The notes beneath the pieces were generated by a model that saw nothing but the letters and a program-made list of their open reading frames with translations, ran no database searches and was not told the DNA's origin. From Geomonas paludis (GTDB taxonomy: Bacteria; Desulfobacterota; Desulfuromonadia; Geobacterales; Geobacteraceae): DNA of 64,000 bases. Positions 1-64,000 of this stretch are shown here, piece by piece. Position numbers and translations under genes: made by a program. The stretch's first letter is position 1. Each line of letters starts with the position of its first letter. The stretch is from contig NZ_BLXY01000009.1 of NCBI RefSeq assembly GCF_014193585.1, positions 1-64,000 of the forward strand, in the 5' to 3' direction.

Positions 1-137
1 ATCCTTCATGGACACCTCCAACGTGGTTTCGGTGTCCACAGGATTACGCGATGGCTATTCGATTGTCAGAGAACTTTGTCTACGATGTGGTGGCACTTAT
101 TTGTGTCCACGATGTCGTGGCACTCAACAGCTACCGC
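1..137. repeat. Degenerate direct and inverted repeats, possible insertion-sequence end
   Basis: No gene is supported here. A 22-base unit ending ACGATGTSGTGGCACT occurs twice in direct orientation (76-97 and 103-124, about 19 of 22 matching), 27 bases apart. Upstream, GGACACC (10-16) and GGTGTCC (31-37) form an inverted repeat. Multiple short terminal repeats of this kind are known at the ends of IS21-like elements, so this may be the edge of an element lying left of the window; no transposase is visible to confirm it. Confidence 0.35.
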
Positions 138-548
138 CTAGCCCTGCTTCTGTCTTTGGTACTCCAAAATGATGGGGAGGTCGGCGTCGGCCCACTCCAG
201 TTCCAGCATCCGCTCGGGGGGGAGCCAGGTCATGGCCGAGTGCTCGTGCAGGGTGATCTCTCCGGAGACGATGCTGCAGACGTACGGATACAGGGTCACG
301 TCGAAGCTCGGATACCGGTGGGTGGTCGGCGTGAGCGGGCACCCGACGGCGATCTCCACCCCCATCTCCTCCACCAGTTCACGCTTCAGGCACTCCTCGC
401 GCCCCTCTCCGGGCTCGATCTTCCCGCCGGGAAATTCCCACCTCAATGGCAGGTTCATGGACGCGCTGCGCCGGGCCGACAGCACCAGCCCGTCACGCTC
501 AATAATGGCGCAGGCTACGTGGACGTGTTTTCGCTCTTGTTGTTCCAT
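138..548 (-). CDS. Nudix hydrolase, MutT-like (8-oxo-dGTP diphosphatase family)
   Basis: 136 aa. A complete Nudix box GX5EX7REUXEEXGU runs from about residue 42 to 64 (GGKIEPGEGREE, then RELVEEMGV), which coordinates the metal and hydrolyses nucleoside diphosphates linked to another moiety. The start MEQQERKHVHVACAII and the LRWEFPGGK segment are typical of short MutT proteins that cleanse 8-oxo-dGTP from the nucleotide pool; length fits (about 130 aa). Other Nudix substrates cannot be excluded. It lies downstream of the 588-4510 kinase operon on the same strand, 39 bases after its stop, so it may be cotranscribed. Confidence 0.85.
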   Translation of the reverse strand: MEQQERKHVHVACAIIERDGLVLSARRSASMNLPLRWEFPGGKIEPGEGREECLKRELVEEMGVEIAVGCPLTPTTHRYPSFDVTLYPYVCSIVSGEITLHEHSAMTWLPPERMLELEWADADLPIILEYQRQKQG

Positions 549-587
549 GACGCAGCACTATAGCATTTATGGCCGGCCGGCATAGAG

Positions 588-1721
588 CTAATTTGAGGTC
601 GGCAACACGCCGTCGGGGTCCGGCAGCACCAGCGGGATCTGCAACTGGAACACGGAGCCGCCGTTGGGGGCGTTCTCGGCCCAGATGCTGCCGTCCATCA
701 ACTCGGTCATGCGCCGCGCCAGGGTGAGCCCGAGCCCGAGGCCGGGATAGGAACGGGTAATGGACCCGTCGGACTGCGTAAAATCGCTGAAGATGCGCTC
801 GAGATCTGCCTCGTCGATCCCGACGCCGGTGTCCGAAATGGAGAACTGCAGCATCTGCTCGCCGGCGATTTCCTGCCGGCACACCTCCAGCCCGACCGCG
901 CCGGCGGGGGTGAACTTGACCGCGTTGCCCAGGAGCATGGTGAGCACCTTGTGCAGCATTGCCTGGTCGGTGACCACCACTTCGGGCAGCGCTGCATCGA
1001 GGTGGACGTTGAAGGTAAGCCCCTTGGCATCGGCCATGGCCCGGGCCTCCATGACCACCATGTCCAGGAACGACTTCAGGTGGAATGGTGCGTTCTCCGG
1101 AGCTCCCCCTTCCCCTTCCAGGCGGCTGGTTTCGATGAGGTCTTCCACGATCCCGAGCAGCCTGGTGGCCGACTTCTGCACCATGCCCAGGTACTTGCGC
1201 TTGTTGTCATCCTCTTCCTGGGTGAGCACGAGGTCGGTCATGCCGATGATCGGGGTGAGCGGCGTGCGCAGTTCGTGGCTGACGCTGCGCAGGAACTCCT
1301 TCTTGGCGCGGTCGGCGGCGCTGGCCAGCGTCTCGAGCAGGTCGCGGTAACGCTTCAGCTCCAGGTGGTTCTTGACCCGGGCCCGGACGATGTGCGGGCT
1401 GATCGGCTTGGTAAGGTAATCTATGGCGCCCAGTTCGAGCCCCTTGATTTCCTGCTCCTCCTCGATCATGGCGGTCACGAATATGATGGGGATATCGCGG
1501 GTGGAAGGTTCGCCCTTCAGGATGCGGCACAGCTCGAACCCGTCCATACCCGGCATCATGATGTCCAGAAGGATCAGGTCCGGCTTGTCGGCGCGGATCA
1601 GTTCCAGCGCGTCAAAGCCGCTGGTGGCAAAGAACAGTTCGTAGTCGTCCCCCAGGCTCTCGCTCAGGATCTCGATGTTGGCGGGGGTGTCGTCGACTAT
1701 CATCACCGTCTGGCGTTTCAT
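588..1721 (-). CDS. Response regulator-histidine kinase hybrid (REC-HisKA-HATPase)
   Basis: 377 aa, cytoplasmic. An N-terminal receiver has phospho-acceptor Asp53 in LLDIMMPGMD and Lys105 in YLTKPI; a HisKA domain follows with His149 in FLRSVSHELRTPLTP; the C-terminal HATPase has DTGVGIDEADLERIF and the G-box GLGLGL. There is no membrane segment, so input probably comes through phosphorylation of the receiver. The ATG at 1721 is chosen because the receiver starts there (MKRQTVMIVDD) and a GGGAG site precedes it; an open frame continues upstream but is a shadow of the next gene. Start is two bases after the stop of the larger kinase gene, indicating an operon and probably a relay between the two. 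Confidence 0.9.
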   Translation of the reverse strand: MKRQTVMIVDDTPANIEILSESLGDDYELFFATSGFDALELIRADKPDLILLDIMMPGMDGFELCRILKGEPSTRDIPIIFVTAMIEEEQEIKGLELGAIDYLTKPISPHIVRARVKNHLELKRYRDLLETLASAADRAKKEFLRSVSHELRTPLTPIIGMTDLVLTQEEDDNKRKYLGMVQKSATRLLGIVEDLIETSRLEGEGGAPENAPFHLKSFLDMVVMEARAMADAKGLTFNVHLDAALPEVVVTDQAMLHKVLTMLLGNAVKFTPAGAVGLEVCRQEIAGEQMLQFSISDTGVGIDEADLERIFSDFTQSDGSITRSYPGLGLGLTLARRMTELMDGSIWAENAPNGGSVFQLQIPLVLPDPDGVLPTSN

Positions 1722-1723
1722 GG

Positions 1724-4510
1724 CTACTCCCTCTCGGTATGGAAATCTTGCACTGCCGGGAAGATGGACAACAGCTGGCGTGCCTTCCTGAAATCGAGTT
1801 TTTCCAGGCAGGCCTGCAGCGCCTGCAGTTCCTTGACAAAGCTGCCGCGCGGCACCTCGCCGCAGAATTTCTCGAACTGGCGCTTGGCGTCCAGGCTGTT
1901 CCTGGCCAGCAGGCGCTCGAGCTTGGTCTTCTCGGCGGCGAACCGGTCCGGCGCGAAGGTGCCTTCGCTTGCCGCCCGCACCGGCCGCACAGCCGGGGCT
2001 GGGGCGGACACGGGCTCCGCCTGGTGTGCAGCGGCCCGGGCCAGGGCCCGGATCATGCCGTCCACCAGCAGCGAGGGGCGTACCGAAGTCGGATACACCG
2101 CGCTCACCCCCCACTCATCCCCCAACTGCCGCACCGCCTCCAACTGCTCCGGAGGCACCGTGGCCAGGACCGGCACCTCTTTGTGGTACCGGGTCGATAT
2201 GCTGCGGGAGAGTTCTTCCAGCCCGTCTTCACCGGCGGTGTCGGCGTCGATCACCACCATGTCGAACGGCAACTGTCCCGCCGGTCCGTCCTTGAGCGCC
2301 TCGCTGGCCGCGGCAAAGCTCGGCACCGCTTCCAGGTCGATCGGCATCCCCTGCAACATCTCCGCGATCCCTTCGACGGATGCGGGGTTGCCGTCCAACA
2401 CCAGGAGCCGCAGGTTGCGCAGTTCCTCCTTGCGGGGCTCCGGGATGGTCTTCCCCGCAACCGGTACGGCAAAGCCGACCGTGAAGGAAAAGCTGCTCCC
2501 CGCGTCAGCAACGCTCTGCACCTTCAGTTCGCCTCCCATCAGTTCGACCAGCTGCCGGCTGATGGAAAGCCCCAACCCGGTGCCGCCGTAGCGGCGCGTG
2601 GTGGAGCTGTCGGCCTGGGTGAAAGGGGTGAAGATTCTTTCCATCTGTTCGGGGGTAATGCCGATGCCGGTGTCCTGGACACAGAAGTTGACCCGCACCA
2701 TCCCGTCTTCCTGCTCGACCGGCTTCACCGCCACCACGATTTCGCCCCGGTTGGTGAACTTGACCGCGTTGCCGATCAGGTTGTTCAGCACCTGGGTGAG
2801 GCGCAGCGGGTCGCCCAGAAGTTTCCTGGGGAGTTCCGGCGCGAGCCGCATCTTGAAATCGAGCCCCTTCTCCTGCGCCTTCAGGTGGTGCATGTCCGAG
2901 ATGTTGCCCAGCACCTCCTGCAGGCTCAGTTCGGTCTTTTCCAGCTCCAGCTTGCCCGCCTCCATCTTGGAGAAGTCCAGGATGTCGTTGATGATGTTCA
3001 ACAGCGTCCTGCTGGCGGAGCAGATCTTTTCGAGGTACTCGCGCTGCTTGGGCATGAGCTCGGTTTTCAGGGCGAGGCGGCTCAGCCCCATCACCGCGTT
3101 CATCGGGGTCCTGATCTCGTGCCCCATGTTGGCCAGGAATTCGGTCTTGGCTTGGCTGGCAGCCTGCACAAGGTCGCGCTCCCGGCGCAGTTCCTGGGCC
3201 TCGCGCTTGGCGGTGACGTCCTCGATGACCCCGATCAGGTATTTGGGCTCCCCCTTGGGGCCGCACACCAGGGACTTGGTGAGGTTCACCCACACTACCG
3301 ACCCGTCTTTCCTGAGCTGGCGCACTTCGATGCTGTAGTTGTCGATCTCGCGGTTGATCAGCCGGGACAATTGCCCCTGTTCTGCGGCACGGTCATCGGG
3401 ATGGATGGTCTGCTCCAGGGTCCACCCCAGCAGCTCCTCCTGGGTGTAGCCCAGGATGTTGCAGAAGCGCCGGTTGATACGGATCAGGATGTCGCTCAAA
3501 GCGATGTGGCAGATCCCGACCGCCGCCTGCTCGAAGGTGTTGCGGAAGCGCTCCTCGCTCTCCTTCAACTGCTCTTCGGCCTTCTTGCGGAAGGTGATGT
3601 CGGTCAGGACGCCGAGCAGGGCGTAGACCCGGGCATGATCGTCCTTGAGCGGGATCAGGGCCTTGCTGACCCAGTGGCCGTCCCGTTCGCGCTGCTCGTC
3701 CCGCTCGACGGCCGTCCCCGCCGCGATCACCCGCTGGTCCTCCTCCTGCCGTTTGCGGGCCAGGGGCGGTTCGAACAGGTCGTAGTCGTTCTTGCCGAAA
3801 ACGTCCGCCGGCTCGAGTCCCAGTTCCCGCGCGAAGCTCGAGTTGCAGGAGAGATAGACCAGGTTGCAGTCCTTGAGGAAGATGCGCTGGGGCAGGTTCT
3901 CGATCAGCCCCCGGTAGCGCTTCTCGAAGAAGAGGGCGCTCTCCGCCTCCTTGCGCTCGGTGATGTCGTGCACCACGCAGACCACCCGGAGCACCGTCCC
4001 GGAATAGTCGCGGAACACCTCGCCCACTTCGGACAGGTAGCGCTCGCTGCCGTCGGGGCGGATGAGGGGAAACTCCACGGCAAAGGAATCATCGCCGGCA
4101 AGCGCCTTTTCCACCGCGGTCGCCAGCGCCTCCCGCGCCTCTGCCGGCAGCAGTGCCAGGAAGCCGGCATAGCTCTGCGGCGCCTCCTCGAAGTGGATCC
4201 CGAAGATGCGGCACAGCTCCTCGGAGCAGTCCAGGCGGCCGCTGACCACGTCCCAGTCCCAGCTCCCGATATGTGCGATGCGTTGCGAGATGCGCAACTG
4301 CTCCTCGCTGCGCCTGAGCTCGTCCTCCGACTGCCGGCGCCACTTCAGGCGCAGGGCGTGCAGCCCTCCCACGAAGACCATGGCGAGAGCTCCCACCGGC
4401 CCGGCCTGCGGACGGCAGAGCGCCGCGACCAGCACCAGCAGGAAGCAGGCGCAGATCGCCAGGGCCAGGGTGCTTCGGCTATGGATGGCTGCGGATCGGG
4501 AGATGAACAA
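1724..4510 (-). CDS. Membrane-anchored multi-PAS hybrid sensor histidine kinase
   Basis: 928 aa. Residues 13-50 hold one or two hydrophobic segments. Three PAS domains follow (about 70-185, 195-310, 315-435; each ends in a PAC-like (V/I)xDIT or EDVT motif). HisKA has His464 in FLANMGHEIRTPMNAVMG; HATPase covers about 570-690 with DTGIGITPEQMERIF and GTGLGLSI. A receiver-like domain (about 705-825) keeps the Asp (MVVIDADTAG) but the usual Lys is replaced in VYPTSVRP, so it may be a pseudo-receiver. A helical tail (about 850-920) resembles the degenerate Hpt-like tails of some hybrid kinases. First gene of the operon with 588-1721; the ligand is unknown. Confidence 0.88.
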   Translation of the reverse strand: MFISRSAAIHSRSTLALAICACFLLVLVAALCRPQAGPVGALAMVFVGGLHALRLKWRRQSEDELRRSEEQLRISQRIAHIGSWDWDVVSGRLDCSEELCRIFGIHFEEAPQSYAGFLALLPAEAREALATAVEKALAGDDSFAVEFPLIRPDGSERYLSEVGEVFRDYSGTVLRVVCVVHDITERKEAESALFFEKRYRGLIENLPQRIFLKDCNLVYLSCNSSFARELGLEPADVFGKNDYDLFEPPLARKRQEEDQRVIAAGTAVERDEQRERDGHWVSKALIPLKDDHARVYALLGVLTDITFRKKAEEQLKESEERFRNTFEQAAVGICHIALSDILIRINRRFCNILGYTQEELLGWTLEQTIHPDDRAAEQGQLSRLINREIDNYSIEVRQLRKDGSVVWVNLTKSLVCGPKGEPKYLIGVIEDVTAKREAQELRRERDLVQAASQAKTEFLANMGHEIRTPMNAVMGLSRLALKTELMPKQREYLEKICSASRTLLNIINDILDFSKMEAGKLELEKTELSLQEVLGNISDMHHLKAQEKGLDFKMRLAPELPRKLLGDPLRLTQVLNNLIGNAVKFTNRGEIVVAVKPVEQEDGMVRVNFCVQDTGIGITPEQMERIFTPFTQADSSTTRRYGGTGLGLSISRQLVELMGGELKVQSVADAGSSFSFTVGFAVPVAGKTIPEPRKEELRNLRLLVLDGNPASVEGIAEMLQGMPIDLEAVPSFAAASEALKDGPAGQLPFDMVVIDADTAGEDGLEELSRSISTRYHKEVPVLATVPPEQLEAVRQLGDEWGVSAVYPTSVRPSLLVDGMIRALARAAAHQAEPVSAPAPAVRPVRAASEGTFAPDRFAAEKTKLERLLARNSLDAKRQFEKFCGEVPRGSFVKELQALQACLEKLDFRKARQLLSIFPAVQDFHTERE

Positions 4511-4670
4511 CGTGGGCTCCTTTGGCTACCGGAGGGGTGCCTGGTCCCGCTGCGGAACGTGGCACAGTCGCAGCGGTCGCCCGACGGTTTGCACGGGCAT
4601 AGCCACATTATCGGCTCTCGGGGCCAAAACATTAATGAAATTGGCGAAAATGGGAGGGAATTATGAACCG

Positions 4671-4784
4671 TCCCTCTCCCCCCGGGAGAGGGTGCCCGAA
4701 GGGCGGGTGAGGGCTGTGCCGGCTGCAGTCATTTCGCCCTTGGCAAAGGCCCTCACCCTGGCCCTCTCCCGGAGGGAGAGGGGA
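4671..4784. repeat. Dispersed repeat family A, copy 1 (inverted pair)
   Basis: Two inverted arms: CCCTCTCCCCCCGGGAGAGG with GTGCCCGAAGGGCGGGTGAG at 4672-4713, and CCCTCACCCTGGCCCTCTCC with GGAGGGAGAGGGG at 4750-4783. The arms could form a large cruciform or RNA stem. It fills most of the gap 4511-4903 between divergent genes. The same unit recurs at seven other intergenic loci in this window. Confidence 0.85.
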
Positions 4785-4903
4785 CATGGACACATGTGGC
4801 AGAAGATCATGCCTCACCGTGACGTTTTTGGAACGCTCTATGCTCTTTAACCGGGTAACCTGTCCGTCGGGGCAGTTCCAATCGTCGTAAGGGGGTGAAA
4901 ATC

Positions 4904-5479
4904 ATGGGAAAAGCGGTCCTGTACATTCGCGACGAGGAGCTCCTGGAGAGCCTAAAAAACAGGCTGAGGGAGCGGGGTTTTGCTGAAATAATAGCGTCCG
5001 GCAGTGCGAGCGAACTGTTGAGCGAGGCCCTGGCCAGCCATCCGGAGGTGGCGGTGGTCGAATTCAGCGCCGGCGACCAGGAGATGGTGGTCGCGGTGAA
5101 AAAGCTCTGGGACAAGCTGAGCCTCCCGATCGTGATGATCGCGGAGAGCTGCGACTTGGAAAATGTGCAGACCTGGGGCGAGTCGGCGGTTTCCACCGTC
5201 CTGGCCAAGCCGGTCCGGGAGGAGGAACTGGTGGCGGCGCTGGTCCTGTCCATCGCCGCGGCGCGACGGGTGGAGCGGCTCAAGGAAGAGGTCTCTTCCC
5301 TGAAGGAGAGCATCGAAAGCCGCAAGGTGATCGAGAAGGCCAAGGGCCGGCTCATGGAGCGCGACAAGCTTTCCGAGGCCGAGGCCTTCCGCAGGATGCA
5401 GCGGCTCGCCATGGACCGCAGGATCTCCATGCGCCAACTGGCCGACGCGATCCTGCTCACCGAGAGCATCGCCGGGTGA
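4904..5479 (+). CDS. ANTAR-domain antitermination regulator with atypical receiver
   Basis: 191 aa. An N-terminal receiver-like fold (about 1-120) is followed by a coiled coil and a C-terminal ANTAR domain (about 125-180: VIEKAKGRLMERDKLSE, then AFRRMQRLAMDRRISM). ANTAR proteins such as AmiR, NasR and EutV bind paired RNA hairpins and prevent transcription termination. The position that normally holds the phospho-acceptor Asp is Glu53 (VVEFSAGD), although Lys102 (LAKPV) is kept, so regulation may not use phosphorylation. The ATG at 4904 lies 8 bases after GGGGG; an in-frame GTG at 4895 overlaps that site and is less likely. No partner kinase is adjacent. Confidence 0.88.
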   Translation: MGKAVLYIRDEELLESLKNRLRERGFAEIIASGSASELLSEALASHPEVAVVEFSAGDQEMVVAVKKLWDKLSLPIVMIAESCDLENVQTWGESAVSTVLAKPVREEELVAALVLSIAAARRVERLKEEVSSLKESIESRKVIEKAKGRLMERDKLSEAEAFRRMQRLAMDRRISMRQLADAILLTESIAG

Positions 5480-5517
5480 GACCGGCTTCCCCCGGCGTGG
5501 GGAGGGAAAAGAAACGG

Positions 5518-5546
5518 TTGACACTCAGACTTCCCTTACCTATATT
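5518..5546 (+). promoter_or_regulatory. Sigma70-type promoter of htpX-terC
   Basis: TTGACA at 5518-5523, a 17-base spacer, then TATATT at 5541-5546. Transcription would begin near 5553, just before the first paired strand of the riboswitch, which fits very well. Confidence 0.8.
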
Positions 5547-5552
5547 TCATGA

Positions 5553-5702
5553 TGGTAAAGGGGAGTAGCCAACGGTTGACACCGCAACCGACCCGTGTTC
5601 GTCAAGACGGCCGCCCAGGCCCGGACATGGGGCATGACATCCTGTCAGAGCAGGCAAGACCTTTATCCAGTGCAAGCGCGCCTGGGTAAAGGTCTTTTTA
5701 TT
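5553..5702 (+). promoter_or_regulatory. yybP-ykoY-type manganese riboswitch with terminator
   Basis: The leader contains the diagnostic GGGGAGTAG (5560-5568) near the 5' end, GGGGCATGACA in the middle and GCAAGACC before the 3' strand, as in the yybP-ykoY family, which senses Mn2+. GGTAAAG (5554-5560) can pair with CTTTATC (5661-5667) to close helix P1. The same 3' strand instead can pair as AAGACCTTTATCCAG (5656-5670) with CTGGGTAAAGGTCTT (5682-5696), followed by a T run: an intrinsic terminator. The two pairings exclude each other, so ligand binding should turn expression on. Family identity is by motif recognition, not by covariance scoring. Confidence 0.87.
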
Positions 5703-5732
5703 TGACCACGCGACCCGGCAAGGAGGTACGTC

Positions 5733-6572
5733 ATGAACAGATTCAAGACAGCGGTCCTGCTCACTACGCTCACGCTGATCATGGTGGCACTGGGAAGCGC
5801 CATCGGCGGCCGGGGCGGCATGTACTTCGCCTTCATCATGGCCTGCGCCATGAACCTCTTCTCCTACTGGTTCTCGGACAAGATCGTGCTGCGCATGTAC
5901 GGGGCCCAGGAGATCACCGAGGCGGAGAACCCGGCCTTTTACGGCATGATCAGGAGGCTCGCCGTGCAGGGGGGGCTCCCCATGCCCCGGGTCTACATCA
6001 TCCCCTCGGAGAGCCCCAACGCCTTCGCCACCGGCAGGAACCCGGACCACGCCGCGGTCGCCGCGACCGAGGGGATCCTGCGCATCCTCACCCCCGAAGA
6101 GATGGAAGGGGTGATGGCGCATGAACTGAGCCACGTCGCCAACCGCGACATCCTCATTTCCACCATCGCCGCCACCATCGCGGGCGCCATTTCCATGCTG
6201 GCCAACATGGTGCAGTGGGCGGCCATTTTCGGCAGCCGTAGCGACGACGAGGAAGGGGGTGGCTGGGGCGGCCTTGCGCTTGCCATCATCGCACCCATCG
6301 CCGCCATGCTGATCCAGCTCGCCGTCTCCAGGAGCCGCGAGTACCTGGCCGACGAAAGCGGCGCCAGGCTTTGCGGCAAGCCGCGCTCCCTCGCCAACGC
6401 GCTCAGGAAGCTGGACCAGGCGTCAAGGGTCCTGCCCATGGAAGAGGCACGGCCGGCGACCGCACACATGTTCATCGTCAACCCGCTCACCGCGGGGATG
6501 CTGATGAAACTTTTTTCCACGCACCCCCCCATGGAGGAGCGTATCGCCCGACTCGAGCAGATGGGGCATTAA
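5733..6572 (+). CDS. htpX: HtpX-family membrane zinc metalloprotease
   Basis: 279 aa, inner membrane. Two N-terminal membrane segments (about 5-25 and 30-48), the zinc motif HELSH (130-134) with catalytic Glu131, and the third ligand in SREYLADE (Glu203) are all present; two further hydrophobic segments sit between about 140-160 and 180-200. HtpX (M48) degrades misfolded or damaged membrane proteins. Length matches the family (about 280-290 aa). AAGGAGG precedes the ATG. It is the first gene behind the Mn2+ riboswitch and is followed after 12 bases by a terC-type gene, so protease and metal exporter should be expressed together. Confidence 0.95.
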
Positions 6573-6584
6573 CCGGAGGGAGTT

Positions 6585-7508
6585 TTGACCAACAGAGAGA
6601 TGATGTGGATCGCCTTCGCGGGGATCATTACCGTGATGTTCATCCTGGACCTCTTCGTCTTCAACAGGAAGAGTCACGAGATAGGGTTCCGCGAGGCGCT
6701 GGCCTGGACCGGGGTCTGGGTCGGCCTCGCCATGGCCTTCAACGTCGGCGTGTGGTACGTGCTGGGGTCGGCGAAGGCCTTGGAATTCCTCACCGGTTAT
6801 ATCATCGAAGAGTCCCTCTCCGTCGACAACCTCTTCGTCTTCATCATGATCTTCACGTATTTCAAGGTGGCGAAGGCGCACCAGCCCAAGATACTGAAGT
6901 GGGGGATCATCGGTGCGCTGGTGATGCGCGGCATCTTCATCGTGGTGGGCATACAGCTCATCGAGCGTTTCCACTGGATGATCTACGTGTTCGGGGCGGT
7001 GCTGATCTACACCGGTTTCAAGATGGCGTTCGGCGGCGACGAGGAGGTCCACCCGGAGCACAACCCGCTGGTAAAGCTGGTGCGGCGCTTCATCCCCATC
7101 ACCAAGCGGGCGCGCGGCGACCACTTCTTCATCAGGAGGCGCGGCATCTGGGCCGCCACCCCGCTGTTCCTGACCCTGGTCGTGGTCGAGTCGACCGACG
7201 TCATCTTTGCCGTCGATTCCATTCCTGCGGTGCTCGCGGTGACCCACGATCCCTTCATCGTGTACAGCTCCAACGTCTTCGCCATCATGGGGCTGCGCTC
7301 GCTGTACTACCTGCTGGCCAACGTCATGGAGATGTTCGCCCACCTGAAACTCGGCGTCTCCGTGATCCTCGCTTTCGTCGGCTCCAAGATGCTCCTGTCG
7401 AACCTGGTCGAGGTCCCGCTGCAGCTCTCCCTGGGCGTGATCATCGGCGCCCTGACTATCTCCATCCTGACGTCCGTCGTGGCGGCGAAAAAAACACATC
7501 GAGGTTAA
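6585..7508 (+). CDS. TerC/Alx-family membrane protein (probable Mn2+ exporter)
   Basis: 307 aa with about eight hydrophobic segments. Family motifs are evident: FILDLFVFN near residue 25, EESLSVDNLFVF with the conserved acidic pair, and VVESTDVIFAVDSIPAV. TerC/Alx proteins are associated with manganese efflux and metallation of exported enzymes, and are classic targets of yybP-ykoY riboswitches, consistent with the leader 5553-5702. The TTG at 6585 has GGAGGG just upstream with a short spacer; an ATG at 6600 is an alternative. It ends 153 bases from the convergent CorC-like gene. Confidence 0.93.
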   Translation: MTNREMMWIAFAGIITVMFILDLFVFNRKSHEIGFREALAWTGVWVGLAMAFNVGVWYVLGSAKALEFLTGYIIEESLSVDNLFVFIMIFTYFKVAKAHQPKILKWGIIGALVMRGIFIVVGIQLIERFHWMIYVFGAVLIYTGFKMAFGGDEEVHPEHNPLVKLVRRFIPITKRARGDHFFIRRRGIWAATPLFLTLVVVESTDVIFAVDSIPAVLAVTHDPFIVYSSNVFAIMGLRSLYYLLANVMEMFAHLKLGVSVILAFVGSKMLLSNLVEVPLQLSLGVIIGALTISILTSVVAAKKTHRG

Positions 7509-7509
7509 G

Positions 7510-7664
7510 ACTAAGGCTGAGACTGAGATTAAGACTGAGATTAAGACTGAGGTCTCTTCTTAGTCTTAGTCTTTGTTTTAGTCTTTGTCTAAGACTGAGA
7601 TTAAGACTGAGATTAAGACTGAGGTCTCTTCTTAGTCTTAGTCTTAGTCTTTGTCTTTATCTTA
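7510..7664. repeat. Hexamer-based palindromic repeat array between convergent genes
   Basis: The whole gap is built of GACTRA/TYAGTC hexamers. A block of repeated AAGACTGAGATT units, then GGTCTCTTC, then TTAGTC/TTTGTC units occurs twice (about 7521-7576 and 7591-7654). Because the second half of each block is the complement of the first, each block can fold into a long hairpin, possibly acting as a bidirectional terminator. It reaches into the last codons of the CorC-like gene. Confidence 0.85.
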
Positions 7665-8978
7665 ATCTGCCTTTTCCTTTTCCTGCCTCTTCACAATCCG
7701 CACCTGGGTGATGCCGGTGCGCGTCACTTCTTCGCAGGTCAACAGGTACTCACCTAACTCGACCTTCTCACCCTGCTCCGGGAAGCGCCCGATCCGGTCC
7801 AGGATCAGCCCCGCCAGCGTGTCGTAGGGAAGATCCTCGCCCAGGTCCACCTCCAGGAGGTCCTCGAGATCGGAAATGGATATCAGGGCGTCGACGAGGA
7901 AGCTGCCGTCCGCGAGTATTTGCACCCGGCTCGGCTCCCCGACGTCATGCTCGTCCTCGATCTCGCCCACCAACTCCTCGAGCAGATCCTCGGTGGTCAC
8001 GATACCGCTGATGCTGCCGTACTCGTCCACCACAAAGGCCATGTGCACCCGCGTTTTCTGCATCTCCTTCAGCAGCTCGCTCACCTTCTTCCCCTCGGGG
8101 ACGAAGACCGGCGGGCGGACGATGGAGCGGATGTCGAAGCCGGGCTCGCGCACCATGCGCCCCAAAAGGTCCTTGCCGTGGATGAAACCCACCGTCTCCT
8201 CGATACTGCCGAGATAAACGGGGTAGCGCGAATACATGTTGTCCAGCACCCCGTTCAGGATCTCCTCGTTGGAGAGGTTGAGGTCGAAGGCGACCACGCG
8301 GGTGCGCGGCACCATCACCTCGCGCACCGCGGTGTGGGTGAAGTCGAAGAGGTTGTCGATGAAGGTGTGCTCGGTCTCGCTGAAGATGCCGCTCTCGTGT
8401 CCCTCGGCCACGATGTGCTGCACCTCCTCGCGGGTCATGAACGCCTTTCCCTCCCCCTTCAGTCCGAACAGGGCCAGTGTCGCCTTGGTAGAAAAGCTCA
8501 GCACGGAAACGAGCACCGACGCTACCCGCGCCAGGAAGTTGATGGTGTTTACCACCCGCAGGGCGACCGGCTCGGCGTATTGCAGGCCGATGGTCTTGGG
8601 GACCAGTTCCCCCAGGATCAGTTGCAGATAGGAAATGGCGCTGACCACGATGCCGATGGCAAGCGGCTCGGCGGCGTTGCGGACCATGGTGATGGACGAG
8701 ACCTGCAGCACGGGGCGGATGTAGTCCACGGCGATGACGCCGCCCACCGCCGAAGCGGTCGAACCGACCACGGTGACCCCGATCTGGACGATGGCCAGCA
8801 GGCGGTGCGGGTCCCTTTGCAGCGACTCCACCAGCGCGGCCCGCTGGTTACCCAGGGTGACCAGTTGCGCGACCCTGCTTTTGCGAATGGAGATGATGGC
8901 GAATTCGGCGCAGGCGAAAAACCCGTTCAGCAGGATGAGGACGGCGATGACCAGCAGTTCGACAAAGACGGTGTCCAA
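7662..8978 (-). CDS. CorC/HlyC-type protein (DUF21-CBS pair-transporter-associated domain)
   Basis: 438 aa. An N-terminal DUF21/CNNM membrane domain has four hydrophobic segments (about 1-180, beginning FVELLVIAVLILLNGFFACA), followed by two CBS domains (about 215-335, including DEYGSISGIVTTEDLLEELVG) and the C-terminal transporter-associated domain. Members are linked to Mg2+/Co2+ transport or resistance. The start is a TTG at 8976-8978 with GGAGGG a few bases upstream. It converges on terC across the hexamer array. Confidence 0.92.
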   Translation of the reverse strand: MDTVFVELLVIAVLILLNGFFACAEFAIISIRKSRVAQLVTLGNQRAALVESLQRDPHRLLAIVQIGVTVVGSTASAVGGVIAVDYIRPVLQVSSITMVRNAAEPLAIGIVVSAISYLQLILGELVPKTIGLQYAEPVALRVVNTINFLARVASVLVSVLSFSTKATLALFGLKGEGKAFMTREEVQHIVAEGHESGIFSETEHTFIDNLFDFTHTAVREVMVPRTRVVAFDLNLSNEEILNGVLDNMYSRYPVYLGSIEETVGFIHGKDLLGRMVREPGFDIRSIVRPPVFVPEGKKVSELLKEMQKTRVHMAFVVDEYGSISGIVTTEDLLEELVGEIEDEHDVGEPSRVQILADGSFLVDALISISDLEDLLEVDLGEDLPYDTLAGLILDRIGRFPEQGEKVELGEYLLTCEEVTRTGITQVRIVKRQEKEKAD

Positions 8979-9048
8979 TGACCCTCCAGGTTAGTTCATG
9001 GCCCGCCCGCGATTGTTCCACGGGCGTACCAAAATTCAACAGTTGCTC

Positions 9049-9077
9049 ATTTTCAACGCTAACCGCCACCTTGTCAA
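9049..9077 (-). promoter_or_regulatory. Possible sigma70 promoter of the CorC-like gene
   Basis: A consensus -35 TTGACA, a 17-base spacer and a weak -10 GAAAAT lie about 70-100 bases upstream of the TTG start. The -35 is perfect but the -10 matches only four of six. Confidence 0.4.
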
Positions 9078-9189
9078 CCTTTTGATGGAGTAAACGGTAC
9101 AAGCGCGCGGGCAGGAGGTCGACGGCAAGGTCTCCAAGAGCTTCGCCCCCTCCCTCGACGGGCCTGCGCGCCGTAGCGCTTCGTCCCGC

Positions 9190-9234
9190 GAAGGGGGGCG
9201 GGGGGAGGGGGGCGGGGGGTGGGTGAAGCCGCAA
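9190..9234. repeat. G-rich dispersed repeat family C, copy 1
   Basis: Runs of five to six G (GGGGGGCGGGGGGAGGGG and GGCGGGGGGTGGGTGAAGCC) lie here. The reverse complement of 24165-24210 contains the same GGGGGGCGGGGGGTGGGTGA segment. The G runs could form a quadruplex. Confidence 0.6.
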
Positions 9235-9278
9235 GACCTGGAAATGATGACAGCAGGGGTGAGGACCCTATCCTACCC

Positions 9279-9309
9279 AAAAAAACAGCGACCACTGTTG
9301 TGGCCGCTG
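9279..9309 (-). terminator. Intrinsic terminator after the CheX-like gene
   Basis: On the minus strand CAGCGGCCAC and GTGGTCGCTG form a ten-pair stem with a four-base loop and one mismatch, followed by seven T. It lies 27 bases after the stop of the CheX-like gene. Confidence 0.85.
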
Positions 9310-9335
9310 CCGGTAGACACGCATGAAGAGAAACG

Positions 9336-9836
9336 CTACTTGCCGATCTTGAACGAGAGCAGGAAACGCTCCTCGCCGCAGACAAAGGGCATGACCAGCG
9401 ATTCGGCACTGGAGATGCTCTCCAGGGCGTAGTCGTTGCCGTAGATCACGGTCGGTATGGAGAGGTTGATGTCGGCGCCCTTGGGGGAGAAGATGTGCTT
9501 CACGTCCCCCCCCACCATGTTGGCGATCTCGCCCATGGCATCGTTGACATCCTCGTCGACCTCGGTGACGTCCATCCCCAGCATATTGGAAGTGACCTGC
9601 AGGGCCAGCTTCTTGGGGCAGTGGATGGCCAGGATGCCGGAGTGGCTGCCGGCCAGGCCCACCATGCTGGTCACCGTCTCGTGAAAGGTCAAGACCGGTT
9701 CAGCCAGGGGAGGCTCGTCGACCACCTCCAGCATCACCATGGTGGAGAAGACCCCCTTGGTTATATCCGCAATCGTTTTCCTGACTTCGTCCTCGGTGGT
9801 GTTGGCCTCGCTGAGTACCGCTGCATCAAGCCCCAT
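9336..9836 (-). CDS. CheX-like chemotaxis phosphatase-family protein
   Basis: 166 aa, cytoplasmic. The segment MGEIANMVGGDVK (Glu103 and Asn106) matches the ExxN catalytic motif by which CheX/CheC/FliY proteins dephosphorylate CheY-P. The alpha/beta fold and length (about 155-170 aa) fit CheX. GAGGATGG precedes the ATG. It stands alone with its own terminator and no chemotaxis genes beside it, so its response regulator target is encoded elsewhere. Confidence 0.85.
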   Translation of the reverse strand: MGLDAAVLSEANTTEDEVRKTIADITKGVFSTMVMLEVVDEPPLAEPVLTFHETVTSMVGLAGSHSGILAIHCPKKLALQVTSNMLGMDVTEVDEDVNDAMGEIANMVGGDVKHIFSPKGADINLSIPTVIYGNDYALESISSAESLVMPFVCGEERFLLSFKIGK

Positions 9837-9957
9837 GTTCCATCCTCCTCACCGCATCGATTAGGTAGCGTAGTCCAGCACCTGACAAAAGAAGACCAGG
9901 TAGATAAAGATGCGTATAAATGCATTCGGCAGGAAAGCGCCCGTCTTTAGCGAATTT

Positions 9958-11163
9958 TTAACAGACCGGGAAATCACCGCGGGCCAGGGCTTGGCAGAAC
10001 TCCGTGATGCCCGCTAGTTGGCGCTGCATGACCTCCCGCACCTCCCCCTCGACCTCGGTGACGCTGCGTCCGGGTTCCATGACCAGTTGGGCACTGGCCA
10101 TCTGCGGGCGGTCCACCGGCTCGCCGATCCGGCTCAGCAGCATGATGTAGGCCCCTTGCACGCCGGCCACCGACTTGCAGATCTCACGGGCCATCCGGTG
10201 CGACAGCACGTTGTAGATCTTGCCGACGTGGCTCATGGGATTTTTACCCGCGGCGGCCTCGGTGCCGATGGCGCGCGCAATGGGGATCAGGCCGTTGACG
10301 CGGTTGCCCCGCCCGACCTGCCCGGAATCGGCGTCCTCGGCGGAGGTGCCCAAGAGCGAGAGGTAGACGCCGGCCAGGCCGCGCCCGGCCTGGTCCAGCG
10401 TGTTGTAGTGCACCCGGACCCGCCCGAAGCCGCGGCACCCTTGCTCCAGGAACTCCCGCATCGCAGTGTCGACGGCCTGCTTTCTTTCGAAGTACTCCCG
10501 CTCAGACCGGATCCGCTCGGCAAGAAGCGGCATGGCGACGGTGAGATCGAGTTCGTCCCCGTTTCGGAGCCCCATCACCTTGACATCCTCGCCGGTCTCG
10601 GGAAAGAGCGTCTTGAACCGCGCGCTGTTCAATTCACGCTCCAGGGTGAGCACGGCGTGCTCGGTCGGGCTCAGGGGGTAGTAGCCGACGGCGGCCGAGG
10701 TATCGTTGGCTCCCCTGACCTCTCCGGGACGCGCGAAGATGTCGGTCAACTCCAGCGAACCCGGGGCCAGCTTCAGGCGGTAGCGGACATGGCGCTCGGG
10801 GTCAACGTGCCGCAGGTTGCGGGAGATCCAGGTCTTCGCGGCTGCGACCGCGATGTCGTGCACCGGGATCTCCCTGCCTGCCATGCTGAAGGTGGCCCGG
10901 TCGCCGATGGTCAGTTCCATCGGCTCGATCACCTCGCCGCCGCCGAAGCGCATTTGCACGCGGCCGGCGGCCAGGAGCCCCTTGTCGATGTTGTGATGCA
11001 GGATGGTGCCGAACTCGGAGAGATAAGCCTGGGACAGCGCGACCGAGATGGAGTCCATGATGCAGTCGCAGATCTGGTCGGGGTGGCCGGTCCCCTTGCG
11101 CTCCACCATCTCGACCCGCTGCTGCGTCACCTGCGTGCCGTGAAATTCTTCCACCACCAGCAT
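9958..11163 (-). CDS. Archaeal-type S-adenosylmethionine synthetase (MAT)
   Basis: 401 aa. It makes S-adenosylmethionine from methionine and ATP. The sequence belongs to the archaeal-type family rather than bacterial MetK: VEMVERKGTGHPDQICDCI near residue 17, HHNIDKGLLAAG, the acidic GRVQMRFGGGEVIEP and the C-terminal NPMSHVGKIYNVLSH are typical; length (about 400 aa) fits. The ATG at 11163 is preceded by GGAGGAAAGGGG; the longer open frame upstream has no signals. It is monocistronic, with repeat family A upstream. Some bacteria carry this enzyme alone or besides MetK; which applies here cannot be told. Confidence 0.93.
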   Translation of the reverse strand: MLVVEEFHGTQVTQQRVEMVERKGTGHPDQICDCIMDSISVALSQAYLSEFGTILHHNIDKGLLAAGRVQMRFGGGEVIEPMELTIGDRATFSMAGREIPVHDIAVAAAKTWISRNLRHVDPERHVRYRLKLAPGSLELTDIFARPGEVRGANDTSAAVGYYPLSPTEHAVLTLERELNSARFKTLFPETGEDVKVMGLRNGDELDLTVAMPLLAERIRSEREYFERKQAVDTAMREFLEQGCRGFGRVRVHYNTLDQAGRGLAGVYLSLLGTSAEDADSGQVGRGNRVNGLIPIARAIGTEAAAGKNPMSHVGKIYNVLSHRMAREICKSVAGVQGAYIMLLSRIGEPVDRPQMASAQLVMEPGRSVTEVEGEVREVMQRQLAGITEFCQALARGDFPVC

Positions 11164-11280
11164 GGTCTTCCCCTTTCCTCCCGGCGGGCACGGGTTGCGG
11201 CCGCGCGGGCAACCCGAAAATAGTAGCCGAAAAAGGTGAGGGCGCAATTGGAGGCGGAAAGGCGGTGTTCACATCACGAT

Positions 11281-11394
11281 CCCCTCTCCCCCCGGGAGAG
11301 GGGTAGGGGTGAGGGCGCAGCAACTGCCACCGGTCTCACTATGTGGCAGCGCCCTCACCCGCCCTGCGGGCACCCTCTCCCGGAGGGCGAGGGG
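11281..11394. repeat. Dispersed repeat family A, copy 2 (inverted pair)
   Basis: Arms CCCTCTCCCCCCGGGAGAGG with GGTGAGGGC (11282-11316) and GCCCTCACCCGCCCTGCGGG with CACCCTCTCCCGGAGG (11351-11392), separated by about 35 bases. Located between MAT and fxsA genes. Confidence 0.85.
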
Positions 11395-11451
11395 GAGAAC
11401 TTGGCAAAGGTTCTGTTTTCAGCGGGATTGGAGCGGGTGTTGGGGAAAGGG

Positions 11452-11847
11452 TCAGAAGTGGCGGCGCATCACGAAGCCGCCGCGGGAGATTTTGTTCTGC
11501 AGCCACAGGCCGAGCCATAGCTTGATCAAGCGCCTGGTGGCCGGGACGAGGAAGAAGATGCCGAGAAAATCGGTGAAGAAGCCGGGCGTGGTAAGGAGGA
11601 CTCCCCCGATGAAGATGAGGGCGCCGTCGAGAAGCTGCGCGGCGGGGAGCCGCCCCTGGGAGAGCTCGTCGCGGATCTGCGTAAGCACCCTACCCCCCTG
11701 GTGCCGGATCAGCCAAGCGCCGGTCAGGCTCATGAGGAGCAGGATGGCGACCGTGGCCACGCCGCCGATCACCTGGCCCACCTTGATGATCAGGTAGATC
11801 TCGACCACCGGCACGATGAGGAGAATGAGGAACAGTCTGAAGAACAT
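11452..11847 (-). CDS. fxsA: FxsA-family membrane protein
   Basis: 131 aa. The N-terminal RLFLILLIVPVVEIYLII segment, a second hydrophobic stretch (VIGGVATVAILLLMSLTGAW), then the RHQGGRVLTQIRDELSQG and LLTTPGFFTDFLG motifs are those of FxsA, the E. coli inner-membrane protein whose overproduction relieves exclusion of phage T7 by the F plasmid. Its normal role is not established. It follows the NtrX-like regulator after 9 bases and is the last gene of that operon. Confidence 0.88.
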   Translation of the reverse strand: MFFRLFLILLIVPVVEIYLIIKVGQVIGGVATVAILLLMSLTGAWLIRHQGGRVLTQIRDELSQGRLPAAQLLDGALIFIGGVLLTTPGFFTDFLGIFFLVPATRRLIKLWLGLWLQNKISRGGFVMRRHF

Positions 11848-11856
11848 GGCGCCCCG

Positions 11857-13230
11857 CTACTTCTTCATGTCGATGCCGTAGCTCTTGATCTTACGGTGCA
11901 GGTTGCTCCGCTCCAGTTCGATCGCCTCGGCGGTCTTGGAGACGTTCCAGTCGTTCTCCTCGAGCTTTTGCATGATGAACTCGCGCTCGAACTCCTCGCG
12001 CGCCTCCCTGAGGCTGGAGAGCTCCAGCACGCTGTCCAGCTTCCCCCCCGCCTCTTCCCGGCCGCCGGGCGAGACGAAGTCGTCGGGGAGATGGTTCATG
12101 GTGATGGTGCCGCCGGGGGTCATGATCACCAGGCGCTCCACGATGTTCTTCAACTCGCGCACGTTGCCGGGCCAGTCGTAGCGCTTGAGCGACTCCATCG
12201 CCTCCGGGACGATCCGCTTGCGCTCGCGTCCCTCCTGGTCGCAGAAGGCGTCCAGGAAGTAGCCGGCCAGAAGCGGGATGTCCTCGCGGCGGTCGCGCAA
12301 CGGCGGGACCTTGAAGGGGACCACGTTGAGCCGGTAGTAGAGGTCCTCGCGGAAGGTGCCGTTCTTGATCTCCTCCTCGAGGAGCTTGTTGGTGGCGGCG
12401 ACGATGCGCACGTCCACCTCCAGGGTCCGGGTTCCCCCCACCCTTTCGAACTTCTTCTCCTGCAGGATGCGCAGCACCTTGGCCTGGGTCTTGAGCGACA
12501 TGTCGCCGATCTCGTCCAGGAACAGGGTGCCGCCGTCGGCCAGGTCGAACTTCCCCTTCTTCTGCGCCACGGCGCCGGTGAAGGCCCCCCGCTCGTGGCC
12601 GAACAGTTCGCTCTCGATCAGCTCCTCCGGGATGGCGGCGCAGTTGATCTCGATGAAGGGCTTGTCGCGGCGCTGGCTGTGGTAGTGGACCGAGCGGGCC
12701 ACCAGTTCCTTGCCGGTGCCGTTCTCGCCGGTGATGAGGACCGAGGCGTTGGTGGGGGCGACCAGCCGGATCTGCTCGGCCAGTTGCTGCATGGCGGCCG
12801 ATTGGCCGATCATCTCGTGCCCCTGCTGCACCTGCCCCCTGAGGGCCGCGTTCTCCTCCTTCAGGCGGTTCATGGAGAGCGCGTTCTCCACGGTCACCAC
12901 CACCTTCTCCAGGGAAAGCGGCTTCTCGATGAAGTCGTAGGCGCCCAGCTTGGTGGACTTGACCGCGGTCTCGATGGTGCCGTGCCCGCTCATCATGATC
13001 ACGTTGAGGGTCGGGTGCTGCTCCTTCAGGCGCTTGAGCGTCTCGATGCCGTCCATCCGGGGCATCCAGATGTCCAGGAGCACGAGTCCGGGAAGCTCCT
13101 TCTGGCACAGGGCGAGCGCCTCGGTCCCGTCCGCCGCGCACACGGTGCGGTACCCCTCGTCCTCGAGGATGCCGGCCAGGGAGGAGCGGATCCCCTCCTC
13201 GTCATCGACTATCAGAATGGTCTCGGTCAT
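11857..13230 (-). CDS. Sigma54-dependent response regulator, NtrX/NtrC class
   Basis: 457 aa. Receiver (1-120) with Asp53 in LLDIWMPRMD and Lys103 in FIEKP; AAA+ domain (about 140-375) with Walker A GENGTGKE (168-175), the sigma54-contacting GAFTGA loop (215-220) and Walker B GGTLFLDEIG; Fis-type DNA-binding tail ending ERSNLHRKIKSYGI. It activates sigma54 promoters by ATP hydrolysis when phosphorylated. The tail and receiver resemble NtrX. No cognate kinase is adjacent; it sits between an aminotransferase and fxsA with gaps of 11 and 9 bases. Confidence 0.93.
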   Translation of the reverse strand: MTETILIVDDEEGIRSSLAGILEDEGYRTVCAADGTEALALCQKELPGLVLLDIWMPRMDGIETLKRLKEQHPTLNVIMMSGHGTIETAVKSTKLGAYDFIEKPLSLEKVVVTVENALSMNRLKEENAALRGQVQQGHEMIGQSAAMQQLAEQIRLVAPTNASVLITGENGTGKELVARSVHYHSQRRDKPFIEINCAAIPEELIESELFGHERGAFTGAVAQKKGKFDLADGGTLFLDEIGDMSLKTQAKVLRILQEKKFERVGGTRTLEVDVRIVAATNKLLEEEIKNGTFREDLYYRLNVVPFKVPPLRDRREDIPLLAGYFLDAFCDQEGRERKRIVPEAMESLKRYDWPGNVRELKNIVERLVIMTPGGTITMNHLPDDFVSPGGREEAGGKLDSVLELSSLREAREEFEREFIMQKLEENDWNVSKTAEAIELERSNLHRKIKSYGIDMKK

Positions 13231-13241
13231 GGTGGTCCCTT

Positions 13242-14435
13242 CTATCCCGGGAGGCCCGCCTCTTTGGCCAGCTCGCGCCAGGCGGGGATGCTGCGCTCGA
13301 TCATCCCCTGGTCAACGCAGTAGGCGATGCGGAAGAAGCCGGGGGCTCCGAAACCGGCGCCGGGCACCAGCAGGATGCGGTGCTTCTGCGCCATCTTGAC
13401 GAACTCGACGTCGTCGGCCAGCGGCGACTTCGGGAACAGGTAGAAGGCGCCGTCGGGCTTGACCATGGAGAAGCCCATGCCGGTGAGAGCGTTGTAGAGC
13501 AGGTCGCGCTTGACCCGGTAGGCCTCGATGTCTACCGAGACGTGCTGCAGCCCGGCCACCAGGCGCTGCATCAGGGCCGGCGCGTTCACAAAGCCGAGCA
13601 CGCGGTTGGAGAACACCGCCCCTTCCATGAACTGGTCCACGTTGTTCATGTTCGGGCTGGCGGCCAGGTAGCCGATGCGCTCGCCGGGGAGCGCCAGGTC
13701 TTTCGAGTGCGAGGTGACGATGACCGAGTTCTGGACGTAGCGGAAGATGTTGGGAACGCTCTTGCCGTCGTAGGCGATGCGCGCGTAGGGCTCGTCGGAG
13801 ATGACCAGGATCTGCCTCCCCAGTTCCGCTTCCTTGGCAGCCACCATCTCGCCCAAGGCCTTGAGGCTCTCGGCGGGGTAGATGACGCCGGTCGGGTTGT
13901 TCGGCGAGCAGATGATGATGGCGCGGGTCCTGTCGGTCACCGCCGCGGCGATGGCCGGGATGTCGAGCTGGAAGGTCTCGCGGTCGGTCCAGACTTCGAC
14001 CGGCACGCCGCCGTGGTTGTCGATGTAGAAGCGGTACTCCACGAAGAACGGGGTCAAGAGGATCACCTCGTCGCCGGGGTTGAGGATGGTCTTCAGCACC
14101 ACGTTGAGGGCGCCGCCGGCGCCGCAGGTCATCACCACCTGGCTCCCCTGCACCGGGAGATCGGAGGCGGCGGCGAGCATGCGCGCCACGGCGTTTCTCG
14201 TCTCCGGGTAGCCGGCGTTGTTCATGTAGCGGTGCATGCCCGGGACCGGCTGCTTGGCGAGCTTCAGGAACTCGTCCTGGAACGCCGCGGGGGGCTCGAC
14301 GTCGGGGTTCCCCAGGGTGAAGTCGTAGACCTTGTCGGCGCCGTACTCCTTCCTGAGCTTCTCACCCTCCTCGAACATCTTCCTGATCCACGACGATTTC
14401 GCAATAAATCCGGCGATCTTATCAGCGACGGGCAT
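13242..14435 (-). CDS. Class I/II PLP-dependent aminotransferase
   Basis: 397 aa. Fold-type I aminotransferase with CSPNNPTGVIYP (about 176-187), DEPYARIAY (about 214-222) and the PLP lysine Lys245 in SHSKDLALPGERIGY. Such enzymes move amino groups from aspartate, alanine or aromatic amino acids to 2-oxoglutarate; the substrate cannot be set from sequence. GGAGGGGATGC precedes the ATG. First gene of the operon with the NtrX-like regulator and fxsA, and divergent from the sulfhydrylase-family gene at 14616. Confidence 0.9.
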   Translation of the reverse strand: MPVADKIAGFIAKSSWIRKMFEEGEKLRKEYGADKVYDFTLGNPDVEPPAAFQDEFLKLAKQPVPGMHRYMNNAGYPETRNAVARMLAAASDLPVQGSQVVMTCGAGGALNVVLKTILNPGDEVILLTPFFVEYRFYIDNHGGVPVEVWTDRETFQLDIPAIAAAVTDRTRAIIICSPNNPTGVIYPAESLKALGEMVAAKEAELGRQILVISDEPYARIAYDGKSVPNIFRYVQNSVIVTSHSKDLALPGERIGYLAASPNMNNVDQFMEGAVFSNRVLGFVNAPALMQRLVAGLQHVSVDIEAYRVKRDLLYNALTGMGFSMVKPDGAFYLFPKSPLADDVEFVKMAQKHRILLVPGAGFGAPGFFRIAYCVDQGMIERSIPAWRELAKEAGLPG

Positions 14436-14615
14436 GCATCCCCTCCTTGGTTTTGGTGTCCAGTTTTATTAACACATTACGGAAAACGGGGCAAGGCGTA
14501 TTCCCCCCTCGGATCAGGCCACCAAAGCACCATTCTAATATTTCCCTGCAACGGCCGTGACAATCATGCTATAGTGCGGCCCTTGTCTTGCTATATGACT
14601 CACGAAGGAGGAACC

Positions 14616-15899
14616 ATGAAGAAGAATTGGCGCATCGAGACCCAGGCGATCCAGGAGGGCTTCACCCCGAAGGACGGCGACCCGCGCATCCTGCCCATCT
14701 ACCAGAGCACGACCTTCAAGTTTTCCAGCGCCGAGCACGTGGCCAAGCTGTTCGACCTCGAGGTGGGCGGGCATTTCTACACCCGGCTTTCCAACCCCAC
14801 CGCCGAAGGATTCGAGACGAAGATCGCCGCCATGGAGGGGGGAGTCGCGGCCATGGCGACCTCCAGCGGCCAGGCGGCCTCTACCCTGGCGGTCATGAAC
14901 ATCTGCCAGGCGGGCCAGCACGTGGTCGCCGCCAGCACCCTGTACGGCGGCACCTACTCGCTCTTTGCCAACACCTTCCCGAAAATGGGGATCGAGGTCA
15001 CCTTCGTCGATCCCGAGGCCGACGAGGCGACCATCGTTGCCGCATTCCGCCCCGAGACCCGCTGCCTGTTCGGTGAGACCATCGGCAACCCCGGCCTCAA
15101 CATCCTCGACTTCGACAAGTTCTCCCGCATCGCGAAGAAGATGCAGGTGCCCCTCATCATCGACAACACCTTCCCGACCCCGTACCTGTGCCGGCCGCTC
15201 GAGCACGGCGCCGACATCGTGATCCACTCGGCCACCAAGTACATCGACGGGCACGCGACCAGCGTGGGCGGCGTCATCGTGGACAGCGGCAACTTCGACT
15301 GGGGCAACGGCAAGTACCCCGAAATGACCGAGCCGGATGAGAGCTACCACGGCCTGCAGTACCTGAAGACCTTCGGCAAGCTCGCCTACATCGTGAAGGC
15401 GCGCGTGCAGCTCATGCGCGACATCGGTCCCTGCCCGGCCCCGATGAACGCCTTCCTGTTCAACCTGGGGCTTGAGACGCTGCCGCTGCGCATGCAGCGC
15501 CACTCCGAGAACGCCCTCGCGCTCGCCAGGTTCCTGGAGAAGCACGAGGCGGTGTCCTGGGTGAGCTACCCGGGACTGGAGAGCCACAAGAGCTACGCCC
15601 GGGCGCAGAAGTACCTCCCCAAGGGGGCGAGCGGCGTGCTCACCTTCGGCATCAAGGGTGGCGCCGCGGCGGGCAAGAAGTTCATGGAGAGCTGCCAGCT
15701 GGTCGCACTCGTGGTGCACGTGGGCGATGCGAGGAGCTGCGTGCTGCACCCGGCCAGCACGACGCACCGCCAGCTTTCCGAAGAGCAGCAGATCGCTTCA
15801 GGGGTTACTCCCGACCTGATCCGGCTCTCGGTGGGGATCGAGCACATCGACGACCTGATCGAGGATGTGGACCAGGCGCTGGCGGCGAGCCAGAAGTAA
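14616..15899 (+). CDS. Cys/Met metabolism PLP enzyme: O-acetylhomoserine sulfhydrylase or methionine gamma-lyase
   Basis: 427 aa. The Cys/Met metabolism family signature is complete: YTRLSNPT near residue 55, SSGQAAST, ETIGNPGLNILDF, the DNTFPTPYLCRP segment and PLP lysine Lys208 in IHSATKYIDGH; the C-terminal RLSVGIEHIDDLIED is typical. Length (about 430 aa) favours O-acetylhomoserine aminocarboxypropyltransferase, which makes homocysteine or methionine from sulfide or methanethiol, over the about 400-aa gamma-lyases. AAGGAGGAACC precedes the ATG. Single gene with a palindromic terminator about 190 bases downstream. Confidence 0.9.
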   Translation: MKKNWRIETQAIQEGFTPKDGDPRILPIYQSTTFKFSSAEHVAKLFDLEVGGHFYTRLSNPTAEGFETKIAAMEGGVAAMATSSGQAASTLAVMNICQAGQHVVAASTLYGGTYSLFANTFPKMGIEVTFVDPEADEATIVAAFRPETRCLFGETIGNPGLNILDFDKFSRIAKKMQVPLIIDNTFPTPYLCRPLEHGADIVIHSATKYIDGHATSVGGVIVDSGNFDWGNGKYPEMTEPDESYHGLQYLKTFGKLAYIVKARVQLMRDIGPCPAPMNAFLFNLGLETLPLRMQRHSENALALARFLEKHEAVSWVSYPGLESHKSYARAQKYLPKGASGVLTFGIKGGAAAGKKFMESCQLVALVVHVGDARSCVLHPASTTHRQLSEEQQIASGVTPDLIRLSVGIEHIDDLIEDVDQALAASQK

Positions 15900-15941
15900 C
15901 CGGGAACGCAGAAGTAAGGGGCAGCGCGGCCGAGGGAAAAG

Positions 15942-16037
15942 CCCTCACCCGGCCTGCGGCCACCCTCTCCCGGAGGGCGAGGGGGTGGGATGCCTTCTCC
16001 CCCCGGGAGAAGGTGCCCCGAAGGGGCGGATGAGGGC
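15942..16037. repeat. Dispersed repeat family A, copy 3 (inverted pair, variant)
   Basis: CCCTCACCCGGCCTGCGGCC with ACCCTCTCCCGGAGGGCGAG (15942-15984) is followed by an inverted arm CTTCTCCCCCCGGGAGAAGG with TGCCCCGAAGGGGCGGATGA. The second arm has GAGAAGG instead of GAGAGGG with matching changes on both sides of its hairpin. Confidence 0.8.
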
Positions 16038-16082
16038 GTCGGCAGCGCCGGCGTTAACGGCCTAACGGCAGACGCAAAATAG

Positions 16083-16113
16083 AAGGGGCGAGTGATTTCC
16101 ACTCGCCCCTTTA
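16083..16113. terminator. Palindromic terminator between convergent genes
   Basis: AAGGGGCGAGTG and CACTCGCCCCTT form a perfect twelve-pair stem with a five-base loop, followed by TTACT. It can serve the sulfhydrylase-family gene (+) and lies after ychJ (-). Confidence 0.75.
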
Positions 16114-16188
16114 CTATTCCAGCCTCAGCAGTTCTTAGGGTCCAGCCTCAGCCTTTCGTCCGGCCTGAGCCGTCTCATCGCGGCTCGA

Positions 16189-16677
16189 TTACTTGCCGCA
16201 GCACTTCTTGTACTTGATGCCGCTGCCGCAACTGCAGGGATCGTTGCGCCCGATCTTGGGCGAGGTCCTCACGATCGGCTGCGGGGTCACCGCCTTGCCG
16301 TCGGTGAAGAGCCACCCGCCCTTCTCCTTCTTGAACAGGGCGCGCTCGTGGTGCACCCGGTCCTGCCCCTGCTCTTTCCAGCGCGCGATGAACTCCACCT
16401 CGCCGGTGGTGTCATCCTTGCCGCCGTCCTTGGTGGAGATGATCTCCAGCCCCTGCCAGTCGGACTTCTCCGCCCACTCGCGGGTCCCCTCGGCATCATA
16501 CCCCTCGCGGTGCTTGGGGTGGGTGCTCTCCAGTATGAAATCGGTCTCGACGTTGGCATACGCGGCGTAACGCGCACGCATCAGCGCCTCTGCCGTCTCA
16601 GCGCGGCGCTCCCCCTTGATAATGGGGCGACAGCACTCGGCGTAAGCTACGCCGCTGCCACAGGCACACAACTCCAT
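16189..16677 (-). CDS. YchJ-family protein with two SEC-C zinc motifs
   Basis: 162 aa. An N-terminal [13 protein letters not shown] and a C-terminal [20 protein letters not shown] motif frame an NTF2-like YchJ domain ([15 protein letters not shown], then [19 protein letters not shown]). SEC-C motifs bind zinc, as in SecA, and are thought to mediate protein contacts. The cellular role of YchJ is unknown. It follows the Dabb-domain gene by 39 bases on the same strand. Confidence 0.92.
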
Positions 16678-16716
16678 CAGTTACTCCTCCTCATTGCTCT
16701 TTATGTCGTGCTCGGA

Positions 16717-17007
16717 TCAGACTTCGTAATCGGCGGCAACCACCGAAGAGCAGACGCTCCTCATGTAGGCGGCCACTTCGTTGGCATGGTACGGATGCAC
16801 CTGGTAGGCCTGCAGGTCTTCCAAGGAGTCGAACTTGGTGTACAGGGCGATGTCCGCGGAACGCTCGGAACGGATCAGGTCCACCCCTACCTCGAGGTGA
16901 CGCAGCAACTCAACCTTGCCGTCCATGCTCAGAAGACGCTGCCGGGCAGCCTCGACGTTCTCAGCGGTGGCCTCTTTCAGCTTGAAAAGCACTATATGCA
17001 CGATCAT
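16717..17007 (-). CDS. Dabb (stress-responsive A/B barrel) domain protein
   Basis: 96 aa, a single Dabb domain: MIVHIVLFKLKE at the start, DLIRSERSADIALYTKFDSLEDLQAYQVHPYHANEV in several short motifs toward the end. These small dimeric ferredoxin-like barrels occur in stress-related proteins and in some cyclases; no catalytic role can be assigned. It probably shares a transcript with ychJ. Confidence 0.88.
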   Translation of the reverse strand: MIVHIVLFKLKEATAENVEAARQRLLSMDGKVELLRHLEVGVDLIRSERSADIALYTKFDSLEDLQAYQVHPYHANEVAAYMRSVCSSVVAADYEV

Positions 17008-17191
17008 GTGTAGCCCCCAGAATCAGTAATGACGTTCTCCGGATACCTGTAATACATCGGCGCCCGCCCCGCTGTCAACGATGGCAGTCCCGTAGACACA
17101 AAAAAGTTGTTGCGTGGCCGAAACAATGCTGCTATAAGGACCAACAGGATCAAAAAGGTCTTTTTTAAATTTTGATGCAATGGAGGATTAA

Positions 17192-17944
17192 ATGACTGGC
17201 GCTTTGAGATTCATGAGTATAATTGTACTGGCGTTCTTAATGATGACCGCTCCCGTCATGGCGGCCGACAGGGTCCTCTTCGACAACGGGCACGGCGAAC
17301 GCTTCCAGGTGAAGGAGCAGGGACCGTTGCAGCTTTCCGGCCTGGCCGGGGTGATCCAAGGCGCGGGCATGGAGATCGCCACGGTGGACCAGCCACTCTC
17401 CGAGGCGACGCTTGCCGGCGCACGCGCCCTGGTCATCAGCGGCGCCTTCACGCCGCTGCACCCCAACGAGATCGAGGCGGTGGCAAAGTTCATCGAAAAC
17501 GGCGGCCGCGTCGCCATCATGCTGCACATCGCGCCCCCCATGGCCCTCCTTTTGGACCGGCTGGAGGTACGCCACACCAACGGCGTCATCCAGGAGCGCG
17601 AGAACGTGATCGACGGCGACCTGCTCAATTTCCGGGTCGCCCGCCTGAAGGAGCACCCGCTGTTCCAAGGGGTCAATGATTTCACCGTGCACGGCGCCTG
17701 GGGGCTGATCAACCGGGCCGACACCGCGCAGGTCATCGCCGCCACCGGCTTCCAGGCCTGGATCGACCTCGACCTGGACCAGAAGCAGTCCAAGGAGGAA
17801 ACCGCTTCCTTCGGCGTAGTGGTGGCCGGCACCATCGGCAAAGGCTCCTACCTTGTTTTCGGCGACGACGCCATCTTCCAGAACAAGTTCCTGGAAGGGA
17901 ACAACAGGATTCTCGCGGCTAACCTTGCCGCTTGGCTCAAATAG
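17192..17944 (+). CDS. Secreted DUF4350-like protein
   Basis: 250 aa. A signal peptide is clear ([17 protein letters not shown], cleavage near residue 25). The mature protein starts [12 protein letters not shown] and has a glutamine-amidotransferase-like Rossmann layout ([30 protein letters not shown]) as in DUF4350 proteins, which are predicted to bind a ligand in the envelope. GGAGG precedes the ATG. It is 64 bases upstream of the superoxide reductase gene and may share its transcript. Confidence 0.75.
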
Positions 17945-17988
17945 CGGCACCAAATTCCAACCACGAACAGCGGCACAAATACCAACCA
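17943..17988 (+). repeat. Short direct repeat upstream of superoxide reductase
   Basis: Two near-identical 20-base copies of AGCGGCACMAATNCCAACCA lie at about 17943-17963 and 17969-17988. They sit 20-65 bases before the ATG of the desulfoferrodoxin gene and might be an operator or a slip duplication. Confidence 0.6.
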
Positions 17989-18008
17989 ACAAAAACAGGA
18001 GGGATTCA

Positions 18009-18383
18009 ATGGCTCAGGCTCTGGAAATCTACAAGTGTGAAATGTGCGGCAATATAGTCGAAGTGTTCCATGCCGGCGGCGGCCAACTGGTCTGCTGCGG
18101 CGAGGAGATGAAACTGCAGAAGGAAAACACGGTGGACGCTTCCAAGGAGAAGCACGTACCGGTCATCGAGCGCGGCGCTGGGACCGTCACCGTCAAGGTC
18201 GGCAGCGTACCGCACCCGATGGAAAGCGCCCACTACATCGAGTGGATCGAAGTGATCGCCGACGGCAAGGTCTACCGCGCGCAGCTGCAGCCGGGTCAGG
18301 CGCCGGAGGCGACCTTCCCGATCACTGCCGCCGACATCAAGGTGCGCGAGTACTGCAACCTGCACGGCCAGTGGTCCGCCTAG
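18009..18383 (+). CDS. dfx: Desulfoferrodoxin (superoxide reductase, two-iron type)
   Basis: 124 aa, cytoplasmic. An N-terminal desulforedoxin domain carries the four iron cysteines (CEMCG and LVCCGEEM); the SOR domain has [22 protein letters not shown] and the C-terminal CNLHGQW that supply the four His and one Cys ligands of the active iron site. It reduces superoxide to hydrogen peroxide without making oxygen, the usual defence of anaerobes. Length (about 125 aa) fits. An AGGAGGGATTCA site precedes the ATG and a strong terminator follows. Confidence 0.96.
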
Positions 18384-18409
18384 ACACGCACGGCACGCTT
18401 TAGATGCAG

Positions 18410-18443
18410 AAAGGGGGGACGGCCAAAGCCGTCCCCCCTTTTT
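18410..18443 (+). terminator. Intrinsic terminator after dfx
   Basis: AAAGGGGGGACGGC and GCCGTCCCCCCTTT form a perfect stem around a short AAA loop, followed by TTTA. Confidence 0.9.
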
Positions 18444-18462
18444 ATGTCTATCCCCTCGTCAG

Positions 18463-18588
18463 GGGGACTGGCTCCGCCAGGTGCCTGTCCCCTTTAGTAC
18501 ACCTTTAGTGCTTGGCGAAGGTAGCTGCTGAGCTGAAGAATCGTTCCGCCAGAGGGACAGGCACCTCACGGAGCCAGTCCCTTCCGCT
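18463..18588. repeat. Dispersed repeat family B, copy 1 (inverted pair)
   Basis: GGGGACTGGCTCCGCCAGGT with GCCTGTCCCC at 18464-18493 and the inverted AGAGGGACAGGCACC with GGAGCCAGTCCCTTC at 18551-18585. Between them is a conserved CTGAGCTGAAGAATCGTTCC spacer. The right end reaches the stop codon of the HD gene. The same structure brackets the transposase region at 24.8-26.5 kb. Confidence 0.88.
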
Positions 18589-19960
18589 AAGCCAGCAGAT
18601 GACTGGCGACGTCGATGTTCTTCAAAAGCGGGTCCACCGGTGCGACGATCGAGGCGTAGCGCGTCCCGCCCGCTCCGGCCAGCGTCACCAGCCTCGGCGT
18701 CTCCAGCGCCTGCCCCTGCGCGTCCATCAGGATCTTCACCGACGGCTCCGCACACTCCATCGGGTGCGGCTTGAGCACCAGCGCGATCTCGTTGGTGTCC
18801 AGACGCACCAGGCTCCCCACCGGGTATTCCCCCATCATCGCCTCGAACTGCTCCACCAGCTCGCCGTTGAGCGAGGAGCCGGCCAGCCGGTGCATGATCT
18901 CCATGGCCTCCTTGGGGAGGGTCGGCCGCTGGTAGGTGCGCAGCGTGGTGATGGCGTCGTAGCAGTCGGCCACGGAGACGATCTCGGTGTAAAGGCCGAA
19001 GTGCATGTCGCGCGCCCACTCGGGGTAGCCGGTGCGGTCGTGCCGGATGTGGTGACCGAGCACGGCCTCCGCCACGGCGGGGGGGATGTTCTTCATCTTC
19101 TTGACGATCTCGGACCCTTCCTCGGCGTGGCGCTTCATCTCCTTGAACTCGGTATCGGAGAGCTTGCCGGGGCTGTTCAGGATGGTCTTGTCGATCCTGG
19201 TCTTGCCGATGTCGTGCAGCAGCCCCGCCGTGTTGATCTCGTGCAGCGCCTCTTTTTCCAGCCCGAGAAAGGCAGCCAGGGTGAGGGCCAGGATGCCGAC
19301 GTTGACGGAATGGCTGAAGGTGTAGTTGTCGTAGTCCTTGATCATGGCCAGGCCGAGCAGGGTGGTCGGCTCTTCCATGGTGACCGACACCATGTTCTCG
19401 ACCACGCCGTTGATCCACTCGCCGCTGGGGATGCGGCCGTTGTCGATCTCGCGCATGGTGTCGCGCACGGCCTTGAGCGCGTCCCGGTAGATGGCAGCGG
19501 GGATGAGGGCTTCCCCCTTCCCCTCTTCCCCTTCGCCGGCGACCATCTCGTCGATGCCGAGCCGGACGTTGCTGATCCCCTTGCGCTCCAGTTCGACGGC
19601 GAAGGTCTCGGCGCTCACCTGCCGGTTCGCCAGAAGCGCCGCGAAGCCGAACAGGTCGTCGGGGGTGACTCCGGCGAAGATGGTGACGGCGTCGATCCCC
19701 TTCTGCAGCAGGCGCTCGACCAGTTCCGCGACGGCGGCATTGGGGGCGACCAGCAGGCACCCTTCGATGAAGAAGGTTCCCTCCACCACTCCCAGGTGCA
19801 GCTCATGCCGCTCCTCCATCATCTCGCCCATCAGCCCTACCAGTTCCTGCAGGGGCTGACGTACCGCCGGATGCGCCAGGGGATAGAGCAGCACCGACTT
19901 GATGGAGGCGGTGAAGAGCATCGCCGCGCGCTGCACGTCCTGCTTGGTGATCTCACTCAT
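18587..19960 (-). CDS. HD-GYP-like phosphohydrolase domain protein
   Basis: 457 aa. The C-terminal half has an HD domain (AGLLHDIGKTRIDKTIL) and the HD-GYP-like signature GHHIRHDRTGYP, in which one normally conserved Gly is Arg. HD-GYP proteins hydrolyse cyclic di-GMP; activity here is uncertain because of that change. The first 150 residues have no recognised domain. The ATG at 19960 overlaps the stop of the HEAT-repeat gene by 8 bases, which implies translational coupling; longer open frames upstream are shadows. Confidence 0.85.
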   Translation of the reverse strand: MSEITKQDVQRAAMLFTASIKSVLLYPLAHPAVRQPLQELVGLMGEMMEERHELHLGVVEGTFFIEGCLLVAPNAAVAELVERLLQKGIDAVTIFAGVTPDDLFGFAALLANRQVSAETFAVELERKGISNVRLGIDEMVAGEGEEGKGEALIPAAIYRDALKAVRDTMREIDNGRIPSGEWINGVVENMVSVTMEEPTTLLGLAMIKDYDNYTFSHSVNVGILALTLAAFLGLEKEALHEINTAGLLHDIGKTRIDKTILNSPGKLSDTEFKEMKRHAEEGSEIVKKMKNIPPAVAEAVLGHHIRHDRTGYPEWARDMHFGLYTEIVSVADCYDAITTLRTYQRPTLPKEAMEIMHRLAGSSLNGELVEQFEAMMGEYPVGSLVRLDTNEIALVLKPHPMECAEPSVKILMDAQGQALETPRLVTLAGAGGTRYASIVAPVDPLLKNIDVASHLLA

Positions 19961-21560
19961 GTTCTGCGTCCCTTTGCGCCATGGCCTGCAGCGCCGCCGC
20001 AGCGGCTTCGGCCAGCTCCCCGCTGCCCGAGGCATACCCCTGCAGGAAGGCGCGCGCCTGATCCCCGCCCAGGGCGGCGATGGCGTCGACGGCGACCAGC
20101 TTCTGCTCCATGCGCCGGGTCGTGCCGATCAGACTGCGCCGGCGCACCAGTTTGAACAGCGCCCCCAGGACACGCCGGTCGCCGATGCGTCCGATGGCGC
20201 GCAGCGCCTCCAACTGGAGTGCGTGCAGCTTCCCCCTCAGATCGCGTTTCCCCGCCAGCCGAAGCAGCGGATCGAGCGCCGCCTGGTTCCGGCAGCTCCC
20301 CAGGCAGGAGATCGCCTGCAGCGCGGTTGCCTCGTCCCCCTCCTGCATCAGGGACAGGAGCACGCCGGTAGCCTCCATACCGCCGATACGCGCCAGCGCC
20401 CGGATGCTCTCCATGCGCACCCGGCCCTCCGGGTGATACGCGGTCAGCGTAAGTCCCTTCACGGCGTCGCGGTTGCCGATCTCGGCCAGGATGGCCACCG
20501 CCATCTGCACCACCTGCACCCTGGCGTCCTTGAGCAGCACCAGCAACTGCGGCTGTGCCTGCACGCCGATGCGGACCAGGGCGGTGCCCAGGGCCTTGCG
20601 CGCGGCCCTGCTGCCGGTGGCGGTCAGGCGCCGGACCACGGCGTCCACCACCTCCGGGCCCGACAACCGCAGGATGCGGCAGATGGCCTCCTTGGCCGGG
20701 AAGTCGACGTCCTCCAGGTGATTCAGCAGGTGTTCGGCCATCTCCCCCAGGATAAGCTGCTGCAGTACCGTGTGCGCCGCGTCGCGGCAGACCGTGCTCT
20801 TGTCCGGGTCCGCCTGCTGGTCCACCAGGCGCGTCAGCACCACGTAGAGCCGGTCGTAGTTCCCGTCCAGCTTCAGCGGCAGGGCCTTTTTCAGCAGCAG
20901 GCGCGCCAGCTGCCGGTAGCGCTCCTCGTCGGTCTCGGCCACCAGCGCGGCCAGGATCTCGTCGATACCCGGCTCGGACGCCTGCGCGGGCGCGCTCCCC
21001 TGTGCCGGCGCGGCCTCGGGTGTGCGCTCCTCGACGACCTCGGCACCCCCCTCGCCGGACTCTTCCTCGGCCTGCCCCACGTTTTTCTTGGTGTAGACGG
21101 CGGTGACGTCGATCTGGTTCACCATGACGGCGGAGACGCCGTTGCGGGCCAGCATGCCGGCCACGCCCCCTTCTTCGGCAATCTTCTGCGGCGACACCGC
21201 CAGCGCGGTAAGAAGGGCGGAGAGGTCCGCCTGGGACAGTTCGGGGAGGAAGGTGAGTCGTTGCAGTTCGCGGGCGAAGAGTTCCTGCGCCAGCGCCTTG
21301 GTCATCGGGTTGCTTTCGATGGTTTCCTGGCGACCGGCGATGGCGAAGCCGCCGCGCTGCACGATCAGGGTGATCGGCGCATGCCGCACCAGGTTGGTAA
21401 TAGCCTCATAGGCGGAAGAAAGTATTTGCGAACGCAGGGGATGGTTGTCGGGATAGAAGGAAACGGCCTTCAATGCCTTGGAGGTTTCGGCGAGTGCTTT
21501 CTGGCAGGCCGCGCCGAGATCTTCGCTGTCTTCGAGTAGATTTCTTTGGTCTTCCGGCAT
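19953..21560 (-). CDS. HEAT-repeat protein
   Basis: 535 aa, no membrane segment. The C-terminal half contains HEAT/PBS-like helical repeats (VVRRLTATGSRAARKALGTA, VVQMAVAILAEIGNRDAV, RMESIRALARIGG, ALQLEALRAIGRIGDRRV). The N-terminal part (helical, about 1-190) is unassigned, and a low-complexity acidic, Ala-rich linker lies near 170-195. Such proteins are scaffolds. Overlap with the HD-GYP-like gene suggests the two act together. The N-terminal YPDNHPLRSQILSS motif resembles that of the partner (YPLAHPAVRQPLQE), hinting at a shared domain. Confidence 0.85.
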   Translation of the reverse strand: MPEDQRNLLEDSEDLGAACQKALAETSKALKAVSFYPDNHPLRSQILSSAYEAITNLVRHAPITLIVQRGGFAIAGRQETIESNPMTKALAQELFARELQRLTFLPELSQADLSALLTALAVSPQKIAEEGGVAGMLARNGVSAVMVNQIDVTAVYTKKNVGQAEEESGEGGAEVVEERTPEAAPAQGSAPAQASEPGIDEILAALVAETDEERYRQLARLLLKKALPLKLDGNYDRLYVVLTRLVDQQADPDKSTVCRDAAHTVLQQLILGEMAEHLLNHLEDVDFPAKEAICRILRLSGPEVVDAVVRRLTATGSRAARKALGTALVRIGVQAQPQLLVLLKDARVQVVQMAVAILAEIGNRDAVKGLTLTAYHPEGRVRMESIRALARIGGMEATGVLLSLMQEGDEATALQAISCLGSCRNQAALDPLLRLAGKRDLRGKLHALQLEALRAIGRIGDRRVLGALFKLVRRRSLIGTTRRMEQKLVAVDAIAALGGDQARAFLQGYASGSGELAEAAAAALQAMAQRDAEHE

Positions 21561-21598
21561 TTTCCATTCCCGTTGATAGGACGCCAGATATTAGCCGA

Positions 21599-21617
21599 GA
21601 TAATGATAATTATCAAA
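21599..21617. promoter_or_regulatory. Fur-like box
   Basis: GATAATGATAATTATCA carries two exact GATAAT hexamers and a perfect 12-base palindrome TGATAATTATCA (21604-21615), close to the Fur consensus. It lies 39 bases from the start of the HEAT gene (-) and about 200 bases before mntH (+); the metal transporter is the expected target. Confidence 0.65.
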
Positions 21618-21813
21618 CAATTTTGCAGCGGCCGCCGTGACCGCCCCGGCTATACTACTTCATCGTTGCTTTTACCATGCTCGCAGGTCCGCTGCCAACT
21701 CATTTCGCAGCAGTGACGGCTGCGCATCTTTTTCAAAGCATGCAGTTGCTCTTGATGCTATCGCAGATAGAATTAGGTGACATTTTCGCACAACACCGAC
21801 CGCCGAGGTAACA

Positions 21814-23109
21814 TTGCCCAAAAACAGCAGCAGCAACCTTGACTCGAGGACCGTCCAGTCCGCCCTGGAGGCCCTGTCGCGCGAAACGAAGCAATCAAGA
21901 CTCGCCCGCGTCTTCCCCTTCCTCGGCCCCGCCTTCATCGCCAGCGTCGCCTACGTCGATCCCGGCAACTTCGCCACCAACATCCAGGGAGGCGCCCAGT
22001 TCGGCTACCTGCTCCTTTGGGTGATCATCACCAGCAACCTGATCGCCATGCTGATCCAGACCCTGTCGGCCAAGCTTGGGCTCGCCACCGGCCAGAACCT
22101 GGCCGAGCACTGCCGCAACCAGTTCCCAAGGCCGGTGTCGCTCGCCATGTGGGTCATCATGGAGGCGGTGGCCATAGCCACCGACCTGGCGGAATTCATG
22201 GGCGCGGCCCTCGGATTCCAGCTCCTGTTCGGCATCCCGCTTCTGGCCGGCGCCCTCCTCACCGCCGTGGCCACCATCGGCATCCTCGGTATGGAGCGCT
22301 TCGGGTTCAGGCCGCTGGAGGCGGTCATCTCCGCCATGGTCGCCGTCATCGCACTGTGCTACGTGGCGGAGATCTTCATCGCGAGCCCCGACTGGGGCCA
22401 GATCGCCGCGCACGTGGTGCGCCCGAGGTTCGCGGGGAGCGAAAGCGTCCTCTTGGCAACGGGCATCATCGGCGCCACGGTCATGCCGCACGCCATCTTC
22501 CTGCACTCCTCGCTCATGCAGGGGAGGATCGTGGTCAAGGACAGGAAAAAGCTGCGCACCCTGTTCCGCTACGAGATCATGGACGTGGTGATCGCCATGG
22601 GGATTGCGAGCTTCGTGAACATGTCCATGCTCATCATGGCGGCCGCCACCTTCTACGCCACCGGCAAGACATCGGTAGCCACCATCGAGGAGGCGTACCG
22701 GACCCTGGAGCCGCTTCTGGGATCGGCGGCGAAGTTCATCTTCGGCGTCTCCCTGCTCTTCTCCGGCCTCTCCTCCAGCAGCGTCGGCACCAGCGCCGGG
22801 CAGGTGATCATGCAGGGCTTCATCCAGCGCCACATCCCACTCTGGATCCGGCGCCTGGTCACCATGGCGCCGTCGCTGTTCGTCATCGCCATGGGGTATG
22901 ACCCGACCCGCACCCTGGTCATCAGCCAGGTGGTGCTTTCCTTCGGGCTCCCCTTCGCCATCATCCCGCTGGTGCTCTTCACCCGCCGCAGTGACCTGAT
23001 GGGGGACCTGGTCAACAAATCGGCGACCACGGCCTTTGCCGCAGTGGCGGCGGGGCTCATCGTCGCCCTCAACATCTACCTGCTCTACGCAACCTTTTTC
23101 CTAGGATGA
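21814..23109 (+). CDS. mntH: NRAMP-family Mn2+/Fe2+ transporter
   Basis: 431 aa with about eleven membrane segments. Metal-site motifs are intact: DPGN in AYVDPGNFATN (helix 1) and the MPH of GATVMPHAIFLHS (helix 6). NRAMP proteins import Mn2+ or Fe2+ with protons. The start is a TTG at 21814 preceded by CCGAGGTAACA; no better in-frame ATG is present before helix 1. A Fur-like palindrome lies upstream. Its last codon overlaps the ATG of the next gene (ATGA), so the stress protein is coupled. Confidence 0.94.
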   Translation: MPKNSSSNLDSRTVQSALEALSRETKQSRLARVFPFLGPAFIASVAYVDPGNFATNIQGGAQFGYLLLWVIITSNLIAMLIQTLSAKLGLATGQNLAEHCRNQFPRPVSLAMWVIMEAVAIATDLAEFMGAALGFQLLFGIPLLAGALLTAVATIGILGMERFGFRPLEAVISAMVAVIALCYVAEIFIASPDWGQIAAHVVRPRFAGSESVLLATGIIGATVMPHAIFLHSSLMQGRIVVKDRKKLRTLFRYEIMDVVIAMGIASFVNMSMLIMAAATFYATGKTSVATIEEAYRTLEPLLGSAAKFIFGVSLLFSGLSSSSVGTSAGQVIMQGFIQRHIPLWIRRLVTMAPSLFVIAMGYDPTRTLVISQVVLSFGLPFAIIPLVLFTRRSDLMGDLVNKSATTAFAAVAAGLIVALNIYLLYATFFLG

Positions 23110-24029
23110 TCACCATGTTCAAGCACATCCTCGTCCCGATGGACGGATCCAAACTCGCCGAGGCCGCCCTCCCCGCCGCCCGGTTCATGGCCGAAAAGCT
23201 GCAGGCCCAGGTGACCCTTTTCCACGTGGTGGAGAAGGACGCCCCGAGCCAGGTGCACGGCCAGAAGCACCTGACCGGCCCCGAAGAGGCACAGGCGTAC
23301 CTGCAGGAGGTCGCGCACACGTGGTTCCAAGGCATCCCCAAGGTCGAATGCCACGTGCACGAGACCGAGACGGAACTGGTCTCCGACAGCATCGTCGCCC
23401 ACGCCGCCGAACTCGGCCACGACCTGGTGGTGATGTGCTCGCATGGGCGCGGCAAGGCCTTTCACCTCCTCTTTGGCTCCATCGCCCAGAAGGTGATCGC
23501 CGGAGGCACCCTGCCGGTCCTGATCACCCATCCCGACGAGCACGGCGAGCCGCCGCCGTTTTGCTGCTGCCAGATACTTTTGCCGCTCGATACCGACCCG
23601 GAGCACGAGAAGGGGCTGCCGGTGGTGAAGTCGGTGGCGCGCATCTGCAACGCCGACCTGCACATCACCACCGTGATCCCCACCTACGAATCGCTCCCCC
23701 CCGACGAGAAAGTGTCCGCACGCACCCTGCCGGCGACCGCCGCGCGCATGCTGGACCTGGAGGCGCGCGACGCCTCCGAGCACCTGGACGGGGTGGTGCG
23801 GGATCTGGTCGCAGAGGGGATCCACGCCTCCGCGCACGTGTTGAGGGGGGCTCCGGCGGAGACCATCGCCCGGGCCGCGGAGGAGGCGAAGATCGACCTC
23901 ATGGTGCTTCCCACCCACGGCAAGACCGGCATGGCCGCCTTCTGGACCGGCAGCGTAGCCCACGGCATCTGCAGCCGCAGCAAGTGCCCGTTGTTGCTGG
24001 TGCCGATTTCCGACCCCACCGTCTCGTAA
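23106..24029 (+). CDS. Tandem universal stress protein (UspA, two domains)
   Basis: 307 aa. Two UspA domains (about 4-145 and 155-300). The first starts FKHILVPMDGSKLAEAAL and ends with CSHGRGKAFHLLFGSIA; the second has LPTHGKTGMAAFWTGSVA, an ATP-binding-type G-x2-G-x9-G(S/T) pattern. A CCC stretch at about 156 is unusual. The ATG overlaps the mntH stop by four bases. Role inferred as a stress companion to metal uptake. Confidence 0.9.
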   Translation: MITMFKHILVPMDGSKLAEAALPAARFMAEKLQAQVTLFHVVEKDAPSQVHGQKHLTGPEEAQAYLQEVAHTWFQGIPKVECHVHETETELVSDSIVAHAAELGHDLVVMCSHGRGKAFHLLFGSIAQKVIAGGTLPVLITHPDEHGEPPPFCCCQILLPLDTDPEHEKGLPVVKSVARICNADLHITTVIPTYESLPPDEKVSARTLPATAARMLDLEARDASEHLDGVVRDLVAEGIHASAHVLRGAPAETIARAAEEAKIDLMVLPTHGKTGMAAFWTGSVAHGICSRSKCPLLLVPISDPTVS

Positions 24030-24035
24030 GCGGCG

Positions 24036-24119
24036 GAGGGGACTGGCTCCGCCAGGTGCCTGTCCCCTTACTACAGGGGAAGCTGGCTGAACTGAAAGAG
24101 CGCTCCCGGCGTCGTCCCT
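24036..24119. repeat. Dispersed repeat family B, copy 2 (right arm degenerate)
   Basis: AGGGGACTGGCTCCGCCAGG with TGCCTGTCCCC at 24038-24067 is intact. The spacer resembles the other copies (GCTGAACTGAAAGAGCGCTC) but the right arm is reduced to about CGTCGTCCCTCCGC. Confidence 0.75.
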
Positions 24120-24164
24120 CCGCCGACTGAACCCGTCGTCCCGCCGTTATTCCCCATCCCCTTG

Positions 24165-24210
24165 CGGGCTTCACCCACCCCCCGCCCCCCTCCCGTCAAG
24201 GGAGGGGGAG
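24165..24210. repeat. G-rich dispersed repeat family C, copy 2
   Basis: GGGCTTCACCCACCCCCCGC with CCCCCTCCCGTCAAGGGAGG. This is the reverse complement of the core at 9190-9234. With the family B copy and the following terminator it accounts for most of the 311-base gap 24030-24340. Confidence 0.6.
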
Positions 24211-24250
24211 ACATCAAGCGGCGGTCTCCCCGGGATCTCCAATGAACCAT

Positions 24251-24288
24251 GAAAGAGGGGGAGGCCGTAACCGGCCTCCCCCTCTTTC
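24251..24288. terminator. Strong palindromic terminator
   Basis: GAAAGAGGGGGAGGCCG and CGGCCTCCCCCTCTTTC form a perfect 17-pair stem with a four-base loop. It can act on both strands, ending the mntH-usp transcript (+) and the 40-aa gene (-). Confidence 0.85.
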
Positions 24289-24340
24289 ATTGCCCGTCAC
24301 GCCGGGCGTCCAACCTGCTGTCTATTTTTGCTGCGCTTTT

Positions 24341-24463
24341 CTATTTCCTTCCCGACCCTTTGCACATGGTGCAGGGCACTTCCTCGACGTCGTATCCGGA
24401 CTGCCGGGAAGCCATCAGGATTTTTCCTCTGCCGTTGCATTTAGGGCATCTCGATCCAAGCAT
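24341..24463 (-). CDS. Tiny DnaJ-type zinc-finger-like protein
   Basis: 40 aa, too short for ordinary gene finding. An ideal AGGAGG site lies 8 bases before the ATG. The product has two CxxCxGxG motifs, CPKCNGRG (6-13) and CTMCKGSG (31-38), the repeat that binds zinc in DnaJ. Half of a DnaJ zinc centre would be formed by one such pair. No J domain is present. Function is unknown; possibilities are a zinc-binding chaperone accessory or a metal-responsive peptide. Divergent from the 62-aa gene at 24610 and ended by the palindrome at 24251-24288. Confidence 0.7.
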   Translation of the reverse strand: MLGSRCPKCNGRGKILMASRQSGYDVEEVPCTMCKGSGRK

Positions 24464-24609
24464 GGCTTACCTCCTCTGACAGTAGCTATCTCCTTCTGTG
24501 ACAACAATTTTATCAAAAAAGCGTAGAATAGAGTAGTGACATCTCTACCGAGACAGTGCTGCCCATCGGGCAACGCGGCTATGACATAGCTGACAAGGAG
24601 GTGATCATC

Positions 24610-24798
24610 ATGGCATGCAACAAAGAGGGGCACAGCGAGCACATCTGCGCCCTGACCGCTAAGGGTGAGATAGACAAGGTTCACCAGCTCACGCTGCACC
24701 CCACCGTCGAATGCGGCAACTGCGGCGCCAAGGCCAAGGAGATCGACGCGGTCTGCGATCCGATACAGCTCCCAGAGGCGGGGTGGCTGGGGGATTGA
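24610..24798 (+). CDS. Small cysteine-containing protein of unknown function
   Basis: 62 aa. AAGGAGG stands 9 bases before the ATG. The N-terminal half reads MACNKEGHSEHICALTAKGE; the later VECGNCGAKA gives a CxxC pair, and further Cys residues are at the start, in HICAL and in AVCDP, so a zinc ribbon is possible. The last ten codons (IQLPEAGWLGD) are repeated almost exactly at 26276-26310, outside any gene, as the left end of the duplication described below. I do not recognise the family. Confidence 0.65.
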   Translation: MACNKEGHSEHICALTAKGEIDKVHQLTLHPTVECGNCGAKAKEIDAVCDPIQLPEAGWLGD

Positions 24799-24841
24799 AG
24801 CTGGCAGTGGCGTGCGGGATTGTCGACTTCACTGCACGAGG

Positions 24842-24960
24842 AGGGGACTGGCTCCGCCAGGTGCCTGTCCCCTTTGGGGTTGGGGCTTGGGTAAGGTGGC
24901 TGGGCGGAAGGGAGCGTTCCGCTAGAGGGACAGGCACCGAAACGGAGCCAGTCCCTTCTG
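24842..24960. repeat. Dispersed repeat family B, copy 3 (inverted pair)
   Basis: AGGGGACTGGCTCCGCCAGG with TGCCTGTCCCC and, inverted, AGAGGGACAGGCACC with GGAGCCAGTCCCTTC, separated by about 50 bases including GCTGGGCGGAAGGGAGCGTT. Confidence 0.88.
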
Positions 24961-24985
24961 CTATCGCCCGCTAATAGAGCAACAT

Positions 24986-25020
24986 AAAAGGGGAAAGTCG
25001 TTAGACTTTCCCCCTTTTCT
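24986..25020. terminator. Duplicated helicase terminator, unit A copy
   Basis: AAAAGGGGAAAGTC and GACTTTCCCCCTTTT pair around GTTA. It is the counterpart of 26520-26556. Confidence 0.8.
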
Positions 25021-25034
25021 TTTTCCGCTGCAGC

Positions 25035-25214
25035 CTACCTGCCGCTGCGCCGGGCGGCGTGGTTGCCGGGACGCTGCGCACCGGCGCGCTGCCCTTCACC
25101 CGCGCCCTGGCCGGCCGGGCGGTTGCCGCCCTGGCGCTGCCCGGCTTGGTGACGGTTGCCGCCGGGGCCGCGGGATGCGCCGGGACCACGGCTGTTGCCG
25201 GGCTGGGAAGGCCT
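25035..25214 (-). pseudogene. Detached 3' fragment of the DEAD-box helicase gene
   Basis: These 180 bases equal the last 60 codons of the helicase at 26581-26760 with about four substitutions and no length change, stop codon included. There is no start or helicase core; upstream lies the transposase inverted repeat. It encodes only the Gly/Arg-rich tail and is not expected to be expressed. Confidence 0.88.
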
Positions 25215-26275
25215 GAGGGAGAGGGGTCAGCCCTTGACACGAGACAACTTCGCCTCTAATTCCTCGATCTCCTCGCGCAGTCTTGAGTTTGTAATGACAT
25301 CTCTGACAAAACGTTGATACGCCTTGGCGACTGCCACGCCGCTCATCCCGACAATCTCGCCTATCTCATGGTTTGTTGCAGACGTACGTCTTTTCAAGAT
25401 GTATAGAATCTTCTTTTTGAATTCATTTTGCCCCTTCTCTTTTAGCGCATCCGGTGACATCTGAAACATCAAGCCTACGGCTGATAAAACATCACTTGCG
25501 AGTTCCGATGCGGATAAGGCCTTGCGATAAGAAGTCTCTTCTCTCTCTAGCCGATGAACTTCAATTCTCGACAGCGCGTCCTTTATAAAGTTGGTCCTGC
25601 CAAGTATGATGCCACCGTAGAGGTTCGTTAGCGGACTCGCCTGCTCTACTTCCGTCACTGAGTCAACAAAAGTTCCATACTTCTTACGTGCCTCCCTTGG
25701 TACAGAAGAAAGCATCCCAAGAATAGTGGAGGTAGTAACGAACGTGGCCTTCTCAGAACCTATGTAAGTCCTATAACTGCTATGAGCGTAATCAGATGGT
25801 TTCGCCACCAAATGTGCACGCACCGGATTCAAGTGCACGTACCGACTCAGCTCAAGCAGGTACGTGTCAGTATCCACAACTATTGACTTAAACCGTCCTT
25901 GAAAAAGATGTCCGCAACGCTTTCTCTTGATGTTTGTGTACGTGCTGTAAGAGCTGTTCAGGTAGTGCATTATCTTGCTCAGATTCGACTCCGGCGTCTC
26001 AACGATCAAGTGGTAATGATTCGTCATCAGAGCGAAGGCATGCAGGTTGAAACCAAACTTGTCGACTGCCTCAGACAAGTACTCCTTGAACTTGAAGTAG
26101 TCCCTTTGGTCGAAAAAGATATTGTGGCGCTCATTTCCTCTGGACGTCACATGGTAGAATGCTCCTTCGTATTCCAGCCGTAGTGGTCGGGCCATCAGTC
26201 ACCTCCCCTTTGAACTGGGAAGAGCATACCCCTTACCGCCGATTTGTCCCGTGTCCAGGGCTGACCCCCCTGCCG
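25215..26275 (-). mobile_element. REP-associated tyrosine transposase element
   Basis: A 1.06-kb element bounded by imperfect inverted repeats: GGGGTCAGCCCTTGACAC at 25223-25240 and its complement GTGTCCAGGGCTGACCCC at 26251-26268. It contains one transposase gene. It fits exactly between duplication units A and B. IS200/REP-type Y1 transposases move through single-strand intermediates and do not make long target duplications, so the flanking copies need another explanation. The GGTCAGCCC ends differ from both families A and B. Confidence 0.85.
25227..26195 (-). CDS. REP-associated tyrosine transposase (Y1, RAYT type) with C-terminal extension
   Basis: 322 aa. The N-terminal Y1_Tnp domain (about 1-150) opens MARPLRLEYEGAFYHVTSRG, has the metal-binding HUH motif in MTNHYHLIVE and the family block GHLFQGRFKSIVVD followed by RYVHLNPVRAHLV. 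The C-terminal 150 residues hold a helix-turn-helix-like region (TSATNHEIGEIVGMSGVAVA). Such enzymes cut single-stranded REP hairpins. Typical RAYTs are 140-230 aa, so this belongs to the long group. Its A+T content is visibly higher than its neighbours, a sign of transfer. The stop codon lies inside the left inverted repeat. Confidence 0.93.
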   Translation of the reverse strand: MARPLRLEYEGAFYHVTSRGNERHNIFFDQRDYFKFKEYLSEAVDKFGFNLHAFALMTNHYHLIVETPESNLSKIMHYLNSSYSTYTNIKRKRCGHLFQGRFKSIVVDTDTYLLELSRYVHLNPVRAHLVAKPSDYAHSSYRTYIGSEKATFVTTSTILGMLSSVPREARKKYGTFVDSVTEVEQASPLTNLYGGIILGRTNFIKDALSRIEVHRLEREETSYRKALSASELASDVLSAVGLMFQMSPDALKEKGQNEFKKKILYILKRRTSATNHEIGEIVGMSGVAVAKAYQRFVRDVITNSRLREEIEELEAKLSRVKG

Positions 26276-26383
26276 GATACAGCTCCCAGAGGCGGGGTGG
26301 CTGGGGGACTGAGGCTGACAGCGGCAATTAAAAAGGTCCTATGAGCCATCCGTGTTCATTCTCCACCCAGCCTTCACCGAAGG

Positions 26384-26494
26384 AGGGGACTGGCTCCGCA
26401 AGGTGCCTGTCCCCTTAGGCTTGGGTAAGGTGGCTGGGCGGAAGAGAGCGTTCCGCTAGAGGGACAGGCACCGAAACGGAGCCAGTCCCTTCTG
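26384..26494. repeat. Dispersed repeat family B, copy 4 (inverted pair)
   Basis: AGGGGACTGGCTCCGCAAGG with TGCCTGTCCCC (one change from the other copies) and inverted AGAGGGACAGGCACC with GGAGCCAGTCCCTTC. Confidence 0.88.
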
Positions 26495-26519
26495 CTATCA
26501 CCCCCCTAATAGAGCAATA

Positions 26520-26556
26520 AAAAAAGGGGAAAGTCGCGAGACTTTCCCCTTTTCTA
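26520..26556. terminator. Terminator of the DEAD-box helicase gene
   Basis: AAAAAGGGGAAAGTC and GACTTTCCCCTTTT form a stem around GCGA; on the minus strand it is followed by a T run. It lies 25 bases after the helicase stop. Confidence 0.85.
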
Positions 26557-26580
26557 TTTTGCTGCGATGACCGCTGCAGC

Positions 26581-27999
26581 CTACCTGCCGCTGCGGCGGG
26601 CGGCGTGGTTGCCGGGACGCTGCGCACCGGCGCGCTGCCCTTCACCGGCGCCCTGGCCGGCGGGACGGTTGCCGCCCTGGCGCTGCCCGGCTTGGTGACG
26701 GTTGCCGCCGGGGCCGCGGGATGCGCCGGGACCACGGCTGTTGCCGGGCTGGGAAGGCCTTCCCCCGGCGGGAGCGCTCTTGGCCTCGGCGGGCTTGCCC
26801 GCAGCCGGAGCGGCCTGCTTCCTTCTCTGCGGCTCGCGGGGCGGACGGGCGAACTCCTCGTCCTTCTTGGGCGCCGGCACGGTGTAGTCGAATCCTTCCA
26901 CGCGGCGCCGCTCGATCTTCGCGCCCAGCACGCGCTCGATGCTGCGCACCATCTGCTCGTCTTCGCCGGTCACCATGGTGAAGGCGTCGCCGGTCTTGGC
27001 GGCGCGGCCGGTGCGGCCGATCCGGTGCGTGTACGCCTCGGGGGTGTCGGGGATGTCGTAGTTGATGACGTGCGAGATCAGCGAGACGTCGATGCCGCGG
27101 GCGGCGATATCGGTGGCCACCATGATCTGGTAGGTGCCGTCCCTAAAGCCGTCCAGGGCCGCCTGCCTGCGGTTTTGCGACAGGTTCCCCTGCAGGCTGG
27201 TCGCCTTGTAGCCGCTCTTCTCCAACTGCTCGCCGAGCCTCTTGGCGCGGTACTTGGTCTTGGTGAAGATGAGCACGCTCTCGGTGTCGGTGTGCTTCAA
27301 GAGCTCGAAGAGAAGCGGGGTCTTCAGGTGCTGCCCCACCGGGTAGAGCGCGTGGGAGACGGTGGCGGCAGGGGCGGTGCGGCTCACCTGCACCGTCACC
27401 GGGCGGCACAGGATCTCGTGCGCCAGCCGGCGGATGTCGTCGGGCATGGTGGCGGAGAACATGAGGTTCTGCCGCTTGCCGGGAAGCGCGCGCAGGATCT
27501 TCCTCACGTCGGGGAGAAAGCCCATGTCGAACATCTGGTCCGCCTCGTCCAGCACCAGCACCTCGACGCCGGAGAGATCCACGGTCCCCTGGGAGATGTG
27601 ATCGAGAAGGCGCCCCGGGCAGGCGACCACGATGTCGGTCCCTTCCTTGAGCTTCTTGATCTGGGTGTTGATGTTGACGCCGCCGTAGACGGTGATGCTT
27701 TTCAGGCGGGTCTGCTGCGCCAGCGCGTTGAGCGATTCGTTGATCTGCTCGGCGAGCTCGCGGGTGGGGGCGAGCACGAGGCCGCGCACCTTGCCGCGGT
27801 GTCCCTCCACCAGTCGGTGCAGCATGGGAAGCCCGAAGGCGGCGGTCTTGCCGGTGCCGGTCTGGGCCAGCCCGAGCACGTCCTGACCGGCGATCACCGC
27901 CGGAATGGCCTGCAACTGGATGGGGGTGGGGGTCTGGTACCCCACGGCCTCTACGCCTGCCTGGACCTTGGGGTGCAAGTTAAACTGTTTGAATTCCAC
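26581..27999 (-). CDS. DEAD-box RNA helicase, RhlE-like
   Basis: 472 aa. All helicase motifs are present: Q motif (GYQTPTPIQLQAIP), Walker A AQTGTGKTAAF, PTRELAEQ, VLDEADQMFDMGF (DEAD), SAT, then VATDIAARGIDV and YTHRIGRTGRAAKTG. After about residue 370 comes a Gly/Arg/Pro-rich basic tail (SRGPGASRGPGGNRHQAG) that would bind RNA. It remodels ribosomal or messenger RNA. The GTG at 27999 has CAGGAG 6-11 bases upstream and matches the helicase N terminus; the longer open frame overlaps a hairpin. Its last 60 codons are the source, or the copy, of the fragment at 25035. Confidence 0.93.
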   Translation of the reverse strand: MEFKQFNLHPKVQAGVEAVGYQTPTPIQLQAIPAVIAGQDVLGLAQTGTGKTAAFGLPMLHRLVEGHRGKVRGLVLAPTRELAEQINESLNALAQQTRLKSITVYGGVNINTQIKKLKEGTDIVVACPGRLLDHISQGTVDLSGVEVLVLDEADQMFDMGFLPDVRKILRALPGKRQNLMFSATMPDDIRRLAHEILCRPVTVQVSRTAPAATVSHALYPVGQHLKTPLLFELLKHTDTESVLIFTKTKYRAKRLGEQLEKSGYKATSLQGNLSQNRRQAALDGFRDGTYQIMVATDIAARGIDVSLISHVINYDIPDTPEAYTHRIGRTGRAAKTGDAFTMVTGEDEQMVRSIERVLGAKIERRRVEGFDYTVPAPKKDEEFARPPREPQRRKQAAPAAGKPAEAKSAPAGGRPSQPGNSRGPGASRGPGGNRHQAGQRQGGNRPAGQGAGEGQRAGAQRPGNHAARRSGR

Positions 28000-28028
28000 T
28001 GATACTCCTGTTTCTTGGTGTGACGCCA

Positions 28029-28062
28029 CAAAAAACCCCAGAAGCCTGAAAGGCCCATGGGG
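28029..28062 (-). terminator. Intrinsic terminator in the helicase leader (attenuator or upstream terminator)
   Basis: Minus-strand CCCCATGGGCCTTTCAGGCT with TCTGGGG and six T forms a stable hairpin 30 bases upstream of the helicase GTG and about 170 bases after the preceding minus-strand gene. It may end that transcript, or act as an attenuator if the helicase promoter lies further upstream. Confidence 0.75.
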
Positions 28063-28234
28063 TCCGTGACTCATTAGAAATGGGACTATACCACGAAACG
28101 GGAGAAAAGAGGGCTCAAATTTATCTAATACTGCGCTTTTCCGTCAGAAAGGCTTCCCCCCCCGCCCTGCCCCCCCGGGAGAAGGAGGAGAGCCCGGAGT
28201 CGGCAGGTGCGGGAGGAGGTTGCCAACCATGGGA

Positions 28235-28846
28235 TCAGTGGCGATCCCGGTAGTCGCGACGGTCGTCCCTATGGTCATCGCGGCGGTCGTCGCGGCGATC
28301 ATCCCGGTGCCCGTCACGATATCCGTTGCGGTAGCCGTCGCGGTAGTAATCCTTGCGCTCGCCCCAGCGCCCGTCGCGGCGCTCGGCCACCGGACGGTAC
28401 CAGTTACCGCGGTAGCGCTCGCGGTCGCTCAGGTAGGTGCGGTACTCGTGGTCGCGGTAGTAACGGATCTGCTCGTGGCGGTGCCGGTGCAGCCCGTAGG
28501 GGAGGTAGCGCGGCGCCACGTAGGTCCACGGTCCGCGGTAGCTGCCGGCCGTGTACCAGTAACCACCCCGGTACTGGTAGTAGCTGTTGTCCATGTAGAC
28601 CACGTCGTAGGGAAGCCCCACCGAGACGTAGAAGCCCAGGGCCGGCGAGTAGATGAAGCTGGGGGGCTCGGCATAGGCCACCGGGCCCGCAGGGGGCGGG
28701 TAGGCGACCGGTGCGGGGTACACCACCGGTGCCGGCGGAGCGACGGCGACCGGAAGACCTATGTTGACGCTGAAATCCACCCTTGCCTGGGCCGTGGCGG
28801 CTCCGGCAAGTACGATGACGAATGCAAGTGCGATGAGCTTTTTCAT
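28235..28846 (-). CDS. Secreted Tyr/Pro-rich protein with a charged Asp-Arg repeat tail
   Basis: 203 aa. Signal peptide MKKLIALAFVIVLAGAATAQA. The mature part has Pro/Val-rich spacers (VAPPAPVVYPAPVAYPPPAG), a Tyr/Trp-rich core (YYQYRGGYWYTAGSYRGPW, close to the YXWGXW-type repeats of cell-surface proteins), and a tail of about 35 residues made of DDRRDDHRDDRR-type repeats. Envelope location is likely; function is unknown. The DNA of the tail is itself repetitive and may vary in length between strains. Confidence 0.8.
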   Translation of the reverse strand: MKKLIALAFVIVLAGAATAQARVDFSVNIGLPVAVAPPAPVVYPAPVAYPPPAGPVAYAEPPSFIYSPALGFYVSVGLPYDVVYMDNSYYQYRGGYWYTAGSYRGPWTYVAPRYLPYGLHRHRHEQIRYYRDHEYRTYLSDRERYRGNWYRPVAERRDGRWGERKDYYRDGYRNGYRDGHRDDRRDDRRDDHRDDRRDYRDRH

Positions 28847-29085
28847 GATCTTCTCCTTGCGGCCTCAGGCCGTCTTCCTTTCAGATGATCCTTGGCGTAC
28901 TTCGTTTGCGGCCGCCATGACTTGGCGACCGGGTCCATTCATTCTTTGATTATCAAGCTAACAGCACAATAAGGAACAATTGTGGAGCAAATGTGGAATT
29001 TGTATCTGACTCAAAGATGCCATTGGCACATTCACGGCAACTATGTTAATAACTAAGCTGTACGCACACTTAAACGGTGGATCAC

Positions 29086-30534
29086 ATGAAGTTAAGGATC
29101 AAATACAGGCTTTTGTTCACCATGCTGGCGGCAACCGGGGTTGTTGTCGTGTGCATGTTCCTCATCATGCAGTGGAGCGTCGGACACGGCTTTCTCGCCT
29201 ACGTGAACACCATGGAGAAGGATCGGCTGCAACGCCTGGCCCATGTGCTGGAGCAGTCCTACGGCCGTAGCGGCAACTGGGGCTTCCTGCAGCAGGAGCC
29301 CTCCACCTGGTTTGACGTCGTTGCCGCCACCCGGGAGGGGCGCGAAGGTGGCGACAGCGACAACGCCCAGCGCAGGATGGGGCGGCGCGGCTTTGCCAAC
29401 CTGAGCGGCCAGGGGCAGCACAATCCGCAGCGCTTCGCCTACCGCTTCGAAGGGCGCGTGGTGCTGCTCGATCGGGACAAGCACCTCATCCAGGGGACCC
29501 AAGGCAGCCTCGATACCGCGCAGGTCAAGAAGCTCACCAGCGACGGCGAGGTGATCGGGTACCTGGCGCTGCGCCCGCGACAGCGGCTCACCGACACCTA
29601 CCAGCTCCTCTTCGTGAAGCAGCAAAAGCTGACCATGGGGCTTGTCGCGATCGTGATGCTGCTCGTGTCGGCGGCGCTCTCGCTCCCCTTGGCGCACCGC
29701 CTGGTCGAACCGATCAAGAGGCTTGCCGCCTCCATGCACCGGCTCGCCTCCGGCGAGTACGACACCAGGGTGCCGGTGGCATCGAGCGACGAACTGGGGC
29801 AGTTGGCGCGCGACTTCAACACCCTGGCCCTCTCCCTGGAGAACAACGAACGGGCGCGGCGGCGCTACCTGGCCGACATCTCGCACGAACTGCGCACGCC
29901 GCTCTCCATCCTGCGCGGTGAAATCGAGGCGCTGCAGGACGGGGTGCGGCCCCTGGGGCCGGATTCCATGCGCTCCCTGCACGCCGAGGTGATGCATCTC
30001 AGCCGGCTGGTGGAAGACCTGTACCAGATCTCCATGTCCGACATAGGTGCGCTCAACTACCGCAAGGAACTGGTCGACCTGACCGAGCTCCTGGAAGACG
30101 CACTGGAACCGTTTTCCGCCAAGTTCCGCGGGAAGAACATCGCCCTGCGGCAGCAGCTTCCCGACGACGACCTGATCGTCTTCGCGGACGGGGTGCGCCT
30201 GAACCAGCTTTTCAGCAACCTTTTGGACAATTCGCTCAAGTACACCGACCAGGGGGGCGAGCTCTCGGTACGGCTCAGGCGTGACGGCGGCCGGGCCGTG
30301 GTGGAGTTCGCCGATTCGGCACCGGGTGTGCAGCCCGAGGAACTGCCCCGGCTCTTCGACCGGCTGTTCCGGGTGGAGAACTCGCGCAACCGGGCCCTGG
30401 GCGGCGCGGGGCTCGGGCTCGCCATCTGCAAGAACATCGTCGAGGCGCACGAGGGGACCATCGCGGCGCTCCCCTCCCCCAGGGGGGGGGTGCTGATCAG
30501 GATCGAACTGCCGCTTACCGGGAGCAGGACATGA
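29086..30534 (+). CDS. Membrane sensor histidine kinase, BaeS-like
   Basis: 482 aa. Two membrane segments (about 8-30 and 180-205) enclose a periplasmic sensor; a HAMP domain (about 205-260, VEPIKRLAASMHRLASGEYD) leads to HisKA with the phospho-His in YLADISHELRTPLS and an HATPase with DNSLKYTDQGG and GGAGLGLAI. The ATG at 29086 is chosen; an in-frame GTG three codons earlier is possible. The stop overlaps the regulator ATG (ATGA). BaeS-type kinases sense envelope stress, but the signal here is not known. Confidence 0.92.
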   Translation: MKLRIKYRLLFTMLAATGVVVVCMFLIMQWSVGHGFLAYVNTMEKDRLQRLAHVLEQSYGRSGNWGFLQQEPSTWFDVVAATREGREGGDSDNAQRRMGRRGFANLSGQGQHNPQRFAYRFEGRVVLLDRDKHLIQGTQGSLDTAQVKKLTSDGEVIGYLALRPRQRLTDTYQLLFVKQQKLTMGLVAIVMLLVSAALSLPLAHRLVEPIKRLAASMHRLASGEYDTRVPVASSDELGQLARDFNTLALSLENNERARRRYLADISHELRTPLSILRGEIEALQDGVRPLGPDSMRSLHAEVMHLSRLVEDLYQISMSDIGALNYRKELVDLTELLEDALEPFSAKFRGKNIALRQQLPDDDLIVFADGVRLNQLFSNLLDNSLKYTDQGGELSVRLRRDGGRAVVEFADSAPGVQPEELPRLFDRLFRVENSRNRALGGAGLGLAICKNIVEAHEGTIAALPSPRGGVLIRIELPLTGSRT

Positions 30535-31208
30535 CACAGACCATCATGATCGTGGAAGACGAGGAAAAACTGGCCAGCCTGTTGGGTGACTATCTCAAGC
30601 AATCCGGCTTCGACACCGTCTGGATCGCCAACGGCACCGAGGTGGTGCCGCGGGTGCGCGAGCGGCAGCCCGACCTCGTGCTGCTCGACCTGATGCTCCC
30701 CGGGCGCGACGGGCTGGATATCTGCAAGGAGATACGCACCTTCTCGCAACTCCCCATCATCATGATCACGGCGCGGGTCGAGGAGATCGACCGGCTGCTC
30801 GGCCTGGAGCTTGGCGCCGACGACTACATCTGCAAACCCTTCAGCCCCCGCGAGGTGGTGGCGCGGGTGAAAACCGTGCTGCGCCGCAGCGTCGAGCAGC
30901 CGACGCCCTCCGCCGGGGGGCTCACGCTGGACCCGGACCGCTACTCGGCCCAGTGGCAGGGGCACGACCTCGACCTGACCGTGGTCGAGTTCAAACTGCT
31001 GCACTTTCTCTACCTGAACCCGGGGCGCATCTACTCCCGCACTCAGCTGATGGACCGCATCTATTCGGACCAGCGCATCGTGAGCGACCGGACCATCGAC
31101 AGCCACATCAAGAAGCTGCGCAAGAAGATCTCCGCCGTCGCTCCGGACCAGGAGCTGATTCATTCCATCTACGGCGCCGGCTACAAGTACGAACCGCCGG
31201 GGGGCTAG
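30531..31208 (+). CDS. OmpR-family response regulator, BaeR-like
   Basis: 225 aa. Receiver with Asp in LLDLMLPGRDGLDI (near residue 52) and Lys in YICKPF; C-terminal winged helix (LDLTVVEFKLLHFLYLNPG, then DRTIDSHIKKLRKKI and a terminal YGAGYKYE). It binds DNA when phosphorylated by the coupled kinase upstream. Confidence 0.94.
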   Translation: MTQTIMIVEDEEKLASLLGDYLKQSGFDTVWIANGTEVVPRVRERQPDLVLLDLMLPGRDGLDICKEIRTFSQLPIIMITARVEEIDRLLGLELGADDYICKPFSPREVVARVKTVLRRSVEQPTPSAGGLTLDPDRYSAQWQGHDLDLTVVEFKLLHFLYLNPGRIYSRTQLMDRIYSDQRIVSDRTIDSHIKKLRKKISAVAPDQELIHSIYGAGYKYEPPGG

Positions 31209-31482
31209 CTAGCTCCCGCTCCGCCCCCGCATCACGCCTCCGCCCGCTCCGAAATTGCCCACCAGCCGGTCACCACCCACGTTTAAATCTCTATCAGGTC
31301 CTCCGTCACTGCCTGTGTCGAGCCATCCCCTCATTGGCACCACGGTTTGCGCCAAGCAATGCGACGAACCAAACACAGGCAGTGAGACAAAACGAACTCC
31401 TACCTTCCAAAAGTACCATTCATTAAAAGATGAGACAGTCGATACCTTCACTATGGCAAACAACGGCCTTTAGGAGGGCAAA
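31209..31482. other. Non-coding gap before the chemoreceptor gene
   Basis: No gene, terminator or clear promoter is evident. A TTGGCACCACGGTTTGCGCC segment (31334-31353) recalls a sigma54 -24/-12 promoter but its GG-GC spacing is one base too long. Confidence 0.5.
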
Positions 31483-33171
31483 ATGCTTAAGAACATGAAG
31501 ATCGGAACAAGATTGATGCTAAGCTTCGGCGCCATCCTGCTTCTGCTGATAGCTGTAGCAGTCACAGGCTACTGGGGGATAAAGGCGAACGAGAAGGTGG
31601 TGGACGGCTTGTTTGCCACCGAGGGAAAGCTAGCGGAGCATGCTTCCAGGGCGAGGGCGAACATCGTTGGCATGAGACGGTTCGAGAAGGACATCTTGCT
31701 GAACATCGCGGAGCAGGCCAAGGTCGCGGAATACAGCGCGAAATGGACGGAAGAGGCTAACAAAGCGACAGATCGTATCGCGGATCTGGAAAAAGCTGCC
31801 GTTGACGCAGACGACAAGGAAGACATAAAGACGATTAAAGACAATTTCGCCGGTTACAAAGCTGGCTTCGGCAAGGTCATCGGCGCCATTCAAAGCGGAA
31901 AGATCAAGACGGCAGTCGAAGGGAATAACGCCCTTGCTGAATTCAAAGGCGAGACCTATAAGATGGAGGAAACCGCCGTCAAGCTGGCGCAGGCGGCAAC
32001 GAAGTCCCTGGCCGCGGCTTCCGAGATTATCGACAAGGCTGTCATGAAGGTCGAGAAAATGCTGGTCGGCGCCACCCTGCTGGCCGTGTTGCTCTGTATC
32101 CTGCTGAGTGTCTTGGTTACTCGCAGCATCAAGGTTCCTCTTCAAAAAGGAGTCGAGACCGCTGACAGGCTCGCCGCAGGGGACCTGACCTTCGAGATCG
32201 GCGCTACCACCAAGGACGAGACGGGCCAGCTTCTCGCGGCGATGGGCACGATGCTGAACAAGTTAAAGGATGTGGTGACGGAGGTGAAGGCCGCCACCGA
32301 CTACGTGGCCCAGGGGAGCCAGGAGCTCTCCTCCAGTTCGGAAGAGATGTCACAGGGTGCGAGCGAGCAGGCGGCCGCAGCGGAGGAAGCGTCCTCAAGC
32401 ATGGAGCAGATGACCTCCAACATCCGCCAGAACGCGGACAACGCGATCCAGACCGAAAAGATCGCGGTCAAGTCGGCGGAAGACGCCAAAGACGGCGGCA
32501 AGGCGGTGCAGGAAACCGTCTACGCCATGAAGGAGATCGCCAGCAAGATCAACATCATCGAGGAGATCGCGCGCCAGACCAACCTGCTGGCCCTGAATGC
32601 CGCCATCGAGGCGGCCCGTGCCGGCGAGCACGGCAAAGGTTTCGCGGTGGTGGCCAGCGAGGTGAGGAAACTCGCGGAGCGCAGCCAAAAAGCTGCCGGT
32701 GAAATTTCCGAGCTTTCCGCCAACAGCGTGAACATAGCGGAAAGGGCCGGCGAACTGCTGGCCAAGATGGTCCCGGACATTCAGAAGACCGCCGAACTGG
32801 TCCAGGAGATCAGCGCCGCCAGCCGCGAACAGGACACCGGCGCGGAGCAGATCAACAAGGCGATTCAGCAGCTCGACACGGTTATCCAGCAAAACGCCAG
32901 CGCCTCCGAGGAGATGTCCTCCACCGCCGAGGAGCTCGCCTCGCAGGCCGAGCAGCTGCAGAGCACCATCGCCTTCTTCAAGATCGGGGACGACGGCAGG
33001 GGCAGGACCAGGGCCGTGAAGACGCCGAAGGCAACCGGGAAGCCGGTCACCAAGCAGATGACCACGGCCAAAGCGGCTGTCCATACCGGCACGGCACAAA
33101 GTGGCGCGGGCCAAATGGGCAAGGCCGTCGGGGCCGACCTGGAGATGGACGAGGAGTTCGAACGCTTCTAG
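31483..33171 (+). CDS. Methyl-accepting chemotaxis protein
   Basis: 562 aa. Membrane segments at about 12-32 and 190-212 flank a four-helix-bundle-type periplasmic sensor (about 33-188). A HAMP domain (about 213-265) precedes the signalling hairpin, whose tip [20 protein letters not shown], with [13 protein letters not shown], binds CheA/CheW. Glu/Gln-rich methylation helices flank it. The tail is basic and lacks a CheR-docking pentapeptide, ending DEEFERF. GGAGGGC precedes the ATG; a terminator follows. The attractant is not known. Confidence 0.95.
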
Positions 33172-33189
33172 CTTCCATTGCCGTTTGAC

Positions 33190-33245
33190 AAAAAAGCCGG
33201 GTGCCCGGTGACCGTCTTGGTCGCCTGCGGCACCCGGCTTTTTCG
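33190..33245 (+). terminator. Intrinsic terminator after the chemoreceptor gene
   Basis: AAAAAAGCCGGGTGCC and GGCACCCGGCTTTTT form a long stem with an internal branched loop. Confidence 0.88.
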
Positions 33246-33262
33246 TTGTCCGTGAGTGCTCT

Positions 33263-33571
33263 CTACAGCAGTTCCACCTTGCTCGCCCTGACGATGAGCA
33301 GCGCCTGGCGGAAGTCGGCCGTCAACTGCTGCCGGTACTTCCTCCACCAGGCGCGGTCCAGTTCCGGGGTCATCACCTCGTAGATGACGATGTCATCCTG
33401 TACCGTGGTCTCCTTGGTCTCCTTCCACAGCCCCCGCGCCGGAGAGCGCATGTAGGTGGTGATGCCTCCGAAGCGCTCGGAGAGCCCGTCGCGCACCTTG
33501 AGGAACTCATCCTGGGTGAACTGGTTCCCCTCGTTGTCGTAGAGTGGCAGCAGGATCTGGATCAGGTGCAT
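33263..33571 (-). CDS. Conserved hypothetical protein
   Basis: 102 aa, no signal peptide or membrane segment. MHLIQILLPLYDNEGNQF at the start and MTPELDRAWWRKYRQQL later look like a compact alpha/beta fold; no family is recognised. Last gene of the putative metF-to-33263 operon, 13 bases after the CBS/ACT gene. Confidence 0.7.
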   Translation of the reverse strand: MHLIQILLPLYDNEGNQFTQDEFLKVRDGLSERFGGITTYMRSPARGLWKETKETTVQDDIVIYEVMTPELDRAWWRKYRQQLTADFRQALLIVRASKVELL

Positions 33572-33584
33572 GGCGCCCCCGGGG

Positions 33585-34238
33585 TTACGAAGTCTCGCGC
33601 ACGTCCATGATCTCGCGCACGTGCGGCCGGATCGCCTCGACCAGCTTTTCCTTGGGCACCCCCTGCACCTTGAAGGTGTTCACCCAGGTGTCGGCCTGGT
33701 TGCCGTCGACCTCGCTGAAGCCCAGCCCCACGATGTTGCCGCCGGCCTCGTAGATGGTCTTGGTGACGTCGGCGAGGGTCCCCTTGGCGCCGGTGGTGGC
33801 GACGGTGAGGCGCACCCCTTTCCGGCGCCCGCCCAAAAGTTCGAGCAGGATGTTGAACAGGTCGGACTCGGTGATGATGCCGACCAGTTTGCCCGCGTTC
33901 ACTACCGGCAGTCCGCCGATCCTGCGATCGACCATGATGCGAGCCGCTTCCTCGAGCGGCGTGTCCTCGGAGACGGTGATGACGTCCTTCGCCATGCACT
34001 TCTCCACGGTGAGCTTGGCCAGGAGGTCGTGGATCTCCCAGACGGCCAGCGAGGTCGCCGGCGACGGAGATGCCTGGAACAGGTCACGGTCGGAGACGAT
34101 ACCCACCAACTGCCCGGAGCGGTCTACGACGGGGAGGCGCCGGATCTTCTTCTCTCCCATCAAACGCAGCGCCTCGGTCACCGAGATGTCGGGAATGATG
34201 GTAATCGGGTTTTGAGTCATCCTGTCTCGTACAAGCAT
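33585..34238 (-). CDS. CBS-domain pair plus ACT domain protein (AcuB-like)
   Basis: 217 aa. Two CBS domains (about 1-60, MTQNPITIIPDISVTEALRL, and 80-140, MAKDVITVSEDTPLEEAARI) followed by an ACT domain (about 145-215, RLTVATTGAKGTLADVTKTI). CBS pairs bind adenosine nucleotides; ACT domains bind amino acids, so a sensor role is likely. The order matches AcuB proteins. AGGAGG precedes the ATG. Confidence 0.9.
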   Translation of the reverse strand: MLVRDRMTQNPITIIPDISVTEALRLMGEKKIRRLPVVDRSGQLVGIVSDRDLFQASPSPATSLAVWEIHDLLAKLTVEKCMAKDVITVSEDTPLEEAARIMVDRRIGGLPVVNAGKLVGIITESDLFNILLELLGGRRKGVRLTVATTGAKGTLADVTKTIYEAGGNIVGLGFSEVDGNQADTWVNTFKVQGVPKEKLVEAIRPHVREIMDVRETS

Positions 34239-34276
34239 TGTGGCACCCTCCTAGGTTTGTTGTGCTGCAACCGGCG

Positions 34277-34891
34277 TCACTGCCGGTTCATTGATTCAGA
34301 AGCTGGCGTCGGTATCGCCCGGGGCTCACCGGGGGCTCCGGCGGCCGGGTCGGGGAGTTCGCGGTTGGAGGATTTCTTCATCATGGTAACCGCGCGCTCC
34401 TTGATCTTCATGCTGCTCTCGACCATGTAGTCGACGTAGGTCTTGTAGAGAAAGACCATGACGCCGACAAAGAAGGAGATGTAGATCACCCTGGAGAGCA
34501 TGGGCGAAGTGAGCATGGAGGCGACCTTGCAGACCGCGACGAAGAGGGCGACGATGGCGGCAACCACCAGCAGCGGCTTGAGCCAGGCATGGCGCGCGGC
34601 CAGCTGTGCGAAGCCTCCCGGCTGGGGCGCCGGCGCCTCCTGCTGCACCGCTTGGGTTCCCGGCGCCTGCCCGGTCGCCTCCTGCGCCTGGGCGGCAGGC
34701 TGCTTCTTCGGCTCTTCGCGGGTCACCTTCATGGTGGCGCGGTACTTGGCCGGGACCGCCTGCAACTTGTTGGTCATGTGGACGACGCCGCGGTTGTCGG
34801 TGTAGTTGTAATAGTCGGCAAGGAGCCGGGAGGGAAGCGCGCCGGCGATGAGCGCGAGGAACAGCAGGAAAAGCAGTGATTTGTTCACCAT
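34277..34891 (-). CDS. Secreted or membrane DUF4124-type protein
   Basis: 204 aa. N-terminal signal segment (SLLFLLFLALIAGALPSRL), then YYNYTDNRGVVHMTNKLQAV, the DUF4124 motif; a Pro/Gln/Ala-rich linker (about 65-95); and two membrane segments (about 103-125 and 130-152). The tail is polar. Function is unknown. It lies 56 bases after metF on the same strand. Confidence 0.78.
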   Translation of the reverse strand: MVNKSLLFLLFLALIAGALPSRLLADYYNYTDNRGVVHMTNKLQAVPAKYRATMKVTREEPKKQPAAQAQEATGQAPGTQAVQQEAPAPQPGGFAQLAARHAWLKPLLVVAAIVALFVAVCKVASMLTSPMLSRVIYISFFVGVMVFLYKTYVDYMVESSMKIKERAVTMMKKSSNRELPDPAAGAPGEPRAIPTPASESMNRQ

Positions 34892-34947
34892 GCCCCCTTG
34901 CAGGGCGGGAATCCGCCGCCCCTTTCAACGTAATTGCATAGCAGGTC

Positions 34948-35820
34948 CTACGGCAGCAGCCCTTGCACCAGGTCGAGCACCGCCTGGTCCCGGTTCAACG
35001 TGTAGATGTGGACTCCGGGAACGCCGGCTGCCAAAAGCTCCTTGGCCTGCCTGCGCGCGTGGGCCACCCCGACCTCCTGCACGGCGGCCGCGCCCCCTTT
35101 GCGGTCTGCCTCCTCCAGCTCGGCCAGGTAGCCCGCCGGGAGGGTTGCCCCGCACAGGGAGATGATGCGCTGTATCACCTTGAGGCTCACCACGGGGATG
35201 ATACCGGGAATGATAGGCTTGTCAATGCCGATGGAACGGGCCTTCGCGACGAAATCGAAGTAGAGCGCGTTGTCGAAAAAGAGTTGGGTGATGGCGAAGT
35301 CGCCCCCTTGGTCCAGCTTCAGCTTCAGGTAGCGGAGGTCGTGTTCGGCGTCGACCGCCTCGGGGTGCACCTCGGGATACCCCGCCACGCCGATCCCCAT
35401 GCCGGGGTGCGACTCCCTGATGAACGCGGCGAGGTCGGAGGCGTGCAGGAGCGTGCGGCAGGCGGAGAATTCGGGGGGCACGTCCTTGGGAAGGTCGCCG
35501 CGCAGGGCCAGGACATCGTTCACCCCGGCCTCGGCCAGACTGTCCAGGAACAGCTGCAGATCGCCGCGGTAGGCGCCGATGCAGGTCAGGTGCGCCATGG
35601 CGTCCAGGCCATGCTCATTTTTCAGCCGGTTCACGATTTCGAGGGTGTCCCCCCTGGTGCTGCCGCCGGCGCCATAGGTGACCGAGGCGAAGAGCGGCTT
35701 GAGCTGGGCCAGGCGGTCGACCACCTGGAAAAACCCGGGCCACTCGTTCTTGTCTTTGGGCGGAAAGAACTCCAGAGAGATGAACTGCCCGTTGCGGTTC
35801 ATCTTGTCGATTATCTTCAT
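34948..35820 (-). CDS. metF: Methylenetetrahydrofolate reductase
   Basis: 290 aa, a TIM barrel that reduces 5,10-methylene-THF to 5-methyl-THF for methionine synthesis. Typical segments: SLEFFPPKDKNEW with the catalytic Glu, FASVTYGAGGS, HLTCIGAYRGDL, ALRGD and FAITQLFFDN. Length fits bacterial MetF (about 290-300). GGAGCATGC precedes the ATG. First gene of a run of four minus-strand genes; with the sulfhydrylase-family enzyme and MAT, this window holds several steps of the methionine/SAM cycle. Confidence 0.95.
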   Translation of the reverse strand: MKIIDKMNRNGQFISLEFFPPKDKNEWPGFFQVVDRLAQLKPLFASVTYGAGGSTRGDTLEIVNRLKNEHGLDAMAHLTCIGAYRGDLQLFLDSLAEAGVNDVLALRGDLPKDVPPEFSACRTLLHASDLAAFIRESHPGMGIGVAGYPEVHPEAVDAEHDLRYLKLKLDQGGDFAITQLFFDNALYFDFVAKARSIGIDKPIIPGIIPVVSLKVIQRIISLCGATLPAGYLAELEEADRKGGAAAVQEVGVAHARRQAKELLAAGVPGVHIYTLNRDQAVLDLVQGLLP

Positions 35821-36044
35821 GCATGCTCCATGGGCTGCACGGTCTCCAGGCGCCGCTTTGACAACGGCCGGAGTACCGGGACAGGCATCTTTGTCTCCTC
35901 GACAGCGGTGGGCGTGACTTTAGCATTTTTTTATAAGAAAAGCGACAGCGCCGTGCTGCACCGGCGACACCGTTAAAATCGTGTCAGAACAGAAAAAAGA
36001 CGTTGCTCAGCCAGTTGCAGGAATGGTATAAGTACGAGATTCAC

Positions 36045-36075
36045 GACCACAGGCTATCCTGTGGTCTTTTCATTT
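36045..36075 (+). terminator. Leader terminator or attenuator upstream of the ABC-F gene
   Basis: GACCACAGG and CCTGTGGTC form a perfect nine-pair stem with a four-base loop, followed by TTTTCATTTT. It ends only 18 bases before the ABC-F ATG, with no plus-strand gene upstream to terminate, so it most likely attenuates the ABC-F transcript. Confidence 0.75.
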
Positions 36076-36093
36076 TGCACAGAAGGAGCAAGC

Positions 36094-37728
36094 ATGATCA
36101 GCGCATCAAACGTCACCCTTTCCTACGGCAAGAGGGTGCTGTTCAAGGACGTAAACATAAAGTTCACCCCCGGCAACTGCTACGGCCTCATCGGCGCCAA
36201 CGGCGCCGGCAAGTCCACCTTCCTGAAGATCCTCTCCGGAGAGATCGATGCCGACAAGGGGGATATCTCGGTCGGCAAGGGGAGGATCGCCGTCCTCAAG
36301 CAGGACCAGTTCGCCTACGACGAGCACACCGTCTTCAACACGGTGATCATGGGGCACAAGAAGCTGTACGAGGTGATGGCGGAGCGTGAGGCCATCTACT
36401 CCAAGGCGGAGTTCACCGAGGAGGACGGCATCCGTTCCGCCGAGCTCGAGGGTGACTTCGCCGAGATGAACGGCTACGAGGCGGAGAGCGAGGCGGCGGT
36501 GCTCTTGAACGGACTGGGCATCCCCGAGGAGCTGCGCGGCAAGCTGATGAAGGAACTGGAAGCAGGCGAGAAGGTGCGCGTGCTCCTGGCGCAGGCGCTC
36601 TTCGGCAACCCGGACGTGCTCCTTCTGGACGAGCCGACCAACCACCTGGACCTGAAGTCGATCGCATGGCTCGAGGACTTCCTGTACCGCTTCAACAACA
36701 CCGTGATCGTGGTTTCCCACGACCGTCACTTCCTGAACCAGGTCTGCACCCACATAGCCGACATCGATTTCGGGCGCATCCAGGTCTACGTCGGCAACTA
36801 CGACTTCTGGTACCAGGCCAGCCAGCTGAACCTGAAGCAGCGCCAGGACGAGGCCCGCAAGGTCCAGGACAAGGCCGCCGAGCTGAAGGAGTTCATCCAG
36901 CGCTTCTCCTCCAACGCCTCCAAGGCCAAGCAGGCGACCTCCAGGAAGAAGCTCCTCGAGAAGCTGACCATCGAGGACATGCCCATCTCTTCGCGCAAGT
37001 ACCCGTGGGTCGTGTTCAAGCCGGAGCGCCCCTGCGGCGACATCATCCTCGAGGTGAAAGGGCTCTCCAAGACCGTGGACGGCGTGCAGCTCTTCAAGGA
37101 CCTGGACCTCATCGTGAGGAAGGGTGACAAGATCGCCTTCGTCGGGAGCAACTCCCTGGCCAAGACCACCCTGTTCCAGATCCTGGCAGGCGAGCTGGAG
37201 CCGGACGAGGGGACCTTCCGCTGGGGCGTCACCATCACCAACGCCTACTTCCCGAAGGAGAACGGCGACTACTTCAAGGGCGATATGAACCTGATCGAGT
37301 GGCTGCTGCAGTACTCCCCGCCGACGGAAGGGGAAAGCTTCGCGCGCGGCTTCCTGGGCAGGATGCTCTTCTCCGGCGACGAGGCGACCAAGAAGACCAG
37401 CGTCCTCTCCGGCGGCGAGCGGGTGCGCTGCATGCTCTCCAGGATGATGCTGACCGGCGCCAACGCGCTCATCCTGGACGAGCCGACCAACCACCTGGAC
37501 CTGGAGTCGATCACCGCCCTCAACAACGGGCTCATCTCCTACACCGAGGTGGTGCTGTTCGCCTCCCACGACCACGAGTTCGTCTCCACCGTGGCCAACA
37601 GGATCATCGAGATCACCCCGGCCGGCATCATCGACCGCGACATGAACTTCGACGACTACCTGGAGGACGCCGACGTCATTGCCGAGCGCGAGAGGCTCTG
37701 CAACGGGCACGCGGAGTTGAGCCTGTAA
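36094..37728 (+). CDS. ABC-F family ribosome-associated ATPase, YbiT-like
   Basis: 544 aa, two ATPase domains without membrane segments. Domain 1: Walker A GANGAGKST (34-42), a non-canonical signature LEAGEKVR as in E. coli YbiT, and LLLDEPTNHLD. The linker (about 240-315) has the YbiT-like FSSNASKAKQATSRKK. Domain 2: LSGGERVRCM and LILDEPTNHLD are standard, but its Walker A reads GSNSLAKTT (351-359), with Ala356 in place of the invariant Gly. ABC-F proteins act at the ribosomal E site. AGAAGGAGC precedes the ATG. The hairpin just upstream suggests attenuation. Confidence 0.93.
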   Translation: MISASNVTLSYGKRVLFKDVNIKFTPGNCYGLIGANGAGKSTFLKILSGEIDADKGDISVGKGRIAVLKQDQFAYDEHTVFNTVIMGHKKLYEVMAEREAIYSKAEFTEEDGIRSAELEGDFAEMNGYEAESEAAVLLNGLGIPEELRGKLMKELEAGEKVRVLLAQALFGNPDVLLLDEPTNHLDLKSIAWLEDFLYRFNNTVIVVSHDRHFLNQVCTHIADIDFGRIQVYVGNYDFWYQASQLNLKQRQDEARKVQDKAAELKEFIQRFSSNASKAKQATSRKKLLEKLTIEDMPISSRKYPWVVFKPERPCGDIILEVKGLSKTVDGVQLFKDLDLIVRKGDKIAFVGSNSLAKTTLFQILAGELEPDEGTFRWGVTITNAYFPKENGDYFKGDMNLIEWLLQYSPPTEGESFARGFLGRMLFSGDEATKKTSVLSGGERVRCMLSRMMLTGANALILDEPTNHLDLESITALNNGLISYTEVVLFASHDHEFVSTVANRIIEITPAGIIDRDMNFDDYLEDADVIAERERLCNGHAELSL

Positions 37729-37756
37729 CAGGGATGAAGGGATAAAGAGATGAAGG

Positions 37757-37790
37757 AAAAGGGGGCTCCGGTAAACGGGCCCCCTTTTTA
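37757..37790 (+). terminator. Intrinsic terminator after the ABC-F gene
   Basis: AAAAGGGGGCTCCGG and CGGGCCCCCTTTTTA pair around a short loop with a T run. Confidence 0.85.
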
Positions 37791-37816
37791 CGTGGTGAAA
37801 ATGGCTGGGTTCACAT

Positions 37817-37928
37817 CCCCTCGCCCTCCGGGAGAGGGGCAGGGGTGAGGGCGTTGCAGTATGCGTGATCTCCCTTCGTGGCATCGCCCTCACCCGCCCT
37901 GCGGGCACCCTCCCCCGGAGGGGGAGGG
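37817..37928. repeat. Dispersed repeat family A, copy 4 (inverted pair)
   Basis: CCCTCGCCCTCCGGGAGAGG with GGTGAGGGC and the inverted GCCCTCACCCGCCCTGCGGG with CACCCTCCCCCGGAGGGG. It accounts for most of the gap before 37970. Confidence 0.85.
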
Positions 37929-37969
37929 CCAGGGAGGGGGAAGCAGCAGACGCTACGCGCCGAGGGTGC

Positions 37970-39934
37970 TCAGTGCACCCCCGCCACGTCCCGCAGCCGT
38001 GCTATGGTGGCTATCAGGTCGGCCCGGGGAGAGAGGGCATACGCGGTTTCAAATTCTGCCAGCGCCTCGGCATGCCTGCGCTCCCGAAGGTGAAGCAGCG
38101 CCAGGAAAAGGTGCGCGTACTGGGCGGATGGTTCGAGGGCGATGGCTTCCTGGTACTTACGGCGCGCGCCCGCCAGATCCCCCTGTGCCTCCAGGACCTG
38201 CCCCATGAACGCGTGGGGACGGCCGTCGTTGGGTTCCAGGCGGGCGGCGGTGGTAAGCGCGTCGGCCGCCTCCCGGTACCTTTTCTGAACCAGGAGCGCT
38301 CCCCCCAGGAAGGTGTGGGCAGCCCCCGACTGTGGGTCGAGCTTGATGGCGGTCTGGAACTCGCGCACCACCTCACCAAGCACCTCGTTTTGCCTGGCGT
38401 CCATGGGCTGCAGCATGACATTGACGTCGTCGGTGTGCCAGGGGGGCAGGGTATCGGCCAGGGCCACTCCCAGCGAGAAGTGGGGGCGGTGCTTGGCCGG
38501 ACTCTTGCTCACCGCATCGCGCCAGAGGGAAACCGGCGTCTCCCACACCGTGTTCCTCGCGTAGGCGGCCGCCGCACTTGCCGTGACCAACAGGGCCAGG
38601 ATGGCGACGGCTGGTCGCGAGGTCGCCACCGGCGCACCGGCACGCCGCGGCAAAAGGAAGAAAACGCCGGTGACCGCGGCCACCAAGAAACCGACCGACG
38701 GGAGGTAGGCCCGGTGCTCGAAAATCAGGTCGTCGATCGGCACCACGCTCGATTCGACGCTCAGGGTGATGAAGAACCACCAGATACCGAAACCGACCAG
38801 GGCGAGCGGGGCGCACCGGGGATCGCGGCGCGACCGGAACAAAAGCCACCCCCCCAACCCTGCCAGAGCGAGGAGAAGGGCCAGCGGGAGCAGGACCGCC
38901 GGGGCGAGAAACACCTTCTGCAGCGGGTAGTCGTAGTCGAAGTTCTGTCCCACCGGCAGCAGCAGAAGCCTCAGATAGGTGGCGACGACGCCGAACTGGG
39001 TCATCAGGTACTCCCAGGAGGAGACCTGCTTGAAGTTGACCAGGTTGACCGCGCCCGCAACCTTACCCCCCTGGGCCGTGGCGGCCATCGAGGAGAGCTG
39101 CATCAGCTTGACCGGGATGATGGCCATGGTCAGCGCGAAGGGAACCAGCCTGAGCAGGCGGGCGGCGGTGAACGCGCCGCGGAAAAAGACCCATTCGTAG
39201 AGCAGTATCAGCACCGGCAGGGTGAAGGCGTTCTCCTTGGTCTTCATGGCCAGCACGCTGGCGAGCAGGGATGCCAGGTACAAACCGTTGCGGGATGCCT
39301 TGCCCGCCGCGAGCCGCCCGGCGACATAAAGGACCAGCGCACCGATGTAAAACAGGGCGACCAGAGGAACGAAGCGCTGGATCACGTAGGTGACCGCCTG
39401 GGTCTGCAGCGGGTGACAGACGAACAGCAGCGTGCCGGCAAGGGGGAGATAGTAGAAACGCTCCGCAGGCTGGTCGGCCTCCTCACCCCCTTCCATCCGG
39501 AGCAGCGGCGTCCGCAGGGTGAGCCATACGAGCAGGTACACGAGCAGAGCGTTGACCAGGTGCAACAACAGGTTGACCACGTGATACCCCCCGACATTGA
39601 GGCCGTGCAGGGCGTAGTTGAGGGCAAAGGTGAAATAGGCGACCGGGCGCAGCATGAAATTGTTCTTGAGGTCGGGGTTGACCGGGAGCGCTAACACCCG
39701 TTGCGGGTCCGTGAAGAAGCCGAAATCCTTGATCAGCGGGTTGCCGGCCAGAAACGGCTGGTCGTCGAACACGAAAGGGGCCCAGATGATGTTGGAGTAG
39801 ACGGCGAAACCTACCGCCAGAACCAGCAGGATATGAACCAGCGGGTCGCGCCGCAGGTTCAGCTCCTCTGCCTGCTCCGGAGCCGCCGGACCGTGGGGCG
39901 CCTCCCCTATTATTGTTTTTTTTCGCTTCTTCAT
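37970..39934 (-). CDS. Multi-span membrane protein with C-terminal TPR repeats (TMTC/PMT-like glycosyltransferase candidate)
   Basis: 654 aa. About ten to twelve membrane segments occupy residues 30-450; the first lumenal loop has APFVFDDQPFLAGNPLIKD, the acidic loop typical of GT-C and TMTC-type O-glycosyltransferases. Residues about 500-640 hold TPR units (FLGGALLVQKRYREAADALT, PHAFMGQVLEAQGDLAGARR, YAHLFLALLHLRERRHAEAL). GT-C enzymes transfer sugar from polyprenyl-phosphate to an acceptor outside the membrane. Last gene of the sugar operon; its ATG overlaps the methyltransferase stop by four bases. Transferase activity is inferred from topology and context. Confidence 0.82.
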   Translation of the reverse strand: MKKRKKTIIGEAPHGPAAPEQAEELNLRRDPLVHILLVLAVGFAVYSNIIWAPFVFDDQPFLAGNPLIKDFGFFTDPQRVLALPVNPDLKNNFMLRPVAYFTFALNYALHGLNVGGYHVVNLLLHLVNALLVYLLVWLTLRTPLLRMEGGEEADQPAERFYYLPLAGTLLFVCHPLQTQAVTYVIQRFVPLVALFYIGALVLYVAGRLAAGKASRNGLYLASLLASVLAMKTKENAFTLPVLILLYEWVFFRGAFTAARLLRLVPFALTMAIIPVKLMQLSSMAATAQGGKVAGAVNLVNFKQVSSWEYLMTQFGVVATYLRLLLLPVGQNFDYDYPLQKVFLAPAVLLPLALLLALAGLGGWLLFRSRRDPRCAPLALVGFGIWWFFITLSVESSVVPIDDLIFEHRAYLPSVGFLVAAVTGVFFLLPRRAGAPVATSRPAVAILALLVTASAAAAYARNTVWETPVSLWRDAVSKSPAKHRPHFSLGVALADTLPPWHTDDVNVMLQPMDARQNEVLGEVVREFQTAIKLDPQSGAAHTFLGGALLVQKRYREAADALTTAARLEPNDGRPHAFMGQVLEAQGDLAGARRKYQEAIALEPSAQYAHLFLALLHLRERRHAEALAEFETAYALSPRADLIATIARLRDVAGVH

Positions 39935-40692
39935 AGTGTCTCCTGTACCGCCTCACCCTTTCGGGCGATAGCAAAAAGCGATGAACCGATGGGGAGCTTC
40001 ACCCTGCGCAGCACGGCGTTCTCCGCGCGCATGACCCGCACGAGGAGCGCGTTCACGCAAGGCGAAGGAAGCGCCACGTCCGACTCGCCCCCCTTGCGGC
40101 GCCCCCACCACCCCCGCAGCAGCCGGTACGACGCGATCAAGGGAAACAACAGGCCGACACGGAAGGTGAGGAGTTCGACGGTGAAGCCCGCGGCGGCGAG
40201 CCTCGTGCGCAGAGTCCGCTCGTCATAGCGTTCGCGGGTGTGGACCGCGACGTCGTGGGAGCTGCGCAGCCATTCCAGGGCGACCAGGTTGAGCACCAGC
40301 ATCCCCCCCGGCCGCAGCGCCGTGCAAAAAGCCTTCATGACCTCCACGTCGCTGCGCACCCCCGCGTGGTAGAGGACGTCGATGCAGGTGATCACGTCGT
40401 ACGACGCCGGCTCCAGTTCCAGGGCGTTCAGGTCGCCCAGTTGCGCCGCGACGCCGCGACGGCGGCTGTAGCGGATCGCCTCCGGCGACGCATCCACCCC
40501 CTGCGCCTGCCCCACGGCCGCCAGAAGCTGGCACAGCCTGCCGGTGCCGCAGCCGGCATCGAGGATGCGCAAAGGCCGCCCCAGGCGCTCCGCTTCCCGC
40601 GTCACGTGGGCAAGGACCAGTTCATGCAGTCCCACGTACCACCAGTGCGTATCCTCCGCCTCGAACATGACCCGGTACTCGGAAGGGTTCAT
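39931..40692 (-). CDS. Class I SAM-dependent methyltransferase
   Basis: 253 aa. Motif I ILDAGCGTGRLCQLL (about 43-57), acidic VDASPEAI, and motif II-like YDVITCIDVLYH are clear; MFEAEDTHWWYVGLHEL at the N terminus is common in methyltransferases of polysaccharide clusters. It may methylate the sugar or its amino group. It overlaps both neighbours by four bases, so it belongs to the operon. Confidence 0.88.
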   Translation of the reverse strand: MNPSEYRVMFEAEDTHWWYVGLHELVLAHVTREAERLGRPLRILDAGCGTGRLCQLLAAVGQAQGVDASPEAIRYSRRRGVAAQLGDLNALELEPASYDVITCIDVLYHAGVRSDVEVMKAFCTALRPGGMLVLNLVALEWLRSSHDVAVHTRERYDERTLRTRLAAAGFTVELLTFRVGLLFPLIASYRLLRGWWGRRKGGESDVALPSPCVNALLVRVMRAENAVLRRVKLPIGSSLFAIARKGEAVQETL

Positions 40693-41816
40693 CGCCCCCC
40701 CGAAAAGAAGCGCCGCACCGCCTCGACCACCCTTTCGGCGTGGCGCCTGGGGAGTTCCGGGTAGATGGGAAGGGAGAGGATGGTTCGGGCCAGGCGCTCG
40801 GTGACCGGCAGGTCGCCGTCCCGGTACCCCAGCGTGCGGTATCCCCGCATCAGGTGCACCGGGTGCGGGTAGTTGATCTTGGTCTCGATCCCCTCTTTGG
40901 CGAGGAACTCCATCAGCCGATCCCGGCGCCGGGTGCGCACCGTGTACAGGTAGTACTGGTGCCGACAGTCGCGGCCGACGACGGGAAGGCCCACGTCTCC
41001 CACTCCGGCCAGCCCCTCATCGTATATGCGGGCGATGTCGCGCCGCGCCGACGCGGCCGCCTCGATCCCGGGAAGCTTCAGGTTCAGGATCGCCGCCTGC
41101 ACCTCGTCCAGCCGCGAGTTGAAACCCTCCTCCTCGGCGTGGTACCCCAGCTCTATGCCGTAAAAGCGCAGCCGCCTGAGCCGCGCGGCGAGCTCCGGGT
41201 CGGAGGTGGTCACGGCGCCCGCGTCGCCGAACGCCCCCAGGATCTTGGTGGGATAGAACGAGAAGGCGCCCGCGTCACCGATACTGCCGGCCCGCTCCTC
41301 GCCGTAGGCGGCGCCACAGGCCTGGGCGCAGTCCTCGACCAGCCGCACTCCCCGGCGCCTCGCGATCTCCTGCAGCGGCGCCATGTCCACCATCTGCCCG
41401 CACAGGTGCACCGGCAGCAGGCAACGGGTGCGCGTGGTGACGGCGGCCTCGACGAGGGAGACATCCATGAGGTAGGTGTCCTCCTCGACGTCGACGAAGA
41501 CCGGGGTCGCACCGCTGGCGCGGATCGCGGCCACGGTCGGAACGGCGGTATTGGAGACGGTGATCACCTCGTCCCCCGCCCCTACTCCCAAAGCCTTCAA
41601 GGCCAGGACAATGGCATCGGTCCCGGAATTGACCCCGACGGCGAAGGCGGCCCCACTGTAGGCCGCCAGCCCCTTTTCAAACTCCGCCACCTCCTGCCCC
41701 AGCACCAGCCGGCCGGAGGAAAAGACGCGGTCCACCGCGCCCAGGTACTCCTCGCGGCGCGGCGTGTACTCTCCAAGATAGTCCCAGTAGCGGACGGTAT
41801 CATTCATGCCCGGCAT
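40689..41816 (-). CDS. DegT/DnrJ/EryC1-family sugar aminotransferase
   Basis: 375 aa. PLP enzyme with VNSGTDAIVLALKALG, VHLCGQMVDM, EDCAQACGA and PLP lysine Lys191 in FSFYPTKILGAFGDAG. Family members aminate keto-sugars bound to dTDP or UDP. The ATG at 41816 has GGAGGGGAG upstream; a GTG nine codons earlier and an ATG three codons later are alternatives. Following a 2,3-dehydratase, C-3 amination of a 2-deoxy-3-keto sugar (as by EvaB-type enzymes) is the expected reaction. Confidence 0.92.
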   Translation of the reverse strand: MPGMNDTVRYWDYLGEYTPRREEYLGAVDRVFSSGRLVLGQEVAEFEKGLAAYSGAAFAVGVNSGTDAIVLALKALGVGAGDEVITVSNTAVPTVAAIRASGATPVFVDVEEDTYLMDVSLVEAAVTTRTRCLLPVHLCGQMVDMAPLQEIARRRGVRLVEDCAQACGAAYGEERAGSIGDAGAFSFYPTKILGAFGDAGAVTTSDPELAARLRRLRFYGIELGYHAEEEGFNSRLDEVQAAILNLKLPGIEAAASARRDIARIYDEGLAGVGDVGLPVVGRDCRHQYYLYTVRTRRRDRLMEFLAKEGIETKINYPHPVHLMRGYRTLGYRDGDLPVTERLARTILSLPIYPELPRRHAERVVEAVRRFFSGGR

Positions 41817-41864
41817 CGCGTCTCCCCTCCCCCGCCATCTCACGCTCCGGCACCGGTTCGCTCT

Positions 41865-43265
41865 TCACAAAAGGCACGAGATGATGCTCCGCGCGCAGGA
41901 ATTGACCTGCTCACCCAGGTGCACCAGCACCAGCACCTGCTGCATGGTCAGCCAGCGGTAGTCGGGGGGGAGCGCCAGTTCGGTCTTCTCGGGAAGCATC
42001 AGGATGCGGTGCAGGTTGTATTCCCGGTAAAAACGCGCCCCTTCCTCGGCCTGACGGCTCTCGTGAACCAGCGGGAAGGGGCCGGGCGCGGCGAACTCCT
42101 CGAACAGGAACGGCTTTTCCAGCTTCGCGTTCCCTTCGTAGTTGCCCTGGGTGAACTGCGCCGTGGGGCCGAGCTGGACCGTGGAGCGGTTGCCTGCCTC
42201 GGCCTTGGCCTGCATCAGCAGCTCCGGCCCGTCGGGTCCCTCGCGAAGCAGCAGCCCGATGATCCCTGGGGCGGGGTTCTCGATGATCGGCTGTCCCCAT
42301 GCCCCCACCTCCCTGGTTTGCGAGGAGACCTTCAGTCCCACGATGCGGAAGAAAGAGCTGGAAACATGGGAGAAGTAGCCCTTCTCGTCCAGGCGCCATT
42401 CCCGGAGATCGTTCAACCCGATGCGCCTGGTCAGCATGTGCGTCATGGCCCGGCGGTCGTCCAGCCACTGCAGCGCGTCGCGCAGCCCCTCCCGGCCGGC
42501 TGCGGCGTCCCGTTGCCCCGTGTTCCCGGCGCCGACGAGGCAGGCCAGGATGCTGCGCGTGCAGGCGTTGACCAGGTTGTCCCGGCGGATGAGGGAGGCG
42601 ATCTGGCGCAGTGTCAGCCAGATGAACCCCTCAGGGAGCTCCACCGGCACCTCATCCCCGGCCAGGATGATCATGTTGCGGTTGGACTTGTACAGGAACC
42701 GGCCGCCATCCTCGGTCTGCAGGCGTGCAAACAGGCGCCGGGCCGGGTCCGGCTCGATGAACAGTTCGATGAAGAGGGGTTTGGCTCCGCCGTGGGCCCT
42801 GGTGTAGTTGCTGTAGGTGGCCTGGACCGTCGGGGAAAGCTGGACACCTCCCACGTTGCCCGGTTCCTCCTTGGCCTGCAGGCAGAAGTGGAGCGTGCCT
42901 TCGATGTACTTGGCCAGAATGCCCAGGATCCCCACCTCCGGCTGCTCGATGATGGGCTGGTCCCATTCCAGCTGGTGATGCCCCACCCGGTGCCGGACGT
43001 GCACCCCCATCACGCTGAAGAAGCGACCGCTATCGTGGTGGATGTTACCGGTGGCAGCTTCCCTATGCCACCCCTGCACCGCCTCCAGCGGCACCTGCAT
43101 GTTGCTGAGGGAGCACTTCTCCCGCGCCGCGGTGATCCACCGGTCGACGAAGCCGTCGCTGTGCAGTGCGAAGGCGCTGCTTCGGGAGGCGGCCACCCCT
43201 GCGGCGTGATCGTCGGGTACGCTGCCCCCTGCCGCGAGCATCGCGGCGCTCATGTTAGCGGCCAT
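41865..43265 (-). CDS. NDP-hexose 2,3-dehydratase (EvaA-like)
   Basis: 466 aa with two homologous halves. Half 1 has FFSVMGVHVRHRVGHHQLEW, DQPIIEQPEVGILGILAKYI and LQAKEEPGNVGGVQLSPTVQ; half 2 has GQPIIENPAPGIIGLLLREG and QAKAEAGNRSTVQLGPTAQF. This twin-domain layout and the QAKxExGN block are those of EvaA/TylX3-type enzymes, which remove the C-2 hydroxyl of dTDP-4-keto-6-deoxyglucose, the committing step to 2-deoxysugars. Its start overlaps the GT2 stop by 11 bases. Such enzymes are best known from actinomycete antibiotic pathways. Confidence 0.87.
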   Translation of the reverse strand: MAANMSAAMLAAGGSVPDDHAAGVAASRSSAFALHSDGFVDRWITAAREKCSLSNMQVPLEAVQGWHREAATGNIHHDSGRFFSVMGVHVRHRVGHHQLEWDQPIIEQPEVGILGILAKYIEGTLHFCLQAKEEPGNVGGVQLSPTVQATYSNYTRAHGGAKPLFIELFIEPDPARRLFARLQTEDGGRFLYKSNRNMIILAGDEVPVELPEGFIWLTLRQIASLIRRDNLVNACTRSILACLVGAGNTGQRDAAAGREGLRDALQWLDDRRAMTHMLTRRIGLNDLREWRLDEKGYFSHVSSSFFRIVGLKVSSQTREVGAWGQPIIENPAPGIIGLLLREGPDGPELLMQAKAEAGNRSTVQLGPTAQFTQGNYEGNAKLEKPFLFEEFAAPGPFPLVHESRQAEEGARFYREYNLHRILMLPEKTELALPPDYRWLTMQQVLVLVHLGEQVNSCARSIISCLL

Positions 43266-44202
43266 TGTGCTCCCTCCCCGCGGCCCAGGTTTCCCTGACG
43301 ATGAATTGCGGCTCCTGGTTCAGCTTGAGGTAGATGCGCCCCACGTACTCGCCGACGACCCCGGTGGCCAGCAACTGGACGCCGCGGAAGAACATGGTGA
43401 TGGAGTTCACCGATTCGATATCGCTTGGGTCGCTCAGCATGGGAAGCCAGCCCCGGATCAGCATGGCGCAGACGGAGTAGATTCCGGAAAGGGTCAGCAC
43501 CGCTCCCCCCACCGCCAGCAGGCGCAGCGGTATCAGCGAATAGCTAACGAACACGTTGCCCCACAAGTCGATCAGTTTCTTGAGCGTGTAACCGGACCTC
43601 CCTTCGCGGCGCGGGTCATGACGCACCTGGACGGTGCCGATGTTGCGCGTGCTGCGCAGGATGAGAGCATCGAGGTAGACGTTGGGGCTCTTGTGCGCGA
43701 CGAGTTGGTCCACCAGGAAGCGGTTCATCACCTTGAAGCTGGAAAGGTAGAGGCTGGCCGGCTTGTCGAGGGTGACGCGGGCGAGAGTGCCGTTCAGATA
43801 GCTCCCCACGTTGCGGAACCAGTGGTCGCTTTTTTCCGGATACTGACAGTAGACGACGTCGTACCCCTTGGCGATCGCGGCCAGCAGCTTGGGCACCTCC
43901 GCGGGCGGGTTCTGGAAGTCGTCATCCATGATGACGACGTAATCACCGCGGGCCTGGTTCAGCCCGGCCATCACCGCGTTGTGTTCGCCGAAATTGCGCG
44001 ACAGGGAGAGGTAGGTCACCGTCTCCGGGTACTCCTCGTGGAGCCGCCGGCAGACGACAGCGGAGCCGTCGCGGCTGTAGTCGTTCACGAGGACGATCTC
44101 GAGCCGGTATTGGTCCTTTAGTTGAGAGACCAGGGCCTTACACAGTGGGGCTATGGTCTTCTCGGCATTGTATACAGGTATGACGATGGATATGAGAGGC
44201 AT
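43255..44202 (-). CDS. Family 2 glycosyltransferase, polyprenyl-phosphate type (GtrB/ArnC-like)
   Basis: 315 aa. GT-A domain opening ISIVIPVYNAEKTI, with VNDYSRDGS, SLSRNFGEHNAVMAGL and the metal-binding DDD (93-95, VIMDDDFQNPP). Two C-terminal membrane segments (about 228-255 and 265-290) as in GtrB, ArnC and DPM1 relatives that load a sugar onto undecaprenyl phosphate. First enzyme of the overlapping operon, so it likely charges the lipid carrier with the sugar made by the genes downstream. Confidence 0.93.
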   Translation of the reverse strand: MPLISIVIPVYNAEKTIAPLCKALVSQLKDQYRLEIVLVNDYSRDGSAVVCRRLHEEYPETVTYLSLSRNFGEHNAVMAGLNQARGDYVVIMDDDFQNPPAEVPKLLAAIAKGYDVVYCQYPEKSDHWFRNVGSYLNGTLARVTLDKPASLYLSSFKVMNRFLVDQLVAHKSPNVYLDALILRSTRNIGTVQVRHDPRREGRSGYTLKKLIDLWGNVFVSYSLIPLRLLAVGGAVLTLSGIYSVCAMLIRGWLPMLSDPSDIESVNSITMFFRGVQLLATGVVGEYVGRIYLKLNQEPQFIVRETWAAGREHNGR

Positions 44203-44397
44203 GGCACTCTTCCGCGCTGGTGTCCCCAGGGGGACGTGTCAAGGCTGCCGGCCGCGCGACAAGGCACGATGGCTCCACTGCAGCTCAAGCAGGCGGGCAC
44301 GACGCACCGTGGCACAGGTATGACGCGACCCGGCCTTGTCGCGGATGCGACAGGCAAAGGTGCGGCTACACCGGCCGGTTCGAAGCAAGTCAGGGGA

Positions 44398-44730
44398 TCA
44401 GCTGGAGGGTGGGGAACGCCCGGGAAGGGTTGGCGGGTAGGGGGGGACGGTATCAGCAGCCGCGAGCCGGTTGAAAGTGACGAGGTGACCGGCTGGCAGG
44501 TTGAGGCAGTGGTGCTGGAACTCGCCGTCGATGGCGTGGACGGGGCAGGCATTGCTGCAGTCGGCTTTGGAGGCGGAGGCTTCTTTCTGGACGCACTGGT
44601 TGAGGACGGCACGCGGCTTGGGCTTAGGCCCCGGGGAACGGTCGAGGAGCGCAATCCTCATACCTGCGAAGACCAGGAAGAAGATCACGGCGAACGCCGC
44701 CGCAACTTGTACCTTTCTGCTGTTCACCAT
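44398..44730 (-). CDS. Small membrane-anchored hypothetical protein
   Basis: 110 aa. One N-terminal membrane helix (VQVAAAFAVIFFLVFAGMRI), then a basic Pro-rich stretch and four cysteines in the exported part (NQCVQKE, ADCSNACP, HHCLNL), which could form disulfides or bind a cofactor. The ATG at 44730 fits the membrane helix; the ribosome site is weak. It is 195 bases upstream of the GT2 gene on the same strand and may be part of that operon. No family recognised. Confidence 0.5.
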   Translation of the reverse strand: MVNSRKVQVAAAFAVIFFLVFAGMRIALLDRSPGPKPKPRAVLNQCVQKEASASKADCSNACPVHAIDGEFQHHCLNLPAGHLVTFNRLAAADTVPPYPPTLPGRSPPSS

Positions 44731-44934
44731 TGTTCTCGGCCCGGCTCCAGGGAAGATCACGCCGCACCCGAATTGGCTGACAGTCAGACTGCAGAACAGG
44801 TGAGGCAACGTGAAACATAGCGTGAAACTGGTCGACAAGTCAACCCATTAGACTGAACACATCCAGGAAGATAGAAACTACTGCGTTTAAACCTTGTCTG
44901 ATCAGGCATGATCTTCCGCCAAATGCGTCCACAT

Positions 44935-45045
44935 CCCCTCTCCCTCCGGGAGAGGGCCAGGGTGAGGGCGTTGCCCAAGGCAAATTATCGCAGCAGGCAG
45001 AGGCCCTCACCCGCCCGTTGGGCACCCTCTCCCAGAGGGAGAGGG
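44935..45045. repeat. Dispersed repeat family A, copy 5 (inverted pair)
   Basis: CCCCTCTCCCTCCGGGAGAG with GGCCAGGGTGAGGGC and inverted GCCCTCACCCGCCCGTTGGG with CACCCTCTCCCAGAGGGAGA. It occupies the middle of the 361-base gap 44731-45091, in which no gene is visible. Confidence 0.88.
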
Positions 45046-45091
45046 ACTACGATTGGTCCTCCGTGTCCTCTGTGGCAATGCTTGTAGGGTT

Positions 45092-45703
45092 TTAAGCGCC
45101 GATCTTCAGGAAGTTCCTGACGCCGGTGAAGACGATCTGGGCGGCGAGCGCGGCGACGAAGAGACCGGTCAGCTTGCTCAGGATGGTGATCCCCTTCTTG
45201 CCGACGATATGCTCGATGAAGGAGGCGCAGACCAGGAGGATGCCGACGCAGAGCACGGCCATGGCGAGGGCGGCAAGCCCCACGAAGACCTGCCAGTTGT
45301 GCTGCACCTCGGCGCCCATGACCAGGAGGGCGCCGGTGGTCCCGGGGCCGACCGTGACCGGTATCGCCAGGGGGACGACGGAGATGGCGCCGCGCTTTTC
45401 GCTCGCGGGCGCGCTGTCGTCGCCGTGCACCATGTGCACCGCCGAGAGGAAGAGGAGGCTCCCCGCGCCGATCCTGAAGGAATCGAGCGTGATCCCGAAC
45501 AGGGAGAACAGGGTGTTGCCGAAGGAGTACAGGACGAAGCAGGCGACCAGGACGGCGAGGGTCACCCGCAGCGCTGTGGCGCGCCGCTCACCGGCGGTGA
45601 GCTCGGGAGTCATGGCCAGGAAGGTGGAGAGTACGAAGAAGGGGGTGAGCAGGAAGAAGAACCTGATCCACACGGTGAAGAAAAAATCCGAATAAGCTTC
45701 CAT
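45092..45703 (-). CDS. MarC-family integral membrane protein
   Basis: 203 aa with six hydrophobic segments. The family pattern is clear: FFLLTPFFVLSTFLAMTPEL at the start, VVPLAIPVTVGPGTTGALLV in the middle and SKLTGLFVAALAAQIVFTGV at the end. MarC proteins were once linked to multiple antibiotic resistance but their function is unknown. Single gene. Confidence 0.92.
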   Translation of the reverse strand: MEAYSDFFFTVWIRFFFLLTPFFVLSTFLAMTPELTAGERRATALRVTLAVLVACFVLYSFGNTLFSLFGITLDSFRIGAGSLLFLSAVHMVHGDDSAPASEKRGAISVVPLAIPVTVGPGTTGALLVMGAEVQHNWQVFVGLAALAMAVLCVGILLVCASFIEHIVGKKGITILSKLTGLFVAALAAQIVFTGVRNFLKIGA

Positions 45704-45770
45704 CCTGTAACAAACTCTCCTTTATTCGGACCTCCACCGCGGCAGCCGGGGTAACCGGCACGGTCAAAGT

Positions 45771-45800
45771 TGTAGGGGCGAATAATTATTCGCCCCTACA
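45771..45800. repeat. Perfect 30-base palindrome
   Basis: TGTAGGGGCGAATAA is followed directly by its reverse complement TTATTCGCCCCTACA, giving 15 perfect pairs without a loop. Palindromes of this type occur as dispersed repeats in many bacterial genomes; it may also terminate transcription on either strand. Confidence 0.9.
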
Positions 45801-45839
45801 GACACCCGCACGCTTACCCCCACCAAGGGGAAGGTCCAG

Positions 45840-46829
45840 CTATTGTGCAATCTTGAGTACGATCTTGCCGAAGTGCTTGTCTTCTTCCATCATCCGGTGC
45901 GCCTCGACCACCTGGTCGATGGGGAACACCTTCTCGATGATGGGGACGATGGTGCGGTCGGCGAACTTGGGCATGGCGCGACGCACGAACTCGGCGGCGA
46001 TCTCACCCTTCTCGGAAACCGGGCGGGAGCGGAGCACGCTGCCGATGATCTGCTGACGCTTCACCATCATGAGCGCCAGGTTGAGCTCGGCCTTGATGCC
46101 GGAGATGACGCCGATGATGACCAGCCTTCCCTTGTAACCCAGGGAGTTCATGTTGGGGGCCAAGTACTTGGCGCCGACGTGGTCCAGGATCACGTCCACA
46201 CCTTTCTTGTTGGTGAACTCCTTCACGGCCTCGCTGAAGTCCGGGGTCTCGCGGAAGTTGATCACCAGGTCCGCGCCCAGCTCCTTGACCCGCTCGAGCT
46301 TCTCGGGGGACGCGGTGACGATCAGCTTGGCGTTGGGCACCAGGGCCTTGCAGAGCTGGATGGCCGCGGTATTGACGCCCCCGCCGCCGCCATGCAGGAT
46401 CGCGGTCTGGCCGTCCTCGAGCCCGCCGATCATGAACACGTTGAGGAACGCGGTGATGTAGGACTCGCAGATGCAGGCGGCCTCCTCGAAGCTGACGCTT
46501 TCCGGGATCGGCATCAGGTGGTTGGCGTAGGCCACGGCGTACTCGGCGTAACCGCCGCCGCCCACCAGCGACACCACGCGGTCACCCACCTTCCACCCGG
46601 TAACGCCTGCGCCCAGTTCCTCGACGACGCCGGCCACCTCCAGTCCCAGGATCTCGGAATCGCCGGGCGGGGGGGGATATTTCCCCTCGCGCTGCACCAG
46701 GTCGGGGCGGTTGATCGAGGTGGCGTACACCTTGATCAGTACCTCGTTTTCCTTGGGGGTGGGCTTGTCCACCTCGCCCACCTTGAGCACCTCGACGCCG
46801 CCGAAACCTTCCATCAGTACCGCTTTCAT
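45840..46829 (-). CDS. NAD(P)H-quinone oxidoreductase family protein (zinc-free MDR, PIG3-like)
   Basis: 329 aa. Medium-chain dehydrogenase fold: MKAVLMEGFGGVEVLKVGEV at the start, GLEVAGVVEELGAGVTGWKVGDRV, the nucleotide motif ILHGGGGGVNTAAIQL and DVILDHVGAKY. It lacks the structural-zinc cysteines, as quinone oxidoreductases do. It reduces quinones or related electrophiles with NADPH. The ATG at 46829 has GGAGGAAGGCC upstream; the longer frame is spurious. Confidence 0.92.
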   Translation of the reverse strand: MKAVLMEGFGGVEVLKVGEVDKPTPKENEVLIKVYATSINRPDLVQREGKYPPPPGDSEILGLEVAGVVEELGAGVTGWKVGDRVVSLVGGGGYAEYAVAYANHLMPIPESVSFEEAACICESYITAFLNVFMIGGLEDGQTAILHGGGGGVNTAAIQLCKALVPNAKLIVTASPEKLERVKELGADLVINFRETPDFSEAVKEFTNKKGVDVILDHVGAKYLAPNMNSLGYKGRLVIIGVISGIKAELNLALMMVKRQQIIGSVLRSRPVSEKGEIAAEFVRRAMPKFADRTIVPIIEKVFPIDQVVEAHRMMEEDKHFGKIVLKIAQ

Positions 46830-46956
46830 GGCCTTCCTCCTGTATCGATTGAATTCATGGCAGCCGAGTGACCCGGCCACGATAGTGTATACGCGCGACA
46901 CTATCTCAAAAATGTGCGCCCTTTATCAACGGAATTCTCTCAGGAGGAGGAAAAAG

Positions 46957-47325
46957 TCAGCGGAATTTTATGGCAGTCCCGCGCGCGGTAATCTCGCTCT
47001 TGGGGAAGAAGATGTAGGTGTCCATCTCCACTTTGACTTCGGGGAGGATCACGGCGTCGGCTCCGATCTTGGCCGCCTCGGCGCGCAGGGCGTCGTTGGC
47101 CCAGCTGTAATCGGCAGGGGTGAGGTCTTCCTTGTCGCCGTAGCGCACGCGGTGCACCTCGATGGTCCCCACCTTCTTATAGGGACGCAGCACTTCGTCC
47201 TGTGCCAGTACCGGCGGGGCATCCCTTCTCAGGACCACCTTGGTGCAGCCGACGGCGGACAGCATGAGGCACAGCAGCAAAAGCAGAGGCGGGAAGTGTT
47301 TCAGTGTCCGGTAGAACTGTTCCAT
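46957..47325 (-). CDS. Putative lipoprotein
   Basis: 122 aa. A lipoprotein signal, PPLLLLLCLMLSAVGC, ends at Cys near residue 27. The mature part contains LRPYKKVGTIEVHRVRYGD and AEAAKIGADAVILPEVKVEM, an alpha/beta pattern like small YbjQ-like or DUF4156-type lipoproteins, but no family can be named with confidence. The ATG at 47325 is preceded by GGGAGAGATC. Confidence 0.78.
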   Translation of the reverse strand: MEQFYRTLKHFPPLLLLLCLMLSAVGCTKVVLRRDAPPVLAQDEVLRPYKKVGTIEVHRVRYGDKEDLTPADYSWANDALRAEAAKIGADAVILPEVKVEMDTYIFFPKSEITARGTAIKFR

Positions 47326-47469
47326 GATCTCTCCCAGGCGGAGTCGAATCCCCGCTCGATGCGGGTGCAGCCACATAGTTTAACTGCCATTTTCCCACTT
47401 TACAACACTCTTTTGGGCGTGCTAGTATTTCGCGTTTCATTCACAAACTGATCGGAAAGGAAGCGGATC

Positions 47470-48213
47470 ATGTCAGGCCATAATAAATGGAGTACCATCA
47501 AGCACAAGAAAGGCGCCGCGGATGCCAAGCGCGGCAAGATATTCACCAAGCTGATCAAGGAAATCACCGTTGCCGCTAAGCTCGGCGGTGGCGACCCGGA
47601 TGGGAACCCGCGCCTGAGGACTGCTATCGATAAGGCAAAGGGCGAGAACATGCCCAAGGACAACGTCGAGCGCGCCATCAAGAAGGGCGTGGGCGGGATG
47701 GAAGGCGTGAACTACGAGGAGACCACCTACGAAGGGTACGGTCCGGGCGGCACCGCGGTGCTGGTGGAGGTCATGACCGACAACCGCAACCGCACCGTTT
47801 CCGACGTCAGGAGCACCTTCTCCAAGTGCAACGGCAACATGGGCGAGACCGGCTGCGTCTCCTGGCTCTTCGACAAGAAGGGGCTCCTGGTGTACCCGAA
47901 GAGCACCGATTTCGACAAGCTCTTCGAAGCCGCCATCGAGGCCGGTGCCGACGACGTCGCCGATGAAGACGAGCAGTACGAGGTACTGACCGACCCGACC
48001 GCGTTCCACCAGGTGAAGACCGCGCTCGAGGCGGCAGGCTTCAAACCGGAGTCCGCCGAGATCACCATGATCCCGCAGACCATGGTCAAGCTGGAAGGCA
48101 AGAACGCCGAGAACATGCTGAAGCTGATGGACCGTCTCGAGGACAACGACGACGTCCAGAACGTCTACGCCAACTTCGACATCTCCGCCGAGGACATGGA
48201 AAAGATGATGTAG
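47470..48213 (+). CDS. yebC: YebC/PmpR-family protein (TACO1 family)
   Basis: 247 aa. The N terminus [20 protein letters not shown], the [15 protein letters not shown] block and the C-terminal [15 protein letters not shown] are diagnostic. The family includes transcription regulators and translation factors that help ribosomes pass difficult sequences. AAAGGAAGCGG precedes the ATG. It is upstream of ruvC-ruvA, the common bacterial order, but with a terminator in between. Confidence 0.97.
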
Positions 48214-48240
48214 CAAAAGCGTGTTGTTTTGTGGTACTAA

Positions 48241-48268
48241 GAGCGCGGGCATTCCCCGCGCTTTTTTA
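48241..48268 (+). terminator. Intrinsic terminator after yebC
   Basis: AGCGCGGG and CCCGCGCT pair around a short loop followed by six T. Confidence 0.9.
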
Positions 48269-48292
48269 TTTGAAGCAAAGACAAACCTTTCA

Positions 48293-48398
48293 CAAGGAGA
48301 ACATCTGAGGAAATCTGAGAAAGGCAAAGGCTTTGAGAAATACTGAAGTCGGGTTTTCTCAGAGTTTTTTCTCAGATGTCCTCAGATTTCCTCCTTGT
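48293..48398. repeat. Long inverted repeat between yebC and ruvC
   Basis: CAAGGAGAACATCTGAGGAA with ATCTGAGAAA (48293-48322) and the inverted TTTCTCAGATGTCCTCAGAT with TTCCTCCTTG (48369-48398) form a stem of about 28 pairs. Each arm itself contains two ATCTGAG units. It lies just before ruvC and might affect its expression. Confidence 0.85.
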
Positions 48399-48419
48399 TA
48401 ACGGTTTTCAGGATTTCTC

Positions 48420-48914
48420 ATGGTTATTCTCGGCATCGACCCCGGCTCCCGCAAGACGGGCTACGGCCTCATCTCCAAACAGGGCAACCGCCTGGTCCAC
48501 ATCGACAACGGCGCCATCTTCACCCAGAGCGCCAAGGACTTCCCGCAGCGCCTGGAGAAGATCTTCACCGGCCTCTCCGCGATCATCGCCGAGTACCAGC
48601 CGGAAGTGGTCGCGGTGGAAAACGTGTTCCTGGCCAAGAACGCCATGAGCGCTTTGAAGCTGGGGCAGGCACGCGGCGCCGCAATCGTCGCCGCGGTCAA
48701 CGTGGGACTGCCGGTGCACGAGTACACCGCCATGCAGGTGAAGCAGGCGGTGGTCGGCACCGGCCGCGCCGAGAAGACCCAGGTGCAGCAGATGATCAAG
48801 GCCCTTTTGAACCTCCCCGAGGTGGCCCAGGAGGACGCCTCCGACGCCCTCGCCGTCGCCATCTGCCACGCCCACTCCGCCGGCATCAGCACCTTGCTGA
48901 AAAGCATCAGGTAG
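48420..48914 (+). CDS. ruvC: Holliday junction resolvase RuvC
   Basis: 164 aa. Catalytic acids are in place: Asp in [15 protein letters not shown], Glu in [12 protein letters not shown], and the C-terminal acids in [15 protein letters not shown]. RuvC cuts Holliday junctions held by RuvAB. Length fits (about 160-170). CAGGA precedes the ATG. ruvA follows after 171 bases that hold a family A repeat. Confidence 0.97.
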
Positions 48915-48961
48915 CGAGCCAAATTTCAGTATCGTCCCTACTGGCCATGTTCTTCCGCTAG

Positions 48962-49059
48962 TCCCCTCTCCCCCCGGGAGAGGGTGCCCGAAGGGCGGGT
49001 GAGGGAGGACTCGCTCGCTCCCCCCCTCACCCCGGCCCTCTCCCAAAGGGAGAGGGGAT
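48962..49059. repeat. Dispersed repeat family A, copy 6 (inverted pair)
   Basis: CCCTCTCCCCCCGGGAGAGG with GTGCCCGAAGGGCGGGTGAG and inverted CCCTCACCCCGGCCCTCTCC with AAAGGGAGAGGGG. It separates ruvC from ruvA, which are usually adjacent. Confidence 0.88.
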
Positions 49060-49085
49060 GCTATCAATTGTCCATCGAGGTTTAA

Positions 49086-49685
49086 ATGATCGCCCTTCTC
49101 ACCGGCAAGATCGCGCACAAGGCCCCCGACTACGTCATCCTGGACGTGAACGGCGTGGGCTACCAGGTCTTCATCCCCTTCTCCACCTACTACGCGCTCC
49201 CCGCCGAAGGGGGCACGACCACGCTGCAGGTGCACACCTCCGTCAAGGAGGACGCCATCAACCTGTACGGCTTCCGCACCCAGCAGGAAAAGGAACTGTT
49301 CCAACTGCTGATCGGGGTCTCCGGTGTGGGACCCAAACTCGCCAACAGCATCCTCTCCAACAGCGAGCCGTCCGAGCTCTCCGAGTCGCTGGTCAGCGGC
49401 AACATCGCCAGGCTTTCCGCCATACCGGGCATCGGCAAAAAAACCGCCGAGCGGCTGGTGCTGGAACTCAAGGAAAAGATGAAGAAGCTGGGCATGACGG
49501 CCGCGGCGCCGGGGACGGCAGCCGCACCGCCCAAGGCAGAGATCCGCGATGACGTCCTGTCTGCGTTGATCAACCTGGGCTACAAGGAGAACGTAGTACA
49601 AAAGGCATTGGCTGAACTGAAATTTCCCGAAGATGCCACAGTGGAGTCACTTCTTAAGCAGGCACTGAAGAAACTGATGAAATAA
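49086..49685 (+). CDS. ruvA: Holliday junction DNA helicase subunit RuvA
   Basis: 199 aa. Domain I MIALLTGKIAHKAPDYVILD with GVGYQVFIP; two helix-hairpin-helix motifs LIGVSGVGPKLANSILS and LSAIPGIGKKTAERLVLEL; flexible Ala/Pro linker near 140-150; domain III (LINLGYKENVVQKALAEL) that contacts RuvB. It binds four-way junctions. GAGG precedes the ATG. Confidence 0.97.
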   Translation: MIALLTGKIAHKAPDYVILDVNGVGYQVFIPFSTYYALPAEGGTTTLQVHTSVKEDAINLYGFRTQQEKELFQLLIGVSGVGPKLANSILSNSEPSELSESLVSGNIARLSAIPGIGKKTAERLVLELKEKMKKLGMTAAAPGTAAAPPKAEIRDDVLSALINLGYKENVVQKALAELKFPEDATVESLLKQALKKLMK

Positions 49686-49831
49686 GGACAATCTGTCATA
49701 AACGCTACAGTGCCACCTTCCTTCCATCGGCCCGTTTCTTACAGTAATATTGAACCTGATACATAACGGGATATACTCTCTGAGGCTACAGCCAATACTT
49801 TGCATGACCTGATCCTGAAAGGGGAAACACT

Positions 49832-50851
49832 ATGCGCACAACATTCATGTCGGCGATGGTTTTCTTGATGGCTCTCACGGTCCCTGTAATTGCAATGTGT
49901 GCCTCACCCAAAGAGAGAAAAGGCTCGGTCACTTTTGCCATAACCCTCAACTCCCCCCAGCAGGTGCAGGACGTCAAGATGTGGTTCCCCTACCCCACCT
50001 CGGACCTGAACCAGAAGATCGAGAACCTCCATTTCGACGGCAACTACTCAACCTTTACCCTCTCCCGCGAGCCGCAAAGCGGTGCGCTCTACCTGTACAC
50101 CGAATGGCACGGACCGCAGAAGGAGCGCCACCTGACCGTGACCTTCGACGCCACGGCGCAGGAGCGCAAGGTAGCCAAACTGGTGGAGCAGCCAGCCCCT
50201 TTCCCGCCTGAAGTCGTGAAATACGTAAAAGCGGAGTTCTGGATCCCGTCGGACGAAAAGAAGGTTAAGGCGCTGGCGCACCAGATCACCGCGGGCAAGA
50301 AAGGGACGCTCGGGAAGGCGCGCGCGGTCTACGACTGGGTGGTCGACAACACCAAGCGGGACCCCAACGTGCCGGGATGCGGCGTCGGCAACGTACAGGC
50401 CACCCTGGCGGCCCGCAGCGGCAAATGCGCCGACATCAGCACGCTCTACGTGGCGCTGGCCCGCGCCGCCGGCGTCCCGGCCCGCGAGGTCTTCGGCCTG
50501 AGGCTTGGGCGCCCCGGCCAGACCGACATATCAAACGGGCACCACTGCTGGGCCGAGTTCTACCTCCCCGGTACCGGCTGGGTGCCGGTGGACCCGGCCG
50601 ACGTCACCAAGGCGGTGTACGAGAAGAAGCTCACGCGCGCGGCCGCCAAGCCCTACCGCGAGTACTACTTCGGCGCCGTCGACGAATTCCGGATCGTGCT
50701 GCAAAAGGGGGGACGCGGCATCGTGTTCACCGAGGGAAACAAGGAGAAGGTCAACTACTTCATGTACCCGTACGCCGAGGCCGACGGCAAGAGCCTCGAT
50801 TACTGCCGCCCCGAGACCTTCGCCTACACCGTCAAGTTCCGGGAGCGCTGA
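49832..50851 (+). CDS. Secreted transglutaminase-like cysteine protease family protein
   Basis: 339 aa. Signal peptide (FMSAMVFLMALTVPVIAMC), a beta-rich N-terminal region, and a transglutaminase core with Cys199 (ARSGKCADISTLYVALAR), His238 (NGHHCWAEFYLPG) and Asp254 (WVPVDPADV). Such enzymes are mostly peptidases or amide-cleaving enzymes of the envelope. AAAGGGGAAAC precedes the ATG. Located between ruvA and ruvB, 80 bases upstream of a hybrid kinase. Confidence 0.88.
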   Translation: MRTTFMSAMVFLMALTVPVIAMCASPKERKGSVTFAITLNSPQQVQDVKMWFPYPTSDLNQKIENLHFDGNYSTFTLSREPQSGALYLYTEWHGPQKERHLTVTFDATAQERKVAKLVEQPAPFPPEVVKYVKAEFWIPSDEKKVKALAHQITAGKKGTLGKARAVYDWVVDNTKRDPNVPGCGVGNVQATLAARSGKCADISTLYVALARAAGVPAREVFGLRLGRPGQTDISNGHHCWAEFYLPGTGWVPVDPADVTKAVYEKKLTRAAAKPYREYYFGAVDEFRIVLQKGGRGIVFTEGNKEKVNYFMYPYAEADGKSLDYCRPETFAYTVKFRER

Positions 50852-50931
50852 GCCGCCGTGCCGGGTACCTGCTCGCGCCCAAGCTACCGGGTCCCCCCCA
50901 CCCCTCCCGCAAGAGGGCACCAGGAGTCCTC

Positions 50932-53271
<2,340 letters not shown>

Positions 53272-53340
53272 CCTTTACCTTCAACTGTTATAATTTGGCT
53301 CCCTGCATTCAGGCGGCACCAGCCGCCGGCAAGGAGAGGT

Positions 53341-54354
53341 ATGACCCGCTTTATCAGCGCCGAAAGATCCGAAGACGACCTCCTTGAAGCATCGCTGCGC
53401 CCCCGGGCGCTGGCGGACTACGTGGGACAGGAAAAGGCCAAGGGGAACCTCGGCCTCTTTATCGACGCCGCGCGCGGCAGGGGCGAGGCGCTCGACCACG
53501 TGCTGCTGTACGGCCCCCCCGGCCTGGGCAAGACCACCCTGGCCAACATCATCGCCTGCGAGATGGGAGTGAACATCAAGTCCACCTCCGGCCCGGTGAT
53601 CGAGCGCCCGGGCGACCTGGCCGCCATCCTCACCAACCTCGAGCCGCACGACGTCCTCTTCATCGACGAGATCCACCGTCTCTCCCACGTGGTCGAGGAG
53701 ATCCTCTACCCCGCCATGGAGGACTTCCAGCTCGACATCATCATCGGGCAGGGGCCGAGTGCGCGCACCATCAAGCTCGACCTCCCCAAGTTCACCCTGG
53801 TCGGCGCCACCACCCGCGCCGGCCTGCTCTCTTCGCCGCTTCGGGACCGCTTCGGCGTCATCTCGCGCCTCGAGTTCTACACCCACGACGAGCTCGCCTT
53901 CATCATCACCCGCTCCGCGCGCATCTTCGGTATGGAAATAGCGCCCGACGGCGCCCTGGAACTGGCGCGCAGAAGCCGCGGCACACCGAGGATCGCCAAC
54001 CGCCTGCTGCGCCGCGTGCGCGACTTCGCCCAGGTACGCGCCGACGGCGTGATCACCCGGGAGGTGGCGGACCAGGCGCTGGCGCTTTTGGAGATCGACG
54101 ACATGGGTTTCGACACCATGGACCGCGCCATCCTGCTGACCATCATCGACAAGTTCGGGGGGGGACCGGTGGGGCTGGACACCATCGCGGCTGCCATCAG
54201 CGAGGAGAGCGACACCATCGAGGACGTCTACGAGCCCTTCCTGATCCAGAACGGTTTCCTGAACCGCACCCCCCGGGGGCGCGTCGCCACCGCCGCCGCC
54301 TACAGCCATTTCGGCAGGATCGCGCCGGAGCCGCCGCAGGGAAGGTTGTTCTAG
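53341..54354 (+). CDS. ruvB: Holliday junction branch migration ATPase RuvB
   Basis: 337 aa. N-terminal [20 protein letters not shown], Walker [10 protein letters not shown], Walker [15 protein letters not shown], sensor 1 [18 protein letters not shown] and the winged-helix C terminus ([20 protein letters not shown]). It drives branch migration with RuvA. AAGGAGAGGT precedes the ATG. It is separated from ruvA by two unrelated genes. The following gene starts right after the stop. Confidence 0.97.
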
Positions 54355-55062
54355 ATGCAGATGATCTTCGACTTCCCGGTGGTGCCCCGCTTCTGCTTCG
54401 AGAACTTCGTGGTCTGCGGCGGCAACAAGACCGCCTACCAGTTCGCGCAGCGGCTTGCCAGCGGCAGCGACGCCGAAAACCTCCTCTACATCTACGGCCC
54501 CGAAGGGTCCGGCAAGACCCACCTCTTGACCGCCCTCTCCAGCGCCATCGACGGCAGATACTTTTCCTTCCGCGATGCCGACGCCCTCTACGGTAAAAGC
54601 TACTCCAGCGAAGGTCCCTCGCGTCTGGCCGAGCACTTCGCCGGGGCCAAGGCCCTGATCCTCGACGACCTGAACCTTTTGCCGGACAACCAGGAGGTCC
54701 GCGTGGAGTTGTGGGAGCTCTTCAACGCCTTCTACAGCGCGGGCAGGAAGATCGCCATCTCGGGGCTCATGCCGCCCAAGGAGTTGCCCCACCTGGACGG
54801 CCACCTCACCAGCCGGCTGCTGTGGGGGCTGGTGGCGCGCATGGACGTCTCCGACGACGAGTCCCGGCGCATGATCCTGAAGAAGCTGGCCGAAGACCGG
54901 CAGATGCTTCTTCCCTACGAGGTGATCGACGAGATGCTCCTCAAGGTGCGGCGCGACATCCCCTCGCTGGTCTATGCGCTGGAGACCATCAACCGCACCG
55001 CCATCGCCACCAAGAGGAAGGTGAGCCTCAGGCTGGCCAAGGAGATATTCAAAGGCAATTAG
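54355..55062 (+). CDS. DnaA/Hda-like AAA+ ATPase
   Basis: 235 aa. Starts QMIFDFPVVPRFCFENFVVC, with Walker A YGPEGSGKTHLL (about 48-59), Walker B ALILDDLNLL and DnaA-type sensor regions (TSRLLWGLVARMDVSDDESR). It lacks the DnaA N-terminal and DNA-binding domains. Hda-like proteins regulate DnaA or load partners at replication sites. It abuts the ruvB stop with no gap, so coupled expression is likely. Confidence 0.85.
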   Translation: MQMIFDFPVVPRFCFENFVVCGGNKTAYQFAQRLASGSDAENLLYIYGPEGSGKTHLLTALSSAIDGRYFSFRDADALYGKSYSSEGPSRLAEHFAGAKALILDDLNLLPDNQEVRVELWELFNAFYSAGRKIAISGLMPPKELPHLDGHLTSRLLWGLVARMDVSDDESRRMILKKLAEDRQMLLPYEVIDEMLLKVRRDIPSLVYALETINRTAIATKRKVSLRLAKEIFKGN

Positions 55063-55092
55063 GGGACTGGCTCCGCCAGGTGCCTGTCCCCC
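55062..55092 (+). repeat. Dispersed repeat family B, copy 5 (single arm)
   Basis: GGGGACTGGCTCCGCCAGGT with GCCTGTCCCCC immediately follows the stop of the Hda-like gene. No inverted partner arm is visible, so this is a solo element. Confidence 0.8.
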
Positions 55093-55147
55093 TTGCCTTT
55101 CAGGGCGAGGGAATTGCTGAAGGCAACATTCCGGCAGACGGCCAGAG

Positions 55148-55190
55148 CCCTCACCCGCCCTTCGGGCACCCTCTCCCGGAGGGAGAGGGG
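55148..55190. repeat. Dispersed repeat family A, copy 7 (single arm)
   Basis: CCCTCACCCGCCCTTCGGGC with ACCCTCTCCCGGAGGGAGAG; only one arm of the usual pair is present, 56 bases after the solo family B arm. Confidence 0.8.
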
Positions 55191-55219
55191 AACTACGGAA
55201 GAAAGTGCATTTCACCATA

Positions 55220-55262
55220 GCAAAAGGCTTCTGCAGGGGCGTGCCCGCAGAAGCCTTTTTTG
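55220..55262. terminator. Palindromic terminator between convergent genes
   Basis: CAAAAGGCTTCTGC and GCAGAAGCCTTTTTT form a long stem with inner GGGC/GCCC pairing. It can serve the ruvB operon (+) and the Uup-like gene (-). Confidence 0.88.
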
Positions 55263-55296
55263 ATGCAAAAACCGGCAGATTGTCAGCTTTCCACTG

Positions 55297-57195
55297 TCAA
55301 TTCCCCTTCTTCGTCTCCAACTCCTCCCACCGCCCGTACGCCGCGGCCAACTCCGCCTCGAGCCTGCCGTAGTCGGCGGTGATGGCGGCGATGCCGCCTT
55401 GCACCGTGTCGTAGCGGGAAGGGTCCCCCAGAAGTTCCTGCACCGTGGCGAACTCCTGCTCCAGCGCCTCGATGCTCCCCTCCAGCTTTTCCAGCTCGAT
55501 CCGTTCCGCGTAGGTGAGCCCCTTTTTGGGCTTCTCCGCCTTGGCCGCCTGGGCCTCCTTCTTCTCGACCCGCTGCGCGGCTGCCGCCACGCGGGCCGCC
55601 TCCTTGCGCTCGCGGTAGTTGGTGTAGTTCCCCTCGTAGAAGACCACGCCGCCGTCACCTTCGAAGGCCAATACGCCGGTGGCCACCTTGTCCAGGAAGA
55701 AGCGGTCGTGGGTCACCATGAGCACGCAGCCGGGAAAGGCGGAGATCGAGGCATCCAAAAGCTGCAGGGTCGGGATGTCCAGGTCGTTGGTCGGCTCGTC
55801 CAACACCAGCAGGTTGGAATCCTGCAGCATGAGCCTGGCCAGGATCAGCCGGCTCTTTTCGCCGCCGGAGAGGCTCCCCACTGGCCGCCTGCGGTCCTCG
55901 CCCGAGAACAGGAAGTCCTCCAGGTAGCCGATCTTGTGCCGCTTTTCGCCGGTGGCGGTGGTGACGTAGTCCCCCTCGCCGAAGAAGTCGTAGATGGTCT
56001 GGTTGGGATCGAGCACCTCGCGCAGCTGGTCGAAGTAGGAGATCTTGGTCTTCTTGCCCACCACGACCTTCCCCTGGTCGGGCTCCTCCTCCCCCATGAT
56101 CATCCGGATCAGGGTGGTCTTGCCGCAGCCGTTGGGGCCGATGACGCCGATGCGGTCGCCGCGTTTCATGCCGAAGCTGAGCCGGTTGATGAGCCTTCTC
56201 TCGCCGTACCCCTTGCTGACGCCGTCCATCTCCAGGATGGTCCCGCCCAGCCCCTCTTCGGTATTGAAGCCGATCTTGAGGTCACGGCGCGCCGGGCCGG
56301 AAAGGCTCTCCTCCAGGGCATGGTAGCGGTCGATCCTGGCCTTCTGCTTGGTGGAGCGCGCCGGCGGTCCGCGCCGGATCCAGTCGGTCTCGATGCGCAG
56401 CAGGTTCAAAAGGCGCGAGCGGCGGCTCGCCTCGCCCATGAGCCGTTCTTCGCGCAGGGTGAGGTAGGTGGAGTATCCCCCCTGGTAGGAGATGAGGGCG
56501 CCGCGCTCGAGCTCCAGCATCCGGGTCACCACCTGGTCCAGGAAATAGCGATCGTGGGTGATCAGCATGACCGCGCCCGGGTACGCCTTCAGGTGCTCCT
56601 GGAGCCACTGGGTGGTGTCCGCGTCCAGATGGTTGGTCGGCTCGTCCAGAAGCAGCAGTTCGGGCGCCTGCAGCAGGAGCTTCGCCAGCGCCACGCGGCG
56701 CTTGGTGCCGCCGGAAAGGGTGCCGATGACCTGGTGCGGGTCGGGAAGCTGCAGGTGGGTCATCATCTCCAGCACGCGGTGGTCGGTGTTCCAGCCGCCG
56801 TGGTGCTCGATCCAGACCGAGAGCTCCCCCTGTCGGGCGAGCAGCCGGTCCATGTCGGGCGGGTTGCCCGCCATCTTCTCCGAGAGCTCGTTGAAGCTCG
56901 CCATGGCGGCCCGGATGGCGGTGAGGCCGCTCTCGATCTCGGCGGCGACGGTGGCGCTCTCGTCGAGCACCGGCTCCTGGCTCAGGTAGCCGACCGAGGC
57001 GCCCCGTTTCATGGCGATGGAGCCGCCATCACGGTCCTCCGCCCCGGCGAGGATGGTAAGGAGGGTCGACTTGCCGGCGCCGTTGGCGCCGATCAGCCCC
57101 ACCCGCTCGTCCTCCCCCACGGCGAAGGTGACGCCGTCCATGAGGACACGCGGGCCGAAGCTCTTGGAAAGCCCCGTGATATCAACAACGTTCAT
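55297..57195 (-). CDS. uup: ABC-F family ATPase, Uup-like
   Basis: 632 aa, two ABC domains. Domain 1: GANGAGKST, LSGGTKRRVALAKLLL, LLLDEPTNHLD; domain 2: GPNGCGKTT, LSGGEKSRLILARLML, LVLDEPTNDLDIPTL. A linker of about 80 residues joins them and the C terminus carries a charged coiled coil (EKKEAQAAKAEKPKKG, then LEKLEGSIEALEQEFATVQ), the DNA/RNA-binding extension of Uup. Uup is linked to transposon precise excision and ribosome function. CAATGGAG precedes the ATG. Confidence 0.9.
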   Translation of the reverse strand: MNVVDITGLSKSFGPRVLMDGVTFAVGEDERVGLIGANGAGKSTLLTILAGAEDRDGGSIAMKRGASVGYLSQEPVLDESATVAAEIESGLTAIRAAMASFNELSEKMAGNPPDMDRLLARQGELSVWIEHHGGWNTDHRVLEMMTHLQLPDPHQVIGTLSGGTKRRVALAKLLLQAPELLLLDEPTNHLDADTTQWLQEHLKAYPGAVMLITHDRYFLDQVVTRMLELERGALISYQGGYSTYLTLREERLMGEASRRSRLLNLLRIETDWIRRGPPARSTKQKARIDRYHALEESLSGPARRDLKIGFNTEEGLGGTILEMDGVSKGYGERRLINRLSFGMKRGDRIGVIGPNGCGKTTLIRMIMGEEEPDQGKVVVGKKTKISYFDQLREVLDPNQTIYDFFGEGDYVTTATGEKRHKIGYLEDFLFSGEDRRRPVGSLSGGEKSRLILARLMLQDSNLLVLDEPTNDLDIPTLQLLDASISAFPGCVLMVTHDRFFLDKVATGVLAFEGDGGVVFYEGNYTNYRERKEAARVAAAAQRVEKKEAQAAKAEKPKKGLTYAERIELEKLEGSIEALEQEFATVQELLGDPSRYDTVQGGIAAITADYGRLEAELAAAYGRWEELETKKGN

Positions 57196-57219
57196 AGAAT
57201 CTCCATTGGCCTACACAAA

Positions 57220-57313
57220 CCCCTATCCCTTCGGGAGAGGGTCGGGTGAGGGGATCGACTCGCCCCCCCTCCCTCACCCGCCCTTCGGGCACCCTCTCCC
57301 ACAGGGAGAGGGG
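57220..57313. repeat. Dispersed repeat family A, copy 8 (inverted pair)
   Basis: CCCTATCCCTTCGGGAGAGG with GTCGGGTGAGGGG and inverted CCCTCACCCGCCCTTCGGGC with ACCCTCTCCCACAGGGAGAG, between the LEA-type lipoprotein gene and the Uup-like gene. Confidence 0.85.
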
Positions 57314-57334
57314 ACGAGCGGAAGAATGGTCTAC

Positions 57335-57829
57335 TTAGAATTTGAGGAAGTCGGCGATCTTGCCGAAGATGGCGGCCGGGCGGTACTTCTTTGGGATGGC
57401 GTAGGTGCCGCTCTTCTTCACCGGAACGGTCATCTGTCCCACCGGGGTCTCCAGGTCCAGTCCCGCCGCCACCTGGTACGGGATCTTGTCCGGGTCCGGC
57501 TTGCGCTTGAGGATCTCCAGCAGATCGGCATAGGTGATGCGGATCGGGATGCGGACATCGGTCTCCTCGTGGGCGGGGAAATTGATCTCTTCCCGCGCGC
57601 CCCCCTTGGCCAGCGGCAGCGTCATGATCTTGATGTCATAGCTGTACCCCTGCAGCTTGACGTCGAAGCTGTTGGTGTTCTGCACCCGCAGGTAGAGCTC
57701 CATCCCGGCGCCGGTCGGATCGACGGAAACCACGTTCAGGTCCTGAACGGTAACCTGCGGCGCGTTGACCAGCCTGTTGCACCCGGCAAGAAGAACGACC
57801 ACCAACAAAATGCCAACAATTTTTCTCAC
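57335..57829 (-). CDS. LEA14-like lipoprotein (water stress/hypersensitive response fold)
   Basis: 164 aa. The GTG at 57829 (AGGAGT seven bases upstream) gives VRKIVGILLVVVLLAGC, a lipoprotein signal. The mature part has VTVQDLNVVSVDPTGAGMEL and LRVQNTNSFDVKLQGYSYDI, the LEA type 2 pattern found in periplasmic lipoproteins of unknown role. The longer open frame upstream crosses a hairpin and is not used. It follows the transglycosylase-like gene on the same strand. Confidence 0.82.
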   Translation of the reverse strand: MRKIVGILLVVVLLAGCNRLVNAPQVTVQDLNVVSVDPTGAGMELYLRVQNTNSFDVKLQGYSYDIKIMTLPLAKGGAREEINFPAHEETDVRIPIRITYADLLEILKRKPDPDKIPYQVAAGLDLETPVGQMTVPVKKSGTYAIPKKYRPAAIFGKIADFLKF

Positions 57830-57867
57830 AACCAGACTCCTGGATAGGCGGTAGCCCGAAAACAAAG

Positions 57868-57895
57868 AGGGCGGGTCCCCGAAAGAACCCGCCCA
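57868..57895 (-). terminator. Hairpin between transglycosylase and LEA-type genes
   Basis: Minus-strand GGGCGGGTTC and GGACCCGCCC pair around a short loop, followed by TCTTTGTTTT. It probably ends the transglycosylase transcript, and may attenuate the gene 40 bases downstream. Confidence 0.65.
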
Positions 57896-57929
57896 CTATA
57901 GCACAACCAAACCTCAAACAGCAAAAGGA

Positions 57930-58622
57930 CTATCCGTTGACTGCCACCTGCTGCATCAGCATGCCCCTTTGCATCTCCCGCAGTATCTCCGTCCTGAAGC
58001 GCTTGCGGATCTTGTCGTAGGCCCTCGCCGCCGGCCCGGTGCCGCAGTAGAGCCGCTTGGCGCGGGCCATGTTCCCCTTGGCCATGTCCAGCTTCTCGTA
58101 CAGCTCCTTCACGGCCGCTTCCGCGCACTTCTCGTCGTCCCACATGTCCTGGGGGGTGTAGCCGTGGCTTTCCGCCCGCTCCGGCATCAACTGCCAGACC
58201 CCCAGGGCGCCCTTGGGGGATACCGCTCTCGATGAGAGCTTGTGTCCGCCTGTTTCCGCCAGGGCTATCTCAGCCAGGTCCAGCGGTGTGAATTTCGTCC
58301 CCTCCGTCTTCTCGTAGCAGATTTCGGCAAGCCACTTGGCCCGGGCCGGAGTGGTCCGGCGGGCGAACGTGGCGTAGATGGCGGGAACCAGTTTCTTCCT
58401 CCCGTCGAGTTCTGCCGCCTTGGGCAGATCCATCTGCACGGCCGGGGCCGAGGCGGGGGATTTCTCACCCTGCTTCTCGCTCCCCTCCGCCCAGGTGAGC
58501 AGCGCCCGGTCCGACTCCGACACCGAGGGAGTCACCGGGACCTGCGCCTGCTGCAGGTGGGACTGGTCGCACGATGCCGTCATCATGAGCACCGCGACCA
58601 GCAATACAATTTTTCGTTTCAT
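57930..58622 (-). CDS. Lytic transglycosylase-like lipoprotein (SLT fold)
   Basis: 230 aa. Lipoprotein signal ending TASC near residue 18. The SLT-like domain has IALAETGGHKLSSRAVSPKG with the catalytic-position Glu, GALGVWQLMPERAESHGY and RLYCGTGPAARAYDKI. Lytic transglycosylases cut glycan strands of peptidoglycan. The Ser after the Glu (ES) is Thr here, a common variation. The ribosome site is weak. Downstream of a region with CCAAT/ATTGG repeats. Confidence 0.85.
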   Translation of the reverse strand: MKRKIVLLVAVLMMTASCDQSHLQQAQVPVTPSVSESDRALLTWAEGSEKQGEKSPASAPAVQMDLPKAAELDGRKKLVPAIYATFARRTTPARAKWLAEICYEKTEGTKFTPLDLAEIALAETGGHKLSSRAVSPKGALGVWQLMPERAESHGYTPQDMWDDEKCAEAAVKELYEKLDMAKGNMARAKRLYCGTGPAARAYDKIRKRFRTEILREMQRGMLMQQVAVNG

Positions 58623-58689
58623 AAATCGCTGTTGAATGGCTTTTGCCGGCTTTAGGTAGAGATACTAAATGTCGGTAGTGAAGCCCGCG

Positions 58690-58733
58690 CCAATCATCTC
58701 CTTTCATTGGAATCACATTGGCTCGTCGCCAAT
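58690..58733. promoter_or_regulatory. Possible operator with inverted CCAAT/ATTGG repeats
   Basis: CCAAT (58690-58694) and ATTGG (58706-58710), then ATTGGC (58717-58722) and GCCAAT (58728-58733), form two adjacent inverted repeats about 70-110 bases upstream of the transglycosylase start. The arrangement suggests a dimeric repressor site; the factor is unknown. The rest of the gap 58623-58805 shows no gene. Confidence 0.4.
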
Positions 58734-58805
58734 CTGAGGTTATTAGTGTAATCAAATCCGACGCACATTGCAAGCCGCACATTAGATTTGTGCAATCTTG
58801 TCGAA

Positions 58806-58838
58806 TAAAAAGGGAGCCCCGCTCAGCGGACCTCCCCC
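58806..58838 (-). terminator. Intrinsic terminator after trpB
   Basis: On the minus strand GGGAGGTCCGCT and AGCGGGGCTCCC pair imperfectly, followed by TTTTTATT; it is about 25 bases after the trpB stop. Confidence 0.75.
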
Positions 58839-58861
58839 ACTAAAGCCTCGATTTTTCTATA

Positions 58862-60052
58862 TTAAAGCTGCACCCCCATAACATCGGCTACGGTGTGGAT
58901 GTCCTTATCGCCCCTGCCCGACAGACAGACGACGATGCTCTCATTGGTGGAAAGTGTCGGAGCCAGACGCAGTGCATGGGCGACTGCGTGGGAAGACTCC
59001 AGTGCGGGAATGATTCCCTCCTCGCGGGTCAGCACCTGGAACGCGTCCAGCGCCTCGTCATCGGTGACGGAAACGTAGCTGGCCCGTCCGATCTCCTTGA
59101 GGTACGAGTGCTCCGGCCCGACGCCCGGGTAGTCCAGTCCGGCCGAAATGGAATGGGCATGGGCGATCTGACCGAACTCGTCCTGCAGGAGGTACGTTTT
59201 GTTGCCGTGCAGCACCCCGACACTGCCGGCGGAAAGCGGTGCGGCGTGCTTGCCGCTGTCTATGCCGTAACCGGCGGCCTCGACGCCGATCATCTGCACC
59301 GACCCGTCGTTGACGAAGGGGTGGAACAGCCCGATGGCGTTGCTCCCCCCGCCTACGGCGGCGATCAGGTAGTCGGGCAGCCTCCCCTCGGCTTCCAGGT
59401 GCTGCGCCCTCGCCTCCTGGCCGATGATGGCCTGGAAGTCGCGCACCATGACCGGGTAGGGGTGGGGGCCGGCGACGGTGCCGATGATGTAGAAGGTGTC
59501 CTCAACATTGGTCACCCACTGGCGCATCGCCTCGTTCATGGCGTCCTTCAGGGTCGCGGTGCCGGAACTGACCGGGTTGACCTTGGCGCCCAGAAGCTTC
59601 ATGCGGAACACGTTCAGGGACTGGCGCCGGATGTCCTCCTCGCCCATGAACACCTCACACTCCATGCCGAACAGCGCCGCGACGGTCGCGGTCGCCACGC
59701 CGTGCTGGCCCGCGCCGGTCTCGGCGATCACCTTGTTCTTGCCCATCCGCTTGGCAAGCAGCGCCTGGCCGATGGTGTTGTTCACCTTGTGAGCGCCGGT
59801 GTGGTTCAGGTCCTCGCGCTTCAGATAGATCTTCGCGCCCCCCATTTTCCGGCTCAGTTTCTCGGCGAAATAGAGCGGGTTGGGGCGGCCGACGTACTGG
59901 CGCAGGTAGTAGGCGAACTCCTCCTGGAACCCCTTTTCGTTGCGAAAATGGTTGTACGCTTGCTCGAGTTCGAGCAGCGCCGGCATGAGCGTTTCCGAGA
60001 CGTATCTGCCGCCGAAACGGCCGAAGTGACCACTGTTGTCAGGCGTATCCAA
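58862..60052 (-). CDS. trpB: Tryptophan synthase beta chain
   Basis: 396 aa. TrpB1-type: [20 protein letters not shown] at the start, PLP lysine Lys89 in [31 protein letters not shown], and the phosphate loop GGGSNAIG. It makes tryptophan from indole and serine. The TTG at 60050-60052 has GGAGGC six bases upstream and matches the family N terminus. No trpA or other trp gene lies beside it, and it has its own terminator, so it is monocistronic. Confidence 0.96.
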
Positions 60053-60316
60053 AGTTGCCTCCGGTAGGTGTGTGAGGGGGGCATCATAGACTATCTGTCG
60101 ATAAATTGCAAGCTTACAGAGCCTACCCCCCAGACAACCCCCCGCCGTTACAGGCTTTTAGCCGTTTATCTTTGCCTTATTTTTTGCTTTGAGCTACAAA
60201 TATCACCCGTGTGGGAAGCTCATTTTCGGGGTCAAAATTCCACTCATCCTGTGGAACTTTTTTCTATGACTGAGCCCTTTTTTGCTTCCACAAAAGCACC
60301 CTTTTCGAGGTCACCG

Positions 60317-60793
60317 ATGTCATCGCAACAACCATTTCACATAGTCCTGGTGGAGCCGGAGATTCCGCCCAACACGGGCAACATTGCCAGGCTGTGCGGC
60401 GCCACCGGCACCATCCTGCACCTGGTCGGCAAGCTCGGCTTCTCCACCGATGACCGCTACCTCAAGCGGGCTGGGCTCGACTACTGGAGCGAAGTCGACA
60501 TCCGTTACTGGGACGACCTCGACACGCTCAAGCGCTCCTTCCCGGACGGGCGTTTCATTTACACCAGCAAGAAGGCCCCGCAAAGTTATCTGCAATTCTC
60601 GTTTCGCCCCGGCGACTTCATCGTTTTCGGCAAGGAGACCAAGGGGCTCCCCGAGGAACTGATCGAGGCGAACCTCCAGACCGCGGTGCGCATCCCGATC
60701 ACCGGCAAGGTGCGCAGCCTGAACCTCTCCACCTCGGCGGGCATCGTGCTCTACGAGGCGCTGCGCCAGACCGGCGCGCTGGACGGCGAGTGA
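60317..60793 (+). CDS. trmL: tRNA (cytidine/uridine-34-2'-O)-methyltransferase
   Basis: 158 aa. SPOUT fold: FHIVLVEPEIPPNTGNIARL at the start, FGKETKGLPEELI, and RIPITGKVRSLNLSTSAGIV, the knot region that binds S-adenosylmethionine. It methylates the wobble ribose of tRNA-Leu. The ATG at 60317 has CGAGG upstream; longer frames are spurious. The preceding 264-base gap shows no gene. Confidence 0.95.
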   Translation: MSSQQPFHIVLVEPEIPPNTGNIARLCGATGTILHLVGKLGFSTDDRYLKRAGLDYWSEVDIRYWDDLDTLKRSFPDGRFIYTSKKAPQSYLQFSFRPGDFIVFGKETKGLPEELIEANLQTAVRIPITGKVRSLNLSTSAGIVLYEALRQTGALDGE

Positions 60794-60859
60794 GCGGAAT
60801 GTGGCGGCGGAGCCCCCCTCCCGCAAGGGGCGGGGGAACCGAAAGCAAAGGAGAAAAAG

Positions 60860-61183
60860 ATGTTCGAGAAGAGAAGCGACGCGGGCTATCAGGAGGTACT
60901 GCCGGGTATCCGCCAAAAGACACTGGTCCACGGGGCTAAGACACTGATGGTGGAGTTTCTGCTGGAAAAGGGTGCGCAGCTCCCGGTACACAGCCACCCG
61001 CACGAACAGACGGGCTACCTGGTAAGCGGCCGGATCAGGCTCAGCATCGATGGGAGTCAGCAGGAGGTGCTTCCGGGGGACAGCTGGTGCATCGCAGGTG
61101 GCGCGCAGCACAAGGCCGAGATTCTTGAGGATGCCGTGGCCATCGAGGTGTTCTCCCCGGTGCGCGAGGAGTACATCCGTTAG
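60860..61183 (+). CDS. Cupin-domain protein
   Basis: 107 aa, a single small beta barrel. Metal ligands in HSHPHEQTGYLVSGRIRL (HxHx(3-4)E) and a later His in GGAQHKAEIL. Cupins of this size act as small dioxygenases, isomerases or sensors; no specific role can be set. AAAGGAGAAAAAG precedes the ATG. It is 66 bases after trmL, with a CCCCCTCCCG/GGGGCGGGGG hairpin (60813-60837) in the gap. Confidence 0.88.
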   Translation: MFEKRSDAGYQEVLPGIRQKTLVHGAKTLMVEFLLEKGAQLPVHSHPHEQTGYLVSGRIRLSIDGSQQEVLPGDSWCIAGGAQHKAEILEDAVAIEVFSPVREEYIR

Positions 61184-61192
61184 GGCGCCGAT

Positions 61193-61777
61193 CTAGCTGA
61201 ACTGGTAGATCACCAGCCCGAAACTTACCGCGGTCACCGCGAAGGCGATCAGCGCGAGCAGACCGTCGCGTGAGATCAGGGCCAGCCCGAAAGCCGAAAG
61301 GGCCACCCCTGCTCCATGCGCGGAGAAGGGGACCAGTTCCATCATCGGCATCACGATCGCTATGGACCCACAGATGAAGGAGATCAGGTAGATGCTCCCC
61401 CCCCTGATCAGTGCCGGCAGACGTGGGCGCAGCCACCGGTCGATGAATCGCGCCAAGGGACGAAGCCACCTGATCGCCTTGGTCACCTTGTCTTGCGCCA
61501 ACGAGCGCCGCAATAGCCATTTCGGCAGCCAGAAGTGATCCCGGCGGAAGAAGAGCTGCCCCGCAATCAGCAGGATCAGCACACCGGTTGCGGTCGGGAC
61601 CCCTGGCATACCGCTCAGGGGGGAAGCGGCGATGATGCCCACCATGAGCAGCAGCGGCCCGAAGGATCGGTTCCCCACCGATTCCACGATTTTCCCCAAC
61701 GAGACGCGCCCCGCGTCGTCTGCGGAATCCCCGATCCTGTCGAGCATCTCCTGAAGAGTGGTGATCTCTCGCGCCAT
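61193..61777 (-). CDS. ExoD-family membrane protein
   Basis: 194 aa. N-terminal polar segment (ITTLQEMLDRIGDSADDAGR, then VSLGKIVESVG), followed by hydrophobic segments (GPLLLMVGIIAASPLSGMPG, then VPTATGVLILLIAGQLFF; IYLISFICGSIAIVMPMMEL; LLALIAFAVTAVSFGLVIY). ExoD was first found in rhizobial exopolysaccharide synthesis; its biochemical role is unknown. The ATG at 61777 fits the family start. A clear promoter lies upstream. Confidence 0.88.
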   Translation of the reverse strand: MAREITTLQEMLDRIGDSADDAGRVSLGKIVESVGNRSFGPLLLMVGIIAASPLSGMPGVPTATGVLILLIAGQLFFRRDHFWLPKWLLRRSLAQDKVTKAIRWLRPLARFIDRWLRPRLPALIRGGSIYLISFICGSIAIVMPMMELVPFSAHGAGVALSAFGLALISRDGLLALIAFAVTAVSFGLVIYQFS

Positions 61778-61837
61778 GCAGACCTCTCTGGTGCCGCCGC
61801 AAGTACTACCGACACTCTCACCCAAAACACCTCACGA

Positions 61838-61865
61838 AGATTACATTGACACATCTTAATGTCAA
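61838..61865 (-). promoter_or_regulatory. Sigma70-type promoter of the exoD-like gene
   Basis: On the minus strand TTGACA (61860-61865), a 16-base spacer and TAATCT (61838-61843). The -35 is also one arm of an inverted repeat (TTGACA/TGTCAA, 61846-61865), which might be an operator. Confidence 0.65.
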
Positions 61866-61937
61866 GAAGGCCGTCACCCCGCCGTCCTGCCTCCAGAAAA
61901 CGTATACATATCAGATAAATATAATGTACACGGCGCC

Positions 61938-61965
61938 TTGACTGAAACAGATGCCCCGCTATATT
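61938..61965 (+). promoter_or_regulatory. Sigma70-type promoter of rubrerythrin
   Basis: TTGACT (61938-61943), a 16-base spacer and TATATT (61960-61965), 35 bases before the ATG at 62001. AT-rich near-palindromic sequence at 61900-61930 lies upstream. Confidence 0.75.
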
Positions 61966-62000
61966 CAAGCAGCATATTTTTACACAATCAGGAGGAAGAG

Positions 62001-62501
62001 ATGTCGACAAAGGATAACCTTGCCGAGGCATTTGCTGGAGAGAGTCAAGCCAACCGTAAGTACCTTGCTTTTGCCAAGAAGGCCGAAGCGGAGGGGCTGC
62101 CGCAGGTAGCCAAGCTGTTCCGCGCCGCGGCCCACGCCGAAACGGTGCATGCCCATGCGCACCTGCGCGCCATGGACGGAATCAAGAACACCGTCGACAA
62201 CCTGAAAGAGGCCATCGAGGGAGAAGGTTTCGAATTCCAGAAGATGTACCCGCCGTTTCTCGAGCAGGCCAGGCAGGAGGGGCACCGCGCGGCGGAGAAC
62301 TCCTTCAAGTTCGCCCTGGCGGTAGAAGAGGTGCATCACGACCTGTACCAGCAGGCCCTGGCGGCGGTACAAAACGGTGTCGACCTCGCCGACCGTCCCA
62401 TCTACGTCTGTGAAGTCTGCGGCAACACCGTCTACGACGAGGCGCCCGACAAGTGCACCGTCTGCCTGGTCCCCAAGGACAAGTTCACCAGGATCGCCTG
62501 A
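62001..62501 (+). CDS. Rubrerythrin
   Basis: 166 aa. A ferritin-like diiron domain (about 1-130: NLAEAFAGESQANRKY, AAHAETVHAHAHL, ALAVEEVHHDLY) and a C-terminal rubredoxin-like iron site with two CxxC pairs (VCEVCGNTV and CTVCLVP). It reduces hydrogen peroxide to water with electrons from rubredoxin or similar, protecting anaerobes; it complements the superoxide reductase at 18009. Somewhat shorter than the classical 191-aa form. AGGAGGAAGAG precedes the ATG. Confidence 0.95.
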   Translation: MSTKDNLAEAFAGESQANRKYLAFAKKAEAEGLPQVAKLFRAAAHAETVHAHAHLRAMDGIKNTVDNLKEAIEGEGFEFQKMYPPFLEQARQEGHRAAENSFKFALAVEEVHHDLYQQALAAVQNGVDLADRPIYVCEVCGNTVYDEAPDKCTVCLVPKDKFTRIA

Positions 62502-62505
62502 CGCG

Positions 62506-62540
62506 AAAAAGGCACTGCCGAAACCGGCCGCGCCTTTTTT
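62506..62540 (+). terminator. Intrinsic terminator after rubrerythrin
   Basis: AAAAAGGC and GCCTTTTTT pair around an 18-base loop that can itself pair, followed by the T run. Confidence 0.75.
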
Positions 62541-62563
62541 CAACCCCTTTGAACTCAACGCAA

Positions 62564-62640
62564 TAACGCAAAGCCGCAAAGAACGGTAAAGAGCCTGCCC
62601 CCTGATTGGCCTCTCTTTGCGCCTTTGCGGCTTTGCGTTA
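62564..62640. repeat. Inverted repeat of TTTGCG-type units
   Basis: TAACGCAAAGCCGCAAAGA (62564-62582) and the inverted TCTTTGCGCCTTTGCGGCTT with TGCGTTA (62614-62640). Short GCAAAG units recur within both arms. Similar inverted repeats occur dispersed in many bacterial genomes. Confidence 0.8.
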
Positions 62641-62651
62641 GATAAATGGTT

Positions 62652-63389
62652 TCACGGGTTCCTGATGCTCACCCGCCCCGGCGCCGACCAGTCGTTGTGG
62701 CCGCCTTCGATCTCACGGAACACGGTTCCCGGCCTGCTCTCAGCAAGGCTCTTGGCGAACTTTTCCGGAATCACCTTATCCTCCCTGGCGCCGAAGATCT
62801 CCACCCTCCCCTGATACCCCTTGAGTGCCTTGATGTTGTCCCAGTTGTCGGGGAGGAGCAGGCGCACCGGCAGAAACCAGTAGTGGTACTGCGCCACCCG
62901 GTGCAGCTTGTCGAACGGCGCCACCAGCACGATCTTGTCCGGCGCAGGCTGAACTGCGGCCAGGGAGCAGGCGGGACCGCTCCCTAGCGACTCCCCCACC
63001 ACGCAGACCGGCGTGTCCGGGTACTCGCGCCGCAGCAATAGGTATCCCTGCTTGGCTGCCTGGTTCAGTGCCTCCTTGGAAGGAGAACCGGGGCGCTGGC
63101 CGTAGCCCGGGTATTCCAGGATATAGACGGTGTCTTCGTCGGCAAACGAAGGAAGGGCGTAGGCGCGGTCACTGGCCTGCCCGCCGTTGCCGTGCAGCAT
63201 GAGCCAGACGTTCTTTGGACTGGGGACGGTCCGGGCGAAACCGATCACCTCCCCCTGGTCGCGCCACGGCGCCAGCCCGTTGCTGCCATCGTGATGGGTC
63301 GGGAAGTACAGCAACTGCCGCTGCCAGGTGGCGGCAGTCAGCACAAGGGCCACCAGGCAAACAAGCAGCAACCGGCAACAACGTCCCAT
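62652..63389 (-). CDS. Alpha/beta-hydrolase family protein, membrane-anchored
   Basis: 245 aa. An N-terminal hydrophobic segment (LLLVCLVALVLTAATW), then LLYFPTHHDG, the oxyanion segment WLMLHGNGGQ, the nucleophile elbow GESLGSGPA (Ser) and a C-terminal GAREDKVIP with Asp and GGHNDW with His, giving a complete Ser-Asp-His triad. It belongs to the BEM46/ABHD13-like group; substrate unknown. It follows a kinase gene on the same strand, 11 bases after its stop. Confidence 0.88.
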   Translation of the reverse strand: MGRCCRLLLVCLVALVLTAATWQRQLLYFPTHHDGSNGLAPWRDQGEVIGFARTVPSPKNVWLMLHGNGGQASDRAYALPSFADEDTVYILEYPGYGQRPGSPSKEALNQAAKQGYLLLRREYPDTPVCVVGESLGSGPACSLAAVQPAPDKIVLVAPFDKLHRVAQYHYWFLPVRLLLPDNWDNIKALKGYQGRVEIFGAREDKVIPEKFAKSLAESRPGTVFREIEGGHNDWSAPGRVSIRNP

Positions 63390-63400
63390 GCCAAATCCCC

Positions 63401-64000
63401 CTATCCCCGCGGCAGGGTGAAGTACACGGTGGCACCCTGGTCCACCACCCCGTGCGCCCAGACCGATCCGCCGTGCCGCTCCACGATCCGTTTCACCGTA
63501 GCCAGGCCGATGCCGGTCCCCTCGAACTCGGCGCCGTGCAGCCGCTGGAACGCCCCGAACAGCTTGTCCTGGTACGCCATGTCGAACCCGACACCATTGT
63601 CCTTGATGAAAAAGGCCTCGCCCTCCTCGTGCAGCGAAGAGCCGAGCTCGATCCGGGCCCGCTCCCGGACGCTGGAGTACTTCCATGCGTTGCCGACCAG
63701 ACTTTCCAGCATCAACTCCAGCAGCAGCCGGTCTCCCTCGACGTGCAGACCAGGCTGGATCAGGAAATCGACTCGCCGCGACGGCTCGGAATCCTGCAGT
63801 TTGCAGCCGATGCCGAAGGCGAGTTCGCTCAGGCTCACCGTGTCCCGGTTCAACTCGGAGCGCCCGATGCGGGATAGTTCCAGCAGGCCGTCGATCAGGT
63901 CCCCCATCCTCTTGCTGGAGGTGCGGATCCGCTCCAGGTATCCTCGCGCCTCGGGCGCGAGATCCGGGCCGAATTCTTCGAGCAGTATCGAACCGTAGCT
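63401..64000 (-). CDS. Sensor histidine kinase, C-terminal part (gene runs off the window)
   Basis: The last 199 aa of a larger protein; the frame is open to position 64000. It covers the end of a phytochrome-type HisKA domain (MGDLIDGLLELSRIGRSEL) and an HATPase domain (LVGNAWKYSSVRERARIELG, IKDNGVGFDMAYQDKLFGAF and GTGIGLATVKRIVERHGGSV). The sensor part is outside. Gene order with the hydrolase suggests one operon. Confidence 0.9.
   Translation of the reverse strand, partial: SYGSILLEEFGPDLAPEARGYLERIRTSSKRMGDLIDGLLELSRIGRSELNRDTVSLSELAFGIGCKLQDSEPSRRVDFLIQPGLHVEGDRLLLELMLESLVGNAWKYSSVRERARIELGSSLHEEGEAFFIKDNGVGFDMAYQDKLFGAFQRLHGAEFEGTGIGLATVKRIVERHGGSVWAHGVVDQGATVYFTLPRG

Follow-up and report, generated by a model that had tools for sequence, protein, structure and literature searches.

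An operon of Geomonas paludis that probably makes and attaches a deoxy-amino sugar, headed by a candidate ribosome-arrest leader gene

The window, a 64,000-nucleotide stretch of the genome of the soil bacterium Geomonas paludis (Geobacter group), carries a compact group of genes that an initial annotation read as an operon for making a rare deoxy-amino sugar and attaching it outside the membrane, which raises the questions of which sugar is made, where it is placed and how its production is controlled. The five open reading frames described there were recovered in the window, all on the minus strand, and their tight packing was borne out by overlaps of 11 bp (GT2/EvaA), 4 bp (DegT/MT) and 4 bp (MT/GT-C gene) and by an EvaA-DegT gap of 21 bp, which is larger if either alternative DegT start is used (Table 1). 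The gene identities also held up in comparisons with Pfam and with solved relatives. Pfam matches were Glycos_transf_2 (1.4e-33) for GT2, two copies of NDP-hexose 2,3-dehydratase PF03559 (4e-139) for the EvaA-type protein, DegT_DnrJ_EryC1 (2e-109) for the aminotransferase, Methyltransf_23 (4e-17) for the methyltransferase, and TPR families at residues ~520-640 of the last protein. Two genes had been overlooked: a sixth one in front of the five, here called SP, and a ketoreductase gene found in related loci and absent from the window.

Table 1. Positions of the operon genes, the leader gene and its neighbouring elements in the window
Feature	Position	Strand	Basis
GT2, ArnC/GtrB/PgfS-like polyprenyl-phosphate glycosyltransferase, 315 aa	43255-44202	-	ORF, Pfam, NCBIfam, solved relatives
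EvaA-type NDP-hexose 2,3-dehydratase, 466 aa	41865-43265	-	ORF, Pfam, 4j7g alignment
DegT/DnrJ/EryC1 sugar aminotransferase	40689-41843 (alternative start 41816 or 41807)	-	ORF, Pfam, NCBIfam, solved relatives
SAM methyltransferase (MT), 253 aa	39931-40692	-	ORF, Pfam, NCBIfam
GT-C membrane glycosyltransferase, TMTC-like, C-terminal TPR domain, 654 aa	37970-39934	-	ORF, Pfam, motifs, fold comparison
SP, candidate arrest-peptide leader gene, 110 codons + stop	44398-44730	-	six-frame reading, alignment A1, hydropathy, family, genome survey, dN/dS
Promoter-like site TTGACT-18-TATGTT, upstream of SP	44814-44843	-	motif search
Short dyad CAGTctgACTG, upstream of SP and downstream of the promoter-like site, with partial conservation in 5 Geomonas	44781-44791	-	sequence reading, alignment
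Stretch from SP stop to GT2 start, 195 nt	44203-44397	-	gap measurement, RNA fold

The window dehydratase is closely similar to EvaA of Amycolatopsis, a dTDP-4-keto-6-deoxyglucose 2,3-dehydratase (4j7g, 1.7e-92). Both have two PF03559 copies, and E134 and E185 of the window protein align with E139 and E190 of EvaA (chain numbering taken as residue numbering), the catalytic glutamates according to an excerpt of PMC8987622. Unlike EvaA, the window enzyme belongs to a Gram-negative bacterium and is encoded in an operon with membrane glycosyltransferases. It is an EvaA-type enzyme with dTDP-4-keto-6-deoxyglucose as its predicted substrate, which can be made, since the rmlA and rmlB genes that the initial annotation proposed to look for are both present, the former in the genome (453 bits) and the latter on the same contig (491 bits). 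The aminotransferase matches PF01041 over nearly its whole length and contains, in the stretch SFYPTK, a lysine that we take to be the PLP lysine. In 3-dehydratases a histidine occupies that position (excerpt of PMC8987622). No article among the matches listed in a word search of open PMC articles linked EvaA-type enzymes to Geobacter or to envelope glycans. Use of such an enzyme in a Geobacter-like envelope had been called unusual; this was overstated, as 15 of 48 Geobacteraceae genomes contain PF03559, as do 9 of 394 other genomes sampled in the phylum.

Comparison of 27 loci showed that GT2 and EvaA adjoin in all of them, with DegT next in all (26 of 26 besides the window in both cases), and the methyltransferase next in 26 (25 of 26 besides the window), L033 being without one. 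This conservation of the order GT2-EvaA-DegT-MT is far beyond chance. The GT-C gene is the exchangeable, least conserved member of the operon, being replaced by another type at four loci and weak or not seen at nine, so that the outcome put forward as refuting the proposal, a lack of conservation of the five genes as a set, applies by half: four genes stay together and the fifth varies. Of 11 sister genomes without EvaA, seven have nothing at the site that SP and the five genes fill. The 27-locus counts omit L047 (SAR86, matching in part at 35%) and L086, whose match a contig end cuts short; L085 and L039 are one record, the outgroup loci L078-L084 were counted separately, and L042 was excluded from the tree on account of a stop in its EvaA.

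The best solved relatives of GT2 are ArnC and GtrB, with residues 4-306 of its 315 matching 9hwj and residues 4-307 matching 5ekp. This similarity to the ArnC/GtrB/PgfS polyprenyl-phosphate glycosyltransferases along nearly the whole chain agrees with the GtrB-like, lipid-phosphate type originally assigned, and its sequence places GT2 among the enzymes that load sugars onto polyprenyl phosphate. It differs from these enzymes in falling below the NCBIfam cut-offs (175.7 of 529 bits for ArnC, 155.4 of 500 for PgfS) and, judging by context, in its sugar donor. In its structure model the last protein combines a GT-C fold with a TPR domain behind it, as had been proposed; among the best 50 Foldseek matches listed TPR proteins were on top, and GT-C relatives were found on a second comparison. 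In common with TMTC1-4, protein O-mannosyltransferases and ArnT, it has the GT-C fold, a DD pair after the first TM helix (D57-D58, in the first outer loop and present in 14 of 14), a KE...T-like stretch and a TPR domain behind the membrane part. The TMTC motifs are DD, KE(T/Q)xxT and ERxxY (PMC7801869); K233-E234-N...T238 and E406-H-R408-A-Y410 of the window protein are near the last two and not identical to them, the spacing of ERxxY being different. The protein is named TMTC-like, not TMTC, because a Pfam search at E 1e-3 gave no DUF1736 match; the same search gave no GT-C family match, and by context the donor is not mannose.

This pair of transferases would also suit modification of a polysaccharide (LPS O-antigen or a capsule side branch) in place of a protein, with GT2 and the GT-C protein working like GtrB and a Gtr-type or ArnT-type transferase. 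We regard this as quite possible while leaning against it, since the TPR fusion and the TMTC-like motifs suggest protein O-glycosylation, and the three flanking proteins scanned with Pfam (MarC, a zinc-type dehydrogenase and an ABC transporter-type (ABC-F) protein) include no O-antigen genes.

The ketoreductase bears on which sugar is made. Its gene lies between EvaA and DegT in 18 of the 27 loci (45-70% identity) and is absent in the window's lineage; absence of the gene takes two changes on the tree. It adjoins EvaA in 7 of 7 outgroup loci (24-33% identity). With the L035 protein as query, the best solved relative is the sugar 3-ketoreductase 3rbv (1.3e-46), presumably KijD10, to which no gene of the window corresponds. 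A search of the window's genome with the L035 enzyme yielded distant relatives only, the best at 29% over ~190 of 332 residues, and inspection by eye of the 260-bp spacer of L069 revealed no trace of a ketoreductase. At the 18 loci the ketoreductase could, to judge from its best solved relative, direct amination to C4. The ancestral product may have been a 4-amino-2,4,6-trideoxy sugar, formed by reduction of C3 and then amination of C4 by DegT, the window's lineage having changed its product or recruited another reductase. The spread of the gene through ingroup and outgroup, its likeness to a 3-ketoreductase and the two changes on the tree speak for this, as does the top NCBIfam match of the aminotransferase, the PseC family (far below cut-off), PseC being a C4 enzyme. 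We nevertheless consider a 4-amino ancestor rather unlikely: loss of the ketoreductase was tolerated while DegT and MT were kept, which fits direct amination at C3 with later reduction of C4, and the top three solved relatives of the aminotransferase include 2oga and 3frk (QdtB), both of them C3 enzymes. The lack of a ketoreductase makes the identity of the sugar and the finishing step at C4 less certain in the window's lineage, and at the same time favours a 3-amino product, which is the most likely one on the present sequence comparisons. The 2-deoxy-3-amino sugar of the initial annotation may be right: the C3-type relatives point to it, the ketoreductase of the other loci and the PseC model away from it.

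In 18 of the 27 loci SP precedes GT2 on the same strand at a distance of 102-272 nt; it was not found at the other nine with the search pattern used, and it is missing from the site where the operon is missing. The window protein matches no Pfam family and has a single hydrophobic segment (residues ~11-29), KPKPRAV at residues ~36-42 and RSPP at residues 105-108 (44407-44418), after which two residues remain. Alignment A1 places the conservation of SP at both ends; over its last 16 codons constraint is not consistent (dN/dS 0.36-1.08, with few sites and one pair not computable). One promoter-like site turned up in the region, where chance alone would give 0.8, and its hexamers are the same in 7 of 8 genus loci and in an alignment of five. 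The stretch between SP and GT2 is presumed to be the site of regulation; its RNA fold was not significant (z -1.41; 21 of 200 shuffles as good), and single-sequence folds from 18 loci revealed no shared shape by eye.

Paralogs of SP with the same signature precede IclR-like, lipoprotein and efflux genes. SP was recovered at 33 of 40 paralog loci examined, of which 12 are GT2 loci and four of the remainder duplicates; three more rows were false matches and lie outside the 33. R-x-P-P occurs within 15 residues of the end in 66 of 71 family proteins and RASP in the other five, a count that is not independent because the profile that found them was built from motif-bearing sequences. A hydrophobic 19-mer above 1.6, by hydropathy alone, is present in all 14 aligned SPs and in 68 of the 71 family proteins, and 73-79 residues separate the hydrophobic segment from the motif in those 14. 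The A1 profile had no match on the contig carrying secD of this genome.

A small upstream gene on the same strand, an N-terminal hydrophobic segment, a spacer of >30 residues and a C-terminal RxPP are shared with the RAPP-type arrest peptides SecM, ApdA, ApdP and uDF_RQH_Desulfuromonadales. In contrast to these, SP has RSPP instead of RAPP and is followed by a glycosyltransferase operon, not by sec/yidC. The window and its near kin carry RSPP, which was weaker than RAPP in published tests. The Bordetella copper leader CruR (DUF2946) is likewise a small exported leader with RxPP near its C-terminus and a non-sec operon behind it, at 162 bp compared with 195 nt for SP. Its double change R139A+A140S abolished the effect; with both residues changed together, this test does not clear the single step from A to S. 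Identity of SP with DUF2946/CruR was rejected on the lack of a Pfam match and of a conserved CxxC in 14 sequences. No paper among the matches listed in a word search of open PMC articles joined arrest leaders with Geobacter or glycosyltransferases.

By analogy with these peptides, SP is plausibly a RAPP-type ribosome-arrest leader controlling the operon. Points against this are the weaker RSPP and the CruR double change, the nine loci at which the pattern found no SP, the RNA fold little better than that of shuffled sequence, the inconsistent constraint on the last codons, the chance expectation for the promoter-like site and the dependence of the 71-protein count on its profile. The place of SP before GT2 in 18 loci and its disappearance together with the operon could also mark a structural part of the machine, such as a small membrane partner or a sugar acceptor; this is improbable given the same-signature paralogs before IclR-like, lipoprotein and efflux genes, the nine GT2-EvaA loci that show no SP, and the confinement of conservation to the two ends of the sequence.

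Taken together, the locus is probably a single operon for making a 2-deoxy amino sugar and placing it beyond the inner membrane. Its role in sugar attachment is likely, and control by ribosome arrest through SP, the gene at its head, is plausible. The EvaA-type enzyme would convert dTDP-4-keto-6-deoxyglucose to a 3,4-diketo-2,6-dideoxy sugar, DegT would aminate it and MT would add an N- or O-methyl group. GT2 would then form the undecaprenyl-phosphate sugar and, after flipping, the GT-C/TPR protein would transfer the sugar to a protein or glycan in the periplasm or at the surface. The nascent SP chain, anchored by its hydrophobic segment, would stall ribosomes at the R-S-P-P of its C-terminus; downstream expression would be set by this stall, or by its relief on sensing some envelope state, as in SecM, ApdP or CruR. 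A sugar destined for a secreted, antibiotic-like small molecule, as with EvaA enzymes in actinomycetes, is very improbable and was rejected: the characterised 2,3-dehydratases in an excerpt of PMC8987622 come from antibiotic producers, but the lipid-phosphate GT2 and the GT-C fold are membrane types acting at the membrane, and the operon has no other kind of glycosyltransferase.

If the reading is right, a kind of enzyme so far described from antibiotic producers has a role in the envelope of metal reducers, where it is coupled to a lipid-phosphate donor and to a transferase of GT-C/TPR type, and the SP family extends ribosome-arrest control to a glycosylation operon. More tentatively, Geobacteraceae may place paralogous RAPP/RSPP arrest leaders before different envelope and regulatory operons (sugar attachment, an IclR-type regulator, an OmpA-type lipoprotein, efflux), a nascent membrane protein sensing the state of the envelope and deciding whether the cell produces the EvaA-type amino sugar and links it to extracellular proteins, glycosylated cytochrome filaments possibly among them. 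OmcS and OmcE filaments of Geobacter are reported to be glycosylated, and OmcZ not, in an excerpt of PMC9473688; the cytochrome link is hypothetical, and the locus is a candidate machinery for such glycosylation in the relatives that carry it.

The five reading frames of the initial annotation lie at their claimed positions on the minus strand, neighbours either sharing bases or leaving almost no gap, and its gene assignments (GT2, EvaA-type 2,3-dehydratase, DegT aminotransferase, methyltransferase and TMTC-like GT-C/TPR membrane protein) were backed by Pfam; NCBIfam gave related models, none above cut-off among the matches listed. The operon is real and, judged by sequence, comes from a Geomonas genome; the EvaA proteins of Geomonas anaerohicana and of three more Geomonas species match its own at 95% and 85-88% identity, respectively. 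Within the genus, 8 of 19 genomes carry EvaA. In seven of the 11 genomes without it, marC-like and ABC-F genes lie about 80-280 bp apart; they are 1.7 kb apart in two and on separate contigs in one, and the last has no marC match. The distance in the window is 7.4 kb, including SP, an ORF in front of GT2 that was absent from the earlier gene list. The operon and SP are a unit at one fixed site.

Homologs of SP were found at 18 of 27 loci compared (the window and 26 others, L032-L046 and L067-L077), their stop codons lying 102-272 nt ahead of GT2. They carry the motifs RSPP (11 loci), RAPP (5), RPPP (1) and RASP (1). The 14 aligned proteins share an N-terminal hydrophobic segment and the C-terminal motif, and most also have KPKPRA[VI]; the middle is variable. 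The hydrophobic segment is separated from the motif by 73-79 residues in all 14, as expected if the nascent chain must reach the membrane with the ribosome at the motif. Comparison with four Geomonas relatives gave a dN/dS of 0.32-0.47 for the whole frame, 0.04-0.16 for the first 45 codons and, from few sites, 0.43-1.08 for the last 16. A promoter-like TTGACT-18-TATGTT, identical in seven of eight genus loci, ends 83 nt ahead of the SP start and was not seen ahead of the SP paralogs that precede other genes.

In RAPP-type stalls, the RAP arginine locks onto the peptidyl-transferase centre and the proline in the A site is unable to attack (PMC10951233); SP would hold the ribosome at its RSPP in this manner. 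The motif variants of the 71-protein SP family described below are ones for which arrest peptides are reported to be permissive or which occur in them naturally: RGPP, RSPP and RDPP (PMC12992588), as well as RASP and RSPP (PMC10987492). RPPP is not among the motifs given in the portions of the arrest-peptide literature compared here. A Desulfuromonadales RAPP leader that precedes secDF arrests E. coli ribosomes both in cells and in vitro (PMC10987492), and a Bordetella RAPP leader controls its operon via Rho (PMC9426467). The RNA that encodes SP is rich in C (40%, against 24% G), which would suit Rho; a significant RNA fold was sought between SP and GT2 and not found. Neither the operon nor the candidate leader SP is categorically new.

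A profile search yielded 71 SP-family proteins, of which 66 have the motif at most 15 residues from the end (RAPP 46, RSPP 17, RGPP 2, RDPP 1), a count that is not independent, since the profile itself was built with the motif. The remaining five have RASP, with no RxPP at any other position. A hydrophobic 19-mer lies close to the N-terminus in 68 of the 71. Members are present in 33 of 48 Geobacteraceae genomes; strong ones (at least 74 bits) lie close to GT2 in 14 of 15 EvaA genomes, and the others score at most 57 bits. SP was recovered at 33 of 40 surveyed paralog loci, leaving 17 after removal of 12 GT2 loci and four duplicates. The next same-strand ORF resembles an IclR regulator in nine, a GCAK lipoprotein in five and an efflux membrane-fusion protein in one, and is unclear in two, with Pfam backing at one IclR locus, two OmpA loci and one HlyD locus; its distance from SP is no test, as any long ORF was sought up to 600 nt ahead. 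At L126-L132, L138, L142-L144, L146 and L147, RAPP-ending paralogs, near locus position 1500 or 9000, lie 69-355 nt ahead of IclR-like genes (Pfam for L142); an acetate-permease-like gene comes next at L142 and L146. Small lipoprotein genes stand behind SP at L135, L137, L139, L148 and L149 (OmpA domain by Pfam in the last two). The two other paralogs of the window genome are at L140 and L141.

Coordinates of SP, the sugar genes and features of the comparison loci
Locus	Position	Strand	Feature
Window	44398-44730	-	SP, 110 codons
Window	44407-44418		RSPP of SP
Window	44781-44791	-	Dyad CAGTctgACTG lying after the promoter-like site and ahead of SP, kept in part across five Geomonas; possible operator or hairpin
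Contig 9	81096-82082		RmlB, 491 bits
Contig 3	154243-155088		RmlA, 453 bits
L042	8837-10390		Nitrospirae EvaA, two ORFs separated by a stop
L075 (MAG)	10473-11803		Ketoreductase and aminotransferase start over several frames; decay or sequencing errors
L078	9991-10401	-	Short ORF, presumably FdtA/WxcM-like, adjoining EvaA-ketoreductase-aminotransferase-methyltransferase run of distant phylum relative
L040	11437-13080		PMT_2-type GT-C gene
L034	16318-17754		B12-binding radical SAM gene
L035	14300-15730		B12-binding radical SAM gene
L037	16822-18255		B12-binding radical SAM gene
L039	14356-15786		B12-binding radical SAM gene
L042	13345-14757		B12-binding radical SAM gene
L145	8979-9383	+	RAPP SP paralog
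L145	9659-14147		HlyD-type gene, then efflux-pump-like gene, behind SP paralog
L140	6847-8757		TPR protein behind SP paralog; SP not recovered in 40-locus survey
L141	8515-9261		Protein behind SP paralog, only sub-threshold CHAP match; one of the two unclear cases

The window dehydratase has two PF03559 copies, like EvaA, and its first half aligns to both halves of the solved EvaA. Replacement of the glutamates E139 and E190 abolishes EvaA activity (PMC8987622); their counterparts in the alignment are E134 and E185. The initial annotation had called for a search for rmlA and rmlB, and both are present in the genome, so the dehydratase substrate can be made. A 277-aa RmlD-like ORF (by likeness) adjoins RmlB, and a 162-aa ORF beside RmlA matches PF00908 (34 bits against a cut-off of 27).

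The closest solved proteins to the aminotransferase are 7b0d, by name a glutamine--scyllo-inositol transaminase, 2oga, which we take to be DesV, and QdtB (3frk). DesV and QdtB aminate C3, and the evidence leans towards the window enzyme acting there too; against this, PseC is its top NCBIfam model, although far under its cut-off. Solved relatives of the methyltransferase are weak (best 5.5e-13; CalS10 3.8e-7). Among the matches listed, those of at least 49% identity fall in 14 of 48 family genomes, each an EvaA genome; the next near-full-length ones reach 30-37%, and shorter ones up to 42% over the SAM-binding part. In the fifteenth EvaA genome, G. propionica (G023, L033), the locus has no methyltransferase gene. 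From this co-occurrence we infer a putative role in sugar methylation.

At L040, L043, L044 and L072, a PMT_2-type GT-C gene between EvaA and the ketoreductase replaces the TMTC-like gene behind the methyltransferase, an apparent swap of transferase. B12-binding radical SAM genes accompany the operon at eight of 27 loci (Pfam for L034, tblastn for the others, including L069, L070 and L071), the window having none; they possibly add a further modification to the sugar or lipid.

As initially proposed, the operon is likely a unit making and attaching the predicted deoxy-amino sugar. At 18 of 27 loci an extra gene between EvaA and DegT encodes a Gfo/Idh/MocA oxidoreductase (Pfam for L035), whose best solved relative is the sugar 3-ketoreductase 3rbv (1.3e-46). 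On an EvaA tree of 30 rows, with 5 of 27 inner branches weak, its presence or absence takes two changes, the gene being missing in the window clade (8 rows) and in L076, and a relative of 24-33% identity adjoins EvaA in all seven outgroup loci (L078-L084). Loss of the ketoreductase is therefore the simplest reading of these sequences, and the product of the window operon may consequently differ from that of its relatives' operons.
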